DNA of 64,000 nucleotides from positions 62,001-126,000 of the forward strand of contig NZ_ACFE01000005.1 of NCBI RefSeq assembly GCF_000174015.1. The letters are read 5' to 3'. A program made the translations under genes and the position numbers. The notes beneath the pieces are model-generated. The model was given only the letters and a program-made list of their open reading frames with translations, had not been told where the DNA came from and did not search any database. The DNA comes from Lancefieldella rimae ATCC 49626. GTDB lineage: Bacteria > Actinomycetota > Coriobacteriia > Coriobacteriales > Atopobiaceae. This document shows positions 1 to 64,000 of this stretch, one piece after another (positions within the stretch are counted from its first letter, which is position 1; every line of letters begins with the position of its first letter).

Positions 1-86
1 ACGATACCAAAAAATGAAATACCAATGGTTATGCGTGCAGCCGTGGCATACAGGGGAAGATATTTCCCGATGAAGCCCCAATCCAT
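1..86 (-). CDS. Amino-acid ABC transporter permease, N-terminal fragment
   Basis: A minus-strand reading frame opens with ATG at 86-84 and runs off the left edge of the window. The 28 visible residues begin MDWGFIGKYLPLYATAARIT, which resembles the first transmembrane segment of HisM/GlnP-type inner-membrane permeases of polar amino-acid ABC transporters. A GGAGAGG ribosome binding site lies upstream of the start, with a rather long spacing. The fragment is too short to show the permease loop motif (EAA loop), so the substrate cannot be named. It could be another multi-pass protein with a similar first helix. Confidence 0.55.
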   Translation of the reverse strand, partial: MDWGFIGKYLPLYATAARITIGISFFGI

Positions 87-311
87 GCGATTACAATCCT
101 CTCCAAAGCTTGCAGCACATTTTGCATATACAAGCCAATTATCTGCGTATTATTTTTCCGAAAGGTAAAACAAACAGCTTAACGCCCGAACCCTTACCAG
201 AAGAGGACACAGAGCACCCGACCCCTGGCCATAGCAGACCCGGGCTTTTGACAGATTGCGGTGTATGCACACGGCATGGTGTATGTCATCGTCTTAAATC
301 GCATGAGAATA

Positions 312-339
312 ATCCTACTTGCAACTAGGAATTTGTCAA
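312..339 (-). promoter_or_regulatory. Candidate promoter for the permease fragment
   Basis: On the minus strand a perfect TTGACA (339-334) is followed after 16 bases by TAGGAT (317-312). It would give a 5' leader of about 220 bases before the ATG at 86. I saw no recognisable riboswitch or T-box signature in that leader, and nothing else in 87-378. Confidence 0.45.
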
Positions 340-378
340 CCACATCATAAAATCGATAATCATTTGGAAACAATTATG

Positions 379-903
379 CTATCTGAATGCCTCTGCCGTT
401 TTCCGTACAACGGTAAACGCCGAAATTAAATCGTCCAGAGTCATGCGAGCATTCGCGGGGCTTGTTGACGGCAATGACGTAGCGGCAAGGTGAGTTGTCG
501 GTTCAATATGGCGATGGTAAAGCCGTGTAGCCATGCCTCCAAGCGTATATATCTGCACAATGTTTGCCTGCTCAAGCAAACTCGCAATGTCATTGGGAAC
601 CGGATTTTCAATGCTCGCATCACTGGCGCCTATAATGTCACACGCCTTCAAAACATCACAGATGGCCACATGGTGTAGGTGGCAGAAGCGTATCTTTTCT
701 TCACTGCTTTCCAAGGGCTTCTCGCCCCAAAGACCGGCCATAACACGCCAAAAACGATTCTGTGGATTACCAAAGTAAAAGCCAATTTCCCGAGATTTAG
801 GACTTGGCATCGAACCCAATAACAGAACGCGAGAATCCCTATCTACAATGGGAGGCAAGGGATTTACGATATGCTCGCGCCCGGATTGTGGGAGCTTTCC
901 CAT
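379..903 (-). CDS. DNA-deoxyinosine (hypoxanthine/uracil) glycosylase, UDG family 6
   Basis: A base-excision repair enzyme of the HDG/family-6 uracil-DNA glycosylase group, which removes deaminated bases (hypoxanthine, in family members) from DNA. Of 174 residues, the conserved blocks visible are LLLGSMPSPKS near residue 27, FYFGNPQNRFW near residue 42 and SPANA near residue 145, matching the active-site and base-binding motifs of the family. The frame is open further upstream to 954, but ATG 903 is chosen because GGGAGA precedes it by 8 bases and it starts just after the stop of the upstream gene at 908. It is probably co-transcribed with the phosphatase gene. Confidence 0.82.
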   Translation of the reverse strand: MGKLPQSGREHIVNPLPPIVDRDSRVLLLGSMPSPKSREIGFYFGNPQNRFWRVMAGLWGEKPLESSEEKIRFCHLHHVAICDVLKACDIIGASDASIENPVPNDIASLLEQANIVQIYTLGGMATRLYHRHIEPTTHLAATSLPSTSPANARMTLDDLISAFTVVRKTAEAFR

Positions 904-907
904 GTAT

Positions 908-1711
908 TTAGTCTCCCACCTGAAGCGGCTCGGTAAATTCCGCTTCATCATCAAGACGAATTACGCTCACTTGCCCGTATCCGGCGCCTCCGACCGTTCC
1001 CGTATCAATGCCCCACTTATCATGCACGTTACCGGTGGCGGGAGTTGCGCCAGCGCGGATATACTGCGCAAGGCCCTCCTCATTTTGCGCACTCCGATTA
1101 ATATTTGAAGCACCCACGGAAGCGAGATATGGCGTAGGGGTATGTCCGCAAATGACAATGGGACCGTTTCCCCCGGAATCAACGAGTCCAGTAGGCCGAG
1201 ACCAAAAGTCTTCGCGAATCCACAGGAGATCCTCCGTGTTCTGTAACTCTACAAACGAATGCAGAGTCTCAAGGTTCCACGCCGGAGGCACCGGAGAAAT
1301 ACCTGCACGAATACCGGCATGCACAAGAATGTATGGACGCCCTCCCCTGATGCATTCATAATGCAAGGGTAAACTTTGCAGCCACTCCAAAAGATCAAAT
1401 CGTTGCTGCTGAGAGTAGCTCTTAAGCTGATCGCGTGTTGTCTCGCCGCCGTTGTATATCCACGTAATAAGCGCTTCCGTATCGTCTTCATTCGCTAAAA
1501 AACGCCCGAGCATCTGCTCATGGTTGCCCTGGAGAACTACCGCGTGTGGCAACGTTTTGACCGTTTCGATGACACCAAGCGGATCAGGACCGCGATCAAT
1601 CATATCGCCAAGGCAAATAAATTGATCCTCATCTTGAGGCGCAATGCGTTCAAGTATCCGCCTGAGCGGCTTGGCGTGCCCGTGAATATCGGTAAAAACG
1701 TATGTTGCCAC
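908..1711 (-). CDS. PPP-type metallophosphoesterase (serine/threonine phosphatase-like)
   Basis: A calcineurin-like phosphoesterase of 267 residues. The metal-binding signature is complete and near the N-terminus: DIHG, then GDMIDRG, then GNHE, with a later H in VHAGI and GHTP near residue 190. This spacing matches bacterial PrpA/ApaH-like enzymes; the substrate could be phosphoprotein or diadenosine tetraphosphate and cannot be told from sequence. The frame extends to 1780, but a GTG at 1711 preceded by AGGAG puts the protein start directly at the first beta strand (ATYVFTDIHG) and leaves only 7 bases after the upstream stop. Confidence 0.82.
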   Translation of the reverse strand: MATYVFTDIHGHAKPLRRILERIAPQDEDQFICLGDMIDRGPDPLGVIETVKTLPHAVVLQGNHEQMLGRFLANEDDTEALITWIYNGGETTRDQLKSYSQQQRFDLLEWLQSLPLHYECIRGGRPYILVHAGIRAGISPVPPAWNLETLHSFVELQNTEDLLWIREDFWSRPTGLVDSGGNGPIVICGHTPTPYLASVGASNINRSAQNEEGLAQYIRAGATPATGNVHDKWGIDTGTVGGAGYGQVSVIRLDDEAEFTEPLQVGD

Positions 1712-1718
1712 AAAACTC

Positions 1719-2690
1719 CTAACGATTATGCGATCCCAAACAGTCTTCCACAGACGGCTTGCCGTCAAAATTAAGACCATGCGTCAATTTTCTTGCAGCT
1801 TCCAAATTAAAATCATGCGAGAAGAACATGTCAAGTGCATAGGGAACATTGGCAAGTGCGGCATCATAGAGATCCCAGAAACTTTCATGGCGTTTCGTAC
1901 CTGTTGCAGGATCAATCCACGCATGGCCTTCATGGTTGTCAAAGTCAGAATCAGCCGAAGCCCGTAGCCGATGCGAGATTGCTTCCATGAGAGAATACCG
2001 ATGAGGAGCAAAGGTACGCTCCACACGACTCAAAAACTTCGCCTTCTTACCATCGGGAGAATATATCAAACGCTGAATCATTCGATTATCCACAACGGCA
2101 GACGAGAAAATCCTTGTATCGGTCGGTTGATCATAGGTCCACAAAAGCACATAAAAATACACACGGTCAAGCACATAAAGCGTTCGCAGCGATGCGCGCA
2201 ACACCTCGGAATAGGGACGATAACTTTTAATTGTTTTTCCCGTCCGAGCATAGAGAATCGCTTCATCAAGATCACGTTCTATCTCGGCGTGCACCAAAGG
2301 TCCCGCTTGCTCATCAAGCCCTTCCACGCCCATCGACGTTAAACCGTCCTGCAAGGAAAACACAAACGGATGCGCCGTGGTATCCAAAAGATAGTGGCAG
2401 AGAAAGCCCGCACAATATGCACGCGCAACGGCAACATCTTGAAGCGGCAGCGGCGCAAGAGCATCACGCATGGAAAGCAATAGCTCGGGAGTACGGGCTT
2501 TGTGCATACGTGAGCCCATATTCGCCCAACGGTGCAGCAAAGGGTCTGCCTGCAGAAAAAAGAGAGGGTCCGGACCTTGGTTGCCCAGCAAAAAGGCCTC
2601 CTGCTCTTCGAGCGTGGCAAAGCCGAGCTTACCGGCCGCTATCTCAAAGGCATCTTTTCCAAAAAAGTCATGAGTAAGAATTGCCGGCAT
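1719..2690 (-). CDS. Zinc-dependent phospholipase C family protein
   Basis: A 323-residue protein resembling the Zn_dep_PLPC family (Pfam PF00882). Family features seen are THDFF at the start, GNQGPDPLFF near residue 38, HRWANMGSRMHK near residue 52 and CHYLLDTTAHP near residue 97, giving several His and Asp residues suited to a zinc cluster. There is no signal peptide, so it is probably cytoplasmic and the substrate is unknown. The start has a GAGGGGAAG ribosome binding site. It is the first gene of a compact run with the phosphatase and glycosylase genes. Confidence 0.72.
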   Translation of the reverse strand: MPAILTHDFFGKDAFEIAAGKLGFATLEEQEAFLLGNQGPDPLFFLQADPLLHRWANMGSRMHKARTPELLLSMRDALAPLPLQDVAVARAYCAGFLCHYLLDTTAHPFVFSLQDGLTSMGVEGLDEQAGPLVHAEIERDLDEAILYARTGKTIKSYRPYSEVLRASLRTLYVLDRVYFYVLLWTYDQPTDTRIFSSAVVDNRMIQRLIYSPDGKKAKFLSRVERTFAPHRYSLMEAISHRLRASADSDFDNHEGHAWIDPATGTKRHESFWDLYDAALANVPYALDMFFSHDFNLEAARKLTHGLNFDGKPSVEDCLGSHNR

Positions 2691-2781
2691 ACGCTTCCCC
2701 TCTTAGACACCCATTCAACCTTCTGATACATACACCCGCTTATGGGGTGAATATATGCTACCCATTGTACCCGCTTGTACT

Positions 2782-3669
2782 CTAACTATCCAAGCTCTGC
2801 AGGCCCAAGGCAAGCGCACCAAGAATACCTTGATTTCCACTGCAGCCATCACTAACAACATATGAATCAATCGCACTAAGTTCGGCTGTATTGATATAGC
2901 CGTTAAGGTTTTCCAAAAGTTTTTGGCGAATAAGCGGAAAGAGCTGAGTCTGTTTCATAACGCCGCCACCCAAAATAATACGCTGCGGCGAATAGCAAAG
3001 TACATACACTGCCAGAGCCTTTGCAAGATAGGTAGCTTCCAGTTCCCATACTTCCTGCTTTTCATCAAGCTCGGAGGCCGGAAGTCCCCAGCGCTTCTCG
3101 ATGGAAGGACCTGAAGCAAGGCCCTCAAGACAAGATACGTGATACTGACAGACGGACATCGCCAGCGGATCGTCTTTCTCCCGCTCAATCGGAATGTGGC
3201 CGGCCTCCGGATGCAACATGCCATGCAGAAGCTTCCCACCCAAAAGAACGCCCGCTCCGATACCCGTTCCTACCGTAAGATAAACAACGTTTTTCAAACC
3301 ACGTGCCGAGCCAAAAAGAGCCTCCCCTAAACACGCGGCATTGACATCCGTATCGTAGCCAATGGGCACACCAAGTCCTGCTCTCAGCGCCCCTAAAAAA
3401 TCATAGTTGACCCAACCTTGCTTAGGCGTCGAGAGTATCTTGCCATAATCGGGCAGCTCAGGGTTAACACACGTAGGACCAAAAGCTCCCACTCCAAGCG
3501 CATCAATCTCTCGCTCGGCAAACCAGGCAATCATCTTCGAAACGATGCCCGCAGGCTCTGTGGTAGGCATAACCTCACGCTCGAAAATTTTTCCTTCTCG
3601 CGTTCCTATCGCTAAAACCATCTTGGTTCCACCGGCTTCAAGCGCACCGATGCGAGGTCCATCTACCAT
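2782..3669 (-). CDS. ROK family sugar kinase, fructokinase type
   Basis: Probably phosphorylates fructose or a related hexose with ATP in the cytoplasm. The N-terminal phosphate loop GALEAGGTKMVLAIG and the zinc-site region with CQYHVSCLEG fit the fructokinase (ScrK/Gmuk-like) branch of ROK kinases rather than glucokinase; GTGIGAGV and GGGV are also present. Length is 295 residues when started at ATG 3669, which has AAGGAGGG 4 bases upstream; the frame is open to 3813 but would overlap copA. It begins 28 bases after copA ends, so it may be carried on the copper operon transcript, although a link in function is not obvious. Confidence 0.78.
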   Translation of the reverse strand: MVDGPRIGALEAGGTKMVLAIGTREGKIFEREVMPTTEPAGIVSKMIAWFAEREIDALGVGAFGPTCVNPELPDYGKILSTPKQGWVNYDFLGALRAGLGVPIGYDTDVNAACLGEALFGSARGLKNVVYLTVGTGIGAGVLLGGKLLHGMLHPEAGHIPIEREKDDPLAMSVCQYHVSCLEGLASGPSIEKRWGLPASELDEKQEVWELEATYLAKALAVYVLCYSPQRIILGGGVMKQTQLFPLIRQKLLENLNGYINTAELSAIDSYVVSDGCSGNQGILGALALGLQSLDS

Positions 3670-3697
3670 GTAACCCTCCTTATCGCTTAAAGGTGTC

Positions 3698-3904
3698 TTA
3701 CGCAATACTCGCTTCATAACCCGCATTCTTGACTGCGGCAATAAGCGCTTCGTCAGAAACGGCACCGTCAAACTCAACGATGGCAGACGCATCTTCAAGC
3801 GATACTTCCACACGAGAAACGCCCTCTACGGCTTCAAGCGCCTGAGTAACGTGTGCAACACAGTGCTGACAGCTCATTCCTTCAACATTCAATTTCTTTT
3901 CCAT
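3698..3904 (-). CDS. Possible free CopZ-like copper chaperone from an internal start in copA
   Basis: Inside the copA frame an ATG at 3904 is preceded by a purine-rich AAGGAAAGGAAAGAG stretch. Starting there would yield a 68-residue protein, [15 protein letters not shown]..., the usual size and layout of a CopZ metallochaperone, ending at the same stop as CopA. Known parallel: some bacteria make a chaperone from the copA gene by frameshifting. Here the route would be internal initiation. There is no stop codon between the ATPase and this domain. Expression of the short form is inference. Confidence 0.45.
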
Positions 3905-6337
3905 ACGCTCTTTCCTTTCCTTCGGTGTCGGTACGATTACAGGTATTGCTGTTGTACATATGGGTTTTGACTGCGCATCAAAACCTGATTGAACCTGAGT
4001 TTCAACGGATCCCACATGACTCACATCAATTTCTTTTGGTTTCCACGTGCGCAGACGCAGGGCGTTTGTCACTACAAAAACTGACGAGAATCCCATGGCC
4101 GCCGCTCCTATCATCGGATTGAGCGTAACGCCCAAAGGCGCCAAAAAGCCCATGGCAACCGGAATACAAATAGCATTATAGAAGAGCGCCCAGAAGAGAT
4201 TCTGCTTGATATTTCTGAGAGTTGCTTTCGAAAGTTCAATAGCTCCGGCAACATCTGTCGGATCTGACTTCATAAGCACAATGTCTGCCGAGCTGATAGC
4301 CACATCAGTGCCTGCTCCAATAGCGATACCGATATCTGCCCGAGCAAGTGCCGGAGCATCGTTAATGCCGTCGCCCACCATGATGACATTCTCGCCGGAC
4401 TCTTGAAGACGACGGATTTGAAGTTCCTTCTCGCTTGGTAAAACGTCAGAAATCACTCGGTCAACGTTGAGTTTTTCCCCAATCACCGCCGCCGTGGTTT
4501 TTTGGTCTCCCGTGAGCATAATGGATTGTATGCCCATGGCTCGCAGCTTCAGAATTGTCTTCGCACTTGTTGGCTTTATGGTATCCGCCACGGCGATAAT
4601 CCCTACAAGCTTGCCGTCTCTCGCAAAAAAGAGTGGTGTTTTTGCATCGGAGGCTAAGGTATTCGCGGAAGCTTCAAGGCCGCCAAGGTCAACGCCCTCC
4701 TGCTCCATAAGACGCCTATTTCCTGCAGCGATTTTTGAACCCGCAAGAGTTGCTGTAAGGCCGCCTCCCACAACCTGCATAAAATCCGTGAGTTCGGCGT
4801 TCTTCTCGCCTTGTGTTTGAGTGGCCGGTACGCTGGCAGAGTGCATATCGGCATAGGCCACAATCGCCTGCGCGAGAGGATGCTCGCTTTTACGCTCAAG
4901 GGTTGCCGCAAGAGCAATGAGATCTTCTGTCTCCACACCTTCGGTGGCAATTACGTCAGTTACGCTGGGCTTACCTTCGGTAAGAGTTCCTGTTTTATCA
5001 AAGACAACCGTAGTGGCTGCTGCCGCACCTTCAAGCGCCTCGGCAGACTTTACCAAAACGCCCTGAGAAGCGCCCAAACCGGTACCTACCATGACGGCGG
5101 TCGGCGTTGCAAGACCAAGTGCACAGGGGCAAGAAATTACCAGCACCGACACGGCATGAGAAAGAGCGACGACAAAATCACCCGGTGCAAACACAAACAG
5201 CCAGCCGACAAAGGTGAGAAGCGCTAATACCATGACCACCGGCACAAAGACGCCTGCAATGGTATCGGCACGGCGCTCTATGGGAGCCTTTGAGCTCGTT
5301 GCCTCATCAACAAGACGGATGATGCCGGCAAGCGTTGTATCATCGCCTACGGCCTGCGCTTGCATCTTGAACCAGCCTCCGACGGAAACGGTGGCGCCGG
5401 TTACGTGCGCACCAACCGCCTTTTCCACGGGGATTGCCTCGCCCGTGATAGCCGACTCATCTACCGAACTCTCCCCTTCCACCACCACACCGTCCACAGG
5501 AATGGCGCTTCCCGCGCGAACTACCAAAATGTCGCCCACGTGAACGTCCGCGGCAGAGACGGTTTCTTCTTTGCCGTCGCGCTCTACCACTGCCGTCTTA
5601 GGAGTAAGGTTCATCAAAGCCTCAATGGCTCCGGTGGTACGTCCCTTCGCACGAGCTTCAAAGAACTTTCCCAGCGTAATGAGGGCAAGAATCAAACCCG
5701 CCGATTCAAAATACATGCCATGCATGGCTATGTGAGCAGCCGTCCAATCCCCTGCGACAAAGGCATTTGCCATTTGATAGAGGCTGACCACACTGTAGGC
5801 AAAACTTGCGGAAGAACCAAGCGCGATAAGTGCGTCCATATTAGGTGCGCCATGGATAAGCGAACGAAAACCACCGATAAAGTAATGTCGATTGATAAAA
5901 AGTATGGGAATGCAGAGAAGAAGCTCAGTAAGCGCAAGATTCATCATGTTGCGCATACCGGAAAGCTGTGGCGGAACCGGCCAGCCAAGCATGTCCCCCA
6001 TGGCTATGTAAAAAAGCGGAACGGCACATGCGAGAGACTCTATAAGCTGCCGTTTTTTTGATTCAACTTCCTTTTGAGCAGCGTCCGTCGCACGAGCCTC
6101 AGATGAAACAGCAACCTTCTGTTCAAGACGAGGTTGTGCCTCATAGCCGGCCTTTGAGACGGCAGCGCTTATATCCTGAAGCGTCTTTTGATTGCCGTCA
6201 AAATCAACCTCCATTGAGTTCTTGAGCAAGTTGACCCGAGCTTCTTTGACACCGCTAACGGAAGCAGCCACTTTTTCCACATGAGCGGCACAGCTTGCGC
6301 ACGTCATTCCTATGACATCAAACGTTTTCTGATCCAT
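3698..6337 (-). CDS. copA: Copper-exporting P1B-type ATPase with N- and C-terminal HMA domains
   Basis: An inner-membrane Cu(I) exporter of 879 residues. In order: an N-terminal heavy-metal domain with GMTCASC (residue about 10), a membrane domain with the CPC motif [11 protein letters not shown], the actuator motif TGEAIPV, the phosphorylation site DKTGTLTEG, the SEHPLA nucleotide-binding motif and GDGINDAPA. Unusually, after a 40-residue linker there is a second heavy-metal domain at the C-terminus ([11 protein letters not shown]), like a CopZ chaperone fused in frame. It follows csoR by 14 bases in one operon and should be induced by copper. Confidence 0.95.
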
Positions 6338-6351
6338 CTTGCAACCTTGCC

Positions 6352-6705
6352 TTACATAAACTTCTTGAAGAGATCCATAACCTCATCGATAACGTCAGTA
6401 TCGCCTTGCTGCACACGATCGACCACGCAAGACTTCAGGTGGTCTTGCATCACTTCCCGAGAAATCGCCTTTACTGCAGATTCCACAGCAGCAAGCTGGA
6501 TAAGAACGTCTCCGCAGTAGCGATCGTCCTCGACCATAGTTTTAATACCACCGAGCTGTCCGATCACGCGATTGATACGCCGTGACACACTTGATTTAAG
6601 CTCCTGCGAGCGGGGTTTGTTTTTATGGGCACACAAACAGGTCTCCGATTGAGACTGCGCTTCGGTCTTTGACTCTGTTGCTTTTGGTTGACTGAGTGCC
6701 GACAC
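6352..6705 (-). CDS. csoR: CsoR-family copper-sensing repressor
   Basis: A DUF156 all-helical metal-sensing repressor that leaves its operator when Cu(I) binds. The ligand pattern Cys (DRYCGD), His and Cys (DHLKSC) is intact, which points to copper rather than the RcnR nickel/cobalt type. The start chosen is GTG 6705, which has AAAGGAGA with a 5-base spacer; the frame extends to 6735. Length is 117 residues. The N-terminal 30 residues are an extension rich in Ser, Glu and Lys with a CLCAH segment that might bind metal. It is followed by copA after 14 bases, and an excellent operator lies upstream. Confidence 0.93.
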
Positions 6706-6763
6706 ATGTTCTCCTTTTACACACTTTATGAACACCCCTTCTGAGATGCCCTATGTATAAAGC

Positions 6764-6786
6764 ATAATACCCCCTAGGGGCATATT
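6764..6786 (-). promoter_or_regulatory. CsoR operator
   Basis: The sequence TACCCCCTAGGGGCATA contains a perfect CCCCTAGGGG palindrome (6771-6780) flanked by A/T-rich arms. It matches the G-tract pseudo-palindrome known for CsoR operators in Mycobacterium and Bacillus. It lies about 60-80 bases before the csoR start, so csoR-copA should be autoregulated and copper-inducible. Confidence 0.85.
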
Positions 6787-6808
6787 TATACTACATGTAT
6801 GTAATCTT

Positions 6809-7102
6809 TTAATCCATGTACCATTGATTCAAAAAGAACATCATTGAATACACCACTATTACAAGCCAGAGCACACATGAAATAATCTTAAATATCGGCT
6901 TTGTCTCATTTCCCGTTACGGTTGCTGCAAAAAAGAGAATAGTAACAGGAATCAAGGACCATGCAAAAATTACCGGGCTTATAAGCTTGAACTTTAACAA
7001 GGTTGAAAAGCTTACCGATATGATAGTCTCAACTACCAGTAGCCTCCGACGCCATTTGAAATCTATGTTCATGGCTCGTAGAGACCTCACTCTCTTTAAC
7101 AA
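6809..7102 (-). CDS. Small hypothetical membrane protein
   Basis: I do not recognise this protein. It has 97 residues with a basic N-terminus (RRRLLVVE) and three likely membrane segments: near residues 22-40, 43-61 and 70-90, and ends in NQWYMD. Base composition is lower in GC than the neighbours. The start is uncertain: TTG 7102 has GGGAGC close by, while an ATG inside (MNIDFKW) lacks a good ribosome binding site. It ends just before the csoR operator region and has the same orientation as the operon. Confidence 0.5.
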   Translation of the reverse strand: MLKRVRSLRAMNIDFKWRRRLLVVETIISVSFSTLLKFKLISPVIFAWSLIPVTILFFAATVTGNETKPIFKIISCVLWLVIVVYSMMFFLNQWYMD

Positions 7103-7311
7103 AAGCTCCCTAACCTTATTCGCTATTATATAAAAAGCATCAGAAATATGTTTACTAAAGGTTACTTTTATTCGGTAATAGGCTCATAGGATCGGCGAAC
7201 GTAGTAATTGTCTGATTATATTGAGTACATTTTTTCTCTAGATTTACAATAGGTTTTTAGACACGTTTGCATTCAGCCAATTTAAGTAGAAATAGCATTA
7301 CTCTAAGTAAA

Positions 7312-7340
7312 ACAGGCCATCGAGAAAACCCGATGACCTG
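7312..7340 (-). terminator. Terminator after tRNA-Val
   Basis: On the minus strand CAGGTCATCG and CGATGGCCTG form a ten-base-pair stem with one mismatch around an 8-base loop, followed by TTTTA. It lies 9 bases beyond the tRNA 3' end. Confidence 0.75.
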
Positions 7341-7348
7341 TGAGTCTG

Positions 7349-7424
7349 TGGTGGGCGTTACAAGATTTGAACTTGTGACCTCTTCCGTGTCAGGGAAGCG
7401 CTCGTCCCCCTGAGCTAAACGCCC
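7349..7424 (-). tRNA. tRNA-Val (GAC)
   Basis: A 76-base cloverleaf with GGGCGTT/AACGCCC acceptor stem, anticodon stem CTTCC/GGAAG with loop CTGACAC (anticodon GAC), TTCAAAT T-loop, and encoded ACCA end. A promoter-like box TACTATATCCCTCGC lies upstream at about 7446-7460. Confidence 0.95.
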
Positions 7425-7443
7425 GAATAAAGCTGCTCAATTG

Positions 7444-7460
7444 CAGCGAGGGATATAGTA
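7444..7460 (-). promoter_or_regulatory. tRNA-Val promoter -10 and start-site box
   Basis: The minus strand reads TACTATATCCCTCGCTG. The same TATATCCCTCGCTG block precedes tRNA-Leu (20203-20216), and a similar TATATTATTCCTCGCG precedes tRNA-Gly. A possible -35 TTGCGC lies 18 bases upstream of TACTAT. The GC-rich stretch after the -10 resembles a stringent-control discriminator. Confidence 0.5.
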
Positions 7461-7521
7461 CGACAAAAACTACGATTGGCGCAAGTGCCATTTACAACTT
7501 TCTTTAAGCTTTCTTGATACC

Positions 7522-8808
7522 CTACTTCTTTTGAGACTTGGTATTCACCTTGACACGAATACCACCGGCAGCCGTAGACTTTTTCTGTCCCAAGCGCTTC
7601 TCGCCTGAAATAAATGCGGAAAGAGAAGTTACCGCTCTTGTCCAACGCTGATATACCGTCGGGCCGCCATGAGAGCGCAGGCCGAGGAGCATGGACGCAA
7701 AGAGTGTCGGAAGAAAATACTCAATGGCACGCCACAATACGAAACCCGCAGCGATCTTCTCGCCAAACATGTGTGCAAAGAGAAACGCAAAGCCGCCCTC
7801 AGCGCCACCGGTACCTCCCGGAAGCGGAATTGCCGAGGTAAGAAGTTCCAGCATGGAACCGGACGCCAGGCAGGTCAAAAGATCCGCAGGTTGTCCGAGG
7901 GCATTCAACACAAAGTACGGCAAGGAGTAAAGACATCCCAGCTGAAAAAGGGTGATGACAAGTACAACGCACATCTCAGGAATATTTTTAGCGGCATTTT
8001 TGAATCCGGCCGAAAACTCATGTACCTGCGTATTAATAATCTCATGCCAATGGTCATAGCGCTTTACAATGCCAAAACGTGAAAGGATCCGGAGTCCCCA
8101 ATTGCCCAGTGCAACAACCATACGCGGCAGCAGACAGATTGCAAGCATCCCTCCAACCATGAGAATTTTTGCACCAAAGAGAACGACACCGACAATTGTC
8201 ACATCACCAAACTGCTCAAAGAAGTAATTGAACCTGAACAGCAGAATAAGAGCGGCAAATATTCCTTCTCCCGCTTCATACATCACAAACCGCGTAAACT
8301 GAAGCGCGCCTGCCTGTCCCACGGAAATGCCCGCTCTTGTAAGGCGAAAAATCTGCGCGGGAGCGGCTCCTGCTCCATTGGGCGTGAGATTCATAAAGAA
8401 GATACCCGCCGCCTCAACGCTCATAAGGTCGCGGATGCCTACGGGACATTCCGGATCGGTAATAACCGAAATAATGTACGCAAAAATTCCCAGCAAATAA
8501 TATGCAAAGTACGCAAAAGCACCGGCTATAAGCCAGCTGGTATCAACACCGGCAAGCGCTCCAACAAACTCGTCGAACTGTCCGGAAAATACGATGTAAA
8601 CACCGTAGAGAACACTCACAAGCACCAAAAACAGAACGCTTTTGCGAACCTGTCCATAACTTTTACGAGCATCTTCTACTGATTCGGAAGCGGAGTTTGG
8701 ACTCACCGCCACCTTCGGAGTAATTTTTACTTTAGGCTTGGTCGCCTTTGGAGATCCAGGCTTTACGCTTGTTGACTTTGACGGAACAACATCTTCCGGA
8801 CGATCCAT
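7522..8808 (-). CDS. YbhN/UPF0104 family integral membrane protein (MprF N-domain-like)
   Basis: A polytopic membrane protein of 428 residues in the lysylphosphatidylglycerol synthase transmembrane (flippase-like) family. After a 60-residue Lys/Pro/Ser-rich cytoplasmic tail come 7-8 hydrophobic segments; the family signature NLTPNGAGAAPAQIFR is near residue 155 and LPGGTGGAEGGF near residue 340. Members move or attach lipids or glycans, but no aminoacyl-transfer domain is present here, so the substrate is unknown. ATG 8808 is used because GGGAGG precedes it; an in-frame GTG lies two codons earlier. The C-terminus is strongly basic. Confidence 0.8.
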   Translation of the reverse strand: MDRPEDVVPSKSTSVKPGSPKATKPKVKITPKVAVSPNSASESVEDARKSYGQVRKSVLFLVLVSVLYGVYIVFSGQFDEFVGALAGVDTSWLIAGAFAYFAYYLLGIFAYIISVITDPECPVGIRDLMSVEAAGIFFMNLTPNGAGAAPAQIFRLTRAGISVGQAGALQFTRFVMYEAGEGIFAALILLFRFNYFFEQFGDVTIVGVVLFGAKILMVGGMLAICLLPRMVVALGNWGLRILSRFGIVKRYDHWHEIINTQVHEFSAGFKNAAKNIPEMCVVLVITLFQLGCLYSLPYFVLNALGQPADLLTCLASGSMLELLTSAIPLPGGTGGAEGGFAFLFAHMFGEKIAAGFVLWRAIEYFLPTLFASMLLGLRSHGGPTVYQRWTRAVTSLSAFISGEKRLGQKKSTAAGGIRVKVNTKSQKK

Positions 8809-8911
8809 GAACACCTCCCGACCTTAAGCCTCTTCTCGTAAATTTCTTATCCCTAACGTATGTAAGTATACCTGCAACAGACACTGCCTAGCGAGACAAA
8901 CGCGCCATCAG

Positions 8912-10069
8912 CTATTCTGCAAATTTGGCGAGAAGCTCTTCATCACGCTCAATGATTCCGCCACCGATGCACACCAGGCCATCATAAAAAACCGCCGATT
9001 GACCGGGTGCTACCGTACGTACCGGAACCTCATAGGTAATACGCATGGTCGTGGCACTCACTTTTGTTAACATGCACGGACGCAGCTCACCAGTATGGCG
9101 CGTGCGCACGGTATATGCGCCATCTGCCGGCACACATCCGGAAATCCAGTGTGTGTCCACAATATCCATCGTCTTTGTCCAAAGTGCCGCACTCAGGGGA
9201 TCAGACGTTACATACACGGTATTTGTATTTGTGTCCGTTGCCACCACATAATGAGCAGGGCCTCCTCCAACGGAAAGTCCCTTACGCTGCCCTATGGTAA
9301 ACAAAAAAGCACCGTCATGTTCGCCAAGCTTTTTCCCGCTCTCCCACTCAATAATATCGCCTGTTTTGCGCTCAAATGCATCAAGCAAAAACGTACGGAG
9401 CCCAACCGGTCCGATAAAGCAGATCCCATCGGAATCAGGCTTATTCTCAATGCCGAGACCCCGATCAGCACACATGGCGCGCACCTCAGCCTTTGTGGGA
9501 ATATCGCCAATCGGAAAAATCGTTCTGTCGAAAATCTCACTCGGAACACGCCAGAGAAAATACGTCTGATCTTTATGCTCATCGGCGGCGCGCATAAGGC
9601 AAGAAGTTCCGCTGCCGTGCATTGCTCCGGCCATCCCGGTCGTATTATTTGCATCGTCACCACCGCAGGCGTTCTTCTCGCCGGAGGCGAGGCGCGCATA
9701 ATGGCCCGTTGCGATATAGTCGGCCCCTTCGGAAAAGGCTCGCTTCGCAAACGTGCCAAACTTGACGGTTTGGTTACACATGACATCGGGGTTGGGGGTA
9801 TACCCGTGAGCATAGGAATCAAGCAGATAGTCAACGACCGTCTCTTTGTATTCCTTCTCGCAGTCCCACACCGCCAGATCAATGCCAAGAGAAACGGCCA
9901 CGCGCTCCGCATCGGCCAAATCGTCTGCCCACGGGCAATGAAATCCGGGAAGATCCTTCGACCAGTTGCGCATATACACCGCATGAACGTCAAAGCCTTG
10001 TTCCAAAAGAAGTGCTGCCGAAAGCGCCGAATCGACGCCGCCGCTCATGCCCAAATACACTTTATCCAT
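8912..10069 (-). CDS. mnmA: tRNA 2-thiouridine(34) synthase
   Basis: Adds sulfur to U34 of Lys, Glu and Gln tRNAs using persulfide from a cysteine desulfurase. The ATP pyrophosphatase loop SGGVDS is at residues 9-14, the catalytic cysteines are in NPDVMCNQ and DGICFIG, and FTIGQRKGL is also typical. At 385 residues it is somewhat long; an insertion of about 20-25 residues (KNACGGDDANNTTG region, near residue 140) follows TGHYARL. ATG 10069 overlaps the desulfurase gene by 8 bases and has GGAGAC upstream, so the two are translated together. Confidence 0.95.
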   Translation of the reverse strand: MDKVYLGMSGGVDSALSAALLLEQGFDVHAVYMRNWSKDLPGFHCPWADDLADAERVAVSLGIDLAVWDCEKEYKETVVDYLLDSYAHGYTPNPDVMCNQTVKFGTFAKRAFSEGADYIATGHYARLASGEKNACGGDDANNTTGMAGAMHGSGTSCLMRAADEHKDQTYFLWRVPSEIFDRTIFPIGDIPTKAEVRAMCADRGLGIENKPDSDGICFIGPVGLRTFLLDAFERKTGDIIEWESGKKLGEHDGAFLFTIGQRKGLSVGGGPAHYVVATDTNTNTVYVTSDPLSAALWTKTMDIVDTHWISGCVPADGAYTVRTRHTGELRPCMLTKVSATTMRITYEVPVRTVAPGQSAVFYDGLVCIGGGIIERDEELLAKFAE

Positions 10070-11378
10070 TGATGTCTCCATACGATAAACGCGCGTTCTG
10101 TATGCGATCTTGCTCCGCATGAACCGCACGGATAATGGCTTCGGCTGCATATATGATATCTGCCTCGGTTGTTGAGTGTCCCAGCGTTAAGCGCAGACTT
10201 CCCGCAGCTACCTCACGGGGTGCTCCGATTGCCTCAAGGACATGCGATATGTGCATTTTTGACGCTGCGCAAGCCGATCCCGTTCCCACCGAAACGCCTT
10301 CGCGCTCAAGCAGAATAACCAAACGACGTGCTTCAATCTCAGGAAACGACACGTGCAACAAACTGGGAAGACGAAGCTTTGCGTTTTTTGGACCGGAAAC
10401 GACCATCTGCGGAAACTCTTTGACAAGCAGCCTCTGCAAAAGATCACGCAGGCGAGAAAGACGGCGGGCCTCATCTTTTTGCCGGGCCTGTACCATCTCA
10501 AGTGCACGAGCAAAGCCGATAATACCCGCAACGTTTTCCGTACCCGAACGCACGCCTCCCTCCTGGCCACCACCAAGCACAAGCGGCCGAAGCCGCACGT
10601 CATCAGACGCCCATAAAAGTCCCACCTGCTTGGGGCCATAAATCTTAGCGGCGGAAAGCGTCATCATGTCAACCCCGAGAGAAGAAACGTTGACCGAAAG
10701 CGTGGAAGTGGCCTGTGAAGCGTCGGCATGAAAATAAATGTGGCGCTTCTCGCCCGCCTTTAAGCGGCGATTACGTTCGCGCGCGACAACAGCGGAAATC
10801 TCTCGTATGGGTTGAATGGTGCCAATCTCGCCGTTTGCCAGCTCTATGGAAACCAACTCTGTCTCAGGTCTAAGCGCTGCGGCAACGCTTTTTGGATCCA
10901 CGCGCCCATCTGCGCCCACGCGAAGCGTCTTGCGGCTGAAGCCTCCGGCGCACGCAAGAATGCTCTCATGCTCAATGGCGTCGACAATGACGTGTCCGTC
11001 TTCCGATACCGTCGCAAATGCCAGGTTGTTGGCTTCCGTAGCGCCTGCCGTCAAGACGATATTTCCCGGTCTGGCTCCAATGCCGTGTGCTAGTGATGCG
11101 CGTGCTCGCTCCACCTCATCTCTGATTGCCCGAGCACGGGCGTACGGAGCAGACGGGTTATAGAAGAGTTCGGTATAGTACGGCAGCATTGCTTGAACAA
11201 CCTCAGGGTCCATGGGTGTTGCGGCTGCAAAGTCGAGGTACACCGAGCGGTTCTTCTCAACATATTCCTTTTGGTCATGACAGCTGTCATTCAAGTTTTT
11301 CTCGTCACGCATCTCGTCACGTATTTCGTCATGTATCTCGTCATGCATCTCGTCATTCATGCTATTTTGCTCATTCAT
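10062..11378 (-). CDS. Cysteine desulfurase, NifS/IscS class V aminotransferase
   Basis: A PLP enzyme that moves sulfur from cysteine to a catalytic cysteine and on to acceptors, here very probably MnmA, whose gene overlaps it. Seen are YLDFAAATPMDP, the His of AIEHESILA, the PLP lysine in SAAKIYGPK and the sulfur-carrying cysteine in GSACAA. The first 40 residues are a strongly charged tail built from DEM/DEI/HDE repeats that is not part of the fold and is encoded by 12-base tandem repeats. The start is uncertain: ATG 11378 comes right after the upstream stop; ATG 11360 and 11438 are also in frame. Confidence 0.9.
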   Translation of the reverse strand: MNEQNSMNDEMHDEIHDEIRDEMRDEKNLNDSCHDQKEYVEKNRSVYLDFAAATPMDPEVVQAMLPYYTELFYNPSAPYARARAIRDEVERARASLAHGIGARPGNIVLTAGATEANNLAFATVSEDGHVIVDAIEHESILACAGGFSRKTLRVGADGRVDPKSVAAALRPETELVSIELANGEIGTIQPIREISAVVARERNRRLKAGEKRHIYFHADASQATSTLSVNVSSLGVDMMTLSAAKIYGPKQVGLLWASDDVRLRPLVLGGGQEGGVRSGTENVAGIIGFARALEMVQARQKDEARRLSRLRDLLQRLLVKEFPQMVVSGPKNAKLRLPSLLHVSFPEIEARRLVILLEREGVSVGTGSACAASKMHISHVLEAIGAPREVAAGSLRLTLGHSTTEADIIYAAEAIIRAVHAEQDRIQNARLSYGDING

Positions 11379-11379
11379 G

Positions 11380-11388
<9 letters not shown>
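11303..11388 (-). repeat. 12-bp and 18-bp tandem repeats in the desulfurase N-terminus
   Basis: Five units of the form CGTCAYRYATYT with a 12-base period (11303-11362) are followed by two exact copies of TCATTCATGCTATTTTGC (11353-11370 and 11371-11388). The 18-base repeat duplicates an ATG start codon and its surroundings, so copy number would alter the N-terminus without shifting the frame. Confidence 0.85.
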
Positions 11389-12435
<1,047 letters not shown>

Positions 12436-12601
12436 TTCTTCTAGGATACGATATTTTTACGATATGAGAACCGGAGCATCAGAGTTGAGAGGTGCATCAA
12501 TTTGCGCATACCGATCTTGATACGCAACGGTAAATTCAGGCCCATAAACGTCCGAAAAAAGCATCCGAAACAAAAAGTTTGCATGAATTTCATGTTTTCG
12601 C

Positions 12602-12630
12602 TTGCATTGGTCGCTAGGTTTGCGTATATT
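12602..12630 (+). promoter_or_regulatory. Promoter of tRNA-Gly
   Basis: TTGCAT (12602-12607) and TATATT (12625-12630) are separated by exactly 17 bases. The tRNA begins 14 bases after the -10, which leaves a GC-rich CCTCGCG discriminator. Confidence 0.75.
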
Positions 12631-12643
12631 ATTCCTCGCGTTC

Positions 12644-12719
12644 GCGGGCTTAGCGCAGTTGGTAGCGCGCAACCTTGCCAAGGTTGAGGTCGCGGGTTCG
12701 AACCCCGTAGCCCGCTCCA
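12644..12719 (+). tRNA. tRNA-Gly (GCC)
   Basis: A 76-base cloverleaf with GCGGGCT/AGCCCGC acceptor stem, anticodon stem CAACC/GGTTG with loop TTGCCAA (anticodon GCC), TTCGAAC T-loop and an encoded TCCA end. Confidence 0.96.
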
Positions 12720-12728
12720 TGATTTTTC

Positions 12729-12752
12729 GGCCGGACTTGTTCGGCCTTTTTT
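12729..12752 (+). terminator. Terminator between tRNA-Gly and tRNA-Cys
   Basis: GGCCGGA and TTCGGCC form a seven-base-pair stem with one G-U pair and a CTTG tetraloop, followed by TTTTTT. It lies 9 bases after tRNA-Gly and 13 bases before tRNA-Cys, so it would limit read-through. Confidence 0.8.
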
Positions 12753-12765
12753 ATACGTCATCTTT

Positions 12766-12839
12766 GGCGAGATGGCCAAGTGGTAAGGCAGAGGCCTGCA
12801 AAGCCTTTATCCCCGGTTCGAATCCGGGTCTCGCCTCCA
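12766..12839 (+). tRNA. tRNA-Cys (GCA)
   Basis: A 74-base cloverleaf with GGCGAGA/TCTCGCC acceptor stem, anticodon loop CTGCAAA (anticodon GCA), TTCGAAT T-loop and encoded TCCA. Confidence 0.95.
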
Positions 12840-12849
12840 GTAAATGTTA

Positions 12850-12884
12850 AGCATCTGGTGCATTTACGCATCAGATGCTTTTTA
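12850..12884 (+). terminator. Terminator after tRNA-Cys
   Basis: AGCATCTG-GTGC and GCA-TCAGATGCT form a stem of about twelve base pairs around ATTTAC, followed by a run of T. Confidence 0.85.
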
Positions 12885-12887
12885 TGA

Positions 12888-13149
12888 AACCCTGAGCTTT
12901 TGACACCATGAGACCCGTAGTTTTTCCGAACCTGTAAAGTTGTTGCGGCAACCTGTGATGTGATTTCTTGCAACTTGCGGTGCACTTCTTACGACTTCTG
13001 ATGCACATCCTGTGACCTGTGATGTACTTTTCACAACCTGTGATGTACTTTTCTGCTTCAAAACAGGGGGCTGTGATGTACTTTTGGCGAGAAAACCGGT
13101 CTTATCGCTATAAAAAAGTACCTCACAGCTCTGCAAAAGTACCTCACAG
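12888..13149 (+). repeat. Left 21-bp repeat array of the nuclease-like cassette
   Basis: Units of the form CTGTGATGTACTTTT plus a 6-base spacer recur with a 21-22 base period, starting near 12888, 12910, 12932, 12953, 12974, 12995, 13017, 13038, with another at 13071. They decay with distance from the gene. After a 28-base centre containing GGCGAGAAAACCGG, two reversed units AAAAGTACCTCACAG follow at 13114 and 13135, again 21 bases apart. Bases 13031-13108 are an exact inverted copy of 14564-14641. Confidence 0.92.
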
Positions 13150-13219
13150 GTTTGGCGGCTACCGTATAACCACCTCTATATATAACGCACCTCGATATCT
13201 CCTGACTTAACTACATACG

Positions 13220-13286
13220 GCATAGCAAACAATAGGCTATGCCAGTCAGATACCAGTCAGATATCAGTCAGATAACGGTCAAATAA
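13220..13286 (+). repeat. Inverted repeat and 11-bp tandem repeats upstream of the DUF559 gene
   Basis: GGCATAGC (13220-13227) and GCTATGCC (13237-13244) form an eight-base inverted repeat. It runs into four 11-base units of CCAGTCAGATA type at 13243, 13254, 13265 and 13276, the last one diverged. The rest of 13150-13320 is low-GC with no gene. Confidence 0.85.
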
Positions 13287-13346
13287 CTACTGATAAATCC
13301 ATATAAAAACCACCTCAGCTTTGAACTCCGCTCACATACAATACGC

Positions 13347-13401
13347 CTATAGGAGATCGATAGGAGATCTACAGGAAATCCACAGGAGATCTATGGGGAG
13401 G
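13347..13401 (+). repeat. 11-bp tandem repeats covering the ribosome binding site
   Basis: Units CTATAGGAGAT, CGATAGGAGAT, CTACAGGAAAT, CCACAGGAGAT and CTATGGGGAGG follow each other with an exact 11-base period. Several contain AGGAG, so there are multiple potential Shine-Dalgarno sites; the start codon ATG 13393 lies inside the fifth unit. Confidence 0.85.
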
Positions 13402-14460
13402 CCTATAAAGAAGTCTATGAGAGTATTGATTTCACATAAAAGTGCCTTGATTTTGATGCGACAAGAATCTTTTCGTCGCTTTGCAGTAGCTTTTGGCAAA
13501 AATCCGCATTTTGCTCCGCGAGAGTTTCCTAAGCTATTTGATGTTGCTGCAACCCATGAAGTTTTGCAAAATCTTTTTAAAACGCAAAAGAATTTCCCTC
13601 TTGATGTATTGGTTTCTAACCCTCTTTGCAGGCATCGATCAAAGAAGGTTTCGGCTTATGTTTTTAGTAAGCCACTACCGGAAAACGCTGTTATCCACAT
13701 TACTGGAGAGCTTTATTGTGTTTCTCCATCATTTTTGCCGGTCGTTATGTCACGAACGCTTAGCATTCTTGAGCTAGTGTTTCTTATCTCGGAAATTTGT
13801 GGTCTCTATACTTTTAAGGGCGATGAAGAGCCTGTACTTTATCCCCATCAATTTCCACTTACATCAATAGCCAGCATCCAAAACACTCTGAAACAGCTTG
13901 AAAGCGGAAATGCCAAAACCCGAGTCCTTAAGGCTTTATCTATGTGCTGCGGACTGGCCGGTTCGCCGATGGAAACAAAACTGTATATCCGGGCAACTCT
14001 TCCATTTTCAAAAGGCGGATACAACCTCGGAAAAATAGAGGTCAATAAGAGCGTCATGGTACAACGAATGACTTCTCGCATGAGAGAACGGTCTATAAGA
14101 AAACCCGATTTGCTTTTTTGCTTTAAGGATGTTCCAACGCAAACAGAAAAAAGAAAATGGGGCATTGCTCTTGAATATAACGGCCGATATCATGCAAATC
14201 AAAAACAACACAGGCTCGATGATATACGCAGAAATGAGCTGCAGGCTTTAGGGATAATTGAATATGTCATATGGAAAGAGGATTATGACGATATCGTTAT
14301 AATGGACAATCTATTTGAAACGATTCGCAATGAATTGAACATGCCCGTCCATAAACCCTCGCAAGAAAAGAAAAAACTCGAACTCCAAAAAAGATTGAAG
14401 TTATGGAGTGATCTAGAACAGGCAAGCCGTTCATACTATCAAAAACTGTGCGCCATTTGA
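13393..14460 (+). CDS. DUF559/Vsr-like endonuclease-fold protein, low GC
   Basis: A 355-residue protein of unproved function. The C-terminal part (residues about 235-330) matches the DUF559 branch of the PD-(D/E)XK nuclease fold: KPDLLF, then ALEYNGRYH, then DDIRRNELQALG. The N-terminal half has the ISHKSALILMR opening and a VSPSFLP-LELVFLISEICGLY region, a layout I associate with AbiEi-like or DUF559 proteins common in Coriobacteriia. Start ATG 13393 has AGGAG close by. GC content is clearly lower than the flanking genes, and it stands alone on the plus strand between two inverted repeat arrays, next to tRNA genes. Roles in defence, recombination or element spread are all possible. Confidence 0.7.
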   Translation: MGRPIKKSMRVLISHKSALILMRQESFRRFAVAFGKNPHFAPREFPKLFDVAATHEVLQNLFKTQKNFPLDVLVSNPLCRHRSKKVSAYVFSKPLPENAVIHITGELYCVSPSFLPVVMSRTLSILELVFLISEICGLYTFKGDEEPVLYPHQFPLTSIASIQNTLKQLESGNAKTRVLKALSMCCGLAGSPMETKLYIRATLPFSKGGYNLGKIEVNKSVMVQRMTSRMRERSIRKPDLLFCFKDVPTQTEKRKWGIALEYNGRYHANQKQHRLDDIRRNELQALGIIEYVIWKEDYDDIVIMDNLFETIRNELNMPVHKPSQEKKKLELQKRLKLWSDLEQASRSYYQKLCAI

Positions 14461-14500
14461 TTGAGGCTCTGCCAACAGCAACCAAGTTTATTAACGAGAT

Positions 14501-14700
14501 GGCCTGTGAGGTACTTGCAGAGTTGTGAGGTACTTTTTCGGAGCTGTGATGTACTTTTTTATGGCGATAAGACCGGTTTTCTCGCCAAAAGTACATCACA
14601 GCCCCCTGTTTTGAAGCAGAAAAGTACATCACAGGTTGTGAGAAGTGCATCACAGGTCACAGGATGTGCATCACAGGTAGCTGTTATAAAATCACAACCC
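14501..14700 (-). repeat. Right 21-bp repeat array, inverted copy of the left array
   Basis: Read on the minus strand this has the same order as the left array: TTGTGATTTTATAAC, CTGTGATGCACATCC, CTGTGATGCACTTCT, CTGTGATGTACTTTT, a further unit, the centre with GGCGAGAAAACCGG, and reversed units AAAAGTACATCACAG and AAAAAGTACCTCACA. Bases 14564-14641 are an exact 78-base inverted copy of 13031-13108, and identity stays about 95 percent over some 135 bases. Confidence 0.92.
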
Positions 14701-14707
14701 AAAATCT

Positions 14708-15439
14708 CTACCGCACGAGTTTCACGAGATGCACAACGGTGCCCTTCCCCGATGGCTTTACCGAGATAGAAACCGCATCGGTGAGAAGTCGCATCAGCTT
14801 CACCCCGCGACCTCGCTCAGAACAACAGCTCACCTCCGGAGGTTCCTCGTCGTCCGCCAACGTGTATCCCGCACCGCAATCAGCCACATCAATGATTACC
14901 CGATCGGCGTATGCCGCGACCGTTGTCAAAATACCACCCTCACAGGTATGGTCGGCGGCGTTGCCAATGGCCTCTCCTACCGCAAGCTTCAAATCAAATC
15001 TCGCGTCGTTGGAAAACGGCACACTGGCGAGCAGCTCGTCAAGCCTCGTGCGAGCCGTACAAAGTGCAGTTGGATCCACCCGAAAGGTTGTCTGCCAAAG
15101 CGGGTGCACCCGAGGATCCAACGGAGCAATATGCTCACGCGCCCCCACGCGCGCAACCGGCATAAAATCCACCAAGCGCATACGAGACAGCCCGCGAAAT
15201 ACCGGCTGTGACACATTGGTCAAACTCATAAGCCCGCCCATCGCGCAGATACGTCGTAGGGCGCACATAATAAAGCTCATACCGGCGGAATCAACGTAAG
15301 AAACGTCCGCCATATTCAGTATGATTCGCAAACATCCCTGCTTCAAAAGACTCTCGACCTCGCGACGGACGGCAGGAACCGTTGTGACATCAAGGTCAGA
15401 ACTTAGGGAAAGCACTACTATGTTGGGTTTTGTTCGCAT
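14708..15439 (-). CDS. STAS domain fused to an RsbW-type anti-sigma kinase domain
   Basis: A 243-residue two-domain protein for partner switching. Residues about 5-105 are a STAS (anti-anti-sigma) domain with the phosphorylatable serine in YVDSAGMSF. Residues about 120-243 are a GHKL ATPase like RsbW/SpoIIAB with the N box EAIGNAADH, the G1 box VADCGAG and the G2 box ERGRGVKLM. Normally the antagonist and the kinase are separate proteins; here they are one chain. The gene upstream encodes the matching SpoIIE phosphatase. No sigma factor is near, so the final target is unknown; non-sigma targets are possible. Confidence 0.85.
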   Translation of the reverse strand: MRTKPNIVVLSLSSDLDVTTVPAVRREVESLLKQGCLRIILNMADVSYVDSAGMSFIMCALRRICAMGGLMSLTNVSQPVFRGLSRMRLVDFMPVARVGAREHIAPLDPRVHPLWQTTFRVDPTALCTARTRLDELLASVPFSNDARFDLKLAVGEAIGNAADHTCEGGILTTVAAYADRVIIDVADCGAGYTLADDEEPPEVSCCSERGRGVKLMRLLTDAVSISVKPSGKGTVVHLVKLVR

Positions 15440-15524
15440 ACAAGCTTTGTTCCCACATGCAAAAATTTATTTCAGAACAAGCCATCCCAACACATCAAGC
15501 AACAAGACACCCCAACACATCAAT

Positions 15525-15629
15525 CGGATTGTATACGCCGATTTCGTACACCGATTGCGTGCGCCGATTTCGTACACCGATTGCGTGCACCGATTTCGGA
15601 CATCGATTGCACACATCGATTGCATGCGC
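15525..15629 (+). repeat. 13-bp tandem repeats between the phosphatase and the STAS-kinase genes
   Basis: Eight units of the form CGATTKCGTRCRC with a 13-base period; the exact starts are 15525, 15539, 15552, 15565, 15578, 15591, 15604 and 15617. Two copies of CCCAACACATCAA precede them (15486 and 15511). The stretch 15440-15654 holds no gene and is the leader of the STAS-kinase gene. Confidence 0.88.
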
Positions 15630-15654
15630 ACCAGAAAGCTACCGCACCAAAAGA

Positions 15655-17883
15655 CTACGACAAAAGGCCGGAAAACCGCAGTGCAACCATAGCGACATCA
15701 TCTTCGAGCCTGCGCCCGGTATAACTGTCAAGCGTTGCCAAAAACCGGTCGAGAAGCCCCTCAAAGCCGCGAGGAACCTCACTCATGACCATATCGCGCA
15801 AGCCTGTTTCGCCAAAGAAAGCTCCCTCAGGGCTTCTCGCTTCAGTCGTACCGTCGGTATAGAGAAACAAAATGTCGTCTTTATGCAGCTCAACATAGCC
15901 GTTTTTGTACGTCATATCTTGAAATGCCCCTACGACTCCGGACTGCACATCTAAAAGCTGAGCTTCACCCGTAGCCGCACGCACGAGCGCTGCAGGCGGA
16001 TGTCCCGCCGAGCAGTACGTGAGAACGCCCTTTGCAAGATCAACCACGCCGACAAAGAGCGTCGCAAACGTCTCAACGCGCGAGAAGCCCAAAAGAAACT
16101 CATTCAGATTTGCTACCATACGGGCGGGTCCTATCCCCTCCCACGCATATGCGGAAAGCGCGGTCTTGACCGCCGACGACACTGAGGCGGCCTCGATGCC
16201 CTTGCCGGAAACATCTCCCATAATGATGCATGCACGTCGCCCCGAAAGCCTCACCAGACTGTAAAAATCACCGCCGACAAAAGCTTCGGCCGTTGCGGAC
16301 GAATAAATCCCTTGCGCATCAATACCATCAACATGCTGCAGTTCGTTCTTCATGCCTGTCATCAACGCCTGTGAGATACGCTTATTTTGCTGACTCTCCT
16401 CCGCACCCGCGACAATCGCGCGAACGCTCACGGCCACGCGACTCAAAAGCTCCAGATCAATGTCACTCATGGGCTCAGATCCATACTCACGTAAAAAGAG
16501 CCAGGTACGACACGCTCCCTCTAGTTTCCCGGCGAGAAGTGCCGCGCCTACACACGGTTGTCCAAGCGCATGAAGCGCTTCGCTCAATTCTGACTCAGGC
16601 GCAACTGCAACTACTTGAGCTTCCTCTTCTTTTGTTAGGTCCTCCCCCAAGTCAGCCGGAAGCTCAAATACCGAGCCCTTCGTGGGATGTACTACCTTCT
16701 TTCCCGATACCTCACACCAACCAACCGGAAAAACAACCGCGTCAAGAGCTTCAGCGATCTCTTGCATGATCTCCGGCAACAACTCAAAAGCAGATTTTCC
16801 CTCAGTATTGGCCGCCGCAAGTAACCGATTACGAATATCAACCGAAAGCTCGCGCAATTCTGAACGGCGTTGCGTACGCATCGCGGAAAGCGCACCAACA
16901 AGCTGTACCGACAAGTAATTTGAAATAGAGTCCAGAAGACGCGTGTCATCAGAGCTTAAGGGATGCACGGTTTTCCATCCTACCTCGATAAGCGCTATGA
17001 TTTGCCCGCCAAACCATACGGGTACTGCGATAAAGCTCATAAACGGCGGTAGATGATGTGTCGCAACTGCATAAACCTCGCGCGTGTCATCGTTCACGAC
17101 GCTCCGGAAGTCCAGGTGCCCATTGCGTAGATCCTCATGATCCGGCGGCATTATCCGCAGACGCAATGCATGGCCCGCATCTGAGCAGAGCTTTTCGATG
17201 GTATGACCAAACCGAACAAAACGAGGAGACAGGGCCCTTGAAACGGATTCGGTTACCCCATGCAAATGAAAGCCGTCATTTTCTGCAAGATATATCAGCG
17301 CGCCGTCAGCCTCCATGGTGTCGGAGATCTCCGTGAGCACGCGCTCAAGCAACTGACCCATATTCTCTGAGTCCAATGTATCCAGCACAATGTGGAGGGC
17401 TCCCGAAAGCCTCTTATTTGCTCGATGAAGGTCTTCTATCGTACGTAGTTCTTCTCGATTGGAAATTATCTCATTGTCTACCGGAGCGGCAACGAGCACG
17501 AAAGCCTCTGTAGGCGTCCCTACCCGCTCGGAACGCACTCGCAGCGCCAAAGGTTCACCGGCAGCGCCCGAGACCATTACAAGCGCTGTGCTCCCGTCAA
17601 GCGCAAAAGGTAGTGACTCCGGAGAGAACGCCGTTGACTCAACTTCCGTTGTACCGGGCGCAAAATATGTGCGAATGTCGGATCCAACAAAGTCTTCCTC
17701 ATGCCATCTAAAAAGCCTTACCGCCTCGTCATTGGCGAGAAGTACGCGGCCGTCCACATCAAAAATAACGATAGCATCTCCCACAAGTTGCAAAATACGC
17801 GCAAGTGTTGCGGTAACGGTGCCGTCGATAATTCCATCAACAGACTGCACACTCAATTCATGCTTTTTTACAGACTCCGCCAT
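15655..17883 (-). CDS. PAS-GAF-SpoIIE protein phosphatase (RsbU/RsbP-like)
   Basis: A 742-residue cytoplasmic sensor phosphatase. Order: PAS domain (residues about 25-145, DAIVIFDVDGRVLLAN), a linker, a GAF domain (about 185-335), a second GAF-like region (about 360-500), then a PP2C/SpoIIE phosphatase (about 530-742) with GGDFYS, MGDVSGKG, GHPPAAL, LYTDGTTEA and EDDVAMVAL, so the metal-binding aspartates are all present. It should dephosphorylate the STAS domain encoded just downstream in answer to an unknown signal. ATG 17883 has AAAGG 8 bases upstream; a GTG three codons earlier is the alternative. Confidence 0.88.
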   Translation of the reverse strand: MAESVKKHELSVQSVDGIIDGTVTATLARILQLVGDAIVIFDVDGRVLLANDEAVRLFRWHEEDFVGSDIRTYFAPGTTEVESTAFSPESLPFALDGSTALVMVSGAAGEPLALRVRSERVGTPTEAFVLVAAPVDNEIISNREELRTIEDLHRANKRLSGALHIVLDTLDSENMGQLLERVLTEISDTMEADGALIYLAENDGFHLHGVTESVSRALSPRFVRFGHTIEKLCSDAGHALRLRIMPPDHEDLRNGHLDFRSVVNDDTREVYAVATHHLPPFMSFIAVPVWFGGQIIALIEVGWKTVHPLSSDDTRLLDSISNYLSVQLVGALSAMRTQRRSELRELSVDIRNRLLAAANTEGKSAFELLPEIMQEIAEALDAVVFPVGWCEVSGKKVVHPTKGSVFELPADLGEDLTKEEEAQVVAVAPESELSEALHALGQPCVGAALLAGKLEGACRTWLFLREYGSEPMSDIDLELLSRVAVSVRAIVAGAEESQQNKRISQALMTGMKNELQHVDGIDAQGIYSSATAEAFVGGDFYSLVRLSGRRACIIMGDVSGKGIEAASVSSAVKTALSAYAWEGIGPARMVANLNEFLLGFSRVETFATLFVGVVDLAKGVLTYCSAGHPPAALVRAATGEAQLLDVQSGVVGAFQDMTYKNGYVELHKDDILFLYTDGTTEARSPEGAFFGETGLRDMVMSEVPRGFEGLLDRFLATLDSYTGRRLEDDVAMVALRFSGLLS

Positions 17884-18053
17884 AGGTGTCACCTTTCATC
17901 TCTCAAATGGTATTGTGCCACGAAATCAGCAATGAGAGAGACTCCGGACTATTATGCAATCAGCAAATTACAAACTGTCCCATAATTATGGACGTTGAAG
18001 TTTTGGAGTTATAGAGATTTAAGCAGCACGGTTATATGGATTTAAGCAGCACG

Positions 18054-18082
18054 AAAAAGCGGGCCCCGAAGGACCCGCTTTT
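18054..18082 (-). terminator. Terminator after the oligopeptide-binding protein gene
   Basis: On the minus strand AAAAGCGGGTCC-TTCG-GGGCCCGCTTTTT forms a strong stem with a TTCG loop and a T run. It ends the transcript of the binding-protein gene and separates it from the phosphatase gene downstream. Confidence 0.9.
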
Positions 18083-18140
18083 AATGCACGATAAAAGATG
18101 CAAACCGACAAGGTCAAGTGGTACGTAACCGCTTTTTACC

Positions 18141-19913
18141 TTACTTCTCCCAGCCGATATCCTCGGTACGAATGTCAAGGTACAGGCATGGTCCGACATT
18201 AGCAATACCCTTCTTGGTAACAATAACTTCAGGGCCGGAGTAGACAGGCAGGTAACCGTAGGTAGCCATGCTCTTCTTCTCGGCATCGTTGCTTGCTTTG
18301 ACCTGTTTGGCGTGGTCGGAAATGGAAGGAACCTTCGCAAACTCGGCATCAATTTCTGCGTTACCGCACTTGGCAAAGTTGGACTCGGACTCAGATCCAT
18401 AGAGCTGACCGCCGTTCCAAATGGAGGTTGCGGTGCCGCTCCATCCAAACAGGCAAGTGTCCCAATCGCCAGAAACCAATACCTTGGAGAACTCGGAGGA
18501 CGGGTGGTTGTCAATCGTAACTTCAATGCCGGCATCCTTGGCCATCTTCTGCACTGCGGCCGCACGGTTCTTAGTGGTTGCCGAATCGCCAAACGTTGTA
18601 AAGGCAAAGGCCGCTCTGGTGCCGTCCTTGGCATAGATTCCGTCGGAGCCGAGCGCATAGCCCGCATCCTCAAGCGTCTTCTTTGCTGCTGCGGTATGTG
18701 CAGCGCTGTCCTTTAGATCCTTAACATCAGAGGGCAGGTTGTTCTCATAGCCGTCAGACCACGTCTGAAGAAGCATGGAACCCGGAGCTTCCTCCTGCCA
18801 ATTGACACCCTGGAAAACGATGGAGACGATGACCGAAGGATCAATGGATTGACAGAATGCCTTACGGACGTTGATATCGGTAAGAGCGCCACGTGTGGAG
18901 TTAATCTCAATGTTATAGACCGACTTACCGTATGCGCGCCGTATCTGTGCGTCCTCCATGCTATTGAAGTTGGAGAGCATCTCGGCAGAGCCGGACTGAG
19001 TTGCGCCGGTTGTATCAATCTCTCCGTTTTTGAACGCATTGAAGAGCGCCTGGGCCTCCATCTGCTTGAAGACAATCGTATCAAGCTTTGGCTTATCACC
19101 CCACCAGTTGGGATTTTGCTTGAAGGTCACCTGCGTGTCATTGAAAGAGTCAATGGTAAACGGACCTGCGCCCCACTCGGCATGTGGATTATTGGCCCAG
19201 CCATTATTGAAGGTATCGACATCAACTGCAGATGGGTGTAAGGCAACGCCAAAGAGCGCCTCAGCCGGATACACGGGCTCTGTCATGGTAACAACGGCAA
19301 TCTTGTCAGTATCACCTTTGGCGACGCTTTCAATCTTGTCATAGCCGTCGGTAGCAGAAGGCGTGTAGTCCGCATTCTTGCCACTCATAACGGTATAGAC
19401 GGCATTAAAAGCCTGCCAGTCCATGGAGGTGCCATCGTTAAAGACGGCCTTCTCGGCATATTCAACCGTAATGACCTGTTTACCAGTACTCTCGTCCACC
19501 TTGATGGACTTGATGAAGTCAGGATTGGGTTCAATCTTGGATCCCGTGGCATCACCAAGCACGCAAAGGGCAGGCATGTAGTAATTCCAAAGATCGTGCA
19601 TGTAGACAGTGTTTCCCGCTACATTAAGGTAATTCCAATCCGGTCCAATCTCATTGATGGGCAGCGTAAGGGTGCCACCGTCCTTAATCTCGTCACGCTT
19701 CTTGGCGTTGATGTAGACCTGGCCCTTCTCAGGAAGAGGAAGTTTGTCAAGAGCCGTGGTAGCCGGACTTCCCTCTAATGGCTCAGCGTCACCGGACACC
19801 TTATTTCCATCGTTGGCGGTGCCACCGTTATTGCAGCCGACAAGGCCGAAACCTGCGACGGCAACACCGGAAAGCGTTAAAAACGAACGACGGGAAAGAT
19901 TTTTGTACGTCAT
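18141..19913 (-). CDS. Oligopeptide ABC transporter substrate-binding lipoprotein, copy 1
   Basis: A family-5 extracellular solute-binding protein of 590 residues. The N-terminus SRRSFLTLSGVAVAGFGLVGC combines a twin-arginine-like SRRSFL motif with a lipobox ending in Cys about residue 27, so it is probably exported and lipid-anchored. It is closely similar to the protein encoded at 20300-22069 (for example AEMLSNFNSMEDAQIRR and FQGVNWQEEAPGSMLL occur in both). ATG 19913 follows GGGTGAT; an ATG four codons earlier is possible. It is probably a second ligand-binding subunit for the Opp permease upstream, with different peptide preference. Confidence 0.88.
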   Translation of the reverse strand: MTYKNLSRRSFLTLSGVAVAGFGLVGCNNGGTANDGNKVSGDAEPLEGSPATTALDKLPLPEKGQVYINAKKRDEIKDGGTLTLPINEIGPDWNYLNVAGNTVYMHDLWNYYMPALCVLGDATGSKIEPNPDFIKSIKVDESTGKQVITVEYAEKAVFNDGTSMDWQAFNAVYTVMSGKNADYTPSATDGYDKIESVAKGDTDKIAVVTMTEPVYPAEALFGVALHPSAVDVDTFNNGWANNPHAEWGAGPFTIDSFNDTQVTFKQNPNWWGDKPKLDTIVFKQMEAQALFNAFKNGEIDTTGATQSGSAEMLSNFNSMEDAQIRRAYGKSVYNIEINSTRGALTDINVRKAFCQSIDPSVIVSIVFQGVNWQEEAPGSMLLQTWSDGYENNLPSDVKDLKDSAAHTAAAKKTLEDAGYALGSDGIYAKDGTRAAFAFTTFGDSATTKNRAAAVQKMAKDAGIEVTIDNHPSSEFSKVLVSGDWDTCLFGWSGTATSIWNGGQLYGSESESNFAKCGNAEIDAEFAKVPSISDHAKQVKASNDAEKKSMATYGYLPVYSGPEVIVTKKGIANVGPCLYLDIRTEDIGWEK

Positions 19914-19987
19914 ACGATCACCCATTCCATTAACAGTGAACTGCTGATTTGCTCACTATAGCAAATCAAAAAATGAGGATGTAATCG

Positions 19988-20044
19988 GAAACAGACTGTT
20001 CAATATATAGAAACAGATTGTTTAACGTATGGAAACGTTCTGTT
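19988..20044 (-). promoter_or_regulatory. Three operator-like direct repeats upstream of binding protein 1
   Basis: GAAACAGACTGTT (19988), GAAACAGATTGTT (20010) and GAAACGTTCTGTT (20032) repeat with an exact 22-base period, two helical turns. Each is partly palindromic (AAACA-TGTTT). They lie 75-130 bases before the start of the gene, between it and the tRNA-Leu terminator. The regulator is unknown. Confidence 0.65.
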
Positions 20045-20065
20045 TACAAATGCGATAAACACATG

Positions 20066-20092
20066 AAAAGCGAGCCTCCGGGGAGGCTCGCT
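20066..20092 (-). terminator. Terminator after tRNA-Leu
   Basis: AGCGAGCCTCC and GGAGGCTCGCT pair perfectly over eleven bases with a two-base centre (minimal loop after fraying), followed by TTTTC on the minus strand. Confidence 0.88.
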
Positions 20093-20102
20093 ACTCTTTT
20101 CG

Positions 20103-20193
20103 TGGTGTCGGAGGCGGGACTTGAACCCGCACGACCGTTTAGTAAGTCACTAGCACCTCAAGCTAGCGCGTCTGCCAATTCCGCCACTCCGAC
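20103..20193 (-). tRNA. tRNA-Leu (GAG)
   Basis: A 91-base class II tRNA with a long variable arm, acceptor stem GTCGGAG/CTCCGAC, anticodon stem CTAGC/GCTAG around TTGAGGT (anticodon GAG), TTCAAGT T-loop and encoded ACCA. Confidence 0.95.
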
Positions 20194-20202
20194 ATGCTTT
20201 AC

Positions 20203-20218
20203 AGCGAGGGATATACTA
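20203..20218 (-). promoter_or_regulatory. tRNA-Leu promoter -10 and start-site box
   Basis: The minus strand reads TAGTATATCCCTCGCTG just before the tRNA and shares TATATCCCTCGCTG with the tRNA-Val upstream region. No good -35 is visible. Confidence 0.45.
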
Positions 20219-20299
20219 ACACATTCCGCTCCATTGCGCGCGAGAAAATCAAGAAAGTTTTTCTCAACACAGCCCTTCACGAAACTCTATCCCCCAAGC

Positions 20300-22069
20300 T
20301 TAGTCTTTCTGCCAACCAAGATCGGTTACAGGCGTGGACTCAAAGAGTGAAGGACCGTAGTTTGCCAGACCCTTCTTGACAACAGAGCAGTCAGGACCGG
20401 TGAACAGAGGCAGATAGGCATAGGTTTCCATCAGCTTCTTTTCGGTATCGTTGCACTGCTTAGCCTGTGCAGTCTTATCCTTAATGGAAGGAACCTTTGC
20501 AAACTCAGCATCAGTTTCGGCAGTGCCCTGCTTACCAAAGTTAGAAGAAGACTCTGAACCGTATAGCTGGACACCATTCCAAATGGAGGTAGTAGTACCA
20601 TTCCAAGCGAAAAGACAAGTATCCCATGCACCGGAGCTCAAAAGCTTAGAGAACTCAGAAGAGGCGTGGTTGTCAATATCAACTTGAATACCCGCATCCT
20701 TTGCCATCTTCTGAATGGCAGCAGAACGGTTCTTAACGCTTGTGGAGTCACCAAAGGTAGTAAAGGAGAAGCTTGCCTTGGTATCGCCCTTTGCGTAGAT
20801 GCCATCAGAGCCAGCCTTATAGCCTGCATCCTCAAGTGTCTTCTTTGCAGCTGCGGTACGAGCGGAAGCGTCCTTAAGGTTCTTTAAATCATCAGGACGG
20901 TTGTCCTCATAGCCGTCTGCCCAGTACGGAAGGAGCATGGAACCTGGCGCTTCCTCTTGCCAATTGACGCCCTGGAAAACGATGGAAACGATGGTTGCGG
21001 GATCGACTGCCTGGCAGAATGCCTTACGGACTGCAATATCCTGAAGCACTCCGCGTGTAGAGTTAATCTCAATAACCGCAATAGAGGTAGAAAGGCCACG
21101 ACGAATCTGAGCGTCTTCCATGCTGTTAAAGTTGGAAAGCATCTCAGCAGTACCGGAAAGACCCGTACCGACAGAGTCAATCTCACCGTTTTTGAACGCA
21201 TTAAAGGTAGCCTGGGCTTCCATCTGTTTATACGTTATCGTCGTAGATTTAGGAGCATCCCCCCACCACTTGGGATTGGGCTTGAAAGTAGCATGGGTAT
21301 CATCGAAGGAATCAACAATGTAAGGACCAGCACCATATTCAACATGAGGATTATTCAAAAAGCCACTGTTAAACGTATCAACATCAAGGAAATCGGGGTG
21401 AAGCACCCTGTCTACAAGAGCCTCATACGGATAAACCGGCTCTCTCATGGTAATAACTGCCGTCTTTGCGGTATCACCCTGAGTAACGCTTTCAATCTTG
21501 TCGTAGCCATCGGTTCCGGGAACCTCGTAGTCGCTACTTTGGCCGGAGAGGCACTTCCATGCAGTTTCAAGTGCTTTCCAGTCAATATCGGTTCCATCGT
21601 TGAACTTGGCTTGATCGGCATACACAACGGTAATAACCTGCTTGCCTGAAGACTCATCAGAGGATAGGGATTTAATATAATCCGGATTTGCTGTGTATTT
21701 AGAACCGGTTGCATCGGTAACAACCATACCAATGGGCATATACAAAGACCACAGCCAGTTCATGTAGGTTGTATTACCTTCAAGCCCCACATAATTCCAA
21801 TTGGGGCCGACCTCATTGATGGCCAACGTTACCGTTCCGTCGTCTTTGACGTCGTCGCGCTTCTTGGGGTTGTTGTACGTCTTGCCCTTCTCAGGAAGCG
21901 GGAGCTTGTCGAGAGCGGTTGTTGCCGGAGAGCCGTCCTGTGGCTCAACTCCTGTATCGCCGGAACCTCCCTGAGCACCGTTGCCTCCACCGCAGGCGGT
22001 AAGTCCAAGACCTGCTGCAGCAAGACCGGAAACCTCAAAGAAAGATCGACGGGTCAGACTGTTAGCCAT
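20300..22069 (-). CDS. Oligopeptide ABC transporter substrate-binding lipoprotein, copy 2
   Basis: A family-5 solute-binding protein of 589 residues, likely OppA of the transporter encoded just upstream. The N-terminus TRRSFFEVSGLAAAGLGLTAC again joins a twin-arginine-like motif to a lipobox with Cys about residue 26, followed by a Gly-rich linker. AGGTGATTTT precedes the ATG. It is a paralogue of the 18141-19913 protein with the same length. A hairpin at 22216-22249 separates it from oppDF, so it may be made in a different amount from the permease. Confidence 0.9.
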   Translation of the reverse strand: MANSLTRRSFFEVSGLAAAGLGLTACGGGNGAQGGSGDTGVEPQDGSPATTALDKLPLPEKGKTYNNPKKRDDVKDDGTVTLAINEVGPNWNYVGLEGNTTYMNWLWSLYMPIGMVVTDATGSKYTANPDYIKSLSSDESSGKQVITVVYADQAKFNDGTDIDWKALETAWKCLSGQSSDYEVPGTDGYDKIESVTQGDTAKTAVITMREPVYPYEALVDRVLHPDFLDVDTFNSGFLNNPHVEYGAGPYIVDSFDDTHATFKPNPKWWGDAPKSTTITYKQMEAQATFNAFKNGEIDSVGTGLSGTAEMLSNFNSMEDAQIRRGLSTSIAVIEINSTRGVLQDIAVRKAFCQAVDPATIVSIVFQGVNWQEEAPGSMLLPYWADGYEDNRPDDLKNLKDASARTAAAKKTLEDAGYKAGSDGIYAKGDTKASFSFTTFGDSTSVKNRSAAIQKMAKDAGIQVDIDNHASSEFSKLLSSGAWDTCLFAWNGTTTSIWNGVQLYGSESSSNFGKQGTAETDAEFAKVPSIKDKTAQAKQCNDTEKKLMETYAYLPLFTGPDCSVVKKGLANYGPSLFESTPVTDLGWQKD

Positions 22070-22212
22070 AAAATCACCTATTCCGTTTATTGGCCTACAG
22101 ATTCAATAACCATTAAAATATACGCTTTTTTTAGCCGTTTTCGCAAGAAGAAACAGTTATGTAACATCTGAAATCCACTTTAAGAAATCCTAAAAGTTCA
22201 AAAGCAGCTTAA

Positions 22213-22249
22213 AAGCGCGAGAAGTGCGGCTCCATGCACGCACTTCTCG
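22213..22249 (-). terminator. Hairpin after oppDF
   Basis: CGAGAAGTGCG and CGCACTTCTCG pair over eleven bases, followed by CGCTTTTAAG on the minus strand. The stem includes the GCGAGAAG word seen throughout the window. The short T tract suggests partial termination before the binding-protein gene. Confidence 0.65.
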
Positions 22250-22297
22250 ATACAACATCTAAATCTTGCCCCGTCTTTGGCGGGTTCTTTTAATCCC

Positions 22298-24331
22298 CTA
22301 CTCGACGGTAATACGCTCTGCCGGAACGAGTTTTCCGTCTTTGTAGATAAGACGCTCGCGCGTACGTTCAATCTTAGGATCCGGAATAGGAATTGCGGAA
22401 AGCAATGCCTTGGTGTAGGGATCTTGAGGATTGTTGAAGACTTCCTCAGTCTCACCGTACTCCACAATCTTACCGAGGTGCATAACGGCAACGGTGTCGG
22501 AAATATGCCGGATAACTGCAAGGTCATGCGCAACAAAGAGATAGGAGATCTTCAGCTGAATTTGAAGGTCTTCAAGCAGGTTAATGATGCCGGCCTGAAT
22601 GGAAACATCAAGCGAAGCAATGGGCTCGTCCAACAGCAAAATCTTAGGATTTGTTGCAAGGGCGCGAGCAATGGCAATACGCTGACGCTGGCCGCCTGAG
22701 AACTGAGACGGGAAGCGGTCAACATAGTCAGGGTTAATACCGACAAGCACCATAAGCTCACCAATACGCTTATTGATGTCGGCATCTTTCCATCCCTGTG
22801 CTTTCAGAGGCTCTGCCAAAACATCATAGATAGGCATTCTTGGATCAAGAGAACTCATGGGGTCTTGGAAAATAACCTGGAGATCTTTGCGAACCGCACG
22901 GCGCGCATGAGCGGATTTAAGCTCTGCCGTATCCTTACCAAGCACAACGATGCGGCCGTCCTCAGGCTTCAGAAGATCCATGATTTGCATAAGCGTGGTG
23001 GACTTGCCTGAACCGGACTCGCCGACAAGAGCCAGCGTCTCGCCCTCGTGAATCTGAAAACTCGCGTGATCAACAGCAGTCATTGTGCCCTTCTCGCGGC
23101 GGACAAAGCCCTTGCCCTGAACAGGGAATGTCTTGGTAAGGTTATCCACTTCAAGCACAATGGGGCGCTCGGAGCGAGGCACGTCTACCCATTTAGGCAG
23201 CAGCGGCTCAAACTCAGGATATACCTCTGCGTAGGTGAGATTCTTTTTACAAATCTCCTCCAAGCGGTGACACGATGCCAAATGACCCTCCGCAGCATTT
23301 GCAAGCGTCAACTCAGGCTCAACGGCGCGGCACTTCTCGGTTGCCATAGGACAACGCGGATTGAAGGGGCATCCCGAAGGAATGGCTGCAAGCGAAGGCG
23401 GGTTACCTTTAATTGGCACGAGCCTGTGCTCTGCAGGCAAATGCGGCTTTGGAACTGCACCTAAAAGACCCATGGTGTATGGATGCCGAGGCTCGGCAAA
23501 GAGCGTATCCACACTTGCACGCTCGACTCCGCGGCCTGCATACATAACCATAATGTCATCAGCGGTACCCGCAACGACACCCAAGTCATGCGTAATCAGG
23601 ACAACGGCGGCTCCCGTCTCCTTTTGCGCCACCTTCAAAACGTCAAGAATCTGCGCCTGAATCGTTACGTCAAGAGCAGTAGTAGGCTCGTCGGCAATGA
23701 TGATGTCGGGGTTATTGGCGATTGCGATGGCAATAACCACGCGCTGACGCATGCCGCCTGAGAATTCATGTGGATAGGCGTCCAAGCGCTCTTCCGGATT
23801 GGTGATACCGACAATCTCAAGAAGCTCAAGGCAACGATTGTGAACATCGGCCTTTGGCATGTGAGGATTATGAGTCAAAAGAGCCTCAGCAAGCTGATCG
23901 CCGATGGTAAACATAGGAGTCAGCGCAGACAGCGGATCTTGGAAAATCATGGAAATCCTTGTACCGCGAAGCTTTGACATCTCTTCATCGGTTTTGCCGA
24001 GAAGCTCCTCGTCTCCAAGCTTAATTGAACCCGTGACATGTGCATTGTCATCAAGAAGTCCGATCAAAGAGAGCGCGGTGACGGACTTACCGGAACCGGA
24101 TTCGCCAACGATACCTAAGGTACGACCGCCCCAAAGGTCAAAGTTAACGCCACGAACGGCATCAACACGGCCGGCTTCGGTGTTAAAGGAGACCTTAAGA
24201 TTACGGACGCTCATAACGGGCGCGCCCTGCGGAGCACCCTTTGGTCCGTTGGACTCCAGCATCTCATAGCGAAGAACGTCGTCTTCCACCATGTTCTTCT
24301 CAACTGTTTTACTCATATCAATATCAGCCAT
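22298..24331 (-). CDS. Oligopeptide ABC transporter, fused OppD-OppF ATPase
   Basis: One chain of 677 residues with two complete ABC ATPase domains, replacing the usual separate OppD and OppF. Domain 1 (about 40-320): GESGSGKS, FSGGMRQR, IIIADEPTTALD, followed by the cysteine-bearing OppD C-terminal extension (CPFNPRCPMA). Domain 2 (about 355-660): GESGSGKST, FSGGQRQR, LLLDEPIASLD. The second Walker B runs DEPIASLD rather than the common DEPTSALD. It energises peptide import at the inner membrane. Its ATG shares one base with the oppC stop (TAATG), so it is translationally coupled. Confidence 0.93.
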   Translation of the reverse strand: MADIDMSKTVEKNMVEDDVLRYEMLESNGPKGAPQGAPVMSVRNLKVSFNTEAGRVDAVRGVNFDLWGGRTLGIVGESGSGKSVTALSLIGLLDDNAHVTGSIKLGDEELLGKTDEEMSKLRGTRISMIFQDPLSALTPMFTIGDQLAEALLTHNPHMPKADVHNRCLELLEIVGITNPEERLDAYPHEFSGGMRQRVVIAIAIANNPDIIIADEPTTALDVTIQAQILDVLKVAQKETGAAVVLITHDLGVVAGTADDIMVMYAGRGVERASVDTLFAEPRHPYTMGLLGAVPKPHLPAEHRLVPIKGNPPSLAAIPSGCPFNPRCPMATEKCRAVEPELTLANAAEGHLASCHRLEEICKKNLTYAEVYPEFEPLLPKWVDVPRSERPIVLEVDNLTKTFPVQGKGFVRREKGTMTAVDHASFQIHEGETLALVGESGSGKSTTLMQIMDLLKPEDGRIVVLGKDTAELKSAHARRAVRKDLQVIFQDPMSSLDPRMPIYDVLAEPLKAQGWKDADINKRIGELMVLVGINPDYVDRFPSQFSGGQRQRIAIARALATNPKILLLDEPIASLDVSIQAGIINLLEDLQIQLKISYLFVAHDLAVIRHISDTVAVMHLGKIVEYGETEEVFNNPQDPYTKALLSAIPIPDPKIERTRERLIYKDGKLVPAERITVE

Positions 24332-25407
24332 TACGCACGCTCCGTCGTATCCGTATCCGTTTTGGCGTTACGTGAACTCTCCGAATCCTGCGCTTCAGCA
24401 GCATCGTCATCGTCCTCGACCATGCCTGCCGCACGAGAATAAGGATCGAAAGCATCACGAAGACCGTCACCGATAAGCTGCATGCTTACGCAAAGAATAA
24501 TCAACACAATCGATGGAATCAAAATGAGCCAAGGAGTGGACAGCATTGCCGAAGAGCCCGCACTCAAAAGATAACCCAGTGAGGTGTCAGGAGCCTTAAT
24601 GCCAAGGCCCAGGAAGCTGTATGCTGTTTCGGAGTTAATACCGCCGATAACGCCAAGAACCGTGTCAATGATAAGAATTGAACCGAGGTTTGGAATAAGG
24701 TGGCGAATAATGATCTTAATTGAAGGAACACCCATATATTTGGCTGCACGTACATAATCACGCTCGCGAAGCGAAAGCGCCATAGTGCGCAAGGTACGAG
24801 CATAGCCAATCCATCCGAAGGCCGTCATACCGATGATGAGCATAACCCATCCTGTGGTACCGGAAGCCGCGCGAACAATCATGGCAACCAAAAGGAAGCT
24901 TGGAATGACCATGAGCATGTCAAGAATCCACATGCCAATCTTTTCGGGAACGCCGCGAACGTATGCGATGGCGGTACCGATAACGGCCGCAATCACCGAA
25001 GTCAGAAGTGCATAGGTAATACCGATGGTCAGCGAACGGCCAAGGCCATGCACAACGCTGGCATACAAATCAATGCCTGCTCCGTCCGTACCAAACCAAT
25101 GCTTGGCATTAGGGGCTTGGTTAATGGCAGTAAAGTCCGGGTCAACGTAGTTGTACGGAGTCAGATACTTACCAAAAAGAGCAATAAGAATCAAAACAAG
25201 CAAGATTCCCAAGCCTATCATGGCAGAGCGCTGACGCAAGAAACGTCTGCCGATAAGGCCGAAGTAGCTAATACGCTTAACTTCTCCGGAACCAAGAGAA
25301 TCAGCCTGGAGTTCAAGCTCGGCGTTTGTCATCTGTCCTTTATTTGTGGTAAGAGAAGCAGCGGAATCTTCCACTTTTTCAGTAACTTTTTCTTTATCGT
25401 TAGCCAT
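24331..25407 (-). CDS. oppC: Oligopeptide ABC transporter permease OppC
   Basis: An inner-membrane permease of 358 residues in the DppC/OppC group. A long polar N-terminus (residues 1-50) is followed by the OppC_N type helix (RFLRQRSAMIGLGILLVL) and about five more membrane segments; the EAA-like loop with RDYVRAAKYMGVPSIKIIIRHLIPN couples it to the ATPase. The C-terminal tail is acidic (EDDDDAAEAQ). It sits between oppB (10 bases upstream) and the fused ATPase. Confidence 0.93.
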   Translation of the reverse strand: MANDKEKVTEKVEDSAASLTTNKGQMTNAELELQADSLGSGEVKRISYFGLIGRRFLRQRSAMIGLGILLVLILIALFGKYLTPYNYVDPDFTAINQAPNAKHWFGTDGAGIDLYASVVHGLGRSLTIGITYALLTSVIAAVIGTAIAYVRGVPEKIGMWILDMLMVIPSFLLVAMIVRAASGTTGWVMLIIGMTAFGWIGYARTLRTMALSLRERDYVRAAKYMGVPSIKIIIRHLIPNLGSILIIDTVLGVIGGINSETAYSFLGLGIKAPDTSLGYLLSAGSSAMLSTPWLILIPSIVLIILCVSMQLIGDGLRDAFDPYSRAAGMVEDDDDAAEAQDSESSRNAKTDTDTTERA

Positions 25408-25417
25408 TGCTGCCTCC

Positions 25418-26410
25418 TTAGCTCATCTTAATTCGTGGATCAAGGGCAGCTGCAAAGAGATCGGCGAGAAGTGCGCCCACAAGCGTACATGCAGCAGAGA
25501 ATGCGGCGACTGCAACGGCACCATGAATGTTGTTGTTATTGATACAGTTGATAAAGTACTCACCAAGACCGTGGATAGCAAAGATCTTCTCGGTCATAAC
25601 GGCGCCCGTAAAGATGCCTGCGATAGAGAAGGCAACGTTTACTGCCGTTGGAATGAGCGAGGCCCGCAAGGCATGTCTGCGAATGGCCTGCTTGCGCGTT
25701 AATCCCTTTGCACGTGCAGTGCGTACGTAGTCCGCATGCATCTCATCCAAGAGGTAAGTACGCTGCGTCAGGTGATAGCCAACGGAGCTGACAATGGTCA
25801 GAACAAGCGTTGGTAAGAAGATGTGCTGCAAGAAGTCAAGGAGCCACTCAAAAAACGTTGGGAAATTCCCGCTGGAAAGACCCGTAACGTAGAAAATCCT
25901 GCTGCCGGTAAGAGCATTAATCTCAATTGCGGCAAAGACAATCAAAATTGCAAGAACAACGGTTGGAATGACCATAAAGAGCGAGGCCACGCCGCTAAAG
26001 AAACGATCTTGCCACTGATATTGTCGCTGTGCGGTATATACGCCAAGCCCGACACCTATAAAGATGGACAAAATGGTTGCCAAGGTCAGAAGCTGAACGG
26101 AAGCCAAGAACTTTGAGCTCATCTGCGTATTGATGGAGCTGCCATCCGGAGCCATACCCCAATCAAAATGAGTAACGACACCAACAAGCCACTTTTGGTA
26201 TCTCTCAATAACGGGAGTCTTATCGTTCAGATTAGCTTTGTAGAGCGACTGCTCGATAGAATCCTGAGGTGGACGAGGAGTGCGCTGCTCATAGTTAGAG
26301 CGAGGACTCATAAATGCAGATGCAAGGAAAAACGTAAGCGACGTTGCGACAAAAATCATCACAATGTAGCTCAGTATCCTCTTGGTCAAATACCAGACAA
26401 ACCGTGCCAT
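25418..26410 (-). CDS. oppB: Oligopeptide ABC transporter permease OppB
   Basis: An inner-membrane permease of 330 residues in the DppB/OppB group, with an N-terminal membrane helix, a periplasmic loop of about 80 residues and five more helices; the coupling loop reads ADYVRTARAKGLTRKQAIRRHALR. It is the first gene of the opp operon, with AAGGAGAG before ATG 26410. Upstream of it, 26411-26822 is a low-GC stretch of about 410 bases without a gene that must carry the operon promoter; I see only a weak candidate, TTGGCT-19-TAAAAT (26571-26541). Confidence 0.93.
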   Translation of the reverse strand: MARFVWYLTKRILSYIVMIFVATSLTFFLASAFMSPRSNYEQRTPRPPQDSIEQSLYKANLNDKTPVIERYQKWLVGVVTHFDWGMAPDGSSINTQMSSKFLASVQLLTLATILSIFIGVGLGVYTAQRQYQWQDRFFSGVASLFMVIPTVVLAILIVFAAIEINALTGSRIFYVTGLSSGNFPTFFEWLLDFLQHIFLPTLVLTIVSSVGYHLTQRTYLLDEMHADYVRTARAKGLTRKQAIRRHALRASLIPTAVNVAFSIAGIFTGAVMTEKIFAIHGLGEYFINCINNNNIHGAVAVAAFSAACTLVGALLADLFAAALDPRIKMS

Positions 26411-26822
26411 TTACTCTCCTTACCGCCATGCGTCTGTACGAATACAGACGAGGAATTTTCAAAATGGCAATCGAACATTTCCAACGAATACTACCTCTTA
26501 TGCATGAAAATCCCATGGAACCCACATACACTAAACGGCAATTTTATCACGAGTAGCGCGCAATCAGCCAAATTACTCCAAGAAAAATGTAAAACCGAGC
26601 AATTACCCACCGTGTTGAGCAGCCAAAAGAGCACATTCGCAACAAAATCATGTCTTATAATGACAGTGTTTTTTGGGCAGTATATCGAGAAATACCCATT
26701 GTTTACCTTTGTGAAATGTAGGCTGCCAGATTTTTTGTACTCCTCGCCTCTCGAATATGAATCTCAGGCGATAAAGTCAGGCAATGAAGCCGTCATTTCA
26801 AAATAAGACCTATAAATACAAA

Positions 26823-26852
26823 TATGGCGAGAAGATCAATCTTCTCGCCATA
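26823..26852 (-). terminator. Terminator after secG built from a GGCGAGAAG pair
   Basis: TATGGCGAGAAGAT and ATCTTCTCGCCATA pair perfectly over 14 bases around two bases, followed on the minus strand by TTTGTATTT. The stem is an inverted pair of the 9-base word GGCGAGAAG. Confidence 0.85.
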
Positions 26853-26916
26853 CAACAGTGTTTACAGCTTCTCAAAAACCTTCAGCAAGACGCATATGGT
26901 GCATCCGTGGAGATTT

Positions 26917-27174
26917 TTATCCAACGTTCATAGAACCCAAAGGAAATGTAAGCGACATGATAACAATGCAGAGGATGAAGATGGTTGTAGTGATGATGGT
27001 CAGACGATCAAGATTCTTCTCAAGAATACCGGTGCCTGCGTTGGAATTGTACATGGATGCAGCAATCATGTCAGAGATGCCCGTTCCCTTACCGGAATGT
27101 GCCAGCACCAAAAAGATAGTTAAGATACCGGAGATACAAAGCAGTACCAGCAAAATAGTATTTAGTGCACCCAC
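26917..27174 (-). CDS. secG: Preprotein translocase subunit SecG
   Basis: A small membrane subunit of the Sec translocon, 85 residues, with two hydrophobic helices (residues about 5-22 and 58-78) joined by the SecG loop LVLAHSGKGTGISDMIA. The frame is open further upstream to 27378, but GTG 27174 is preceded by AAGGAG with a 6-base spacer and gives the normal length. It follows tpiA after about 210 bases, the usual actinobacterial neighbourhood. Confidence 0.9.
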   Translation of the reverse strand: MGALNTILLVLLCISGILTIFLVLAHSGKGTGISDMIAASMYNSNAGTGILEKNLDRLTIITTTIFILCIVIMSLTFPLGSMNVG

Positions 27175-27386
27175 AAAAAGCTCCTTTAGGTTACGCAGTT
27201 TTACTGCATGTGTTAGCGTGTTGGAAACAAACTTTCTAACAGACAAAACTAGCGTAATAGAATAACACACGCCACATCTTTTTGAAATGCAGCGTGTGTA
27301 TTTTCGCAAAATACGTATACCGTTCAGGATGGCTTGCACGTGGCGTTTACACCATGGGAGCACCCGCCGTGCGCTCAAAGCCTTTC

Positions 27387-28154
27387 TTAGTTCATCGCGC
27401 TCTTTACCATAGCGGCAAAAGAGTCAGCCTTGAGTGATGCACCGCCTACCAAAGCACCGTCCACGTCCTCTTTCTCGAGGAAGCCGTTGATGTTTTCGGG
27501 CTTTGCCGAGCCGCCATACAAAACGCGAATGCCGGCAGCGATCTCGGAGCCAAAAATCTCAGCTAACGTCTTACGGATTGCGCCGCACACCTCTTGCGCG
27601 TCATCAGCCGTCGCGGTCTTTCCGGTACCGATGGCCCAAATAGGCTCATAGGCCACTACGTACTTAGAGGGATCTGTAATCTCAAGACCGGCCGTATCGG
27701 CTTTAATCTGCTCGACGACAAACTCAACATGCTTTCCGGCTTCGCGAATCTCCAAAGACTCGCCGCAGCAAGAAATTGGGATGATACCGTGAGCCATCAA
27801 TGCCTTTGCCTTGCGGTTAATGTCCTCGTCAGTTTCGCCAAAATATCCGCGCCGCTCCGAGTGACCAATAATGCAATAGGTGGCACCTACGGACTCCAGC
27901 ATGGAAGGTGCGGTTTCTCCGGTATATGCACCGGACTCCTCCCAATATACATTCTGTGCGGAAAGAGCAACGGAAGAGTTTGCCTGAGTAAGAACCTCAG
28001 AGACGCCTTTGAGGTCAACGGCAGGAGGAGCCACCACGACATCAACGTCTCCTGTGCCTGCTGAGAGCTCATCAACGATTCCCTGGGCAAGTACGATTGC
28101 CTCAGAGAACGTCTTATTCATCTTCCAGTTGCCGGCAATCATACGCTTACGCAT
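27387..28154 (-). CDS. tpiA: Triosephosphate isomerase
   Basis: Interconverts dihydroxyacetone phosphate and glyceraldehyde-3-phosphate in glycolysis. Diagnostic residues: the lysine of AGNWKMN near residue 10, the catalytic His in GHSERR and the catalytic Glu in YEPIWAIGTGKTA, with the loop and GGSAKPEN phosphate site. Length is 255 residues. ATG 28154 overlaps the pgk stop by 8 bases and has GGAGG upstream inside pgk, so the two are coupled. Confidence 0.97.
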   Translation of the reverse strand: MRKRMIAGNWKMNKTFSEAIVLAQGIVDELSAGTGDVDVVVAPPAVDLKGVSEVLTQANSSVALSAQNVYWEESGAYTGETAPSMLESVGATYCIIGHSERRGYFGETDEDINRKAKALMAHGIIPISCCGESLEIREAGKHVEFVVEQIKADTAGLEITDPSKYVVAYEPIWAIGTGKTATADDAQEVCGAIRKTLAEIFGSEIAAGIRVLYGGSAKPENINGFLEKEDVDGALVGGASLKADSFAAMVKSAMN

Positions 28155-29337
28155 CGAGAAGCGCCTCCACTCCAGGAAGAGCCTTACCTTCAACGAGCTC
28201 CATGGATGCTCCACCACCTGTAGAGATCCAGCTCATCTTATCGGCAAGACCGAACTTATTGATAGCGGCAACGGAATCGCCGCCGCCGATAATGGACGTG
28301 CAATCGGAATCTGCAATGGCGCGAGCAACTGCCTCAGTGCCCTTTGCAAACTGATCAAACTCAAAGACACCCATCGGTCCGTTCCAGAAAACGGTCTTTG
28401 CGCCCTTGATAGCATCGGTATAGAGCTGAACCGTCTTGGGGCCAATATCCATGCCCATGCGATCATCAGGAATGTTGTCGGAATTGACAGCCTCCCCTTT
28501 TGCATCCTCGCCAAAGTGATCGGCCACAACGTTGTCAACAGGAAGCAAAATCTTGCAGCCCTTGGCTTCGGCTTTCTCGAGCATCTTCTTTGCAGGCTCA
28601 ACCCAATCGGGCTCCTGCAGTGAAGTGCCTACGGTATAACCCTTTGCGAGGAAGAACGTATAGGCCATACCACCGCCGATAATAAGGGTATCGGCAGAAT
28701 CAATAAGGTGATCAAGGACGCCAATCTTGGAAGAAACCTTCGATCCACCGACAATGGCAACAAACGGACGAGCAGGATCGGCAAAGATTGAGGTCAGCGT
28801 ATCAACCTCTTTCTCAAGCAGGAAGCCGGCATAGGCAGGCAGATAGGCAGCCGGTCCAACGACAGAACCCTGTGCGCGGTGAGCAGTACCAAAAGCATCA
28901 AGTACAAAGATGTCACCATACGAAGCAAGGATCTTTGCAATTTCCGGATCGTTTTTCTTCTCGCGCTTATCAAAGCGGACGTTCTCAAGGACAAGAACCT
29001 GGCCACTCTCAAGGGAGTCAACGGCTTCCTTGGCCTTCTCGCCATACGTGTCCTCTACGAACTTAACCGGCTTACCCAAAAGCTCAGAGAGCTTCTCGGC
29101 AGCGGGACGCAGTGAGAGCTCAGGCTGGAAGCCCGTACCATCGGGACGACCAAGGTGGCTCATCAAGATGACCTTGGCGTTGTGGTCAAGCAAATACTGA
29201 ATGGTGGGCAGAGCTGCACGGACACGAGTATCGTCGGTTACAACGCCATCCTTTAGAGGCACGTTAAAATCAACGCGCATAAGAACGCGCTTACCATCGA
29301 CATCGGCGTCACGAACGGTCTTCTTTGTGAAAGCCAT
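28147..29337 (-). CDS. pgk: Phosphoglycerate kinase
   Basis: Makes ATP from 1,3-bisphosphoglycerate. The 396-residue protein starts MAFTKKTVRDADVDGKRVLM and contains RVDFNVPL, SHLGRP, GGSKVSSKIGVLDHL and the C-terminal GGGDSVAAINKFG nucleotide-site motif. ATG 29337 has AGAGGA upstream; the frame is open a little further. It is coupled to tpiA and is preceded by gap after a 165-base spacer that carries a hairpin. Confidence 0.97.
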   Translation of the reverse strand: MAFTKKTVRDADVDGKRVLMRVDFNVPLKDGVVTDDTRVRAALPTIQYLLDHNAKVILMSHLGRPDGTGFQPELSLRPAAEKLSELLGKPVKFVEDTYGEKAKEAVDSLESGQVLVLENVRFDKREKKNDPEIAKILASYGDIFVLDAFGTAHRAQGSVVGPAAYLPAYAGFLLEKEVDTLTSIFADPARPFVAIVGGSKVSSKIGVLDHLIDSADTLIIGGGMAYTFFLAKGYTVGTSLQEPDWVEPAKKMLEKAEAKGCKILLPVDNVVADHFGEDAKGEAVNSDNIPDDRMGMDIGPKTVQLYTDAIKGAKTVFWNGPMGVFEFDQFAKGTEAVARAIADSDCTSIIGGGDSVAAINKFGLADKMSWISTGGGASMELVEGKALPGVEALLDA

Positions 29338-29437
29338 GTCATTCCTCTTTCTCTTCACGTTTCTTTGAATGCTGATTTCTTCTTATCCAGTAAGAAGACA
29401 TACAAGCCAAATACAAATGTACAGGCTAAATACTTCT

Positions 29438-29477
29438 CATAAAAAGGCGCAGCCGCGGCAGATGCTGCGACCGCGCC
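29438..29477 (-). terminator. Hairpin between gap and pgk
   Basis: On the minus strand a GC-rich stem beginning GGCGCGG and ending CTGCGCC is followed by TTTTTAT. It is imperfect but has a good T run. It could attenuate pgk-tpiA relative to gap. Confidence 0.65.
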
Positions 29478-29501
29478 GAAGCGTCACATATGTGAGCGCA
29501 C

Positions 29502-30527
29502 TTACGCAACGAACTTCTCGAAGTACTTGATGGTGCGGACCATCTGAGAAGTATAGGAGTTCTCGTTGTCGTACCAAGAGGTAACCTGAACGAGTGTCTG
29601 GCCGTTGCCAAGATCGTTGCACATGGTCTGTGTAGCGTCAAAAATGGAACCGTGGGTCTCGCCAACGATGTCGCGAGAAACAATCTGATCCTCGTTGTAT
29701 CCGAAGGTCTCAGGAATGGTCTCCGCATATGCCTTCATGGCAGCGTTGACCTCGTCAACAGTTACCTTCTTATCAACGACGGCATAAAGATTGGTGATGG
29801 AGCCGGTTGGCGTAGGAACGCGCTGAGCAGCACCGATGAGCTTGCCGTTGAGCTCAGGAAGGACAAGGCCGATTGCCTTGGCAGCACCGGTTGAGTTAGG
29901 AACAATGTTCTCGGCACCGGCGCGGGAACGACGGAAGTTACCCTTGCGCTGAGGACCGTCCAAAATCATCTGATCGCCGGTATATGCGTGAATGGTGGTC
30001 ATAATGCCGGAGACAATGTGCGCAAAGTCATTGAGGCCCTTTGCCATAGGAGCAAGGCAGTTGGTGGTGCAGGAAGCAGCAGAGATGATGTTGTCATCTG
30101 CGGTAAGAGTCTCATGGTTAACGTTGTAGACAATGGTTGGGAGGTCATTTCCTGCAGGAGCAGAGATAACAACCTTCTTGGCGCCAGCGTTAATGTGAGC
30201 CTGTGCCTTCTCCTTTGAAGTGTAGAAGCCGGTGCACTCAAGCACGACGTCAACATTAAGGTCTCCCCAGGGAAGGTTGTTTGCGTCTGCCTCTTTGTAG
30301 ATGATAATCTCATGACCATCAACAATAATGGAGTGGTCGGTGGACTCAACCTTGTGATCACGAGCATAGTTGCCCTGGGTAGAGTCATACTTCAAAAGGT
30401 AAGCAAGCATCTCTGGGGACGTAAGATCGTTGATGGCAACAATCTCGGAACCCTCGTGGCCAAACATCTGCCTGAAGGCAAGACGACCAATGCGGCCAAA
30501 GCCGTTAATAGCAACTTTTACTGCCAT
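29502..30527 (-). CDS. gap: Glyceraldehyde-3-phosphate dehydrogenase, type I
   Basis: NAD-dependent glycolytic enzyme of 341 residues. The Rossmann start [11 protein letters not shown] and the active-site [12 protein letters not shown] are intact, along with [16 protein letters not shown] 30527 has AAAGGAG 9 bases upstream. It follows whiA by about 105 bases, the conserved whiA-gap-pgk-tpi order of Gram-positive bacteria. Confidence 0.97.
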
Positions 30528-30632
30528 ACGTAATGCTCCTTTCGATGACGTCAGGGCTTCTCCCCAACGGTCATAAAACATATAAACCGTACACCGTTTA
30601 TATTACCGCACTCACCGAAAAGTTAAACGGAG

Positions 30633-31601
30633 TTATTGAAACTTTTCTGCTTTCTGTACTATTTCCTCAAGCCGGAGAAGACGATGATACATTGCCGATT
30701 TCGATACGGACGGCACAAGAGATTCTCCCAGCGCCGCAAGTGATACCTCGGGATTTTCTCGCCTAGCCCGACAAAACTCTTGCACCGCGGGCGGCAGTTT
30801 GCTCAGTCCTATAAGTTGATCGGCACGATCAATCAAACTGAGTTGTAATGCCGCCGCATTAGAAGAGCGCCTCTGGTTGGCAACCTCCGCATTCACTCCT
30901 CGATTAACATTGTTGCGAACATACTTCATCTGGCGAGCCGCAAAGACAACCTTTGCCATATTCTGAGCTCCAATAAAACGCAAAAATGCAATGATATCGT
31001 CTGAGCTCTTGAGATACACCGCATACAGCTCACGCGTTCGTTCTGCCTGAGACGTATGTTTATTCCGATGATTCAAGCGGCCGGTAACTCCTGCCGTGGC
31101 GAGAAGAACCACAAGATCCTGGGCAAAACGCTCTCCCGTTACGGCAATCTCCAAATGAAAGTCCTTACGAGGGTCAGCAACAAAACCACCGGCCATAAAA
31201 GCACCACGGAGAAACGCCGCCCGCGCTTGTTTTGTTTGCAGAAGTGTTCGTGGTATTCCCTGGTTGATGCCAAAATCAGATGTCAGGATACCCAACTTGG
31301 CCAGGGCATCGCCCAGTGCTTCTTGATCGGAAATTTCAAGTAAGTAATTGCGTTTTTTATGCATAATGGAACGTCGGTATTCGATTGACGTACCTAAACC
31401 AAAAAGCTGGCGGGACAGCGCTACAACGGTACGCGCTACGGTACCCGTCTCGGTTACAATGCGCACGCTATACGAGCGGGTTCCGTGAAACGACAGCGTA
31501 CCCGTCACGCGTATCAATGCGGAGAGCTGCGCTAAATCAGCCTCTTTTGACGCGGACACGACGCGCGAAAGTTCATTTTTTACCTCGGCGGTAAATGACA
31601 T
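30633..31601 (-). CDS. whiA: WhiA family DNA-binding regulator
   Basis: A 322-residue protein with the WhiA layout: an N-terminal WhiA_N segment (MSFTAEVKNELSRV), a LAGLIDADG-homing-endonuclease-like middle (RGAFMAGGFVADPRKDFHLEI) and a C-terminal helix-turn-helix (ALGESLVPSVSKSAMYHRLLRLEEI). In streptomycetes WhiA controls sporulation; in non-sporulating relatives it is linked to division and is otherwise obscure. It starts 9 bases after rapZ ends. Confidence 0.95.
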   Translation of the reverse strand: MSFTAEVKNELSRVVSASKEADLAQLSALIRVTGTLSFHGTRSYSVRIVTETGTVARTVVALSRQLFGLGTSIEYRRSIMHKKRNYLLEISDQEALGDALAKLGILTSDFGINQGIPRTLLQTKQARAAFLRGAFMAGGFVADPRKDFHLEIAVTGERFAQDLVVLLATAGVTGRLNHRNKHTSQAERTRELYAVYLKSSDDIIAFLRFIGAQNMAKVVFAARQMKYVRNNVNRGVNAEVANQRRSSNAAALQLSLIDRADQLIGLSKLPPAVQEFCRARRENPEVSLAALGESLVPSVSKSAMYHRLLRLEEIVQKAEKFQ

Positions 31602-31610
31602 AGACCCTCT

Positions 31611-32534
31611 CTATTGCCCTTTGGCCTGCGTGTTTGCAAGCGCAAGATCACGGTGTGAAAGTGTAGCACGATAGCCCGCCTGCAGAAGGTGCTCGCTTGT
31701 TGCCTTTGCAATGGCCACGCTTCTATGCTGCCCTCCCGTACAACCAACCGCAATGGAGAGATGCGACTTTCCCTCTGCCACATAGCCGGGCATAATGACG
31801 TCCAGCAGTTCAAACCATGACTTTAGGAATTTCTTGGTTGTGGGGTTATCGAGCACGTATGTGGCAACGCGCTCATCAAGCCCCGTCATGGTGCGCATTT
31901 CTGGGTCATAAAACGGATTGGGCAAGAACCGCACGTCAATCATAAGATCCGACTCAACGGGCATCCCATGCTTAAAGCCAAACGAGAAAACATTTACTTC
32001 AAGAAGCTGCTGGTCGGAAAGCTCCGAGAAGATGCGGCGCAAGCGATTGCGCAGCGTTGTCGTGCGCATGGTTGACGTATCGATGACGACATCTGCTGCC
32101 TTGCGCACCACCGCAAGTTGCCTCCGTTCGCGCTTGACGGCCTTCTCAAGAGATTCACCCTGTTGTGCCACCGGATGCCGACGGCGATTCTCGTCATAGC
32201 GGCGCATGATAACCTCATCCGACGAGTCGAGAAAAACCATGCTGTAGGTCAGCTCATGGTCGGCAAGCGAATGCAGAACCTCAAGCATATCGTCAAAAAG
32301 TCCCTGCGAGCGCAAATCACACGTAACGGCCAGATGACGGCCTATACTTGAATTGATTCCCACCACGTTTGCAAGCTGCAAGATAAGCGTCGGCGGCAGG
32401 TTATCAATGCAGTAATATCCCATATCCTCAAAGACGTGCAGCGCCTGCGTGCGCCCGGAACCCGACATACCGGTAATAATCACAATGTCAGGCACGGATA
32501 CTTTTTGCCTTTGAATAGGATTATCTTGACCCAT
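31611..32534 (-). CDS. rapZ: RapZ/YvcJ family nucleotide-binding protein
   Basis: A P-loop protein of 307 residues that in Enterobacteria is an RNase adapter sensing glucosamine-6-phosphate. Here the loop reads TGMSGSGRTQ, with Arg in place of the usual Lys, as in actinobacterial members. FEDMGYYCIDNLPP, the C-terminal VAIGCTGGQHRSV and HRDL are also typical. It is followed directly by whiA; the yvcK gene that usually lies between them is absent. The nearby amino-sugar operon gives a possible link to GlcN6P sensing, which is inference. Confidence 0.93.
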   Translation of the reverse strand: MGQDNPIQRQKVSVPDIVIITGMSGSGRTQALHVFEDMGYYCIDNLPPTLILQLANVVGINSSIGRHLAVTCDLRSQGLFDDMLEVLHSLADHELTYSMVFLDSSDEVIMRRYDENRRRHPVAQQGESLEKAVKRERRQLAVVRKAADVVIDTSTMRTTTLRNRLRRIFSELSDQQLLEVNVFSFGFKHGMPVESDLMIDVRFLPNPFYDPEMRTMTGLDERVATYVLDNPTTKKFLKSWFELLDVIMPGYVAEGKSHLSIAVGCTGGQHRSVAIAKATSEHLLQAGYRATLSHRDLALANTQAKGQ

Positions 32535-32560
32535 AAGCCCTCTTCCTTTGCAAGGCCGAC

Positions 32561-32580
32561 GGCGAGAAGTACTTCTCGCT
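32561..32580 (-). terminator. Palindrome after nanE
   Basis: GCGAGAAGTACTTCTCGC is an 18-base perfect palindrome immediately after the nanE stop. It consists of two facing copies of the GCGAGAAG word. There is no T run, so it may be a 3'-end stabiliser rather than a true intrinsic terminator. Confidence 0.55.
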
Positions 32581-32584
32581 CTGT

Positions 32585-33274
32585 CTATGATTCAATCGCT
32601 GCTTTGAACCATGACGTAATTGAAGTCGGATGCGTGATGCCCGTGCCGGAGACAACTGCCCAAGCGCCAGCATCAATGGCAGCCTTGGCATCTGCGGGCG
32701 TGTGCACGTGTCCCTCGCAGATGATGGCAATACCGGGAAACTCGGTGGTCGCCTGGCGGAGCAGCGGCAAATCAGGACCGTCGTCCAAGGTGGTATCGAT
32801 TGCCGCCTTGTTATGCGAAAGCGTCGTTGAAACCAAATCGCAGCCGCACGCCACGGCACGGCGTATGTCATCCATGGTCATGCAATCGGCCATGACAAGC
32901 GCGTCGGTACGCTCACGCAAAGAGCGGACCGTTTCCGCAAACGTCCTTCCGTCGGGACGGGCGCGATCGGTTGCATCAAGCGCCACCACGTCTGCTCCTG
33001 CATTGACGACCGCAAGAGCATGACGCAAGGTTGGCGTAATGTAGACGCCCTCGTGTCCCTCTTTCCAAAGACCGATAACGGGGATTTCCACCCGTCCTTT
33101 GATGGCGGCAATATCGGAGAGTCCCTGGCACCTAATGGCGACAGCGCCTCCCAGCTCGCAGGCGCGCGCCATCTGTGCCATGGTTTCAGGGTGGCGAAGC
33201 GGCTCTCCGGGATATGCTTGCACGCTTACGATAAGTCCACCTTTGAGAGACTGTACCAGCGGATTTAATGACAT
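32585..33274 (-). CDS. nanE: N-acetylmannosamine-6-phosphate 2-epimerase
   Basis: Turns ManNAc-6-P into GlcNAc-6-P in sialic acid breakdown. A TIM-barrel of 229 residues with the NanE blocks GGLIVSVQAYPGEP, VAIRCQG, PVIGLWK (catalytic Lys), VALDATDRARPDG and CEGHVHTP (acid residue). Its start overlaps the end of nanK, so it is the last coupled gene of the nan operon; a palindrome follows the stop. Confidence 0.95.
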   Translation of the reverse strand: MSLNPLVQSLKGGLIVSVQAYPGEPLRHPETMAQMARACELGGAVAIRCQGLSDIAAIKGRVEIPVIGLWKEGHEGVYITPTLRHALAVVNAGADVVALDATDRARPDGRTFAETVRSLRERTDALVMADCMTMDDIRRAVACGCDLVSTTLSHNKAAIDTTLDDGPDLPLLRQATTEFPGIAIICEGHVHTPADAKAAIDAGAWAVVSGTGITHPTSITSWFKAAIES

Positions 33275-34263
33275 GTGTTCCTCGTCTCCAAATATGCGGG
33301 ATCAAAAAGATTTTCAACGGCACCAATAAGCGGTGCCCGGCCACCGAGCACACCTTTTATGATGGGTGTCGATTTGACAGGCGGCATTGCCTGACTCTCA
33401 AAAGCAGCATGCAGGGCGTTTTGCCAATACGGACCACACTCTGCCACGGAACCCGAAAGAATGATGGCGGCGGGGTCAAGCATATTGCACATGCTGCCCA
33501 GCACTTCACCAAGTGCCCGGCCGGAGAGTTCTTCGGCGGCTTGCGCACGCACGTCTCCGTTATTTGCACGAAAATCAATTTCGGCACCGTCCACGGGAGA
33601 ACCATCGTCGCAGCTGTCAATGCCTCCAAGCCGCAGATATTCGCGGATGATACCGGGGCCTGCGGCAACGGGTTCAAGGTGTCCCGTGGCTCCGCAGGAA
33701 CAAGCCACCCCTGCGGCTGCCAAAGCGGCCACGTGCCCTATATGGCCCGCCTCGTCATGAGCCCCGAGCATGATGATGCCGTGGTTTACAAATGCACCAC
33801 CGATACCCGTTCCCACGGCAACCACCAGTACCGAAGGGAGTTCTTTGCCTCCGCCGTGGCGTGCCTCACCAAGTGCGTGAGCGTGTACGTCGTTCAGTAC
33901 CGCACAGGGAAGACCGCATGATTCGGTTACGACGGTGCCAAGAGAAGTGCCTCCCCACCCGGGCATGAGATCGTTGGCAAAGGTAATGTTTCCGCTACGC
34001 GGATCTACGACACCCGCAGAAGAAATGCCGACTCCCACGGGCTTCTCGCCACGCTCTTCCGCGCGAACAAGGGCGTCTTTAATTGATTGGATAACCAGCT
34101 CAAGCACATGAGCTCCGCCCAAATCCGCTTCCGTAGGGATTTTTTTGACATCATGTACCTGCGGCATCTTCTCCGCATCCAGATCAACAAGGCCGCATGC
34201 AATTTTTGTACCGCCAATATCAACGGCAACGGCGGTTCTGCGTGCATCACATTCGTAGGACAC
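33265..34263 (-). CDS. nanK: N-acetylmannosamine kinase, ROK family
   Basis: Phosphorylates ManNAc to ManNAc-6-P with ATP. ROK features: AVDIGGTKIACGLV at the start, GTGIGGAFV, HDEAGHIGHV and the zinc segment CSCGATGHLE, in which the third family cysteine is replaced by His. The assignment as NanK rather than glucokinase rests on its place between the lyase gene and nanE. GTG 34263 has GGAGG 7 bases away; ATG 34269 two codons earlier is nearly on top of that site, so GTG is preferred. Length 332 residues. Confidence 0.88.
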   Translation of the reverse strand: MSYECDARRTAVAVDIGGTKIACGLVDLDAEKMPQVHDVKKIPTEADLGGAHVLELVIQSIKDALVRAEERGEKPVGVGISSAGVVDPRSGNITFANDLMPGWGGTSLGTVVTESCGLPCAVLNDVHAHALGEARHGGGKELPSVLVVAVGTGIGGAFVNHGIIMLGAHDEAGHIGHVAALAAAGVACSCGATGHLEPVAAGPGIIREYLRLGGIDSCDDGSPVDGAEIDFRANNGDVRAQAAEELSGRALGEVLGSMCNMLDPAAIILSGSVAECGPYWQNALHAAFESQAMPPVKSTPIIKGVLGGRAPLIGAVENLFDPAYLETRNTCH

Positions 34264-34290
34264 AATCATCCCTCCTCAAAAGGTTACGTA

Positions 34291-35214
34291 TCAGAGCAGA
34301 TTATTCTCAACAAGAACGGTGCGGATTGCTTCGGTATTTTCAGCGGAAAGAGGCCTTACGGGACGAGGCATCTGCGGCGTGTCAAAGACTCCCATAAGGT
34401 GAAGGGCACATTTGAAGGCACCTACACCGGCTCCGTATCCCTGCACGCCCGAGGTAACGTCAAAAATGTGAGATATTTCATTGAGCCGGTCTTGCTCGCG
34501 CTTAACCGAAGCCCAATCCCCCTCCTGTGCAGCCTTCCACATGCGAACGTATCCTTCAGGCTCAACGTTTGCAAGGCCCGGAACGGATCCATCCGCCCCG
34601 GCGAGAAGCGCCCCGTCAACCACAATCTCATGGCCGGTCAAAAGCGCCATGGGGTGACCGTTTTTCTCGTTTTCTTGTACAAGATATCGGAAAGATGCGT
34701 CATCTCCCGATGAATCCTTCACACCCGCAAGGACTCCCTCTGCGCCCAGACGTGCAAGAAGTTTCCACGGAAGCTTGGTGTGCACACATACCGGAATGTC
34801 ATAGGCAAAAAGAGGTGCGTCAAGCTCAGCGTGAAGGATACGGAAATGTTCTTCTATCTCGGCGATGCCACCAAGAGCGTAAAACGGTGCCGTTGCCACA
34901 AGCGCGTCGGCTCCCGCCTCAAGCGCACGGTGTCCATGCTCAAGCACGCGCTCGGTCTGCGTGTCAATAATGCCCACCAACACGGGGACACGACCCGCAA
35001 CGATACGGACTGCCTCTCGGACAATCTGATCACGTCTCTCATCGGTGGCAAAGACAACCTCCCCTGATGAGCCGAGGAAAAAGAGACCGTCAACGCCGGC
35101 ATTAATCATGCGATTGACGGAGCGCTCAAAGGAAACCACATCAAGCTGATGGTCTTTGGTATCGGGGGTAACGACAGGAGGAATAACCCCTCTGAATGCA
35201 AGATTTGTAGACAT
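34291..35214 (-). CDS. DapA/NanA family aldolase, probable N-acetylneuraminate lyase
   Basis: A class I aldolase of 307 residues, TIM-barrel. The family sites are FFLGSSGEVVF near residue 40, the Tyr in FAYDIPVC near residue 138 and the Schiff-base Lys in AGVKDSSGD near residue 165. Sequence alone fits dihydrodipicolinate synthase or a keto-acid aldolase nearly as well, but the position before nanK and nanE and after the transporter makes cleavage of sialic acid to ManNAc and pyruvate the likely reaction. ATG 35214 has AAGGATTCGG upstream. Confidence 0.8.
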   Translation of the reverse strand: MSTNLAFRGVIPPVVTPDTKDHQLDVVSFERSVNRMINAGVDGLFFLGSSGEVVFATDERRDQIVREAVRIVAGRVPVLVGIIDTQTERVLEHGHRALEAGADALVATAPFYALGGIAEIEEHFRILHAELDAPLFAYDIPVCVHTKLPWKLLARLGAEGVLAGVKDSSGDDASFRYLVQENEKNGHPMALLTGHEIVVDGALLAGADGSVPGLANVEPEGYVRMWKAAQEGDWASVKREQDRLNEISHIFDVTSGVQGYGAGVGAFKCALHLMGVFDTPQMPRPVRPLSAENTEAIRTVLVENNLL

Positions 35215-35255
35215 GTACCGAATCCTTTCCGGTTGAATATCATTCAACGTAGTCA

Positions 35256-36233
35256 TTAAAGTCTACCGCCTGAATACGTCAACAAAAAGTCAATTTGCAA
35301 GTTTTCAAAATCGTTAATGCGCTCATGTGCGTGTCTGGGATAGACCGCCATCCGCTTTTGTTCCGCAGGAATGCGGTTGTATGCCGCAAACGTTCCTTCG
35401 GGAAGAGACGACCGGTCCTCCAGCGAGCATGCCATCAACGTTGGACAGGTGATGCGCTCGGTAAAGCTTGCGGTATCGAGAAGACCCATGGCATCTGCAA
35501 TCCGTACGTTTTTCGGTGTTTCCTGCGCACTGCAAAATCCATCCGGCACGCACGCTGCGGAGTCGGCAAAGAAGGGGTTTTGTGCCATGACACCTGCGCA
35601 TTGGGAGCCGAGCAATGCCGCCGTATCCAAAGCCAGTGTCCCGCCAAGTCCTTCTCCCCAGGTTATAAGACAACCCTTGTCAACAAAGGGAAGCAGTCGT
35701 GTGGCATGAGCCGCTGCATACGCATCGGATACCAACTGAAAGAGAGGAGCTCTGCATGCACACTCAACGGCGGAATCTTCCGCTCGATCGAGTGCGTTTG
35801 CATTGAAATAGTACGCCGTCAGATTACCGGCACTGACCTCGCCTTTCCATGCTTTCTCAAACGATGTATACACTGCCTGAGGAAGACTGCGGATTTCAGG
35901 AGCCACCACGGCAAAGCCAAGCGACGCAAAGCGCGCCAGATGCAGCCAGCCCCGCACTTCTCGACCACAATCGGTATACAGTATGACGGTTGGCAAAGAG
36001 GCCACTCCCCTGGGGCGCAGTATATGAGCTTTGAGAGAGACATCGTCAGAGGCGAGGTACGTAAACTCCTCGCAGGTAAGACGTGAGCAGTTTACGGAAG
36101 CCTTCCGCACTTCCCTTGCTTCGGGTTTATTTTCCTCGCAAACGTCTGCCCAAAATTCGTCGAAAACGTCCGGACAAAGCGTGCGTCCATGATAGGTTTT
36201 AAGAAAATCCCGATATGACGAGACGTCTCTCAT
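35256..36233 (-). CDS. CE7-type esterase homologue lacking the nucleophilic serine
   Basis: A 325-residue alpha/beta hydrolase of the acetylxylan esterase/cephalosporin deacetylase family, a diverged paralogue of the next gene upstream. Where that protein has the nucleophile elbow GQSQGG, this one reads WGEGLGG, so the serine position is Gly. The acid region (CSLEDRSSLPEG) and a His near the end (RHAHERI) remain. It may be catalytically inactive, or act as a binding subunit or with another nucleophile. ATG 36233 overlaps the upstream stop as ATGA. Confidence 0.78.
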   Translation of the reverse strand: MRDVSSYRDFLKTYHGRTLCPDVFDEFWADVCEENKPEAREVRKASVNCSRLTCEEFTYLASDDVSLKAHILRPRGVASLPTVILYTDCGREVRGWLHLARFASLGFAVVAPEIRSLPQAVYTSFEKAWKGEVSAGNLTAYYFNANALDRAEDSAVECACRAPLFQLVSDAYAAAHATRLLPFVDKGCLITWGEGLGGTLALDTAALLGSQCAGVMAQNPFFADSAACVPDGFCSAQETPKNVRIADAMGLLDTASFTERITCPTLMACSLEDRSSLPEGTFAAYNRIPAEQKRMAVYPRHAHERINDFENLQIDFLLTYSGGRL

Positions 36234-37231
36234 GAGCACACCTTTCCCGCAAGCCAAGCACGCGCATCATTTGCGTCAAAAAAGTCGATGATCGTATCGT
36301 CAAACGCCTGAATCTCCTCATGCCCGAAGCCTTCAAACAAAAGGTGTCGTTTTGGACACGTCAGTGCGTTATACACGGCAAATTGTGTGGGAACAGGACA
36401 TACCTCATCGGCAAGGCCGGATCCAAAAAGTACCGGGCAGCGCACAAAACGAGCAAAGTTGACGCTGTCGACATACGCAAGCTTGCCAAAAATTTCATCC
36501 ACGCGCTCCCCGCGCGGATCAAACCAATGCATGTAATAGCGAATCCCCTCATACGCTTGGGTATCAGCACCCAGCTCCCAGACGGCTTTGAAGTCTGAAA
36601 GAAACGGGAAGAGAATGGCCGCACGGTTAACGAGATCTTGATTAAGAGCACAGCAGGCAATGCCCATACCACCACCTTGCGACTGCCCGTTTACAAAGAT
36701 ACGGTTCGCATCAATGCCTTCAAGTTGGCTCGCAATACGGCAAAAAATTCGAACATTTTGATAGAGGCGTACGTAATAGAGATCTTTTACGGGTCCGTCA
36801 AGTCCCGCGACAAGATGTCCCGCCACCGTTGTTCCTACGTAAGCGTTTGCGTCCTGACTTCGTCCACCCTGACCGGGATTGTCAAGTGCAAGGATTGCAC
36901 AGCCCATACCTACAAAAGACGCCTGCTCAAACCAAGATCGAGAAGCACCCGGATACCCGTGGAATTGCAGTACCAAGGGTACGTTCTTCTCGCCTCTTGG
37001 AGAGAGAAACTTGGCATACAGCTTTGAGCCTCCCATGCCCTCAAACCAAAGATCATAAAAACCGCAGCTTTGAGCTTGGGGTACTTCATCGGAAGGCACA
37101 AGCTGCCACCTCAGCGGCACCGCGTCGGCCTCGGCCATACGAGCCTCCCAGAACCGCTCAAAGTCAGCGGGCATCGGTGTGCGCGGGCGCGTTTTACAGA
37201 GTTCACTATGGTCAAGCTTTGAAAGGGACAT
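36230..37231 (-). CDS. CE7-type acetyl esterase (acetylxylan esterase family)
   Basis: A 333-residue cytoplasmic alpha/beta hydrolase. The catalytic triad is visible: Ser in NGQSQGGG near residue 188, Asp in GSGLADEVCPV near residue 275 and His in GFGHEEI near residue 307; the oxyanion loop HGYPGASR is near residue 92. In this operon the likely job is removal of O-acetyl groups from imported sialic acid, though CE7 enzymes accept many acetylated sugars. It has AAGGATTAAGG before its ATG and no signal peptide. Confidence 0.85.
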   Translation of the reverse strand: MSLSKLDHSELCKTRPRTPMPADFERFWEARMAEADAVPLRWQLVPSDEVPQAQSCGFYDLWFEGMGGSKLYAKFLSPRGEKNVPLVLQFHGYPGASRSWFEQASFVGMGCAILALDNPGQGGRSQDANAYVGTTVAGHLVAGLDGPVKDLYYVRLYQNVRIFCRIASQLEGIDANRIFVNGQSQGGGMGIACCALNQDLVNRAAILFPFLSDFKAVWELGADTQAYEGIRYYMHWFDPRGERVDEIFGKLAYVDSVNFARFVRCPVLFGSGLADEVCPVPTQFAVYNALTCPKRHLLFEGFGHEEIQAFDDTIIDFFDANDARAWLAGKVCS

Positions 37232-37302
37232 CCTTAATCCTTCGTGCGTTTCATACGATACGCTAAGGGCGCACCCATTTGGATACGCCCTTACTGCCTG
37301 AT

Positions 37303-38115
37303 TTATTTGCCAAGCTTTGGGTGAAGCAATGAAGGCGCAGCTCCAAGCAATGTTTTGGTATATGCATCCTGCGGATGCTCAAATACCTGCTGTGCCGGAC
37401 CGTCTTCCATAATCTGTCCGTGATTCATGACGATAATACGGTCGGATACATACCGTACGGTTTGAATGTCATGCGAAATGAAGATCATCGAAAGACCCAA
37501 CTCGCTCTTAAGATCGGTAAGCAGATTCAGGATTTGAGCTCTCACTGAAACGTCAAGCGCCGAGGTTGGCTCGTCGGCAATGATGGCAGAGGGGTTCAGC
37601 GACATGGCACGAGCAATTGCCACACGCTGGCGCTGACCGCCGGAAAGCTGACCCGGGAGAGCGCGGAGTGCAGAATGAGGAAGCCCTACCAAGCCAACAA
37701 GTTCATCGATGCGCTTCTCGCGTTCCTCCGGCGTTCCCACCTTATGTACCAAAAGCGGATCCAAGAGCTGGTCGTGCACAATCATACGGGGGTTGAGTGC
37801 CGTTGCGGGATCTTGGAAGACCACCGAAACCACACGACCTATCTGTTTGCGCAGATCGGGGGTACGTTTGGTCACATCTTGACCTTTGAAAAACACGCGA
37901 CCCGACGTAGGTGATTGAAGACCGCACATAACGTTTGCAGTCGTTGACTTACCGCATCCCGACTCGCCTACAATACCAATGGTCTCGCCGGGCATGAGTT
38001 TAAGCGTAACGTTTTGTACTGCGTGCACCTTATTGGGATGAAATATTGATCCCGTACGCGTCTTGAACGTAACGGAGATATCATCCAAAAAAATGATGGG
38101 TTGCTGCTCGGTCAT
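37303..38115 (-). CDS. Dpp-type ABC transporter ATPase (DppF-like) of the sialic acid operon
   Basis: A 270-residue ATPase with GESGCGKST (near residue 50), LSGGQRQRVAIARAM and IIADEPTSALDVS, and the DppF-type end (HPQDAYTKTLLGAAP). It pairs with the permease-ATPase fusion encoded just upstream, with which it is directly adjacent (stop 38116, start 38115). Together they give the two ATPase domains for one importer. Confidence 0.92.
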   Translation of the reverse strand: MTEQQPIIFLDDISVTFKTRTGSIFHPNKVHAVQNVTLKLMPGETIGIVGESGCGKSTTANVMCGLQSPTSGRVFFKGQDVTKRTPDLRKQIGRVVSVVFQDPATALNPRMIVHDQLLDPLLVHKVGTPEEREKRIDELVGLVGLPHSALRALPGQLSGGQRQRVAIARAMSLNPSAIIADEPTSALDVSVRAQILNLLTDLKSELGLSMIFISHDIQTVRYVSDRIIVMNHGQIMEDGPAQQVFEHPQDAYTKTLLGAAPSLLHPKLGK

Positions 38116-40158
38116 TTAGTCCACCTCCTTGGTATTCATGCGTTCAAGATATGGCGTAAGTCCGTGTTCTCTCAGGTACTCGTCAGGAAGTTCCGAAAAA
38201 CTATGATGGCGACCAGGAATCTCTTTAAGAACCGGATGTACCTCAAGGCCAACCTCAGGATGGCTTGAGCGCGGTGCAAAGCGGTCACCCGCAGGAAAGT
38301 CTTCGGGAGAAGGCACCGATCCCGGTACCTGGTGAAGCCTTGTTCCGTCCTTTGCGCCCTCTTCGATCGAAAGCACCGATCCGAGAAGACCGCGCGTATA
38401 CTCATGTACCGGATTTGTTAAGAGCTCCGTCGTGGGCGCCTGCTCAATTACCTGTCCGGCATACATAACGGTAATCTCGGAAGCCACTTCCGCCACAAGG
38501 GCAAGGTCGTGACTCACAAAGATCATGGCAAAGCCCAAGCGATCCTGCAGGTCATTCAAGAGCTTGATAACCTGCTTCTGAACGGTAACGTCCAACGCCG
38601 TCGTAGGTTCGTCGCAGATAACAAGCGACGGATCACGCGTAAGCGCCATGGCGATAAGCACGCGCTGCCGCTGTCCGCCGGAAAGCTCATGAGGATAGGA
38701 TTCCAACGTACGCTTGGGGTCAAGGCCCACGAGCTCAAGAAGCTCCTCGGCCGAGCGAGTACCGCCACGGCTCGTAAGTTGTTTCATCTGAGACGAAATG
38801 AGCATTGAAGGGTTCAGCGATGACAAGGCATCCTGGTACACCATGGCAAGCTCATGCCCTAAAAGACGACGATGCTCGTCTTTGGAAATCTTGAGAAGGT
38901 CTTGTCCCTTATAGAGCACCGTTCCGGTAATAGACTCTTTAGGGTCGGTAAGGCCCATAATGACCTTGGTGGTAATTGACTTACCGCAACCGGACTCGCC
39001 CACGAGTGCCATGCACTGACCAGGGCGGACCTCAAAACTCACGCCATCAACGACCTTGACGGCACCGTGAGATTCAAAACTGATGGAAAGATCTTTGACC
39101 TTAAGTATTGGATCAACGGAAAAGTTCGGCTTATGCCTGTCCGTTCTTGCAAGCTCAATCGCTTTCAAATCACCCAAACGGCGATTGAGAGACTCTGCCT
39201 GCTCAGCGTAGGCGCGCACGGGGTCTGAAGCGAGAATATCATCCGCTCGACGAGACTCGGAGGAGTCAACGTCAACGGGTGCACCCGGAGCCGCAGCCAT
39301 GGCATCAGTCAGGCCTTCGGAAAGAATGTTGAGTGCAAGGCAGGTGAACATAATGGCAAGACCCGGGAAGAACGCCTGCCACCAACGTCCGGCCAAAACG
39401 CCACCACGGGCATCGGCTAAGATGTTTCCCCATGTCGGTGTGGGTTCTTGAATACCAGCACCAATGAAGGTCAGCGAGGCCTCAAAGATGATGGCATCCG
39501 CCACAAGCGTAACGGTAAAGACCATGATGGGAGCGATACAGTTGCGAAGTACGTGTTTCCATAAGATCCACGGAGCACGGGCGCCGGAAACAATCGTGGC
39601 GCGCACGTAATCCTCGCCATACTCGCTTACGATATTGGCTCGTACGATGCGTGCAATTTGTGGCGTATACATAAAGCCGATAGCAAAAATAATGGACGGA
39701 ATGCTGTTTCCAAGAATGGAAACAAAGACCGCCGCAAGCGCAATGCCCGGGAAAGACATGATGATGTCCAGAAGACGCATGATAACCTCGGACACCGCTT
39801 TTCTTGATACTGCCGCAATGGCACCCACAATGGATCCAAGCACCAAAGCCATGCCCGTAGCGCCAAAACCAATGACGAGTGAATAGCGCCCACCGTAGAG
39901 CATGCGAGACAAAATGTCACGGCCCTTATCGTCCGCGCCAAAAAGAAAACCGTTTCCGGGAGCCTGGCGGGCGGTAAAAGTCTTAAGTGGATCATGGGGA
40001 GCAAGAAGGGGTGCCAAGACTGAGGCAAGTACCACAAGCACAAGGATGACCAATGCGATCTTGGATGTGGTCTTCATATTCTTGAAGCCGCTGAACTTAA
40101 GTCCTTTTGCCGCAGCCTCCTCGAGCTTCTCGGTTTGTTTTTTTCGTATCTCAATCAT
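38116..40158 (-). CDS. Dpp-type permease-ATPase fusion of the sialic acid operon
   Basis: A 680-residue fusion. Residues about 25-295 are a DppC-like permease (coupling loop EDYVRATIVSGARAPWILWKH, about six membrane segments), and about 345-640 a DppD-like ATPase with GESGCGKSIT, LSGGQRQRVLIAMAL and VICDEPTTALDVT. Fusions of this type are known in Dpp-family sialic acid importers of some Actinobacteria and Pasteurellaceae. The usual OppD/DppD cysteine tail is absent; the end is rich in His and Pro. It lies 2 bases after the DppB-like permease gene. Confidence 0.92.
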   Translation of the reverse strand: MIEIRKKQTEKLEEAAAKGLKFSGFKNMKTTSKIALVILVLVVLASVLAPLLAPHDPLKTFTARQAPGNGFLFGADDKGRDILSRMLYGGRYSLVIGFGATGMALVLGSIVGAIAAVSRKAVSEVIMRLLDIIMSFPGIALAAVFVSILGNSIPSIIFAIGFMYTPQIARIVRANIVSEYGEDYVRATIVSGARAPWILWKHVLRNCIAPIMVFTVTLVADAIIFEASLTFIGAGIQEPTPTWGNILADARGGVLAGRWWQAFFPGLAIMFTCLALNILSEGLTDAMAAAPGAPVDVDSSESRRADDILASDPVRAYAEQAESLNRRLGDLKAIELARTDRHKPNFSVDPILKVKDLSISFESHGAVKVVDGVSFEVRPGQCMALVGESGCGKSITTKVIMGLTDPKESITGTVLYKGQDLLKISKDEHRRLLGHELAMVYQDALSSLNPSMLISSQMKQLTSRGGTRSAEELLELVGLDPKRTLESYPHELSGGQRQRVLIAMALTRDPSLVICDEPTTALDVTVQKQVIKLLNDLQDRLGFAMIFVSHDLALVAEVASEITVMYAGQVIEQAPTTELLTNPVHEYTRGLLGSVLSIEEGAKDGTRLHQVPGSVPSPEDFPAGDRFAPRSSHPEVGLEVHPVLKEIPGRHHSFSELPDEYLREHGLTPYLERMNTKEVD

Positions 40159-40160
40159 GG

Positions 40161-41117
40161 CTACACCGTCCTGATTCGCGGATTGATAAGGATATAGAGC
40201 ATGTCGACCACGATATTGATAATGATGAAGGACAGTGCCACAACAATAACAACCCCTTGCACGAGCATAGTCTCGTTGCCCTGAATGCCCTCAAGAATTG
40301 CCATGCCCATGCCCGGTAGGTTAAAAATAACCTCGATGACCACGGCGCCGCCCATGAGATAGCCGATCTTGAGTCCCAGCGTCGTAACCGGAGTAATGAG
40401 AGCATTGCGCAAGACGTTACGCGCAATGACGATGGGTTCGGGAATGCCTGCACCACGCGCGGTACGGACGTAATCGCGATCAAGCTCTTCAACCATTGCC
40501 GTACGAACAATACGCGTCATCTGACCCGTAAGGGGAACGGCCAACGCAACGGCAGGCATGATAATTCGAGCTATATACCCGGAAAAGTTTTTGGCCGGAT
40601 CGGGCAGCATACCTGATGCCGGAAGTGCTTTGAGGGTAACCGCAAAAAGCAAAATGAGGAGAACCGCAAGCCAAAATGAGGGTGTTGCAAGTCCTGCGAT
40701 GGAGAACACGCGAATAATCTGATCGGGCCATCTGTCTCGATACAGTGCGGCAATGACGCCCAACAAAAATGAAACAACGGCTCCAATGATGAGTCCAATA
40801 AAGGTAAGCTGCATGGTCACCGGTAAAGCTTTTGAAATGCGCTCCGCTACCGAGTAGTTTGCCGTACCGTACGTGCCTAAATCACCATGAAGTAAATCTC
40901 CCATATACCGCACATAGCGAACGGGCCATGGGTCATCAAGACCGTGTTCGGCATGATACTCTGCAATCGCTTCCGGCGTTGCGCTCTCACCCAATGCATT
41001 GTACGCAGGATCAACATGCGAAAACGACATTAGGAAGAATACAAGAAACGTAACTCCCAACGCCATGATTGGCAGCGCGATCAAACGGCGTCCAATAAGA
41101 CGAAGTAGATTATTCAC
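40161..41117 (-). CDS. Dpp-type permease (DppB-like) of the sialic acid operon
   Basis: A 318-residue inner-membrane permease with six membrane segments and the coupling loop RDYVRTARGAGIPEPIVIARN. It is the partner of the permease part of the fusion protein encoded right behind it. It is separated from the binding-protein gene by a hairpin at 41146-41180. Confidence 0.92.
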   Translation of the reverse strand: MNNLLRLIGRRLIALPIMALGVTFLVFFLMSFSHVDPAYNALGESATPEAIAEYHAEHGLDDPWPVRYVRYMGDLLHGDLGTYGTANYSVAERISKALPVTMQLTFIGLIIGAVVSFLLGVIAALYRDRWPDQIIRVFSIAGLATPSFWLAVLLILLFAVTLKALPASGMLPDPAKNFSGYIARIIMPAVALAVPLTGQMTRIVRTAMVEELDRDYVRTARGAGIPEPIVIARNVLRNALITPVTTLGLKIGYLMGGAVVIEVIFNLPGMGMAILEGIQGNETMLVQGVVIVVALSFIIINIVVDMLYILINPRIRTV

Positions 41118-41142
41118 ACTCTCCCCCTCTGAAGAACATCGA

Positions 41143-41180
41143 AGAAAAAGGCTCGAGCGACATTGACCCGCCCGAGCCCT
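41143..41180 (-). terminator. Attenuating hairpin after the sialic acid binding-protein gene
   Basis: On the minus strand GGCTCG-GGCG and CGCT-CGAGCC form a stem with small mismatches, followed by TTTTT. Placed between the binding-protein gene and the permease genes, it would let most transcripts stop and raise binding protein over permease. Confidence 0.75.
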
Positions 41181-41208
41181 ATAACTACGTATAATCCGGC
41201 AGGTTCAG

Positions 41209-42819
41209 TTACTTTTGGGTAACCGTATTAACATCAACGAAGGACATGCCGGTGGTGCCAATACCCTTGAAGCCCTGAAGCGCTACGCCATTGCCGTTGG
41301 GCTTCTCGCTCCAAGAAGCGGTTGAGGTCTTTGCAAAGAGTACCGGATACAGAGGCACGTTCTCAGCGAGAAGATCGAAGCACTCGTTCCATGTGGACTG
41401 CTGATCCGCACCGGACTGGGTCAGAGCCTTGTCCATGAGCTCATGCAGCTTCTTCCATTCGTCCGTTTCTTTCCATGGGCAGCGCGTCTTCATCCAAATG
41501 TTGTCGCCGTACCACCAGTTCAGAAGCAAGTCGGTATCGCCACCGAAGCAGGAAGGATCTCCCGGTGCCAAGAGCAGATCCCACGATCCGTCAGCGGCAT
41601 CAATGGCAGAATAGGTAGCAGGTGAAGTATCGGTCTGGATGGAAACCTTGAAGCCAAGAGCATCAAGATCTTGCTTGACCTCCGTAGCCATATTCTTAAC
41701 CTGCTCGTTATCGGTTGTGCGCAGGACAACCTCACCCGGAGTGATGCCTGAATCCTTGATAAGGCTCTTTGCCTTCTCCTCGTCATGGGTATAGACCGTA
41801 GCAGCCTTGTGATAATTTGAGAAGGAAGACGGCAGATAGCAGGTAGCAGCTTCAGCCTGACCGGCCAGTGCATTGGCGATCATCTTGTCGGTATCCAGCG
41901 CATACATAACTGCCTGGCGAACCTTAACGTTATCCCATGGAGCCTTGGAGAGGTTATACATCAGGAAGCGCACACCAAAACCCTGAACGGTATCAACGGT
42001 GCAACCGGCATTCTTCAGCTGGTCAATGGCATCGGCAGGTACCATTTCCATGGCAAGCGTCGTGCCATCGGTCTGCGCAGTCAGACGAGCGGTAGGATCT
42101 TTGAGGATGTCATAGTGAAGTGCCTTATCCTTAGCGGGAGTTACTCCGTTATAGTTTGGATTTGGCTCAAGATCAAGAGAGTTGTCGCTGATGGTCTTAT
42201 ACATCCAAGGGCCGGATCCAACGGGCATCTTTTTCATGTCGTCTTGAGCTGACTTTGCCGGAACAACGCGGACAATGGAGAGACGCTCCTTCAAAAGCGA
42301 GAAGTTTGGCACATTCGTTTTGATGGTGACGGTAGCGTCATCTTTCTTTTCAACGGATGCGATGGGAGCAAGCATTGAAACATAAATGTTGCCCTCGGCA
42401 GTTGCGCGCTTGAATGACTCGACCACGTCGTCAGCGCTTACCGCCGTTCCGTCAGAAAACTTTGCGTCTTTTCTGATGCTTACCTCAAAGGTTGTGTCAT
42501 CAACCTTCTGAGGATCGGCCGTTGCAAGCTCATTAAAGACATGATAGTCATGGTAATTCATGCCATACAGACCCTCGGAAACCTGCCAGTTAACACCAAG
42601 TGCAAGAGCAGATGACGTGGACGAAGGATCATAGTTTTGTGTTGAATATGCAGCGCCGGCAGTAATGGTACCGCCCCCTGCTTCACCCTTAACATCGCTC
42701 GTATTTGAAGCGTTGTTGTTATTGTTGTTGCCGCACGCCGTAAGGCCCATTCCCGCAGCAGCAACAGCTCCGCCTAGGAAGGTGCGACGTGATAGTTGAC
42801 GACCAAAAAGCTTGCCCAT
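41209..42819 (-). CDS. Family-5 substrate-binding lipoprotein, probable sialic acid binding
   Basis: A 536-residue extracellular binding protein. The N-terminus has a twin-arginine-like SRRTFLGG motif and a lipobox GLTAC (Cys near residue 29), then an Asn run and a polar linker. The fold is of the oligopeptide/nickel type (SBP_bac_5), the same class as SatA-type sialic acid binding proteins. Ligand assignment as N-acetylneuraminate comes from the operon, not from the binding site. It is the first gene of the nan operon. Confidence 0.85.
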   Translation of the reverse strand: MGKLFGRQLSRRTFLGGAVAAAGMGLTACGNNNNNNASNTSDVKGEAGGGTITAGAAYSTQNYDPSSTSSALALGVNWQVSEGLYGMNYHDYHVFNELATADPQKVDDTTFEVSIRKDAKFSDGTAVSADDVVESFKRATAEGNIYVSMLAPIASVEKKDDATVTIKTNVPNFSLLKERLSIVRVVPAKSAQDDMKKMPVGSGPWMYKTISDNSLDLEPNPNYNGVTPAKDKALHYDILKDPTARLTAQTDGTTLAMEMVPADAIDQLKNAGCTVDTVQGFGVRFLMYNLSKAPWDNVKVRQAVMYALDTDKMIANALAGQAEAATCYLPSSFSNYHKAATVYTHDEEKAKSLIKDSGITPGEVVLRTTDNEQVKNMATEVKQDLDALGFKVSIQTDTSPATYSAIDAADGSWDLLLAPGDPSCFGGDTDLLLNWWYGDNIWMKTRCPWKETDEWKKLHELMDKALTQSGADQQSTWNECFDLLAENVPLYPVLFAKTSTASWSEKPNGNGVALQGFKGIGTTGMSFVDVNTVTQK

Positions 42820-42844
42820 TTCTGCCTCTTTCTGAGTATCTCAG

Positions 42845-42877
42845 GCCACAGACGTGGCTCCCTGCCACAGACGTGGC
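42845..42877 (-). promoter_or_regulatory. Two tandem GCCAC-AGAC-GTGGC palindromes in the nan leader
   Basis: GCCACAGACGTGGC occurs at 42845-42858 and again at 42864-42877, a 19-base period. Each copy is a five-base inverted repeat. They sit about 25-60 bases before the binding-protein start codon and could be operator sites or RNA hairpins controlling translation. Confidence 0.65.
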
Positions 42878-42927
42878 TTTTCTCCTCTATCATATTGGAT
42901 ATACATCTCAGAAAGGAATGACGATTC

Positions 42928-43149
42928 GGGTAAACGGAGTTTTTAAGGTGCACGAGAGACTCACAGGTAAAAAGAGCAAACACTTACGGTATACTTATAA
43001 GCTTCGCATTTTAGATAGATGAAGTATAAAGCGCTGTACAGCAACTTTATTGGTTTTCCTCTAAGAGATATATCTAAATTACCGCTAAACCATTGACGGA
43101 AAAATTAATACCACATCTACCGTTTACCGGCAAAATCATACCGTTTACC
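42928..43149 (-). promoter_or_regulatory. GGTAAACGG repeats upstream of the nan operon
   Basis: TACCGTTTACC occurs exactly at 43118-43128 and 43139-43149, 21 bases apart; a related TACCGCTAAACC is at 43080-43091 and GGGTAAACGGA at 42928-42938 in the opposite sense. Spacing by two helical turns suggests a cooperative DNA-binding protein. The 436 bases from 42820 to 43255 hold no gene; besides these sites there is a GTGTGAA/TTCACAC hairpin at 43213-43234 just after uvrC. Confidence 0.6.
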
Positions 43150-43255
43150 CCTATTTTACCTATGAAAACTGGTCTCTTATTTAATACCACATAGGCCTAA
43201 ACCAACATACCAGTGTGAACGTCAGGATTCACACCATATTAGAATCACCATGTTT

Positions 43256-45196
43256 TCAGGATCGCCATGCTTTCAGTTCATCAAAAATTGTCTGAGCTAG
43301 CGCCGGAGAAATTCCTTTAACGTCTGCAATATCGTCTGCAGACGCCGCGTTCAGCTTCTTAAATGAACCAAAGTGACGCATAAGGTCTTTTTTGCGTTTA
43401 GGACCCACGCCTGGGATTTCATCAAGAATCGACACCGTCATGGCCTTGTCGCGAAGTTCACGATGAAACGTAATGGCAAAGCGGTGAGATTCATCTCGTA
43501 CCTGTTTGATAAGGTATAGTGACGCAGAGCCCGACGGAAGAACAATAGGGGTATCGTCCCAAGGTACAAACACCTCTTCATCAGACTTAGCTAGGCCACA
43601 TACCGGAATATCCAAGCCCAATTCAGCAAGCTGTTGAATGGCTGCCGTTAGCTGAGGTTTACCACCATCAACTACCAGCAAATCAGGACGTGAACCAAAG
43701 CGTTTGTCAGCCATACGCTCAGGACTATACCGCCGGCCAAGCACTTCTGACATAGACACAAAGTCATTTGCTTCATCAAGCTCGGCGTGAATCTTAAAGC
43801 GGCGATACTGTGATTTATCGGGTTTTCCATTGGTAAATACCACCATGGACGCAACCGTAAAACTACCATGCAACGTAGAAATATCAAAGCATTCTATACG
43901 CAAAGGAGGCGCTTCAAGGGCAAGTGCTGACTCAAGCTGTAAGAGCGCTTGGTTACTGCGATCATCAGAATAACCCGTGCGAATCATATGGCGCATAAGA
44001 GCATGGCGTGCATTTTTGGAAGCCATCTCAAGCAGACGGAACTTCTCGCCACGCTGTGGAAGATGAAGACCACATCTGTGTCCACGCTTATCTGAAAGCC
44101 ACTCTGAGATAACCTCCGCATCAGAGAGTTCAAGGGGTACGTCCACCTCTGCAGGGACGTCCGCGGTTTCGTCATAGTAGCGCTTCACAAAACCCGAAAC
44201 CAACTCGTCTTCCGAAACGTCAAGACCCTTGTCCAAAATAAACTCAACGGAGCGAACGGTACGACCCTCCCGGACAACAAAGACGCATGCGGCAGAGATG
44301 GTTTCCTCGCGATAAAATCCAATGAGATCCAGATTAACCGAGGTGGGAAATGTCACCTGTTGCCTGTCGTCAAGAGCACTCAGCGCATCAAGACGTCCTT
44401 TCAGGCGCGCCGCCCGCTCAAAGTCCAAATCCGCTGCAGCTTCTTGCATCTGCTCTTGAACTTCCATAACAATCTCAGACCGGTTGCCTCGCAAGAAATT
44501 CTCCACCTGCCGCACGTGCTTACCGTACTCAGCCGTTGAAATGGCACCCACACACACGCCGGGCCCGCGCCCCACGTGATAGTCAAAGCATGGTCTTCCC
44601 TTCTCGGCAAAGATCATGTTGGCCACGGCCGCTTCATTGGGATGCTTTTCCAACTCACGCCGGCATCGCTTCCATTCCGTACAACTTGCCGTACAGATGG
44701 GCACCACTTTTCGCAGCGTATCGATAGTCTGACGAGCGGCATACGAGTCCGTATACGGGCCAAAGTAGCGCGTTCCTTTCTTATGCTTTTCGCGCGTGTA
44801 CTTGATGGCGGGAAATACGTCAGATTCCGTGATGGCGATGAAGGGATAGCTCTTATCGTCCTTAAAATCAACGTTGAAGTATGGCCGATACTGGGCAATG
44901 AGGTTGCGCTCCAATACCAGCGCTTCATGCTCATTTTCCACTACGATGTAATCAAAGCTCCGCACCACCTGCATCATCAGAGGAATCTTGGCGCGATCGT
45001 CTTGCAGCGTCACATACTGTCGCATGCGACTGCGCAGATTTTTTGCCTTGCCCACATAGATAACTTTGCCCGAGCCATCCTTCCACAAATAGCAGCCGGG
45101 ACTTACGGGAACCTGATCGACCTGCTCTCGTATGGAAACCAAATCGTCAAAATCTTTGTGACTTGGAAGTTCTGCATCGCGAGAAGAGCGTGCCAT
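43256..45196 (-). CDS. uvrC: Excinuclease ABC subunit C
   Basis: The incision nuclease of nucleotide excision repair, 646 residues. In order: a GIY-YIG domain (PVSPGCYLWKD...VIYVGKAKNLRSR, residues about 32-60), a UVR motif near residue 250, the UvrC RNase-H-like domain (IECFDISTLHGSFTVASMVVF) and a C-terminal helix-hairpin-helix pair (LDEIPGVGPKRKKDLMRHFGS). It begins 2 bases after murJ and closes the uvrA-ybaK-murJ-uvrC run. Confidence 0.97.
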   Translation of the reverse strand: MARSSRDAELPSHKDFDDLVSIREQVDQVPVSPGCYLWKDGSGKVIYVGKAKNLRSRMRQYVTLQDDRAKIPLMMQVVRSFDYIVVENEHEALVLERNLIAQYRPYFNVDFKDDKSYPFIAITESDVFPAIKYTREKHKKGTRYFGPYTDSYAARQTIDTLRKVVPICTASCTEWKRCRRELEKHPNEAAVANMIFAEKGRPCFDYHVGRGPGVCVGAISTAEYGKHVRQVENFLRGNRSEIVMEVQEQMQEAAADLDFERAARLKGRLDALSALDDRQQVTFPTSVNLDLIGFYREETISAACVFVVREGRTVRSVEFILDKGLDVSEDELVSGFVKRYYDETADVPAEVDVPLELSDAEVISEWLSDKRGHRCGLHLPQRGEKFRLLEMASKNARHALMRHMIRTGYSDDRSNQALLQLESALALEAPPLRIECFDISTLHGSFTVASMVVFTNGKPDKSQYRRFKIHAELDEANDFVSMSEVLGRRYSPERMADKRFGSRPDLLVVDGGKPQLTAAIQQLAELGLDIPVCGLAKSDEEVFVPWDDTPIVLPSGSASLYLIKQVRDESHRFAITFHRELRDKAMTVSILDEIPGVGPKRKKDLMRHFGSFKKLNAASADDIADVKGISPALAQTIFDELKAWRS

Positions 45197-45197
45197 G

Positions 45198-46898
45198 TTA
45201 GCGCCTCAGACGACCAAGCAGAGAGCGGATAGCCGCTGCTTCCGGGAACTTGAACATAACAGCTAGGCCATACGTTACCAAGACAGCCGGAATGCCTGCG
45301 GCAAAGCAGTTGATAATGCCGCGCAAAGGAGATCCGATAACCGGACCAATGAACGCTTCAAGAACACGCATGATCAAAACGGCCGCGGCCGACCCGAGAA
45401 GACCGAGACCCAGTGAGCGAACAAAGGCAAATGCCATAGATACCAGTCCGATATGTCCCAAGCGCCTACGGAGCGCAAGGAGCATAACGACATCAATGAT
45501 CACGTTAAATATCGCTGAGGTTGCGGCTACAAACCCTAGGCCAAAGTATGGTGTGCCAAAGATGAGCAACGCTACCTGAACCCCGGAGCCGAGCGTTGCC
45601 GCAACGGCATATAAAGTCATCCGTCTCATGGCGGAACAGACTTTTTGCAGGTACATACCTACGCCGTACAGCGGTAACGCCAGAGAAAGGCCGCTTAAAA
45701 ACTCAGCGGTCAAAAAGATATCCTCTGCCTCAAATTGTCGCGATGAAATAATGGAGATCAGAGGCACCGAGAACACAATCAGATACAGCATAAAAGGCAC
45801 GGTAAAAAGCAGAATCTGGCAGACGCCCTGTGTGAGATCGCGCTTGAATGCCGCAATGTTCTTTTTTGCCCAGTTGTCGGAAAGTTCCGTAAAGAGTGCC
45901 GTGGTAAGAGGTACCGTGAGAATGGCATATGGCAACGTATACCAAAGACGGGCATAGTTGGAGATGGCGCCGCCTGCCGCGCTAACGGAAAGCTGGGAAG
46001 AATTTTGGACCGATACCGTAATAAAATTGGCAATGACAACGATGAGCGCCGGAGCTCCGATTTTAAGCGTATCCCTCAGCGCGGGATCATGGAAATTAAT
46101 GCGCAGTCTGAGCCTGATACCGTTCTTTTTAAGGGATGGGATTTGTACCAAAACCTGAACCAACACACCCAACGGATTACCGAATGCCAAAATCAGAAGG
46201 CCCAAAGAGGGGTTTACCGGAGCTAAAAGCGCGTATGCAATAAAAGAAGCCGTAGTTATGAAGTTATTAAAAATAGGCGCTGCCATCGGCCAAAAATAAC
46301 TACGCTCCGCATTGAGCACTCCGGAAAAAATGGTCGAGAAACTGTACAGGACTATCTCAATGGCAAAAAACCGGAAGAAATAGATGGCAAGCTCAGAGTC
46401 AAATTCAACATTAGCCGAGAAGGACTGTGTATAAATGACTTGTCCTGCAAAAACAATGCCTAAAATGGAAGTGAGCAAAGTGGCTATAACTACAATTGAA
46501 AGCAAGTTTGACGTGTATGCATTTGCCCCTTCTTTACCAATCTTCTTCTTGATGGACATATAAACCGGCAAAAACGCCGTGGTCAGCATACCCGCCCCCA
46601 CAAGCTCATACAGCTGATCGGGCAGCGTATTGGCAATCGCATAGCAGCTGGCCAAAACCGTAGTGCCAACGGCAATCGACTGAGCCCATGTGCGGGCAAA
46701 GCCAGTGAGACGGCTGATAATAACCAGCACGCTCATCATGGAAGCAGAACGGCTCACTTCTTTCTGACGGTCTTCAGCGAGAAGTCCGGGTTCTTCTTCA
46801 AGCGTCTTTTGGGATGCCGTGGCAAGCGCATCATCATGCAAGAGAAATTCATTTTGCTTTGCGTAGACGTCACGCATATGTTTTGGTTGATAGCTCAC
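45198..46898 (-). CDS. murJ: Lipid II flippase MurJ
   Basis: A MATE/MOP-superfamily membrane protein of 566 residues that moves lipid II across the membrane in peptidoglycan synthesis. About 13-14 hydrophobic segments follow a 60-residue charged cytoplasmic tail; the MviN opening ISRLTGFARTWAQ and the DQLYELVGAGMLTTAFLPVY block are clear. GTG 46898 overlaps the ybaK stop as GTGA and has AGAGG upstream; the frame continues to 46943 without a better start. Confidence 0.92.
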   Translation of the reverse strand: MSYQPKHMRDVYAKQNEFLLHDDALATASQKTLEEEPGLLAEDRQKEVSRSASMMSVLVIISRLTGFARTWAQSIAVGTTVLASCYAIANTLPDQLYELVGAGMLTTAFLPVYMSIKKKIGKEGANAYTSNLLSIVVIATLLTSILGIVFAGQVIYTQSFSANVEFDSELAIYFFRFFAIEIVLYSFSTIFSGVLNAERSYFWPMAAPIFNNFITTASFIAYALLAPVNPSLGLLILAFGNPLGVLVQVLVQIPSLKKNGIRLRLRINFHDPALRDTLKIGAPALIVVIANFITVSVQNSSQLSVSAAGGAISNYARLWYTLPYAILTVPLTTALFTELSDNWAKKNIAAFKRDLTQGVCQILLFTVPFMLYLIVFSVPLISIISSRQFEAEDIFLTAEFLSGLSLALPLYGVGMYLQKVCSAMRRMTLYAVAATLGSGVQVALLIFGTPYFGLGFVAATSAIFNVIIDVVMLLALRRRLGHIGLVSMAFAFVRSLGLGLLGSAAAVLIMRVLEAFIGPVIGSPLRGIINCFAAGIPAVLVTYGLAVMFKFPEAAAIRSLLGRLRR

Positions 46899-47413
46899 AA
46901 CCGTGCCTCTCGAACGATATCGGCAAATACTGCATGTATACATGATGCTACCGCAATCGGTGAAACGGTGATCCCAAGACCTTTACGGCCTCCTGAAAGG
47001 TTAATCTCATCAAAAAGCTGTGCGGTTTCATCAATAATCGTAGGGAACTGTTTTTTCATCCCTATCGGCGTACAACCACCTCGAACATAGCCCGTAGTCG
47101 CTTCAAGGTTTTTAACGGGCAACATCGAGAGACTCTTCTCGCCTGCCACTGCCGCGGCCTTTTTGAGATCAAGCTCTTGTGCTACCGGAACGCAACACAC
47201 CACATAGCCGCCATCTGCGCCCTCACACACCAACGTCTTAAACGACGCATCCACATCTTCACCCAATGACTCTGCAATGCGCACACCTAGCTCACCTGAG
47301 GGAATGCTGTCATCCACATCGTATTGATGTATGTCAAATGAAATGCCGGCGGCCTCAAGTTCACGCATGGCGTTTGTCTTTTGAATCCTCTGGAGCTTTT
47401 CTCGCTTTGTCAT
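46895..47413 (-). CDS. ybaK: YbaK-type Cys-tRNA(Pro) deacylase
   Basis: A trans-editing enzyme that hydrolyses Cys mischarged on tRNA-Pro; 172 residues. The YbaK signature GYVRGGCTPIGMKKQFPTIIDE and the lysine in ASFKTLV are present. ATG 47413 comes one base after the uvrA stop, with GGGAG upstream inside uvrA. Its presence between uvrA and murJ has no obvious functional reason. Confidence 0.9.
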   Translation of the reverse strand: MTKREKLQRIQKTNAMRELEAAGISFDIHQYDVDDSIPSGELGVRIAESLGEDVDASFKTLVCEGADGGYVVCCVPVAQELDLKKAAAVAGEKSLSMLPVKNLEATTGYVRGGCTPIGMKKQFPTIIDETAQLFDEINLSGGRKGLGITVSPIAVASCIHAVFADIVREARL

Positions 47414-47414
47414 A

Positions 47415-50294
47415 TTACGCCTGCTCCCGAGCCAAACGTTTGCGGTCTCGCTCAAGAATGGGGGCGAGAAACTCTCCGGTATACGAGCCCTTTACCTTAG
47501 CCACCTGCTCAGGAGTGCCATAGGCAACCACGGTTCCGCCACCGTCTCCGCCCTCAGGGCCCATATCAATAATGCGGTCGGCCATCTTGATAACGTCAAG
47601 GTTATGCTCAATGACCAGCACCGTATTGCCTGCGTCCACAAGACGCTCCAGCACGTCCACCAACTGACGGACATCCTCAAAATGAAGACCCGTGGTAGGC
47701 TCATCCAAAATGTAGAGGGTCTTGCCCGTCTGCGTCCGGTGAAGCTCTTTTGCCAATTTCACGCGCTGAGCCTCACCGCCGGAAAGCGTAGTGGCAGGCT
47801 GACCCAAATGAATGTAGCCAAGACCAACGTCATGCAAGGTCTGAAGCTTGTTCTTGATCCGTGGAATGTTGGCAAAAAAGGCAAGCGCCTCATGAACCGT
47901 CATGTCAAGCACGTCGGAAACGGATTTGCCGTGATAGAGAATCTCCAAAGTCTCGCGATTATAGCGCTTACCATGGCAAACCTCACAAGGCACGTAAATA
48001 TCAGGCAGGAAGTTCATCTCAATTTTAATCTGACCGTCACCCTTACAGGCTTCACAGCGGCCTCCCGGTACGTTGAACGAGAAGCGTCCTGCCGAGTATC
48101 CTCGAGCTCGAGACTCAGGAACGGACGCATACAGCGCACGAAGATCATCCCAAAGCCCGATATAAGTTGCCGGATTGGATCGCGGCGTCCGGCCAATGGG
48201 ACTCTGGTCGATATCGATGACCTTGTCGATAAGATCAATGCCCGAGAGTTTCTTATACTCCCCGACGGCTCGCTTGGAATGTTGAACCGCATTGGTGAGT
48301 GCGGGTGCAAGAGTATCCGTTACCAAAGAAGACTTGCCCGAACCGGAAACGCCCGTTATCAGGGTAAGCGTGCCCAGCTCTATTTTGGCGGTTACGCCCT
48401 TGAGGTTGTTTGCCGACGCGCCGGTAATTTTAATCGCCCCTCGACCGGGCTTACGACGTTTTTCCGGCAGCCTGATTTGGCGTTTGCCCGTAAGGTAGGC
48501 GCCGGTGATGGAATCGGGATTTTCGATAATCTCTTCCGGTGTACCGGCAGCAACCACTTTGCCTCCCAGCTCACCGGCACCCGGTCCCATATCTACCACG
48601 TAGTCCGCCGCGCGAATGGTGTCTTCGTCGTGCTCTACCACCAGTACCGTATTGCCGCGGTCACGAAGTTGTTTCAGGGTTTCTATCAGGCGGTTATTGT
48701 CGCGCTGATGAAGTCCGATGGAAGGCTCGTCCAAGATGTACAGCACGCCCATGAGGCCCGCACCAATCTGGGTTGCCAGGCGAATACGCTGGGCTTCGCC
48801 GCCGGAAAGCGTGGCCGCCGCACGCGAAAGCGTCAGATAATCAAGGCCAACGTTTACAAGAAATTGCAATCGCGCCACAATTTCTTTCACAATGGGGCCT
48901 GCAATGAAATGCTGGCGTTCCGTCAGCTTCAGAGCTTTGAAGAACTGCAGGCTTTCCCGACAGGACATCTCCGTAACTTCCCAGATGTTCTTCTCACCAA
49001 CCGTGACCGCTAAAATCTCAGGCTTTAAGCGCGCTCCATGGCACGCAGAGCATGGCATCTCGCGAATATAGTGCTCAAGATGGGTTTTCATCGTCTCTGA
49101 CGTAGTTTCTTGGTACTTGTCAAAGAGAATCTTGCGCACGCCTGCAAACGTGGTAAACCAATGGGTATTGCGGCCGTCGCGCGTTACATAATCAACGCGG
49201 ATCTTGGTTGCCCCCAGACCGCCGAGCAGCGCATCTTGAACTTTCTTCGGCAGCTTTTCCCACGGCGTTGTATCAGAAACTCCCAGGTGAGCACAGACGG
49301 CGGAAAGAATCTGCGGATAGTAGTTGGAATGACCAAAAATACTGCCAAAAACGCCCTCGGAAACGGAGAGCTTAGGATCGGTGATGAGTGCCGCAGCATC
49401 AATGATTTTGCGGACACCAAGGCCGTCGCAGTCAGGACACGCGCCATAAGGAGCGTTAAACGAGAAATCGCGCGGCTGCAGATCATCCATGGAATGGCCG
49501 TGGATGGGACAGGCGAGCGCCAGAGAGTACTGCAAAAGCTCGTCAGGCATATGCTCCGGATCATTGCGATCCGCAAGAAGAAATACACCCACCTTACCTT
49601 GGGCGAGTTTGGTTGCTTGTTCAACCGCTTCAACGACGCGGCCGAGAGAATCCGGCCTGATCACAATACGATCCACCACGACTTCAATGGTGTGCTTGAG
49701 GGTCTTGCCCAGCTTAATCTCTTCCCCATCGAGCTCGCGCACTTCTCCGTCTACACGAACGCGAGAAAAGCCTTCTCTCCTGAGATCTTCAAACAGCTTG
49801 GTATACTCGCCCTTGCGACCCAAAACAACGGGAGCAAGCACAAGAGCACGGCGTCCCTGTCCGGCCTCGAGGATCTTGTCGGCAACTTGGTCGGTAGTCT
49901 GACGCTCAATCACACGACCGCACTCGAGACAATGCGGAATGCCGATACGGGCATACAAAAGACGCAGGTAATCATAGATTTCCGTAACGGTTCCAACGGT
50001 AGAACGGGGATTTCTACTGGTGGTCTTCTGATCGATGGAAACCGCCGGCGAAAGGCCGTCAATGGAATCAAGGTCGGGCTTATCCATCTGACCCAAAAAC
50101 TGGCGCGCATAGCTTGAGAGCGACTCAACGTAGCGACGCTGGCCTTCGGCATAGATGGTATCAAACGCAAGACTTGATTTTCCTGATCCCGAAAGACCGG
50201 TGATAACTACTAATTTGTCGCGCGGTATATCAATGTCCACATCCGCCAGATTATGTTCACGCGCGCCGCGGATCGCAATTTTGCTTGATGCCAT
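47415..50294 (-). CDS. uvrA: Excinuclease ABC subunit A
   Basis: The damage-recognition ATPase of nucleotide excision repair, 959 residues. Two ABC modules: Walker [11 protein letters not shown] near residue 36 and [11 protein letters not shown] near residue 645; zinc fingers [14 protein letters not shown] and CEACKGDG...CEVCHG; two LSGGEAQR signatures and [16 protein letters not shown] Walker B motifs. It heads the uvrA-ybaK-murJ-uvrC unit. I saw no LexA-like box upstream in 50295-50573. Confidence 0.98.
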
Positions 50295-50489
50295 ACTTCC
50301 TCACTTGGTATATCAATACTGATAGGGCAAATGGAGCAAACCCTACCGGACGACTTTTTTCTAATCTTCTAGTTTACCCAAGCCGACATCCTTCAATGAG
50401 TACTATCTTGAATTTTGAACGGAGAACCACAAAAGCGCAACGCATGGAGGCCCCTTTTTGTCGCTCACAATCTCGCCATTCCTGATGTA

Positions 50490-50519
50490 TTGTGAAGTTT
50501 CAAAAAGCTTGGGTAGAAT
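50490..50519 (+). promoter_or_regulatory. Candidate promoter for mrp
   Basis: TTGTGA (50490-50495) and TAGAAT (50514-50519) are 18 bases apart, 55 bases before the mrp ATG, in the divergent region between uvrA and mrp. Confidence 0.6.
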
Positions 50520-50573
50520 AAAGCTGCCATCACCAATTAACGAGCAATTCCGGTCGTTTTATAAGGAGAGGAA

Positions 50574-51428
50574 ATGTCCGACGTTACCATTGATAAAGAG
50601 GCCTTGAGACGCGAGGTTGATGAAGCTCTTCACGGCCAAAAGAAAGAGCCCGTTGCGCCTTCCGGCTTTGAGCTGAATGCAAACTCACGAGTAAAACACG
50701 TCATCGGCGTAGTTTCAGGCAAGGGTGGTGTCGGCAAATCTTTGGTAGCCGGCATCTTGGCAACCAATCTTATGCGTGCAGGAAAACGCGTGGGAATCCT
50801 TGACGGAGATATCACTGGTCCTTCAATCCCCAAGATGTTCGGACTCTCGGGCGTTCATGCACACGGTGAAAACGATCAACTCGTCCCCGTTACCGAAGCA
50901 CGTGGCATCAAGATTATGAGCGCCAATTTGGTGCTCCAAAATGAAACCGACCCGGTGCTTTGGCGAGGCCCTGTAGTTGCCGGTGCAATCCAGCAGTTCT
51001 ACGGACAGTGCAACTGGGGAGAACTCGATTATCTCCTTATCGATATGCCTCCGGGAACGGGTGATGTGGCGCTCACGGTATTTCAATCACTGCCCGTTGA
51101 AGGCATTGTCATTGTGTCTTCTCCTCAAGATTTGGTGCAGATGGTGGTAGGCAAAGCCGTTAAGATGGCCAACATGATGGGCATCCGCGTGCTGGGTCTT
51201 GTGGAAAATATGGGATATGTGCAGTGCCCGCATTGCAACCAGAAAATTGAGCCGTTTGGCCCCAGCCGCCTTGAGGATACCGCCGCAAGTTTTGGCATTT
51301 CCGCTCTTGGACAGCTACCCATTGACCCTATTTTCTCCAAACTTTCCGATCAGGGAACGTTTAGCAGCAACCTCCCCCACGACCTTATCCCCCATGCCAC
51401 CGAGTGCGTACTTGACTTGGACAGGTAA
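50574..51428 (+). CDS. mrp: Mrp/NBP35 family Fe-S carrier ATPase
   Basis: A 284-residue P-loop protein that binds and transfers iron-sulfur clusters. The deviant Walker A SGKGGVGKS is near residue 49, DGDITGPSIPKMFG follows, and the C-terminal CPHC pair near residue 220 is the cluster site. AAGGAGAGGAA precedes the ATG. It starts a three-gene plus-strand run and shares the base of TAATG with the next gene. Confidence 0.95.
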   Translation: MSDVTIDKEALRREVDEALHGQKKEPVAPSGFELNANSRVKHVIGVVSGKGGVGKSLVAGILATNLMRAGKRVGILDGDITGPSIPKMFGLSGVHAHGENDQLVPVTEARGIKIMSANLVLQNETDPVLWRGPVVAGAIQQFYGQCNWGELDYLLIDMPPGTGDVALTVFQSLPVEGIVIVSSPQDLVQMVVGKAVKMANMMGIRVLGLVENMGYVQCPHCNQKIEPFGPSRLEDTAASFGISALGQLPIDPIFSKLSDQGTFSSNLPHDLIPHATECVLDLDR

Positions 51429-52654
51429 TGGCAGCTCAGCGTAAAAAACGTCTTTCGCGTACCGAGAAGAACAATGCGCTTCTCGCACAGGCTGCCGCCG
51501 TTAAGGTGCCTTCCGTTGCCGACATTGTTGTGGTAGGCGGAGGCGCTTCCGGCCTTACGGCCGCCATCAGCGCAGCGGAGGCACTGCAAGATGCAGGACA
51601 TCCCGGCACCGTTGTTGTTTTTGAACGAGCGCTGGAATGTGGACGGACCATCCTTGCAACCGGTGGCGGACGCTGCAACTTTGCCAATGAGGACGTGCGT
51701 CCTGAAAACTATCGGCATCCGGCGTTTGTACGCTCCGTTGTGGGCGGCAAATACTTAAAAGAGGTGCTGTCGTTTTTTCGCACATGCGGACTTGCGTGGA
51801 TCACCGAAGACGAAGGGCGCATGTACCCCGTTACGCGCGAGGCATCTTCGGTGCGAGACGTTCTTCTCACCCGTGCCAAGAAAGCAGGCGTCATTCTTGC
51901 ATGTGCACGAGAGATCGTTGACATTCAAACAACGTCTCAAGACTTTGAGGTGGCCTGGAAGGAAACGTTTGAGGAAGAGACACGCCACACTCTGACGGTG
52001 CGCACCGTTATCCTTGCCGGAGGAGGAGCTTCTACCTCCGCTGTTACTCATCACCTTGGTCTTGCCATGGTTTCGGAGCGGCCGGGACTTTGTGCGCTTG
52101 CTTGTCTGCCCAAAATTCCTGCGCAACTGGACGGCAAGCGTGCTCACGTTCGTGCGCACTTGATGCGCGACGGAAAGCTCCTAGCCACGGAGCAAGGCGA
52201 AGTTCTTTTTAGGAGCTTTGGCATCTCGGGCATCATGGTGTTTAATTTGTCCCGCATGGCTCATAGCGGCGATACAATCAGCCTTGATTTGCTTTACGAA
52301 GTTGACCGTGGTGCCCTGCAGGCCGCCATTGAAGCGCAGACCACTGACGGTATTCTCGATTCCGCACTTGCCGAGTTTGTGGCTCCTAGCACATCCATTC
52401 CCGCAAAAATCAGCGCAGCACGGCATCTTGTCCTCACCGTTACCGATGTTGCACAAAGCGTGCCTCCGCAAATCACCATCGGTGGACTTGCGATAGAGAA
52501 TTTTGACCAGAATCTTGAAGCCCATGCATATCCCGGACTTTTTGCCTGTGGAGAAGCGCTTGACATCGATGCTCCCTGCGGCGGATTTAACCTTGCCTGG
52601 GCATGGAGGTCCGGCATGATTGCAGGTATATCTGCCGCACGACATTTGGTATAG
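51428..52654 (+). CDS. HI0933/BaiN-type FAD-dependent oxidoreductase
   Basis: A 408-residue flavoprotein of the HI0933 family. The dinucleotide-binding start DIVVVGGGASGLTAAI is near residue 33, GGGRCNFAN near residue 78 and the C-terminal FAD site GLFACGEALDIDAPCGGFNLAWAW (here shortened) near residue 370. BaiN-type members reduce bile acid intermediates, but most have no known substrate. An N-terminal 30-residue basic tail precedes the Rossmann fold. It is translationally coupled to mrp. Confidence 0.88.
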   Translation: MAAQRKKRLSRTEKNNALLAQAAAVKVPSVADIVVVGGGASGLTAAISAAEALQDAGHPGTVVVFERALECGRTILATGGGRCNFANEDVRPENYRHPAFVRSVVGGKYLKEVLSFFRTCGLAWITEDEGRMYPVTREASSVRDVLLTRAKKAGVILACAREIVDIQTTSQDFEVAWKETFEEETRHTLTVRTVILAGGGASTSAVTHHLGLAMVSERPGLCALACLPKIPAQLDGKRAHVRAHLMRDGKLLATEQGEVLFRSFGISGIMVFNLSRMAHSGDTISLDLLYEVDRGALQAAIEAQTTDGILDSALAEFVAPSTSIPAKISAARHLVLTVTDVAQSVPPQITIGGLAIENFDQNLEAHAYPGLFACGEALDIDAPCGGFNLAWAWRSGMIAGISAARHLV

Positions 52655-52677
52655 CACATTCCAAAAGAAGGTCTTAC

Positions 52678-54351
52678 ATGCTTGAAGTATCAAACATTAA
52701 ACTTCCTATTTCGTCTCTTCATGGCAACACAAAAGCAGAAGCACCAGCCGGACGTACTGCCCTATACCAAACACTGCATCTGAAGCCTGAAGACATATCT
52801 TCCATAGAACTACATCGCCGCTCCATTGACGCACGAAAGCGCAATAACATCATATTGGTACTCACGTATCGCCTTACACTTCGCGGCGGATTGGCTGCCG
52901 AGAAGAACCTGTTGCATAAGCTTTCGCGCAAACCGATAGCCAAGCATATCAAACGCATTGAGCCCGAAGCATTTGCACTTCCAACAATGCTCCCTCAGCC
53001 TCCCCGCCAGCGTCCTGTGGTGATAGGCGCGGGCTGTGCCGGACTTTTTTGCGCTCTCGTCCTGGCACGTGCAGGCCTTGCTCCCCTGCTTATTGAGCGC
53101 GGCGACGATGCACAACGACGCACCGAAGCCGTAACTCATTTCAATCAAACCGGCGAACTCGATCTTGAAAGCAACATCCAGTTTGGTCTTGGTGGCGCGG
53201 GCACCTTCTCCGATGGCAAACTCAATACCGGAACTAAGAGTCCTTCTCACCGCTTCATCCTTGAGGCATTCGTTGAAGCCGGTGCTTCCCGAAGTATTTT
53301 ATGGGACGCAAAGCCACACGTCGGAAGTGATGTGCTGCCAACCGTTGTAACCAATCTCGTACGTATGATTAAAGCCGCCGGAGGAGACGTAGCGTTTCGC
53401 ACGCGTCTTGTTGACCTTACGCTCAAAGACCAGCAAATACAGTCCATCACTGTTGAGCGCACTGAAGCTCACGGTGACATCAAAATCGAAACCATCCCTG
53501 CAACACAGGTTATTCTCGCCACCGGACATTCCGCGCGAGACGTCTTTGAGCTCCTTAACCACCATGGCGTCCGTATGGAGCGTAAAACGTTTGCCATGGG
53601 TGTACGCATCGAGCATTTACAAGCCGATATTGATCGCACTCTGTACGGATCTGAGGCCGGAAACCCCGTGCTCGGCGCTGCGGCATACAAGCTCTCGGTT
53701 CATCTCCCCAGCGGCCGCTCTGCCTTTTCTTTCTGCATGTGCCCCGGTGGCTCTGTGGTAGCCGCCTCAAGCGAGAAGAACGGCGTGGTTACCAACGGTA
53801 TGAGCCTATCCAAACGCAACGGCACAAACGCCAACTCAGGACTTCTCGCCAACGTGTTCCCCGATGATCTTCCGGGAGACAACGTCCTTGAAGGCATTGC
53901 CTTACAGCGCGCCTGTGAGAGAGCCGCATTTGAAGCTGGAGGTGGCACCTATGTGGCACCGGCACAATTGGTGGGTGATTTTGTGCGAAGCCAGAAATCC
54001 AGCGGTGTGGCAAAAGTGCAACCAACTTACCCGCGCGGCGTTTCATGGGGATCTATTGAGAGCTGTCTTCCAGACTACATTACGAATACGCTCCGCGAAG
54101 CTCTTCCCCACTTTGACCATAAGCTGCACGGCTTTGCTGCAGATGACGCCGTACTTACCGGCGTGGAAACACGCTCCAGCTCTCCGGTACGTATCACGAG
54201 AAACGATTCGGGACAAAGCATAAATGTCAAAGGACTTTGGCCTGTGGGGGAAGGCGCGGGATATGCCGGTGGCATCATGAGCGCCGCTGCCGATGGTATC
54301 CGCATAGCCGAGCTAATTGTCCAATGCTATGAGTGTATGGCCGCCGTCTAA
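52678..54351 (+). CDS. COG2509-type FAD-dependent dehydrogenase
   Basis: An uncharacterised FAD dehydrogenase of 557 residues. A 95-residue N-terminal domain (HLKPEDISSIELHRRSIDAR) is followed by the FAD site VVIGAGCAGLFCALVLARAG, then GLGGAGTFSDGKLNTGT and the C-terminal WPVGEGAGYAGGIMSAAADG, all hallmarks of this group. ATG 52678 has AAGG upstream; the frame is open to 52603 within the preceding gene. Its stop overlaps that of the opposite-strand hydrolase by 4 bases. Confidence 0.87.
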   Translation: MLEVSNIKLPISSLHGNTKAEAPAGRTALYQTLHLKPEDISSIELHRRSIDARKRNNIILVLTYRLTLRGGLAAEKNLLHKLSRKPIAKHIKRIEPEAFALPTMLPQPPRQRPVVIGAGCAGLFCALVLARAGLAPLLIERGDDAQRRTEAVTHFNQTGELDLESNIQFGLGGAGTFSDGKLNTGTKSPSHRFILEAFVEAGASRSILWDAKPHVGSDVLPTVVTNLVRMIKAAGGDVAFRTRLVDLTLKDQQIQSITVERTEAHGDIKIETIPATQVILATGHSARDVFELLNHHGVRMERKTFAMGVRIEHLQADIDRTLYGSEAGNPVLGAAAYKLSVHLPSGRSAFSFCMCPGGSVVAASSEKNGVVTNGMSLSKRNGTNANSGLLANVFPDDLPGDNVLEGIALQRACERAAFEAGGGTYVAPAQLVGDFVRSQKSSGVAKVQPTYPRGVSWGSIESCLPDYITNTLREALPHFDHKLHGFAADDAVLTGVETRSSSPVRITRNDSGQSINVKGLWPVGEGAGYAGGIMSAAADGIRIAELIVQCYECMAAV

Positions 54352-55133
54352 TTGCAGCAGTTCTCTATCTCACTTTTAAGCATGTGACCATACTCTGCCG
54401 GATCCGCGCTCATTTTTGTACAGTGACCGTATCCGTCCCAAACTTTGAATCTTGCATAAGGATATTTTTTAGGAAGAACTTTCTTTGCAGAGCGCAAATC
54501 AAACTCTTTCGAGCCATATAAAAACAGGCACGCCTCTTGTTCCTCTTTGGATAATTCCGGAGGATTAACAAAAGCACAGTCGTGAAAGATATTCTTGAGG
54601 CTTTGCTCGTCAATCTGTATGAAGCGCTCTGCCATGGGAGTTGCTTTCTCCCCATAGAGACCTGTCATTTTCTTTATCGCCAGCTCCCTATTACGAATGG
54701 CCTTTCGGTGCTTATGGAGAAAAACACTTGTCGCAATAAAATTAAGAGCTTTTGCGTGCTCCCATAAGCTGCAACCCTCAAATACCGCTGTACGCACTTT
54801 GATATCTTTATAGGCAAGTAACTGCAAGAGCACTACACCGCCCAAAGAGGCACCGTATGCGAGGGCTAGTTCTTGTATATGGTGGTTGACCAAATACTCA
54901 TGTATCCTTTCGCTTTCCTTTTGTACAGACTCATATACTTCGTTTGATAATTCCCCGTGCGCAGACAAATCCGGAAGAATATAGCGAAACTCTTCTCCCA
55001 TATGGTCAGCTATGACAAGTTTCATTCCATGAGCAGATGACAACATGGGATGGATAAGCAGGACAACCTTTTCCTTGTTCTGATTCAAATCAAGCAATTT
55101 TGCTCTTCTCCTTAGGAACTTTTGCCTTACCAC
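54348..55133 (-). CDS. Alpha/beta hydrolase, unknown substrate
   Basis: A 261-residue hydrolase-fold protein, low in GC compared with neighbours. It has the oxyanion segment LLIHPMLSSAHG near residue 28, nucleophile elbow YGASLGG near residue 95 and a C-terminal His in GYGHCTKM. The cap region is basic. Two starts are possible: GTG 55133, overlapping the upstream gene, or TTG 55097, which has AAGGAG 9 bases before it and gives 249 residues. Together with the next gene it looks like a recent addition; the substrate is unknown. Confidence 0.7.
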   Translation of the reverse strand: MVRQKFLRRRAKLLDLNQNKEKVVLLIHPMLSSAHGMKLVIADHMGEEFRYILPDLSAHGELSNEVYESVQKESERIHEYLVNHHIQELALAYGASLGGVVLLQLLAYKDIKVRTAVFEGCSLWEHAKALNFIATSVFLHKHRKAIRNRELAIKKMTGLYGEKATPMAERFIQIDEQSLKNIFHDCAFVNPPELSKEEQEACLFLYGSKEFDLRSAKKVLPKKYPYARFKVWDGYGHCTKMSADPAEYGHMLKSEIENCCN

Positions 55134-56050
55134 CTGCTTAGTATATTCATAAGCCTTCTGTCAATATCTAATCTCGTCTCTCTGCATTCTTTTGGGTATT
55201 CTCTTGCCGCCTTAAACATAAACCTCACAAGCAGTCCGGAACCAATGGGAAGCATCAGTTTCAGCATAGACTCGGGAAACACAAAATGTGTTCCATGCTC
55301 ATACATCAAAGCCTCAAAATCACAGGTATGCGGCAAGCTTTTCAATCTCTGTTGCATTCTTCGAATGTATTTACATGTATCCCATAAAGCATCGTCTTCA
55401 GCTCCAATGCAGACAACTTTTCCGTTGATACGCTCAATCTTGATTTTTTCTTCCTCTGTTAAGGGATGAAGGCGCTCTGATTCATCAAACATGTTGCGAG
55501 CAGCCAAGATATTATCGCCAGCTTTTGCTTCTTCCTTAATCTTTTGCCAATACGTTGGATGCCGATACGCATAGGGTAAATACGGCAGTGGACAACCCTT
55601 CCATGATACGGAAGATTCCTGATTCCCCGGACGTTCGAGAGCCCCATCCGCTTTATCTCGGTAATACCCCTCTATAACAAAGTCCGGCGGTGTCATTGCG
55701 ATGGTAAGACTGATATCAGGGTAATAGGAAGCGGCGACAAGAGCCATCATGCCTGTTGCAGACGCACCCAAAACTCCGATTTTTTCACAACCTTGGCTAT
55801 GTAAAAATGCAATCGCTTTTCCCACTCGTTCCAGCGGTTCGTTATGTCTGCCAAGAGCTTTCTTCTCAGGAGATACGGCAAGCGCATGAAATCCCTGTCG
55901 GTGGATCCATGTTGCTCCGGAGCAAACCATTCGACTATCCGCAGAATCACCCAGCATGAGGATTATGGCACGAGCAGATTTCACCTTGGGATTCGGATAC
56001 CAAACCCCATAAAATCCATCGTCATTCACTGAAAGCGCTCGTTTTTGCAT
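55127..56050 (-). CDS. BAAT C-terminal-type acyl thioesterase/hydrolase
   Basis: A 307-residue alpha/beta hydrolase resembling the C-terminal domain of bile-acid-CoA:amino acid N-acyltransferase and acyl-CoA thioesterases. Nucleophile elbow LGASATGM near residue 95, acid residue in GAEDDALWD near residue 222 and His in EHGTHFVFPES near residue 252. Low GC, like its downstream partner with which it overlaps by 7 bases. It follows nagA after 46 bases. Whether it acts on acyl-CoA, a drug-like ester or a lipid cannot be told. Confidence 0.72.
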   Translation of the reverse strand: MQKRALSVNDDGFYGVWYPNPKVKSARAIILMLGDSADSRMVCSGATWIHRQGFHALAVSPEKKALGRHNEPLERVGKAIAFLHSQGCEKIGVLGASATGMMALVAASYYPDISLTIAMTPPDFVIEGYYRDKADGALERPGNQESSVSWKGCPLPYLPYAYRHPTYWQKIKEEAKAGDNILAARNMFDESERLHPLTEEEKIKIERINGKVVCIGAEDDALWDTCKYIRRMQQRLKSLPHTCDFEALMYEHGTHFVFPESMLKLMLPIGSGLLVRFMFKAAREYPKECRETRLDIDRRLMNILSRW

Positions 56051-56096
56051 TTCTTTCCCTGTGTAAAACGCCTTCTATCTCGCTTTTGAGCGTGTT

Positions 56097-57263
56097 TTAT
56101 GCCTTGTACACGCTTCTTCCGCCAAGATAGGTTTCTTCCAACACAAGATCTTTGCTCAGAACAATGAAGTCTGCATTATATCCAGGGCGAATGTATCCGC
56201 ACACATCATCAATGCCACAAGAACGCGCAGGTTGCTCTGATGCCATGCGAACCGCTTCTTCAGCCGTTGCAATCCCCCAGTCAAACACGTTTTTGAGACC
56301 TTCGCAAAGACGCAAAATGGATCCCGCAAGACTGTGAGATTCGTCTAACAGGCGCGCTGTTCCATCTTTTACAATGACCGGGAAATCCCCAAGATTGTAG
56401 TTACCTTCAGGCATACCTCCCGCACGCATACAATCGGTAATAAGTACCATGTGGTCAATGCCTTTCGCACGTACCAATGCACGAGCAGCTATGGGATTTA
56501 CATGATGTCCGTCACATATAGCCTCGGCATAGGTGCCGTGCGTAGTCATAGCGGCGCCTACCATACCCGGTTCACGGTGATGCAGGCCGCGCATGCCATT
56601 GTAAGTATGAACAAAAATATCCGCACCCGCATTAACACAGGCAAGTGCCTGGTCATACGTTGCATCAGAGTGTCCTAAAGCTACATGGACTCCTCGATCC
56701 GCCATTTCCGAACAGAACTCCGGAGCCCCTGCACGCTCAGGAGCAATCGCAATCTTTGCTATCCACCCACGGGCGTGCTCTTGCCATTCATCAAATACGT
56801 CAACGTCAGGATCGAGAAAATATGAAGGATTCTGGGCACCCTTGTGCTTCTCGGTAAAAAACGGGCCTTCCAAGAAGATACCTTGGATACGCGCGGCGTC
56901 GATGTCGTTGGCATCAATACCATCTACGGCGTCAGCAACGGCTTCGCATGCATCTCCTGTTTGTTCAATCGATGCAGTAAGGGTTGTAGGAAGCCACGAG
57001 GTAACGCCATTAGATAACAGTCCTTTAGCAATCTCAATAACGCCGTCGGGATCACAGTCCATAATGTCGTGATCAAGATATCCATGGATATGCGTGTCTA
57101 CGAGGCCCGGAGCTACCCAACTGCCGGTATAGTCTACAATTTCACACGCAGGCTCAACGGTAGTAAACTGGCCAAAAATACCGTCTTCGATTAAAAGATA
57201 TCCCGGACCAACCGGAGCTCCCGGAAGGAAAAATTTGTCTGCCTTAAGAGCATAGGTATCCAT
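56097..57263 (-). CDS. nagA: N-acetylglucosamine-6-phosphate deacetylase
   Basis: Removes the acetyl group from GlcNAc-6-P, the product of the nan pathway, to give GlcN-6-P. An amidohydrolase of 388 residues: metal site DTHIHGYLDHD near residue 57, the Glu in LEGPFF near residue 131, HSDAT, HTYNGMRGLHHREPG, DGHHV and the catalytic Asp in LITDCMRAGG. ATG 57263 has AAGGAG upstream. It lies behind a GntR/UTRA regulator, which probably senses GlcN-6-P or GlcNAc-6-P; nagB is not in the window. Confidence 0.95.
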   Translation of the reverse strand: MDTYALKADKFFLPGAPVGPGYLLIEDGIFGQFTTVEPACEIVDYTGSWVAPGLVDTHIHGYLDHDIMDCDPDGVIEIAKGLLSNGVTSWLPTTLTASIEQTGDACEAVADAVDGIDANDIDAARIQGIFLEGPFFTEKHKGAQNPSYFLDPDVDVFDEWQEHARGWIAKIAIAPERAGAPEFCSEMADRGVHVALGHSDATYDQALACVNAGADIFVHTYNGMRGLHHREPGMVGAAMTTHGTYAEAICDGHHVNPIAARALVRAKGIDHMVLITDCMRAGGMPEGNYNLGDFPVIVKDGTARLLDESHSLAGSILRLCEGLKNVFDWGIATAEEAVRMASEQPARSCGIDDVCGYIRPGYNADFIVLSKDLVLEETYLGGRSVYKA

Positions 57264-57398
57264 ACATCCAACTCCTTAGACGCTCAAATAAGTATCCTCT
57301 ACATTACACCTCAAACGGATGAATAGTAACACCCTTTACAACACGATTTACCGTTCCGGATGGCGAAGGAGTATCGGGGGTATTTCCTACTTTCATTT

Positions 57399-58127
57399 TT
57401 AATTGCGGACATGCACCACTTTATAGTGAAATTGATCGGCCCGTGCAACAGAGAGCGTAAACTCAACAATACCATTGTGGTCACTATATGTGGTACGCTC
57501 AAGATTAAGTACTGGTGCTCCCTCAGGGATATCAAGCTGCTCTGCATCACTTTGTTTCGCGATAGAGGCCTTAAACTCTTCTTCAGCATAGTGAATGGTA
57601 ACGTTATATTCAGCTTCCATAATATGGTAGAGCGAGTTTTCTTCTAATTTCTCTCTTGAGAATGATAAAAATTGTGAAGTGGGAATAAATGTAGTTTCCA
57701 GCATCATAGGAACATTGTCAGCAAGACGAAGGCGCTTAATGCGAAAAACCTTATCACCAATCGCAAGTTGCATATGTTGTGCAAGAAATTTATTTGCCTC
57801 AATGGCTTCAAACTCTAGAATAACCGTCTTAGGTTCACGTCCAAGATCACGCTGCTGCTCAGAAAAGCTATATCCACCAGTAAGATCAGTTACACGACCA
57901 GATTGATCTGCTACAAAGGTTCCACGACCATGTCGGCGATAAATAAGACCAATACGTTCCAGCTCTTTAAGAGCAAGGCGAACCGTTGTACGAGACAGTC
58001 CATAGCATTCAGAAAGACTGCGTTCAGAGGGAATCAAATCATCTGGCTCAAGATCATTCTCAATGTGATCTCGCAACGTATTTGCTAACTGGCTATAAAG
58101 CGGTTGTTTTCCTGTAAGCACGGCCAT
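57399..58127 (-). CDS. GntR family regulator with UTRA domain (NagR/DasR-like)
   Basis: A 242-residue repressor: winged helix at residues about 8-75 (LPSERSLSECYGLSRTTVRLAL type, shown in part as SERSLSECYG) and an effector-binding UTRA domain from about residue 95 (RIKRLRLADNVPMMLETTFIP). HutC-subfamily members of this kind sense phosphorylated amino sugars. Being just upstream of nagA on the same strand, it is likely the nagA and perhaps nan regulator. I could not find a clear NagR/DasR-type operator by eye near either gene. Confidence 0.85.
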   Translation of the reverse strand: MAVLTGKQPLYSQLANTLRDHIENDLEPDDLIPSERSLSECYGLSRTTVRLALKELERIGLIYRRHGRGTFVADQSGRVTDLTGGYSFSEQQRDLGREPKTVILEFEAIEANKFLAQHMQLAIGDKVFRIKRLRLADNVPMMLETTFIPTSQFLSFSREKLEENSLYHIMEAEYNVTIHYAEEEFKASIAKQSDAEQLDIPEGAPVLNLERTTYSDHNGIVEFTLSVARADQFHYKVVHVRN

Positions 58128-58306
58128 AATAACCTTTCGTCAACAACATATATCAACACGGACTTCAATATGAGTTTGTTTAGATTGACTGTAAATGATA
58201 TTACTTAACCTCTGACATATGGTCAAACCCTAGGATTATAAAAAGCGTAGTCAAACACCGTAGTACCGCAGCACACATAGCATCAAAAGTAGTGCCAAAA
58301 CTGACA

Positions 58307-58346
58307 AGCCTGGCAAGACGCTCTTTCGAGAAGTTCTTGCCAGGCT
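58307..58346 (-). terminator. Hairpin after ilvE
   Basis: AGCCTGGCAAGA and TCTTGCCAGGCT pair perfectly over 12 bases around a 16-base loop that contains CGAGAAG. The following tract (TTGTCAGTTTTGG) is only weakly T-rich. Confidence 0.7.
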
Positions 58347-58353
58347 CTTCTCG

Positions 58354-59421
58354 CTAGCAAATCTTAAAAATCCATCCCTTTGGAGCTTCAATCTCACCAG
58401 ACTGGATGCCGGTAAGGGTATGACGGAGTTTGCTCATCACAGGTCCAACTTCAGCCATACCGGCACCAAATACAATTTCCTTCTCTCCGTCAACCACCTT
58501 ACCAACAGGCGAGATAACGGCAGCCGTACCACACATGCCACACTCAACAAATCGATCAATTTCGTCAAATCGAACGGGACGCTCTTCAACTTCCATGTTG
58601 AGATATTCCTTAGCCACGTGAACCAAAGAGCGCCGTGTAATGGACGGCAAGATGGAATCGGTGAATGATTTGGGTACTACAAGCTTCCCCGCCTCATCAA
58701 CAAACAGGAAGTTTGCTCCCGACGACTCCTCAACATACGTACGAGATTGAGAATCCAAATACATACTGTCCGCAAAACCGTCCTTGTGCGCCTCCGTTGT
58801 AGGGAGAAGCGACATGGCATAGTTCAAGCCTGCCTTAATGTTGCCTGTACCATGCGGAGCTGCTCGATCGTATTTGGATACCGTCAGGGCAACCGGCTTA
58901 ACGCCGCTTGAATAATACGCACCAACGGGGGTTACCATAATACGAAACTCATACGTAGACGAAGGCTGAACGCCAATGGTATCGCCTGTGCCAATCATAA
59001 GCGGACGGACATACAAAGACGCTCCCGTTCCAAACGGTGGAACCCATATGGCATTTGCCAAGACAACTTGCTTGACCGCATCAAGAAAGCGCTCTTTCGG
59101 AAATGGCGGCATAACAATGCGCTCGGCTGACGTTGCCATGCGCTCGGCATTAAGATCAGGGCGAAAACACACGATATCGCCTTGTTTTGTGGTGTATGCC
59201 TTAAGACCCTCAAAGACTTCCTGGCAATAATGGAGGATGTTTGCGCACTCTGAAAGATGCAAGGTATGATCGCGCGTAAGCCCACCCGCATCCCATGCAC
59301 CGTCCTCGTAGTGTGAAACATAGCTATAGTCGGTCTTGCGATACTTAAATCCAATAGTTGACCAGTCGAGATTCACTTTATCAACCGTATTAGCAAAATC
59401 TTCGCTCTCAAAATCTGTCAT
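58354..59421 (-). CDS. ilvE: Branched-chain amino-acid aminotransferase
   Basis: A class IV PLP aminotransferase of 355 residues for Val, Leu and Ile synthesis or breakdown. The group signature includes EVFEGLKAY near residue 78, the PLP Lys in GNIKAGLNYA near residue 200, YVEESSGANFLFV and GTAAVISPVG near residue 312. ATG 59421 has AGGGAA upstream; an ATG six codons earlier is also in frame. A hairpin follows the stop. Confidence 0.93.
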   Translation of the reverse strand: MTDFESEDFANTVDKVNLDWSTIGFKYRKTDYSYVSHYEDGAWDAGGLTRDHTLHLSECANILHYCQEVFEGLKAYTTKQGDIVCFRPDLNAERMATSAERIVMPPFPKERFLDAVKQVVLANAIWVPPFGTGASLYVRPLMIGTGDTIGVQPSSTYEFRIMVTPVGAYYSSGVKPVALTVSKYDRAAPHGTGNIKAGLNYAMSLLPTTEAHKDGFADSMYLDSQSRTYVEESSGANFLFVDEAGKLVVPKSFTDSILPSITRRSLVHVAKEYLNMEVEERPVRFDEIDRFVECGMCGTAAVISPVGKVVDGEKEIVFGAGMAEVGPVMSKLRHTLTGIQSGEIEAPKGWIFKIC

Positions 59422-59642
59422 GACGTTCCCTTCAGTCACAGAGGACTCGTATTAAATCATCCTCCCCTAACAGCAAAGCCTCCTCTATACAAGCACGGTC
59501 TTATCGTTTATGGGGCGAGAAGTGCATCTGTTAACGTGATATTTATTTTTCTGTTTGTTTTTTTGGCTCTGTTCAATCATCACAACATAAACGGGTATAA
59601 ACCATTAGGCATAAAGGTGAAGTTGTCAGAAGAAGGCAAACT

Positions 59643-60002
59643 ATGGATATCCAGATCAAACGCACCTATGAAGCTTCTGAACCGGCGGATGGTTACCGCG
59701 TACTTGTTGATCGCCTGTGGCCGCGGGGCATTAAAAAAGAGAATCTCCACATGGATCTTTGGGCAAAAACCATTGCTCCCTCCACTGAATGCCGCAAAGC
59801 GTTTAATCATGATCCCGCTCGTTTTGACTCTTTTGTTGCACAATACACGCAAGAACTCAACAACAATCCGGATACCGCGCAATTTATCAACGATTTCACC
59901 GCAACAAGTGCTTCTCGCATAACGCTTTTGTATTCAGATAAGGACACCCGGTACAACAATGCCGTCGTTCTTAAAGATTGGCTGCAAAGAAAGCTCGGCT
60001 AA
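59643..60002 (+). CDS. DUF488 family protein
   Basis: A 119-residue protein of the DUF488/YeaO family: it opens IQIKRTYE, has VDRLWPRGIKKENL near residue 22, and ends with RITLLYSDKD...NNAVVLKDWL. The function is unknown; the family is widespread in stress-related contexts. GAAGG precedes the ATG. It stands alone between ilvE and murI. The 200 bases upstream hold one GGCGAGAAG word (59514) and otherwise nothing I recognise. Confidence 0.8.
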   Translation: MDIQIKRTYEASEPADGYRVLVDRLWPRGIKKENLHMDLWAKTIAPSTECRKAFNHDPARFDSFVAQYTQELNNNPDTAQFINDFTATSASRITLLYSDKDTRYNNAVVLKDWLQRKLG

Positions 60003-60030
60003 GCAGCTTGATCAAGCTCCGTCGTATAAG

Positions 60031-60885
60031 CTAACAGGCTTCAATAGGTGTTAAAAAGAATTCCTTGTAGAGCTCAATTTCCTGCGAACCCACAATGCTG
60101 GAGCGAAACTCTACTTGATCAAGCGGTGTATCAAATGGAATGGCAGGTTCTTGAGCCAATAAGTCTTCCGTTTTAAGGAGTCGATGCAGCTGCTGCGCTG
60201 CTCCCGTACCACCGTCATAAAAGTCCACATTGCCCAAAACGGCACGTATTTGGCTTGTAATAAAGGGATAATGCGTACAGCCAAGTACCACCGCATCAAC
60301 CGTTCCTCTATATTGGCCAATGAGCTTTTCAAGTAAATCATGCATTTGAGGCGAGTTGGCTTTACCTGCCTCGATGAGCTCCACAATGCCGGTACCGGCA
60401 ATGGGAATAATTTGAGAAGTTGCTCCCCATTGCGCCTCGAGTCTGAGGAATTTGGAAAGTGAAAGTGTTCGTGCGGTTGCCATCACAATAATGCGACCCT
60501 GTGAATGCGCCAAAGCAGCAGGTTTTAGTGCAGGTTCAACACCAACAATAGGAAGCTGCGGATATCTTTCTCGTAACATCTGAGCTGCAGCGGCTGTTGC
60601 GGTATTGCATGCAATAACGATGGCTTTTGCTCCCTCATCTACAAAGGTATCCGTAATGGCTCCTGAAAGAGCCTGCACCTGCTGTGGGGTCTTGCTTCCA
60701 TACGGAGCATGCGCGGAATCGCCATAAAATATAAATCGTTCATAAGGAAGCTCAGTAACAAGACGTTTCAAAACACTAATGCCACCAATACCTGAGTCAA
60801 AAACCCCGACAAAGGCATCTTTGGTACTACTCTTGGCGTTACTTTTGGTATTGCCCTCTAAGCTATTCGGTATACTGTCTGTCAT
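60031..60885 (-). CDS. murI: Glutamate racemase
   Basis: Makes D-glutamate for peptidoglycan. 284 residues with the substrate-binding VFDSGIGGISVL near residue 25, the two catalytic cysteines in IACNTATAAA (near 90) and LGCTHYPF (near 202), and YGDSAHAPYG. An N-terminal tail of about 20 Ser/Lys-rich residues precedes the domain. ATG 60885 has AGGGAGG upstream. Confidence 0.96.
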   Translation of the reverse strand: MTDSIPNSLEGNTKSNAKSSTKDAFVGVFDSGIGGISVLKRLVTELPYERFIFYGDSAHAPYGSKTPQQVQALSGAITDTFVDEGAKAIVIACNTATAAAAQMLRERYPQLPIVGVEPALKPAALAHSQGRIIVMATARTLSLSKFLRLEAQWGATSQIIPIAGTGIVELIEAGKANSPQMHDLLEKLIGQYRGTVDAVVLGCTHYPFITSQIRAVLGNVDFYDGGTGAAQQLHRLLKTEDLLAQEPAIPFDTPLDQVEFRSSIVGSQEIELYKEFFLTPIEAC

Positions 60886-61043
60886 ACGCCTCCCTTGATA
60901 CATAAGTCATTCTAGCCGTTCTTAATTGTCGCGTTGTGTCACAAGTGCAATGGGTACACTAGCGACGATATAGGTACATGGCGATACAAAGAGATTCTGT
61001 GAAAGTACAGATATCGTACAGTATCCGGTTCACAAGGAGTTTT

Positions 61044-61472
61044 ATGAGCAACGAGGGCAAAAAAGTTAAAGTACACTATGTTGGTACCCTTGATGATGGA
61101 ACCAAATTTGATTCTTCCAGGGATCGCAATGAGCCGCTCGCATTTACGTGCATGGCCGGACAGATGATTGCGGGCTTTGATAATGCCGTCAAAGACATGA
61201 ACGTAGGCGACGTTATTGACGTCCATATCCCTGCAGCAGAAGCTTACGGCGAGCGTCGTGAAGAAGCAATCCAGAGCATTCCGGTAGCACAGCTTCCCGG
61301 GTCAGAAAAGCTCGTTTCTGGTCAACAGGTAACACTTGGTACACCCAACGGCTACCCCATCAGAGCAACGGTCGTTGAAAATGACGGGACCACTATTACC
61401 TTTGACACCAACCATCCCATGGCAGGTAAAGATTTGAACTTCAATATTGAACTTCTTGAGGTTGAAGACTAG
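61044..61472 (+). CDS. FKBP-type peptidyl-prolyl isomerase, SlyD-like
   Basis: A 142-residue protein-folding helper: FKBP strands VKVHYVGTLDDGTKFDSS, then an insert-in-flap domain (AEAYGERREEAI...) typical of SlyD, then the returning FKBP strand FDTNHPMAGKDLNFNIEL. The His-rich metal tail of E. coli SlyD is absent. ATG 61044 has AAGGAG; the frame is open to 60978 without a better start. Confidence 0.92.
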   Translation: MSNEGKKVKVHYVGTLDDGTKFDSSRDRNEPLAFTCMAGQMIAGFDNAVKDMNVGDVIDVHIPAAEAYGERREEAIQSIPVAQLPGSEKLVSGQQVTLGTPNGYPIRATVVENDGTTITFDTNHPMAGKDLNFNIELLEVED

Positions 61473-61478
61473 CTAACG

Positions 61479-61508
61479 AGAAGCTCTTCTCACCTGAGAA
61501 GAGCTTCT
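61479..61508. terminator. Bidirectional terminator between slyD-like gene and metY
   Basis: AGAAGCTCTTCTCA-CC-TGAGAAGAGCTTCT is a 14-base perfect inverted repeat between the convergent genes, with TTACTT on the plus side. The rest of 61509-61615 is very A/T-rich and holds nothing recognisable. Confidence 0.75.
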
Positions 61509-61615
61509 TACTTAAAACAACGTTTTCAAATTTCATCAGTTATAACTTATAAAATCATGATTTAATCATAAACTTTAAGATATAAGTGATAACTTACTGT
61601 CGGTAGTTCTCACGT

Positions 61616-62896
61616 TTACAGTGCCGCTAAGGCCTGTTCCACATCAGCTACCAAATCTTGAGTTCCTTCAATCCCGCAGGAAAGTCGTACCGTATTAGGA
61701 GTAATACCGGCGCCGATTAACTCTTCATCGGAGAGCTGTCGATGCGTTGAGCTTGCCGGGTGCAGGGCACAAGAGCGGGCGTCTGCCACATGGGTTTCGA
61801 TTCTGAAAATCTTCAAATTACCCAAGAACTTCTCGGCAGCCTCACGACCGCCCGCAATGCCAACCGAAACAACACCGCATGAACCCTGAGGCAGATATTT
61901 CTTTCCCAACTCAAAATACGGATCGGTGGGAAGACCCGGATAGCGCACCCATTCAACACGCTCGTTCGCTGCAAGCGCCTCGGCAACTGCCTGGCCATTC
62001 TTGCAATGCTGCGCCATACGAACATGCAACGACTCCAAACCCAAGTTGAGATAGAACGCGTTTTGCGGCGACTGGATTGCACCAAGATCACGCATAAGCT
62101 GCACGGTTGCTTTTGTGATGTAAGCTCCACCCTGACCAAACGCCTGAGCATATACCAGCCCATGATACGAAGGATCGGGCTCCGTCAAACCAGGGAACTT
62201 GTCCTTGTGTGCCATCCAATCAAACGTTCCGCCATCAACAATGGCGCCGCCAACAGCCACTCCATGACCGTCCATATACTTTGTGGTGGAGTGAATGACA
62301 ATATCGGCTCCCCACTCAATCGGACGACAATTCACTGGCGTCGCAAACGTATTATCAACAATCAAGGGGACACCGTGCACATGTGCAGCCTTTGCCCAAC
62401 GCTCAATATCAAGCACCACAAGCGCCGGATTGGCAATAGTCTCACCAAAGACGCACTTGGTCGTGGGCCTGAATGCCGCAGCAATTTCTTCATCGGACGC
62501 ATTGGGCGAAACAAACGTGCACTCCACACCCATCTTAGGAAGCGTTGTAGAGAGCAGGTTAAACGTACCGCCATAAATAGTGGAAACAGCCACGACATGG
62601 CTTCCTGCCTCAGCGATATTAAAGATCGAGAAGAAAGCTGCTGCCATACCGGATGCCGTAAGCATTGCAGCACTTCCGCCTTCAAGCTCACAAATCTTTG
62701 CCGCCACGTTATCGAGCGTTGGATTTTGCAGACGAGAGTAGAAATAGCCTGATGCTTTCAGGTCAAACAAGTCCCCCATCTGTGAAGAGTTCTCATAGGC
62801 AAAGGTGGTCGATTGAACAATAGGTACTTCTCGCGGCTCACCGTTCTTAGGTTGATAACCTCCCTGCACACAGCAGGTCTCGACACTTTCAGACAT
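61616..62896 (-). CDS. metY: O-acetylhomoserine sulfhydrylase/Cys-Met PLP family
   Basis: A 426-residue Cys/Met metabolism PLP enzyme. YFYSRLQNPTLDNVAAKICELEGG near residue 50 (given here as its start YFYSRLQNPT), the PLP Lys in HSTTKYMDGHG near residue 210, and the long insertion with DPSYHGLVYA are typical of MetY, which makes homocysteine from O-acetylhomoserine and sulfide. Methionine gamma-lyase is a less likely alternative. ATG 62896 has GAAGGAA upstream and follows asnS by 13 bases. Confidence 0.88.
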   Translation of the reverse strand: MSESVETCCVQGGYQPKNGEPREVPIVQSTTFAYENSSQMGDLFDLKASGYFYSRLQNPTLDNVAAKICELEGGSAAMLTASGMAAAFFSIFNIAEAGSHVVAVSTIYGGTFNLLSTTLPKMGVECTFVSPNASDEEIAAAFRPTTKCVFGETIANPALVVLDIERWAKAAHVHGVPLIVDNTFATPVNCRPIEWGADIVIHSTTKYMDGHGVAVGGAIVDGGTFDWMAHKDKFPGLTEPDPSYHGLVYAQAFGQGGAYITKATVQLMRDLGAIQSPQNAFYLNLGLESLHVRMAQHCKNGQAVAEALAANERVEWVRYPGLPTDPYFELGKKYLPQGSCGVVSVGIAGGREAAEKFLGNLKIFRIETHVADARSCALHPASSTHRQLSDEELIGAGITPNTVRLSCGIEGTQDLVADVEQALAAL

Positions 62897-62909
62897 ACGT
62901 TCCTTCTTC

Positions 62910-64000
62910 CTAAAACTCCGCATTACCAACGGTGCGCGGATGCGGGATAACATCGCGGATATTGTCGACACCGGTCAGGTACATGACCAAACGCTCAAAG
63001 CCCAAACCAAAGCCCGAATGCGTACAAGAGCCATAACGGCGTAAATCAAGATAGTACTTGTACTGTTCCGGGTCCATGTCCAAGTCTTTAATACGCTGCT
63101 CAAGCACGTCTAAACGCTCTTCACGCTGAGAGCCGCCGATGATCTCACCGATACCGGGAACCAAACAATCGGCAGCGGCCACCGTCTTGCCATCATCATT
63201 TGTGCGCATATAAAACGCTTTAATCTCGGCAGGATAGTCCGTCACAAAAACCGGCTTTTTGAAGTGCTTCTCCGTTAAATAGCGTTCATGCTCGGTCTGC
63301 AGGTCAATACCCCACTTGACGGGATAGTTGAACTTCTCGCCTTGTGAAATCGCTTCTTCAAGAATGGAAATGGCATCGGTATACGATACGCGGGCAAACT
63401 CAGACGTTGCCACATGGTGCAGACGCTCAAGCAAACCCTTATCTACAAATTTGTTAAGCATCTCAAGCTCATCGGCGCAATGTTCAAGCACGTAAGAAAT
63501 CACGTACTGAAGCATTGCCTCGGCGATATCCATATCCTGTGCCAGGTCGCAAAAAGCCATCTCGGGCTCAATCATCCAAAACTCCGCCGCATGACGGCGC
63601 GTATTGGAATTCTCGGCGCGAAACGTAGGACCAAAGGTATACACATCGCCAAAGGCCATGGCAAAGTTCTCAGCTTGGAGTTGACCGGAGACCGTCAGAT
63701 GCGCGGAAGTATCAAAGAAATCCTGCGTGTAATCAACTTTTCCTGCATCGGTACGCGGAATGTTCTCCAAATCAAGCGTAGTCACCTGAAACATCTCTCC
63801 GGCACCCTCGGCATCAGAGGTGGTAATGATAGGTGTATTAACGTAGACAAAGCCTTGATCCTGAAAGAATTTGTGGATAGCGTATGCGGCTACCGAACGC
63901 ACGCGAAATACCGCACGGAAAAGATTTGTGCGCGGACGAAGATGCTGCTGTGTGCGCAGATACTCAAGCGACTGGCGCTTTTTCTGCATAGGATACTCAG
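62910..64000 (-). CDS. asnS: Asparaginyl-tRNA synthetase, C-terminal part (cut by window edge)
   Basis: The class IIb catalytic domain of AsnRS. Seen are [14 protein letters not shown] at the right edge, motif 2 ([24 protein letters not shown], here split: [11 protein letters not shown] and EFWMIEPE) and motif 3 ([15 protein letters not shown]), ending [12 protein letters not shown] as in the family. The reading frame stays open to the last base, so the N-terminal anticodon-binding OB domain lies outside the window. Confidence 0.95.

Follow-up and report, generated by a model that had tools for sequence, protein, structure and literature searches.

The window analysed here is a stretch of 64,000 nucleotides from Lancefieldella rimae ATCC 49626, and on its minus strand lies copA, a copper ATPase gene with an HMA domain encoded at each end of one open frame (Table 1). 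Pfam recognized two HMA stretches, E1-E2_ATPase and HAD hydrolase in the product, which scored above the cut-offs of the copper-translocating P-type ATPase models TIGR01511 (574 bits, cut-off 397) and TIGR01525 (605 bits, cut-off 346). The translation contains SCPCALG, DKTGT and GDGINDAP, so the CPC membrane, DKTGT and GDGxND motifs are all present, which we take to be those of a CopA-type Cu(I) P1B ATPase. The gene for a CsoR/RicR-type repressor lies upstream, and we infer that the two genes likely form one operon.

Table 1. Features of the copA locus, in positions of the window.
Feature	Position	Strand	Remarks
CsoR/RicR-type metal-sensing repressor	6352..6735	-	14 nt upstream of copA
copA, Cu(I) P1B ATPase with N- and C-terminal HMA domains, one open frame	3698..6337	-	879 codons
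N-terminal HMA domain, aa 5-66	6140..6325	-	Pfam
Linker, aa 763-811, last membrane segment to C-terminal domain	3905..4051	-	
Purine-rich Shine-Dalgarno region	3908..3923	-	core AAAGGA at 3913-3918
Internal in-frame ATG, codon 812, proposed start of free CopZ	3902..3904	-	
Nested copZ, C-terminal HMA with GMSCQHC	3698..3904	-	68 codons + stop

The earlier note on this DNA had described a second heavy-metal domain at the CopA C-terminus after a linker, and an ATG at 3904 that follows a purine-rich region and leaves 68 codons to the end of the gene. Both descriptions were borne out: the second HMA domain spans about aa 814-878, the ATG falls on its edge, and the sequence directly 5' of this ATG is CCGAAGGAAAGGAAAGAGCGT. 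The linker is variable in length and sequence in an alignment of relatives. As in a CopZ chaperone, the C-terminal HMA domain is about 70 aa long and carries MxCxxC; it lies above the cut-off of the copper-binding model TIGR00003 (69.7 bits against 62) and has solved CopZ relatives (1cpz, 2qif). The 68-aa product was below the cut-offs of the equivalog CopZ models (NF047957, 84.2 against 85 bits; NF033794, 73.9 against 95), and it is therefore called CopZ-like here and is not named by these models.

The Shine-Dalgarno (SD) energy at the internal ATG is -5.9 kcal/mol, compared with -6.1 at the start of copA itself, and the 41-nt site around the internal ATG has no predicted structure. The SD was no better than that of random synonymous recodings (mean -6.0, 61% as good or better), and it is among the weakest of the comparison set. 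Taken alone, the internal start signal of this copA exceeds chance only modestly; across the relatives described below, the signal lies far beyond chance.

In the order Coriobacteriales, 169 CopA loci were read, 109 from the family of L. rimae (f1, probably Atopobiaceae), 42 from f3 (probably Eggerthellaceae) and 18 from f2 (probably the Collinsella family, by likeness only). For f1, 108 of the 136 genomes with a match were taken and less similar matches were left out. The gene was fused in frame to a C-terminal HMA domain at 132 of the 169 loci (96 in f1, 36 in f3, none in f2), and every one of these fused genes carries the in-frame ATG, which lies 11 codons before the first Cys in 83 genes, 12 before it in 47 and 13 before it in 2. 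The start codon is retained though neighbouring residues vary. The remaining 37 loci comprise 14 with a chaperone after a stop codon, 18 scored as having none within reach of the motif, one at a contig edge and four unclassified because of contig ends or motif rules (L075, L104, L105 and L165). Three f2 loci scored without a chaperone were read by eye, and a separate chaperone was seen in L159 and L164 and none in L154. In the genus of L. rimae all five genomes read, its own and those of four other species, have the fused gene. A sequencing error or hidden stop between the domains was rejected as the origin of the fusion, given these five genomes and the 132 fused loci of the order.

Individual loci showed further arrangements. 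At the 3' end of copA in L011 (G125), a single in-frame TAG is followed by a coding-looking linker, a normal SD, ATG and chaperone, which suggests a recent stop or an assembly error. In L132 (G255), copA ends in a degenerate remnant of a C-terminal HMA domain. A separate copZ comes after it, in a different frame and with an SD and ATG of its own, and looks like a replacement for the fused copy. About 150 bases lie between the copA stop and copZ in L159 and L164, and a long hairpin-like element common to both, seen by eye, could be a regulatory or repeat element. The copA of L287 (Gordonibacter pamelaeae 7-10-1-b) is probably frameshifted in that assembly, since the HMA domains of its two ends, N- and C-terminal, fall in two separate open frames of 748 and 699 codons.

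Fused genes below 80% identity to one another were taken as 66 representatives. The ATG was present in all of them, with an SD of -5.5 kcal/mol or better in each (mean -8.3), while 955 other in-frame ATGs gave a mean of -2.7, with 20% at -5 or better. The purine content is highest at codons -6 to -3 and falls at -2 and -1, which is the spacing of a real SD. Folding of the 41-nt site averaged -3.3 kcal/mol versus -11.8 elsewhere in the genes, and the structure was weaker than in the linker (mean -11.2) in 64 of the 66. The linkers range from 23 to 98 codons and are not alignable; in 41 independent close pairs (1376 aligned codons), linker differences at codon positions 1, 2 and 3 numbered 268, 292 and 416, respectively, and this third-position bias indicates that the fusion is translated.

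The same signal was found in other phyla. In a scan of GTDB, made with a C-terminal alignment and two patterns that contain the start Met in neither, the 80 best loci were kept, and 78 of them were fused; by named taxonomy, 14 of the fused loci belong to Coriobacteriia and the rest to Clostridia, Negativicutes, Erysipelotrichia, Tissierellia, other Bacillota and Spirochaetia. A start codon was present in 77 of the 78, as ATG at -9 to -16 in 72 genes, as one GTG and two TTG, these three with a strong SD, and as ATG at -17 in L189 and L249 (SD -5.8 and -9.4). The sole fused gene without a start, L183, has a separate small CopZ-like open reading frame about 2 kb upstream of copA. A second sample was an even draw of 299 genomes from the phylum of Acetatifactor muris (Bacillota), and among the best 30 loci of the 280 genomes with a match, 24 were fused. 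Each of the 24 had a start: ATG at -11 to -13 in 22 genes, GTG in one, and in another an ATG at -24 (SD -8.9). In two of the 24 the SD at the ATG was weak (-2.7).

In 84 non-coriobacterial fused genes, the SD averaged -9.3 kcal/mol versus -2.8 elsewhere and was stronger in all 84, and the structure averaged -1.5 versus -8.8 and was weaker in 82; L183, L189, L249, L256 and L266 were left out of this count, and L266 of the second sample is of the same species as L243 of the GTDB scan. Ruminococcus albus 7 and Roseburia 831b both carry the fused gene with ATG (SD -11.1 and -5.6); their annotation lists the ATPase alone. The copA of Catenisphaera adipataccumulans (L286/L214) encodes two tandem C-terminal HMA domains, the last preceded by ATG and AAGGAGG and the first by GTG with an SD of -8.2. 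In an even draw of 394 genomes from the phylum of L. rimae itself, the C-terminal domain was reached, among the matches listed, only in its own order. The comparison supports the proposed internal initiation, and the proposal reaches much wider than the window.

Three HMA domains were found in the L. rimae genome: besides the two of CopA there is one in a 131-aa protein whose gene lies on a different contig. This protein has a hydrophobic N-terminal stretch, so that the HMA domain search of the genome gave no stand-alone soluble copZ. The gene of the 131-aa protein (L034:1053-1448, contig 6, outside the window) lies beside a flavodoxin-like gene, and HMA proteins of similar open-frame length were seen in many relatives. 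Among 40 genomes searched for HMA domains, G002, G030 and G037, which have the fused gene, contain only the two of CopA; further small HMA proteins occur in others, some of them with the fused gene, so the CopZ of the fused gene is not always the sole candidate for a free CopZ.

Considering the above results, we regard it as very likely that copA gives two products, with internal initiation yielding a free CopZ beside the fusion. Sequence comparison points to this reading on several counts: the frame is open across the fusion, the start codon is conserved and has an SD, the RNA around it is unstructured, and the separate copZ of relatives begins at the same codon (see below). To that extent the proposal of the earlier note, that one gene could make both a fusion and a free chaperone, is supported. 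Ribosomes starting at the first ATG would continue to the end of the gene and yield CopA with a tethered C-terminal CopZ domain, and others would enter at the exposed internal SD and ATG ahead of that domain to produce CopZ in its free form, 68 aa long in L. rimae. If the site is used in cells and both products are stable, free CopZ would ferry Cu(I) to the pump and perhaps also deliver it to the adjacent CsoR-type repressor.

Stop-separated relatives bear directly on this model. In three of them, Enterococcus faecium (tcrZ), E. faecalis and Collinsella aerofaciens, the pump gene ends in a stop codon and the chaperone follows as a gene of its own in the same frame, with an annotated start 11 residues before the first Cys (tcrZ counted by eye). 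The earlier note had raised the question of whether relatives possess a separate copZ with a stop codon at this point; some do, and their copZ begins at the same codon as the internal ATG of the fused genes. The existence of such same-frame pairs also fits a relic: copA would have lost its stop and been joined to the copZ behind it, with the former ribosome binding site and start left over and only the fusion of importance. The trees, built with FastTree and carrying local support only, add to this, with about 9-10 interchanges between the fused and separate states. In the CopA-core tree (161 rows), the state changed 10 times, which may be one too many because L094, truncated at a contig end, and the loci scored without a nearby chaperone were all counted as separate; in a wider tree of unsure root (159 rows), where the tandem N-terminal CopAs form a separate supported group, it changed 9 times. 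Both trees contain large fused-only clades, and gain and loss are indistinguishable in both. These changes suggest that stops come and go and the start remains. However, the ATG, the SD and the open structure persist within the large fused-only clades despite linkers of 23 to 98 codons that are not alignable, which makes a recent relic unlikely, and we give the relic explanation as such little credence.

A second explanation is structural: the HMA domain would require the Met, and the purine-rich codons would only encode a charged hinge. In its favour, the SD stretch of the 66 representatives encodes mostly K, E, R and G, and most of the SD energy comes from the choice of amino acids. Synonymous recoding gave a mean SD of -7.4 kcal/mol versus -8.3 observed (Wilcoxon p 2e-5), with only 3 of the 66 genes individually under 0.05; since recoding already gives -7.4, amino-acid choice carries most of the energy and the synonymous excess is small. 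On the other hand, the SD core occurs in three codon registers (50, 9 and 7 genes) through 35 different amino-acid triplets, GTG or TTG stands in place of ATG in L205, L220, L250 and L270, and the start lies anywhere between 9 and 24 codons before the Cys in different fused genes, with the SD still ahead of it. As a control, 20 Bacillota CopAs were chosen for their longer open frames, and 16 had a readable tandem N-terminal HMA. None of these 16 carries an ATG at the corresponding place before the second N-terminal domain (one has a GTG with an SD of -5.2), and a structural need of the domain for Met was rejected on this ground; we consider the structural explanation very improbable. Finally, we consider it very improbable that free CopZ has another origin than initiation on the full-length message. 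Proteolysis in the linker would not select for an ATG, an SD and unstructured RNA. A short mRNA begun inside copA would also be translated from this ATG, but positions 3500-7000 gave no sigma-70-like match on the minus strand and two on the plus strand.

With somewhat less confidence than for internal initiation itself, we think it probable that the dual-product copA is old and crosses phyla (Coriobacteriia, many Bacillota and some Spirochaetota), that both forms are selected, and that the free one is missing from annotation. Alongside separate genes and frameshifting, there would then be a third way to obtain pump and chaperone from one locus. If true, a widespread copper chaperone goes unannotated in many gut bacteria, and the question of why a cell would keep a tethered chaperone beside a free one becomes testable. 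Because the stop-separated relatives serve as natural controls, copA also offers a clean case for nested in-frame starts by comparative genomics. An earlier-described copper ATPase reportedly has HMA domains at both ends, like L. rimae CopA, and we know of no claim of an internal start for it. A full-text literature search, with most subscription papers outside its reach, returned no report of a CopA/CopZ pair made by internal initiation.

Enterococcus operons of the tcrYAZB/copYAZ type resemble the fused copA in that a pump is followed in the same frame by CopZ/TcrZ, with an SD and a start 11 residues before the Cys, but they have a stop codon between pump and chaperone and no fusion. A shorter protein is also made from the same gene by an in-frame internal start in clpB, infB, mrcB and arcB (PMC11005335), and the copA family likewise appears to have such a start, with an SD at normal spacing that is conserved in relatives. 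Unlike copA, these genes involve no pump/chaperone pair and no stop-separated natural relatives in the parts of that source available to us. E. coli copA is alike in its products: its pump and CopA(Z) chaperone arise by programmed ribosomal frameshifting (Meydan 2017 and Drees 2017, as cited in PMC7558416 and PMC10187127), so that there, too, a single gene supplies both a copper ATPase and a free chaperone identical to one of the pump's HMA domains. In E. coli, as described there, translation stops early after the frameshift and the N-terminal domain serves as the chaperone, whereas the fused copA would use a second start and no change of frame to release the C-terminal domain; L. rimae copA is one continuous frame with the chaperone at its 3' end. 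If the internal start is used, the two genes allow a direct comparison, in which a similar pair of products is obtained by two unrelated translational tricks.

Follow-up and report, generated by a model that had tools for sequence, protein, structure and literature searches.

A nuclease-like gene and its private, dispersed repeat arrays in Lancefieldella rimae and related Coriobacteriales

In Lancefieldella rimae ATCC 49626, a gene for a nuclease-like protein lies between two long arrays of short repeats that face each other, which raises the question of how the gene and the arrays are connected. The locus was analysed in a stretch of 64,000 nucleotides, here called the window (contig NZ_ACFE01000005.1, positions 62,001 to 126,000 of the forward strand), and its features are collected in Table 1. 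A preliminary description had reported inverted arrays with 78 identical bases, a central core, opposed units beyond it and units that decay away from the gene, and every part of this layout proved exact, coordinates included. The segment 13031-13108 is the reverse complement of 14564-14641 at 78/78 bases, and the two arms as a whole, 155 nt each and in inverted orientation, are complementary at 147/155 positions. Both arrays (array A) consist of a 15-nt unit, CTGTGATGTACTTTT, repeated at 21-nt steps. The units run one way up to a 28-nt core, GGCGAGAA....TTCTCGCC, outside which opposed units follow with one step of 33 nt and the others of 21 nt, and they degenerate with growing distance from the gene. 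The inner units face each other at a spacing of 43 nt, identical in 13 arrays. The helical phasing has the appearance of a binding site, in agreement with the earlier suggestion that the units serve a DNA-binding protein.

Table 1. Features of the focal locus (positions in the window)
Feature	Position	Strand	Remarks
Nuclease-like gene	13393..14460	+	weakly AbiEi-like N-terminus, C-terminal DUF559/Vsr-like (EDxHD-type) domain
Left copy of array A	12994..13148	+	degenerate units further left to ~12953
Left-copy units	13017-13031, 13038-13052, 13071-13085	+	
Left-copy units beyond core	13114-13128, 13135-13149	-	
Core palindrome of left copy	~13086-13113		28 nt, forming an inverted repeat of its own (GGCGAGAA...CTTATCGC)
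Right copy of array A	14524..14678	-	inverted relative to left copy
Right-copy outward units	14587-14601, 14620-14634, 14641-14655, 14662-14676	-	
Right-copy inner units	14504..14558 (14504-14518, 14523-14537, 14544-14558)	+	
GTCAGATA repeats, 3-4 at 11-nt steps, upstream of focal gene	13243..13285	+	common to same-genus homologues, hence not private

As described before, the block follows two tRNA genes (tRNA-Gly, 12644-12719; tRNA-Cys, 12766-12839), and the arrays enclose no plausible gene other than the nuclease-like one. The next genes beyond the block encode a CmpB-type membrane protein and a STAS/HATPase protein. Apart from the two tRNAs, Rfam matched the locus only in an overlap with tRNA-Gly that fell below threshold, and an RNA element was therefore rejected. 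The proposal of an invertible segment found no support beyond the inverted layout itself. Repeats of the GTCAGATA type at 11-nt steps occur upstream of all three paralogues in this genome, the focal gene included, and of the homologue in two related genomes, G001 and its sister G004 (homologues besides the focal gene: L045, L046, L089, L090); this promoter-side motif is thus common to the genes and private to none. Just before the focal start codon stands another repeat of 11 nt, AGGAGATCKAT; the repeats were noted at 13243-13285 and 13347-13390 of the window.

Beyond the view of the preliminary description, array A also stands at 11 gene-less intergenic sites of the same architecture (contigs C5, C7, C8 and C9), in addition to the two copies at the focal gene, and is therefore not confined to it. 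With at most one mismatch, its unit had 50 matches in the 1.63-Mb genome versus 0 for a reversed-pattern control, so that chance does not account for it. The genome holds three paralogues, the focal gene among them, 31-35% identical, and two further array families. Array B, with the unit GTTTAGTGGTG and a central palindrome, adjoins the paralogue at C9:70235-71218, and array C, with the palindromic unit CCATACTTGC.GCAAGTATGG at 30-31-nt steps, flanks the one at C8:426081-427094 on both sides. By clustering of the matches listed, array B has about 20 dispersed sites and array C about 14. The three units show no relationship in sequence, and array A is found beside neither of the other two paralogues. 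The focal unit was also absent from the 59 related genomes searched, though 42 of them have a homologue. In this genome, each gene is paired with one private array family, and the families are dispersed. The preliminary description had held that repeats scattered without a link to such genes would speak against its reading. Array A is indeed found without a gene, and the link between gene and array stands: since array families differ from one homologue to the next, scatter is not decisive, and one-to-one pairing, the right test, held.

At several loci (L140, L141, L146, L154, L157), arrays B and C were also seen joined, always in the same order, through a conserved linker that is about 90 nt long and contains a stem-loop. 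About 60 nt of this linker match a region beside the adhE-adjacent nuclease homologue of G001 and G004; each of these two genomes also has one full copy elsewhere. The composites may derive from sequence copied out of a nuclease locus.

We compared the flanks of 43 homologue genes with those of 216 further genes from the regions that hold them, namely 40 regions of relatives, 3 of the window's genome and 6 named loci from MAGs. Inverted-repeat coverage of at least 40 nt was found for 63% of homologues and 7% of controls, and repeats common to the left and right flanks for 37% and 1.4% respectively (Mann-Whitney p 2.8e-18); a few controls are probably flanks of homologues missed by the gene caller, and the contrast may be understated. 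Arrays bracket some homologues on both sides and others on one side. About one third of homologues fell under the 40-nt threshold.

Privacy of the arrays extended to other genomes. Eight arrays, taken from eight genomes, were joined into one query and searched in nine genomes, and the matches were essentially confined to each array's genome of origin, the sole exception among the matches listed being one weak GC-rich match in G016; the window's genome gave zero matches. Across the eight genomes, dispersed sites per array family ranged from about 0 to 25: G001 had about 20, G007, G023, G024 and G028 had between several and about 25, and G019, G027 and G016 had few. Within G194, two of the eight homologue arrays tested were dispersed (about 9 and about 20 sites), and six were found beside their own gene only. 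A GCTGGATTTCTGC-like direct repeat was observed near several G194 homologues (C1:1735289-1735370, 365518-365591, 3199092-3199171) and near one homologue in another genus (G053 C52:62766).

The likeness of units was then set against the likeness of proteins and of loci. Five homologues from Eggerthellaceae and Coriobacteriia MAGs (L077-L081) have proteins 52-63% identical and no homologous neighbour genes among them. L077 and L078 have a unit in common (28/28 nt), L079 has a close variant, and L080 and L081 retain the half-unit TGTCACAAA, the other half being different. Conversely, paralogue B and the G001/G004 homologue occupy the same locus, the adhE-folA interval as read from the sequence, and are 38% identical with different units. 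Unit similarity thus tracks the protein and not the locus. Among 149 genomes of the phylum, strong protein matches were found in Coriobacteriales alone, and three weak matches outside the order look like general DUF559 proteins. Zero relatives were encoded on viral contigs, and viral carriage was rejected. In-frame stop codons were seen in some homologues (G019:C1:1059057-1060043; G194:C1:1375248-1376228), indicating that decayed copies exist.

The focal gene has 355 codons and a GC content of 40.5%, compared with 50.3% for the window; it starts at 13393 or, as the homologue alignment suggests it may, at the ATG at 13417. No Pfam model matched the focal protein itself, but DUF559 was matched by five of seven aligned relatives (A3 alignment; best E 5.9e-8), as the earlier DUF559-type assignment had proposed. 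Because the structure model of the focal protein was poor (pLDDT 55), the homologue L079 was modelled instead, with pLDDT of about 85-94 across most of the C-terminal domain. This model resembled the catalytic domain of I-Bth0305I (3r3p; Z 10.4, 95 residues, 2.5 A) and Vsr (1cw0; Z 8.9). The catalytic-type residues D239, E261, H267 and D276 (focal numbering) are invariant across nine homologues, as are G264 and R279, which fits an active nuclease. The N-terminal part of L079 resembled AbiEi (6y8q; Z 5.8, 118 residues) in a low-confidence region of the model, and Pfam AbiEi_4 matched one of nine alignment members at E 0.24, so the predicted AbiEi likeness is suggestive only. PADLOC placed the focal protein weakly with mREase_II, a type II restriction-enzyme model (E 9e-4), and the focal protein and two paralogues together gave weak matches to mREase_II and Csm2 (E 0.03). 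With this weak match and no defence neighbours recognised, the earlier reading of the block as a defence island found no support.

Signs of spread were found in two lineages. G001 contains a discrete 123-nt element that is bounded by terminal inverted repeats (TTCCAAAAAAGTGC) and present in 17 copies, most of them 97-98% alike, in differing and unrelated flanks. All 14 element sites tested against the sister genome G004 are filled in both, so that those insertions are older than the G001-G004 split, and given these shared sites the spread of the element seems to have been old or episodic. For array A, the gaps orthologous to two sites, one read as beside rpoD/tRNA-Asn and one in a ribosomal-protein cluster, are array-free in G001, G002 and G003. 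The gaps orthologous to sites L037, L039 and L042 are array-free in G001, and that of L043 holds G001's own element instead of array A. The simplest reading of these sequences is that arrays were gained in the window's lineage, the alternative being loss in all others. No target-site duplication was evident at the array copies. Dispersed copies and empty sites in sister species thus lend weight to the earlier suggestion of a mobile or self-propagating cassette. Several gaps with G001 element sites coincide with those of other-family arrays in the window's genome (L124/L151, L128/L144, L126/L164, L136/L043); hot spots of insertion, or units turning over in concert, fit these as well as free insertion does.

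We consider it fairly probable that the locus is a two-part element, made of a nuclease-like gene and a private array that the encoded protein recognises and drives, or drove, to spread. This reading brings together observed features, namely the association of gene and array, their pairing, the fixed architecture, the dispersal, the empty sites in sister species, and the nuclease fold with its invariant residues. We infer binding of the units by the protein, cutting, and a causal role of the cuts in the spread. Private pairing and fixed helical phasing suggest that the protein cooperatively binds its own units, and the nuclease fold suggests nicking or cutting at the array. The element would consist of a single-copy AbiEi-like/Vsr-like nuclease gene and a helically phased palindromic array, which stands next to its gene and in many genomes also elsewhere in intergenic DNA. 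The N-terminal part of the protein would provide cooperative binding to the private units, the array would be nicked or cut by the protein, and the ensuing repair or joining would place array copies in new intergenic gaps. Counting against this are that no movement was observed, that the G001/G004 sites are all shared and that target-site duplication is not evident, together with the gene-only arrays in G194 (6/8), the sub-threshold third of homologues, the middling AbiEi Z score and the shared gaps.

A structural or regulatory role of the arrays is the main rival. In the regulatory version, which we regard as unlikely, an AbiEi-like autorepressor binds the arrays cooperatively, its dispersed sites act as a regulon or as a sponge that titrates it, and the nuclease domain has some other function. 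The N-terminal fold match and the phasing of units at 21 or 30-31 nt agree with such a role, as does the cooperative binding of inverted repeats by AbiEi antitoxins described in one report (PMC7319586). However, the catalytic-type residues are invariant, many homologues have arrays on both sides, and the dispersed copies favour gene 3' ends. Among the 35 arrays with both neighbours called, 14 lie in convergent gaps and 2 in divergent gaps, compared with 5/45 and 7/45 in a small baseline of gaps, a convergent share of 40% versus 11%. In the structural version, protein and arrays make up an organising or insulating system of the chromosome, in which helically phased multimers sit at gene ends, inheritance is vertical and units evolve in concert with the protein. 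The stability of sites between G001 and G004, the gaps shared by several G001 element sites and arrays of another unit in the window's genome, and the fixed unit spacing would suit it, but three unrelated families in one genome, a range of 0 to about 25 dispersed sites with some families lacking dispersed copies, the near-identical G001 copies, the empty orthologous sites and the nuclease fold would not, and we find it improbable. A passenger role of the nuclease gene, with an unrelated transposase moving the arrays as MITE-like elements, is very improbable, since the terminal inverted repeats and MITE-like size of the G001 element are outweighed by the order-wide association, the private sequences of each homologue, unit likeness that follows protein and not locus, and the lack of any plausible gene besides the nuclease-like one between the two focal array copies.

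The two-part element was compared with known systems. REPIN-RAYT systems of Pseudomonas and enterobacteria combine REP elements with an IS200-like Y1 transposase. Bracketing of an enzyme gene, private families per homologue and dispersal in intergenic DNA are common to both, and the preference of arrays for gene ends resembles that of REP elements. On the other hand, the enzyme here is of the DUF559/Vsr type with a weakly AbiEi-like N-terminus, versus an HUH Y1 (IS200/IS605-like) transposase; multi-unit arrays with 21- or 30-31-nt phasing stand in place of short hairpin doublets, and copy numbers are in the tens instead of hundreds. No Y1 transposase match was found for the protein family in Pfam and NCBIfam, and membership was rejected because this defining enzyme is absent and the domain folds as Vsr/I-Bth0305I. 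The predicted C-terminal fold and catalytic-type residues are those of Vsr and of I-Bth0305I, an EDxHD homing endonuclease, but this family has private flanking arrays, an extra N-terminal part and no intron or intein setting. With the focal gene and all 37 scored arrays lying between called genes (0/37 inside genes by a codon-score gene caller), a homing endonuclease element was rejected. The likeness to AbiEi, the antitoxin of the type IV toxin-antitoxin system AbiE, concerns the N-terminal fold in its low-confidence region, and differs by the nuclease domain and the dispersed arrays. No AbiEii nucleotidyltransferase partner was recognised next to the focal gene, which stands alone between its arrays, and an AbiE pair was rejected. 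TnsA of Tn7-like transposons is a PD-(D/E)XK nuclease; the element contains neither TnsB nor TnsC, and a Tn7-like transposon was likewise rejected.

To our knowledge, enzyme-linked dispersed palindromes are otherwise known only with Y1 transposases (RAYTs). In REPIN-RAYT systems an enzyme gene is bracketed by extragenic palindromes, and several private families are each tied to one homologue (PMC3116915). We found no report of nuclease-array pairing in the open-access literature, and one may exist elsewhere. We put slightly more belief than doubt in the view that genes and arrays form a new class of bacterial dispersed-repeat system that is widespread in Coriobacteriales: each Vsr-type nuclease, its DNA specificity diverging from that of the others, would propagate a palindromic array of its own, as an independent counterpart of REPIN-RAYT that uses a different enzyme chemistry. 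If so, the enzyme-linked private-repeat lifestyle arose at least twice, with unrelated enzymes, and the homologues, of which a genome may have up to about a dozen, would form a natural series of nucleases and targets for the divergence of DNA specificity. The arrays would also supply markers for human-associated bacteria, and the spread of REP-like repeats would become testable through a nuclease of known fold. A further resemblance of the nuclease domain (model m671fb19c1382, residues 179-306) was to apicomplexan and ciliate mitoribosome proteins (Z 7.7-9.3), which are probably RAP-domain proteins. The related FASTKD4 was called Vsr-like in a 2024 paper (PMC11879112).
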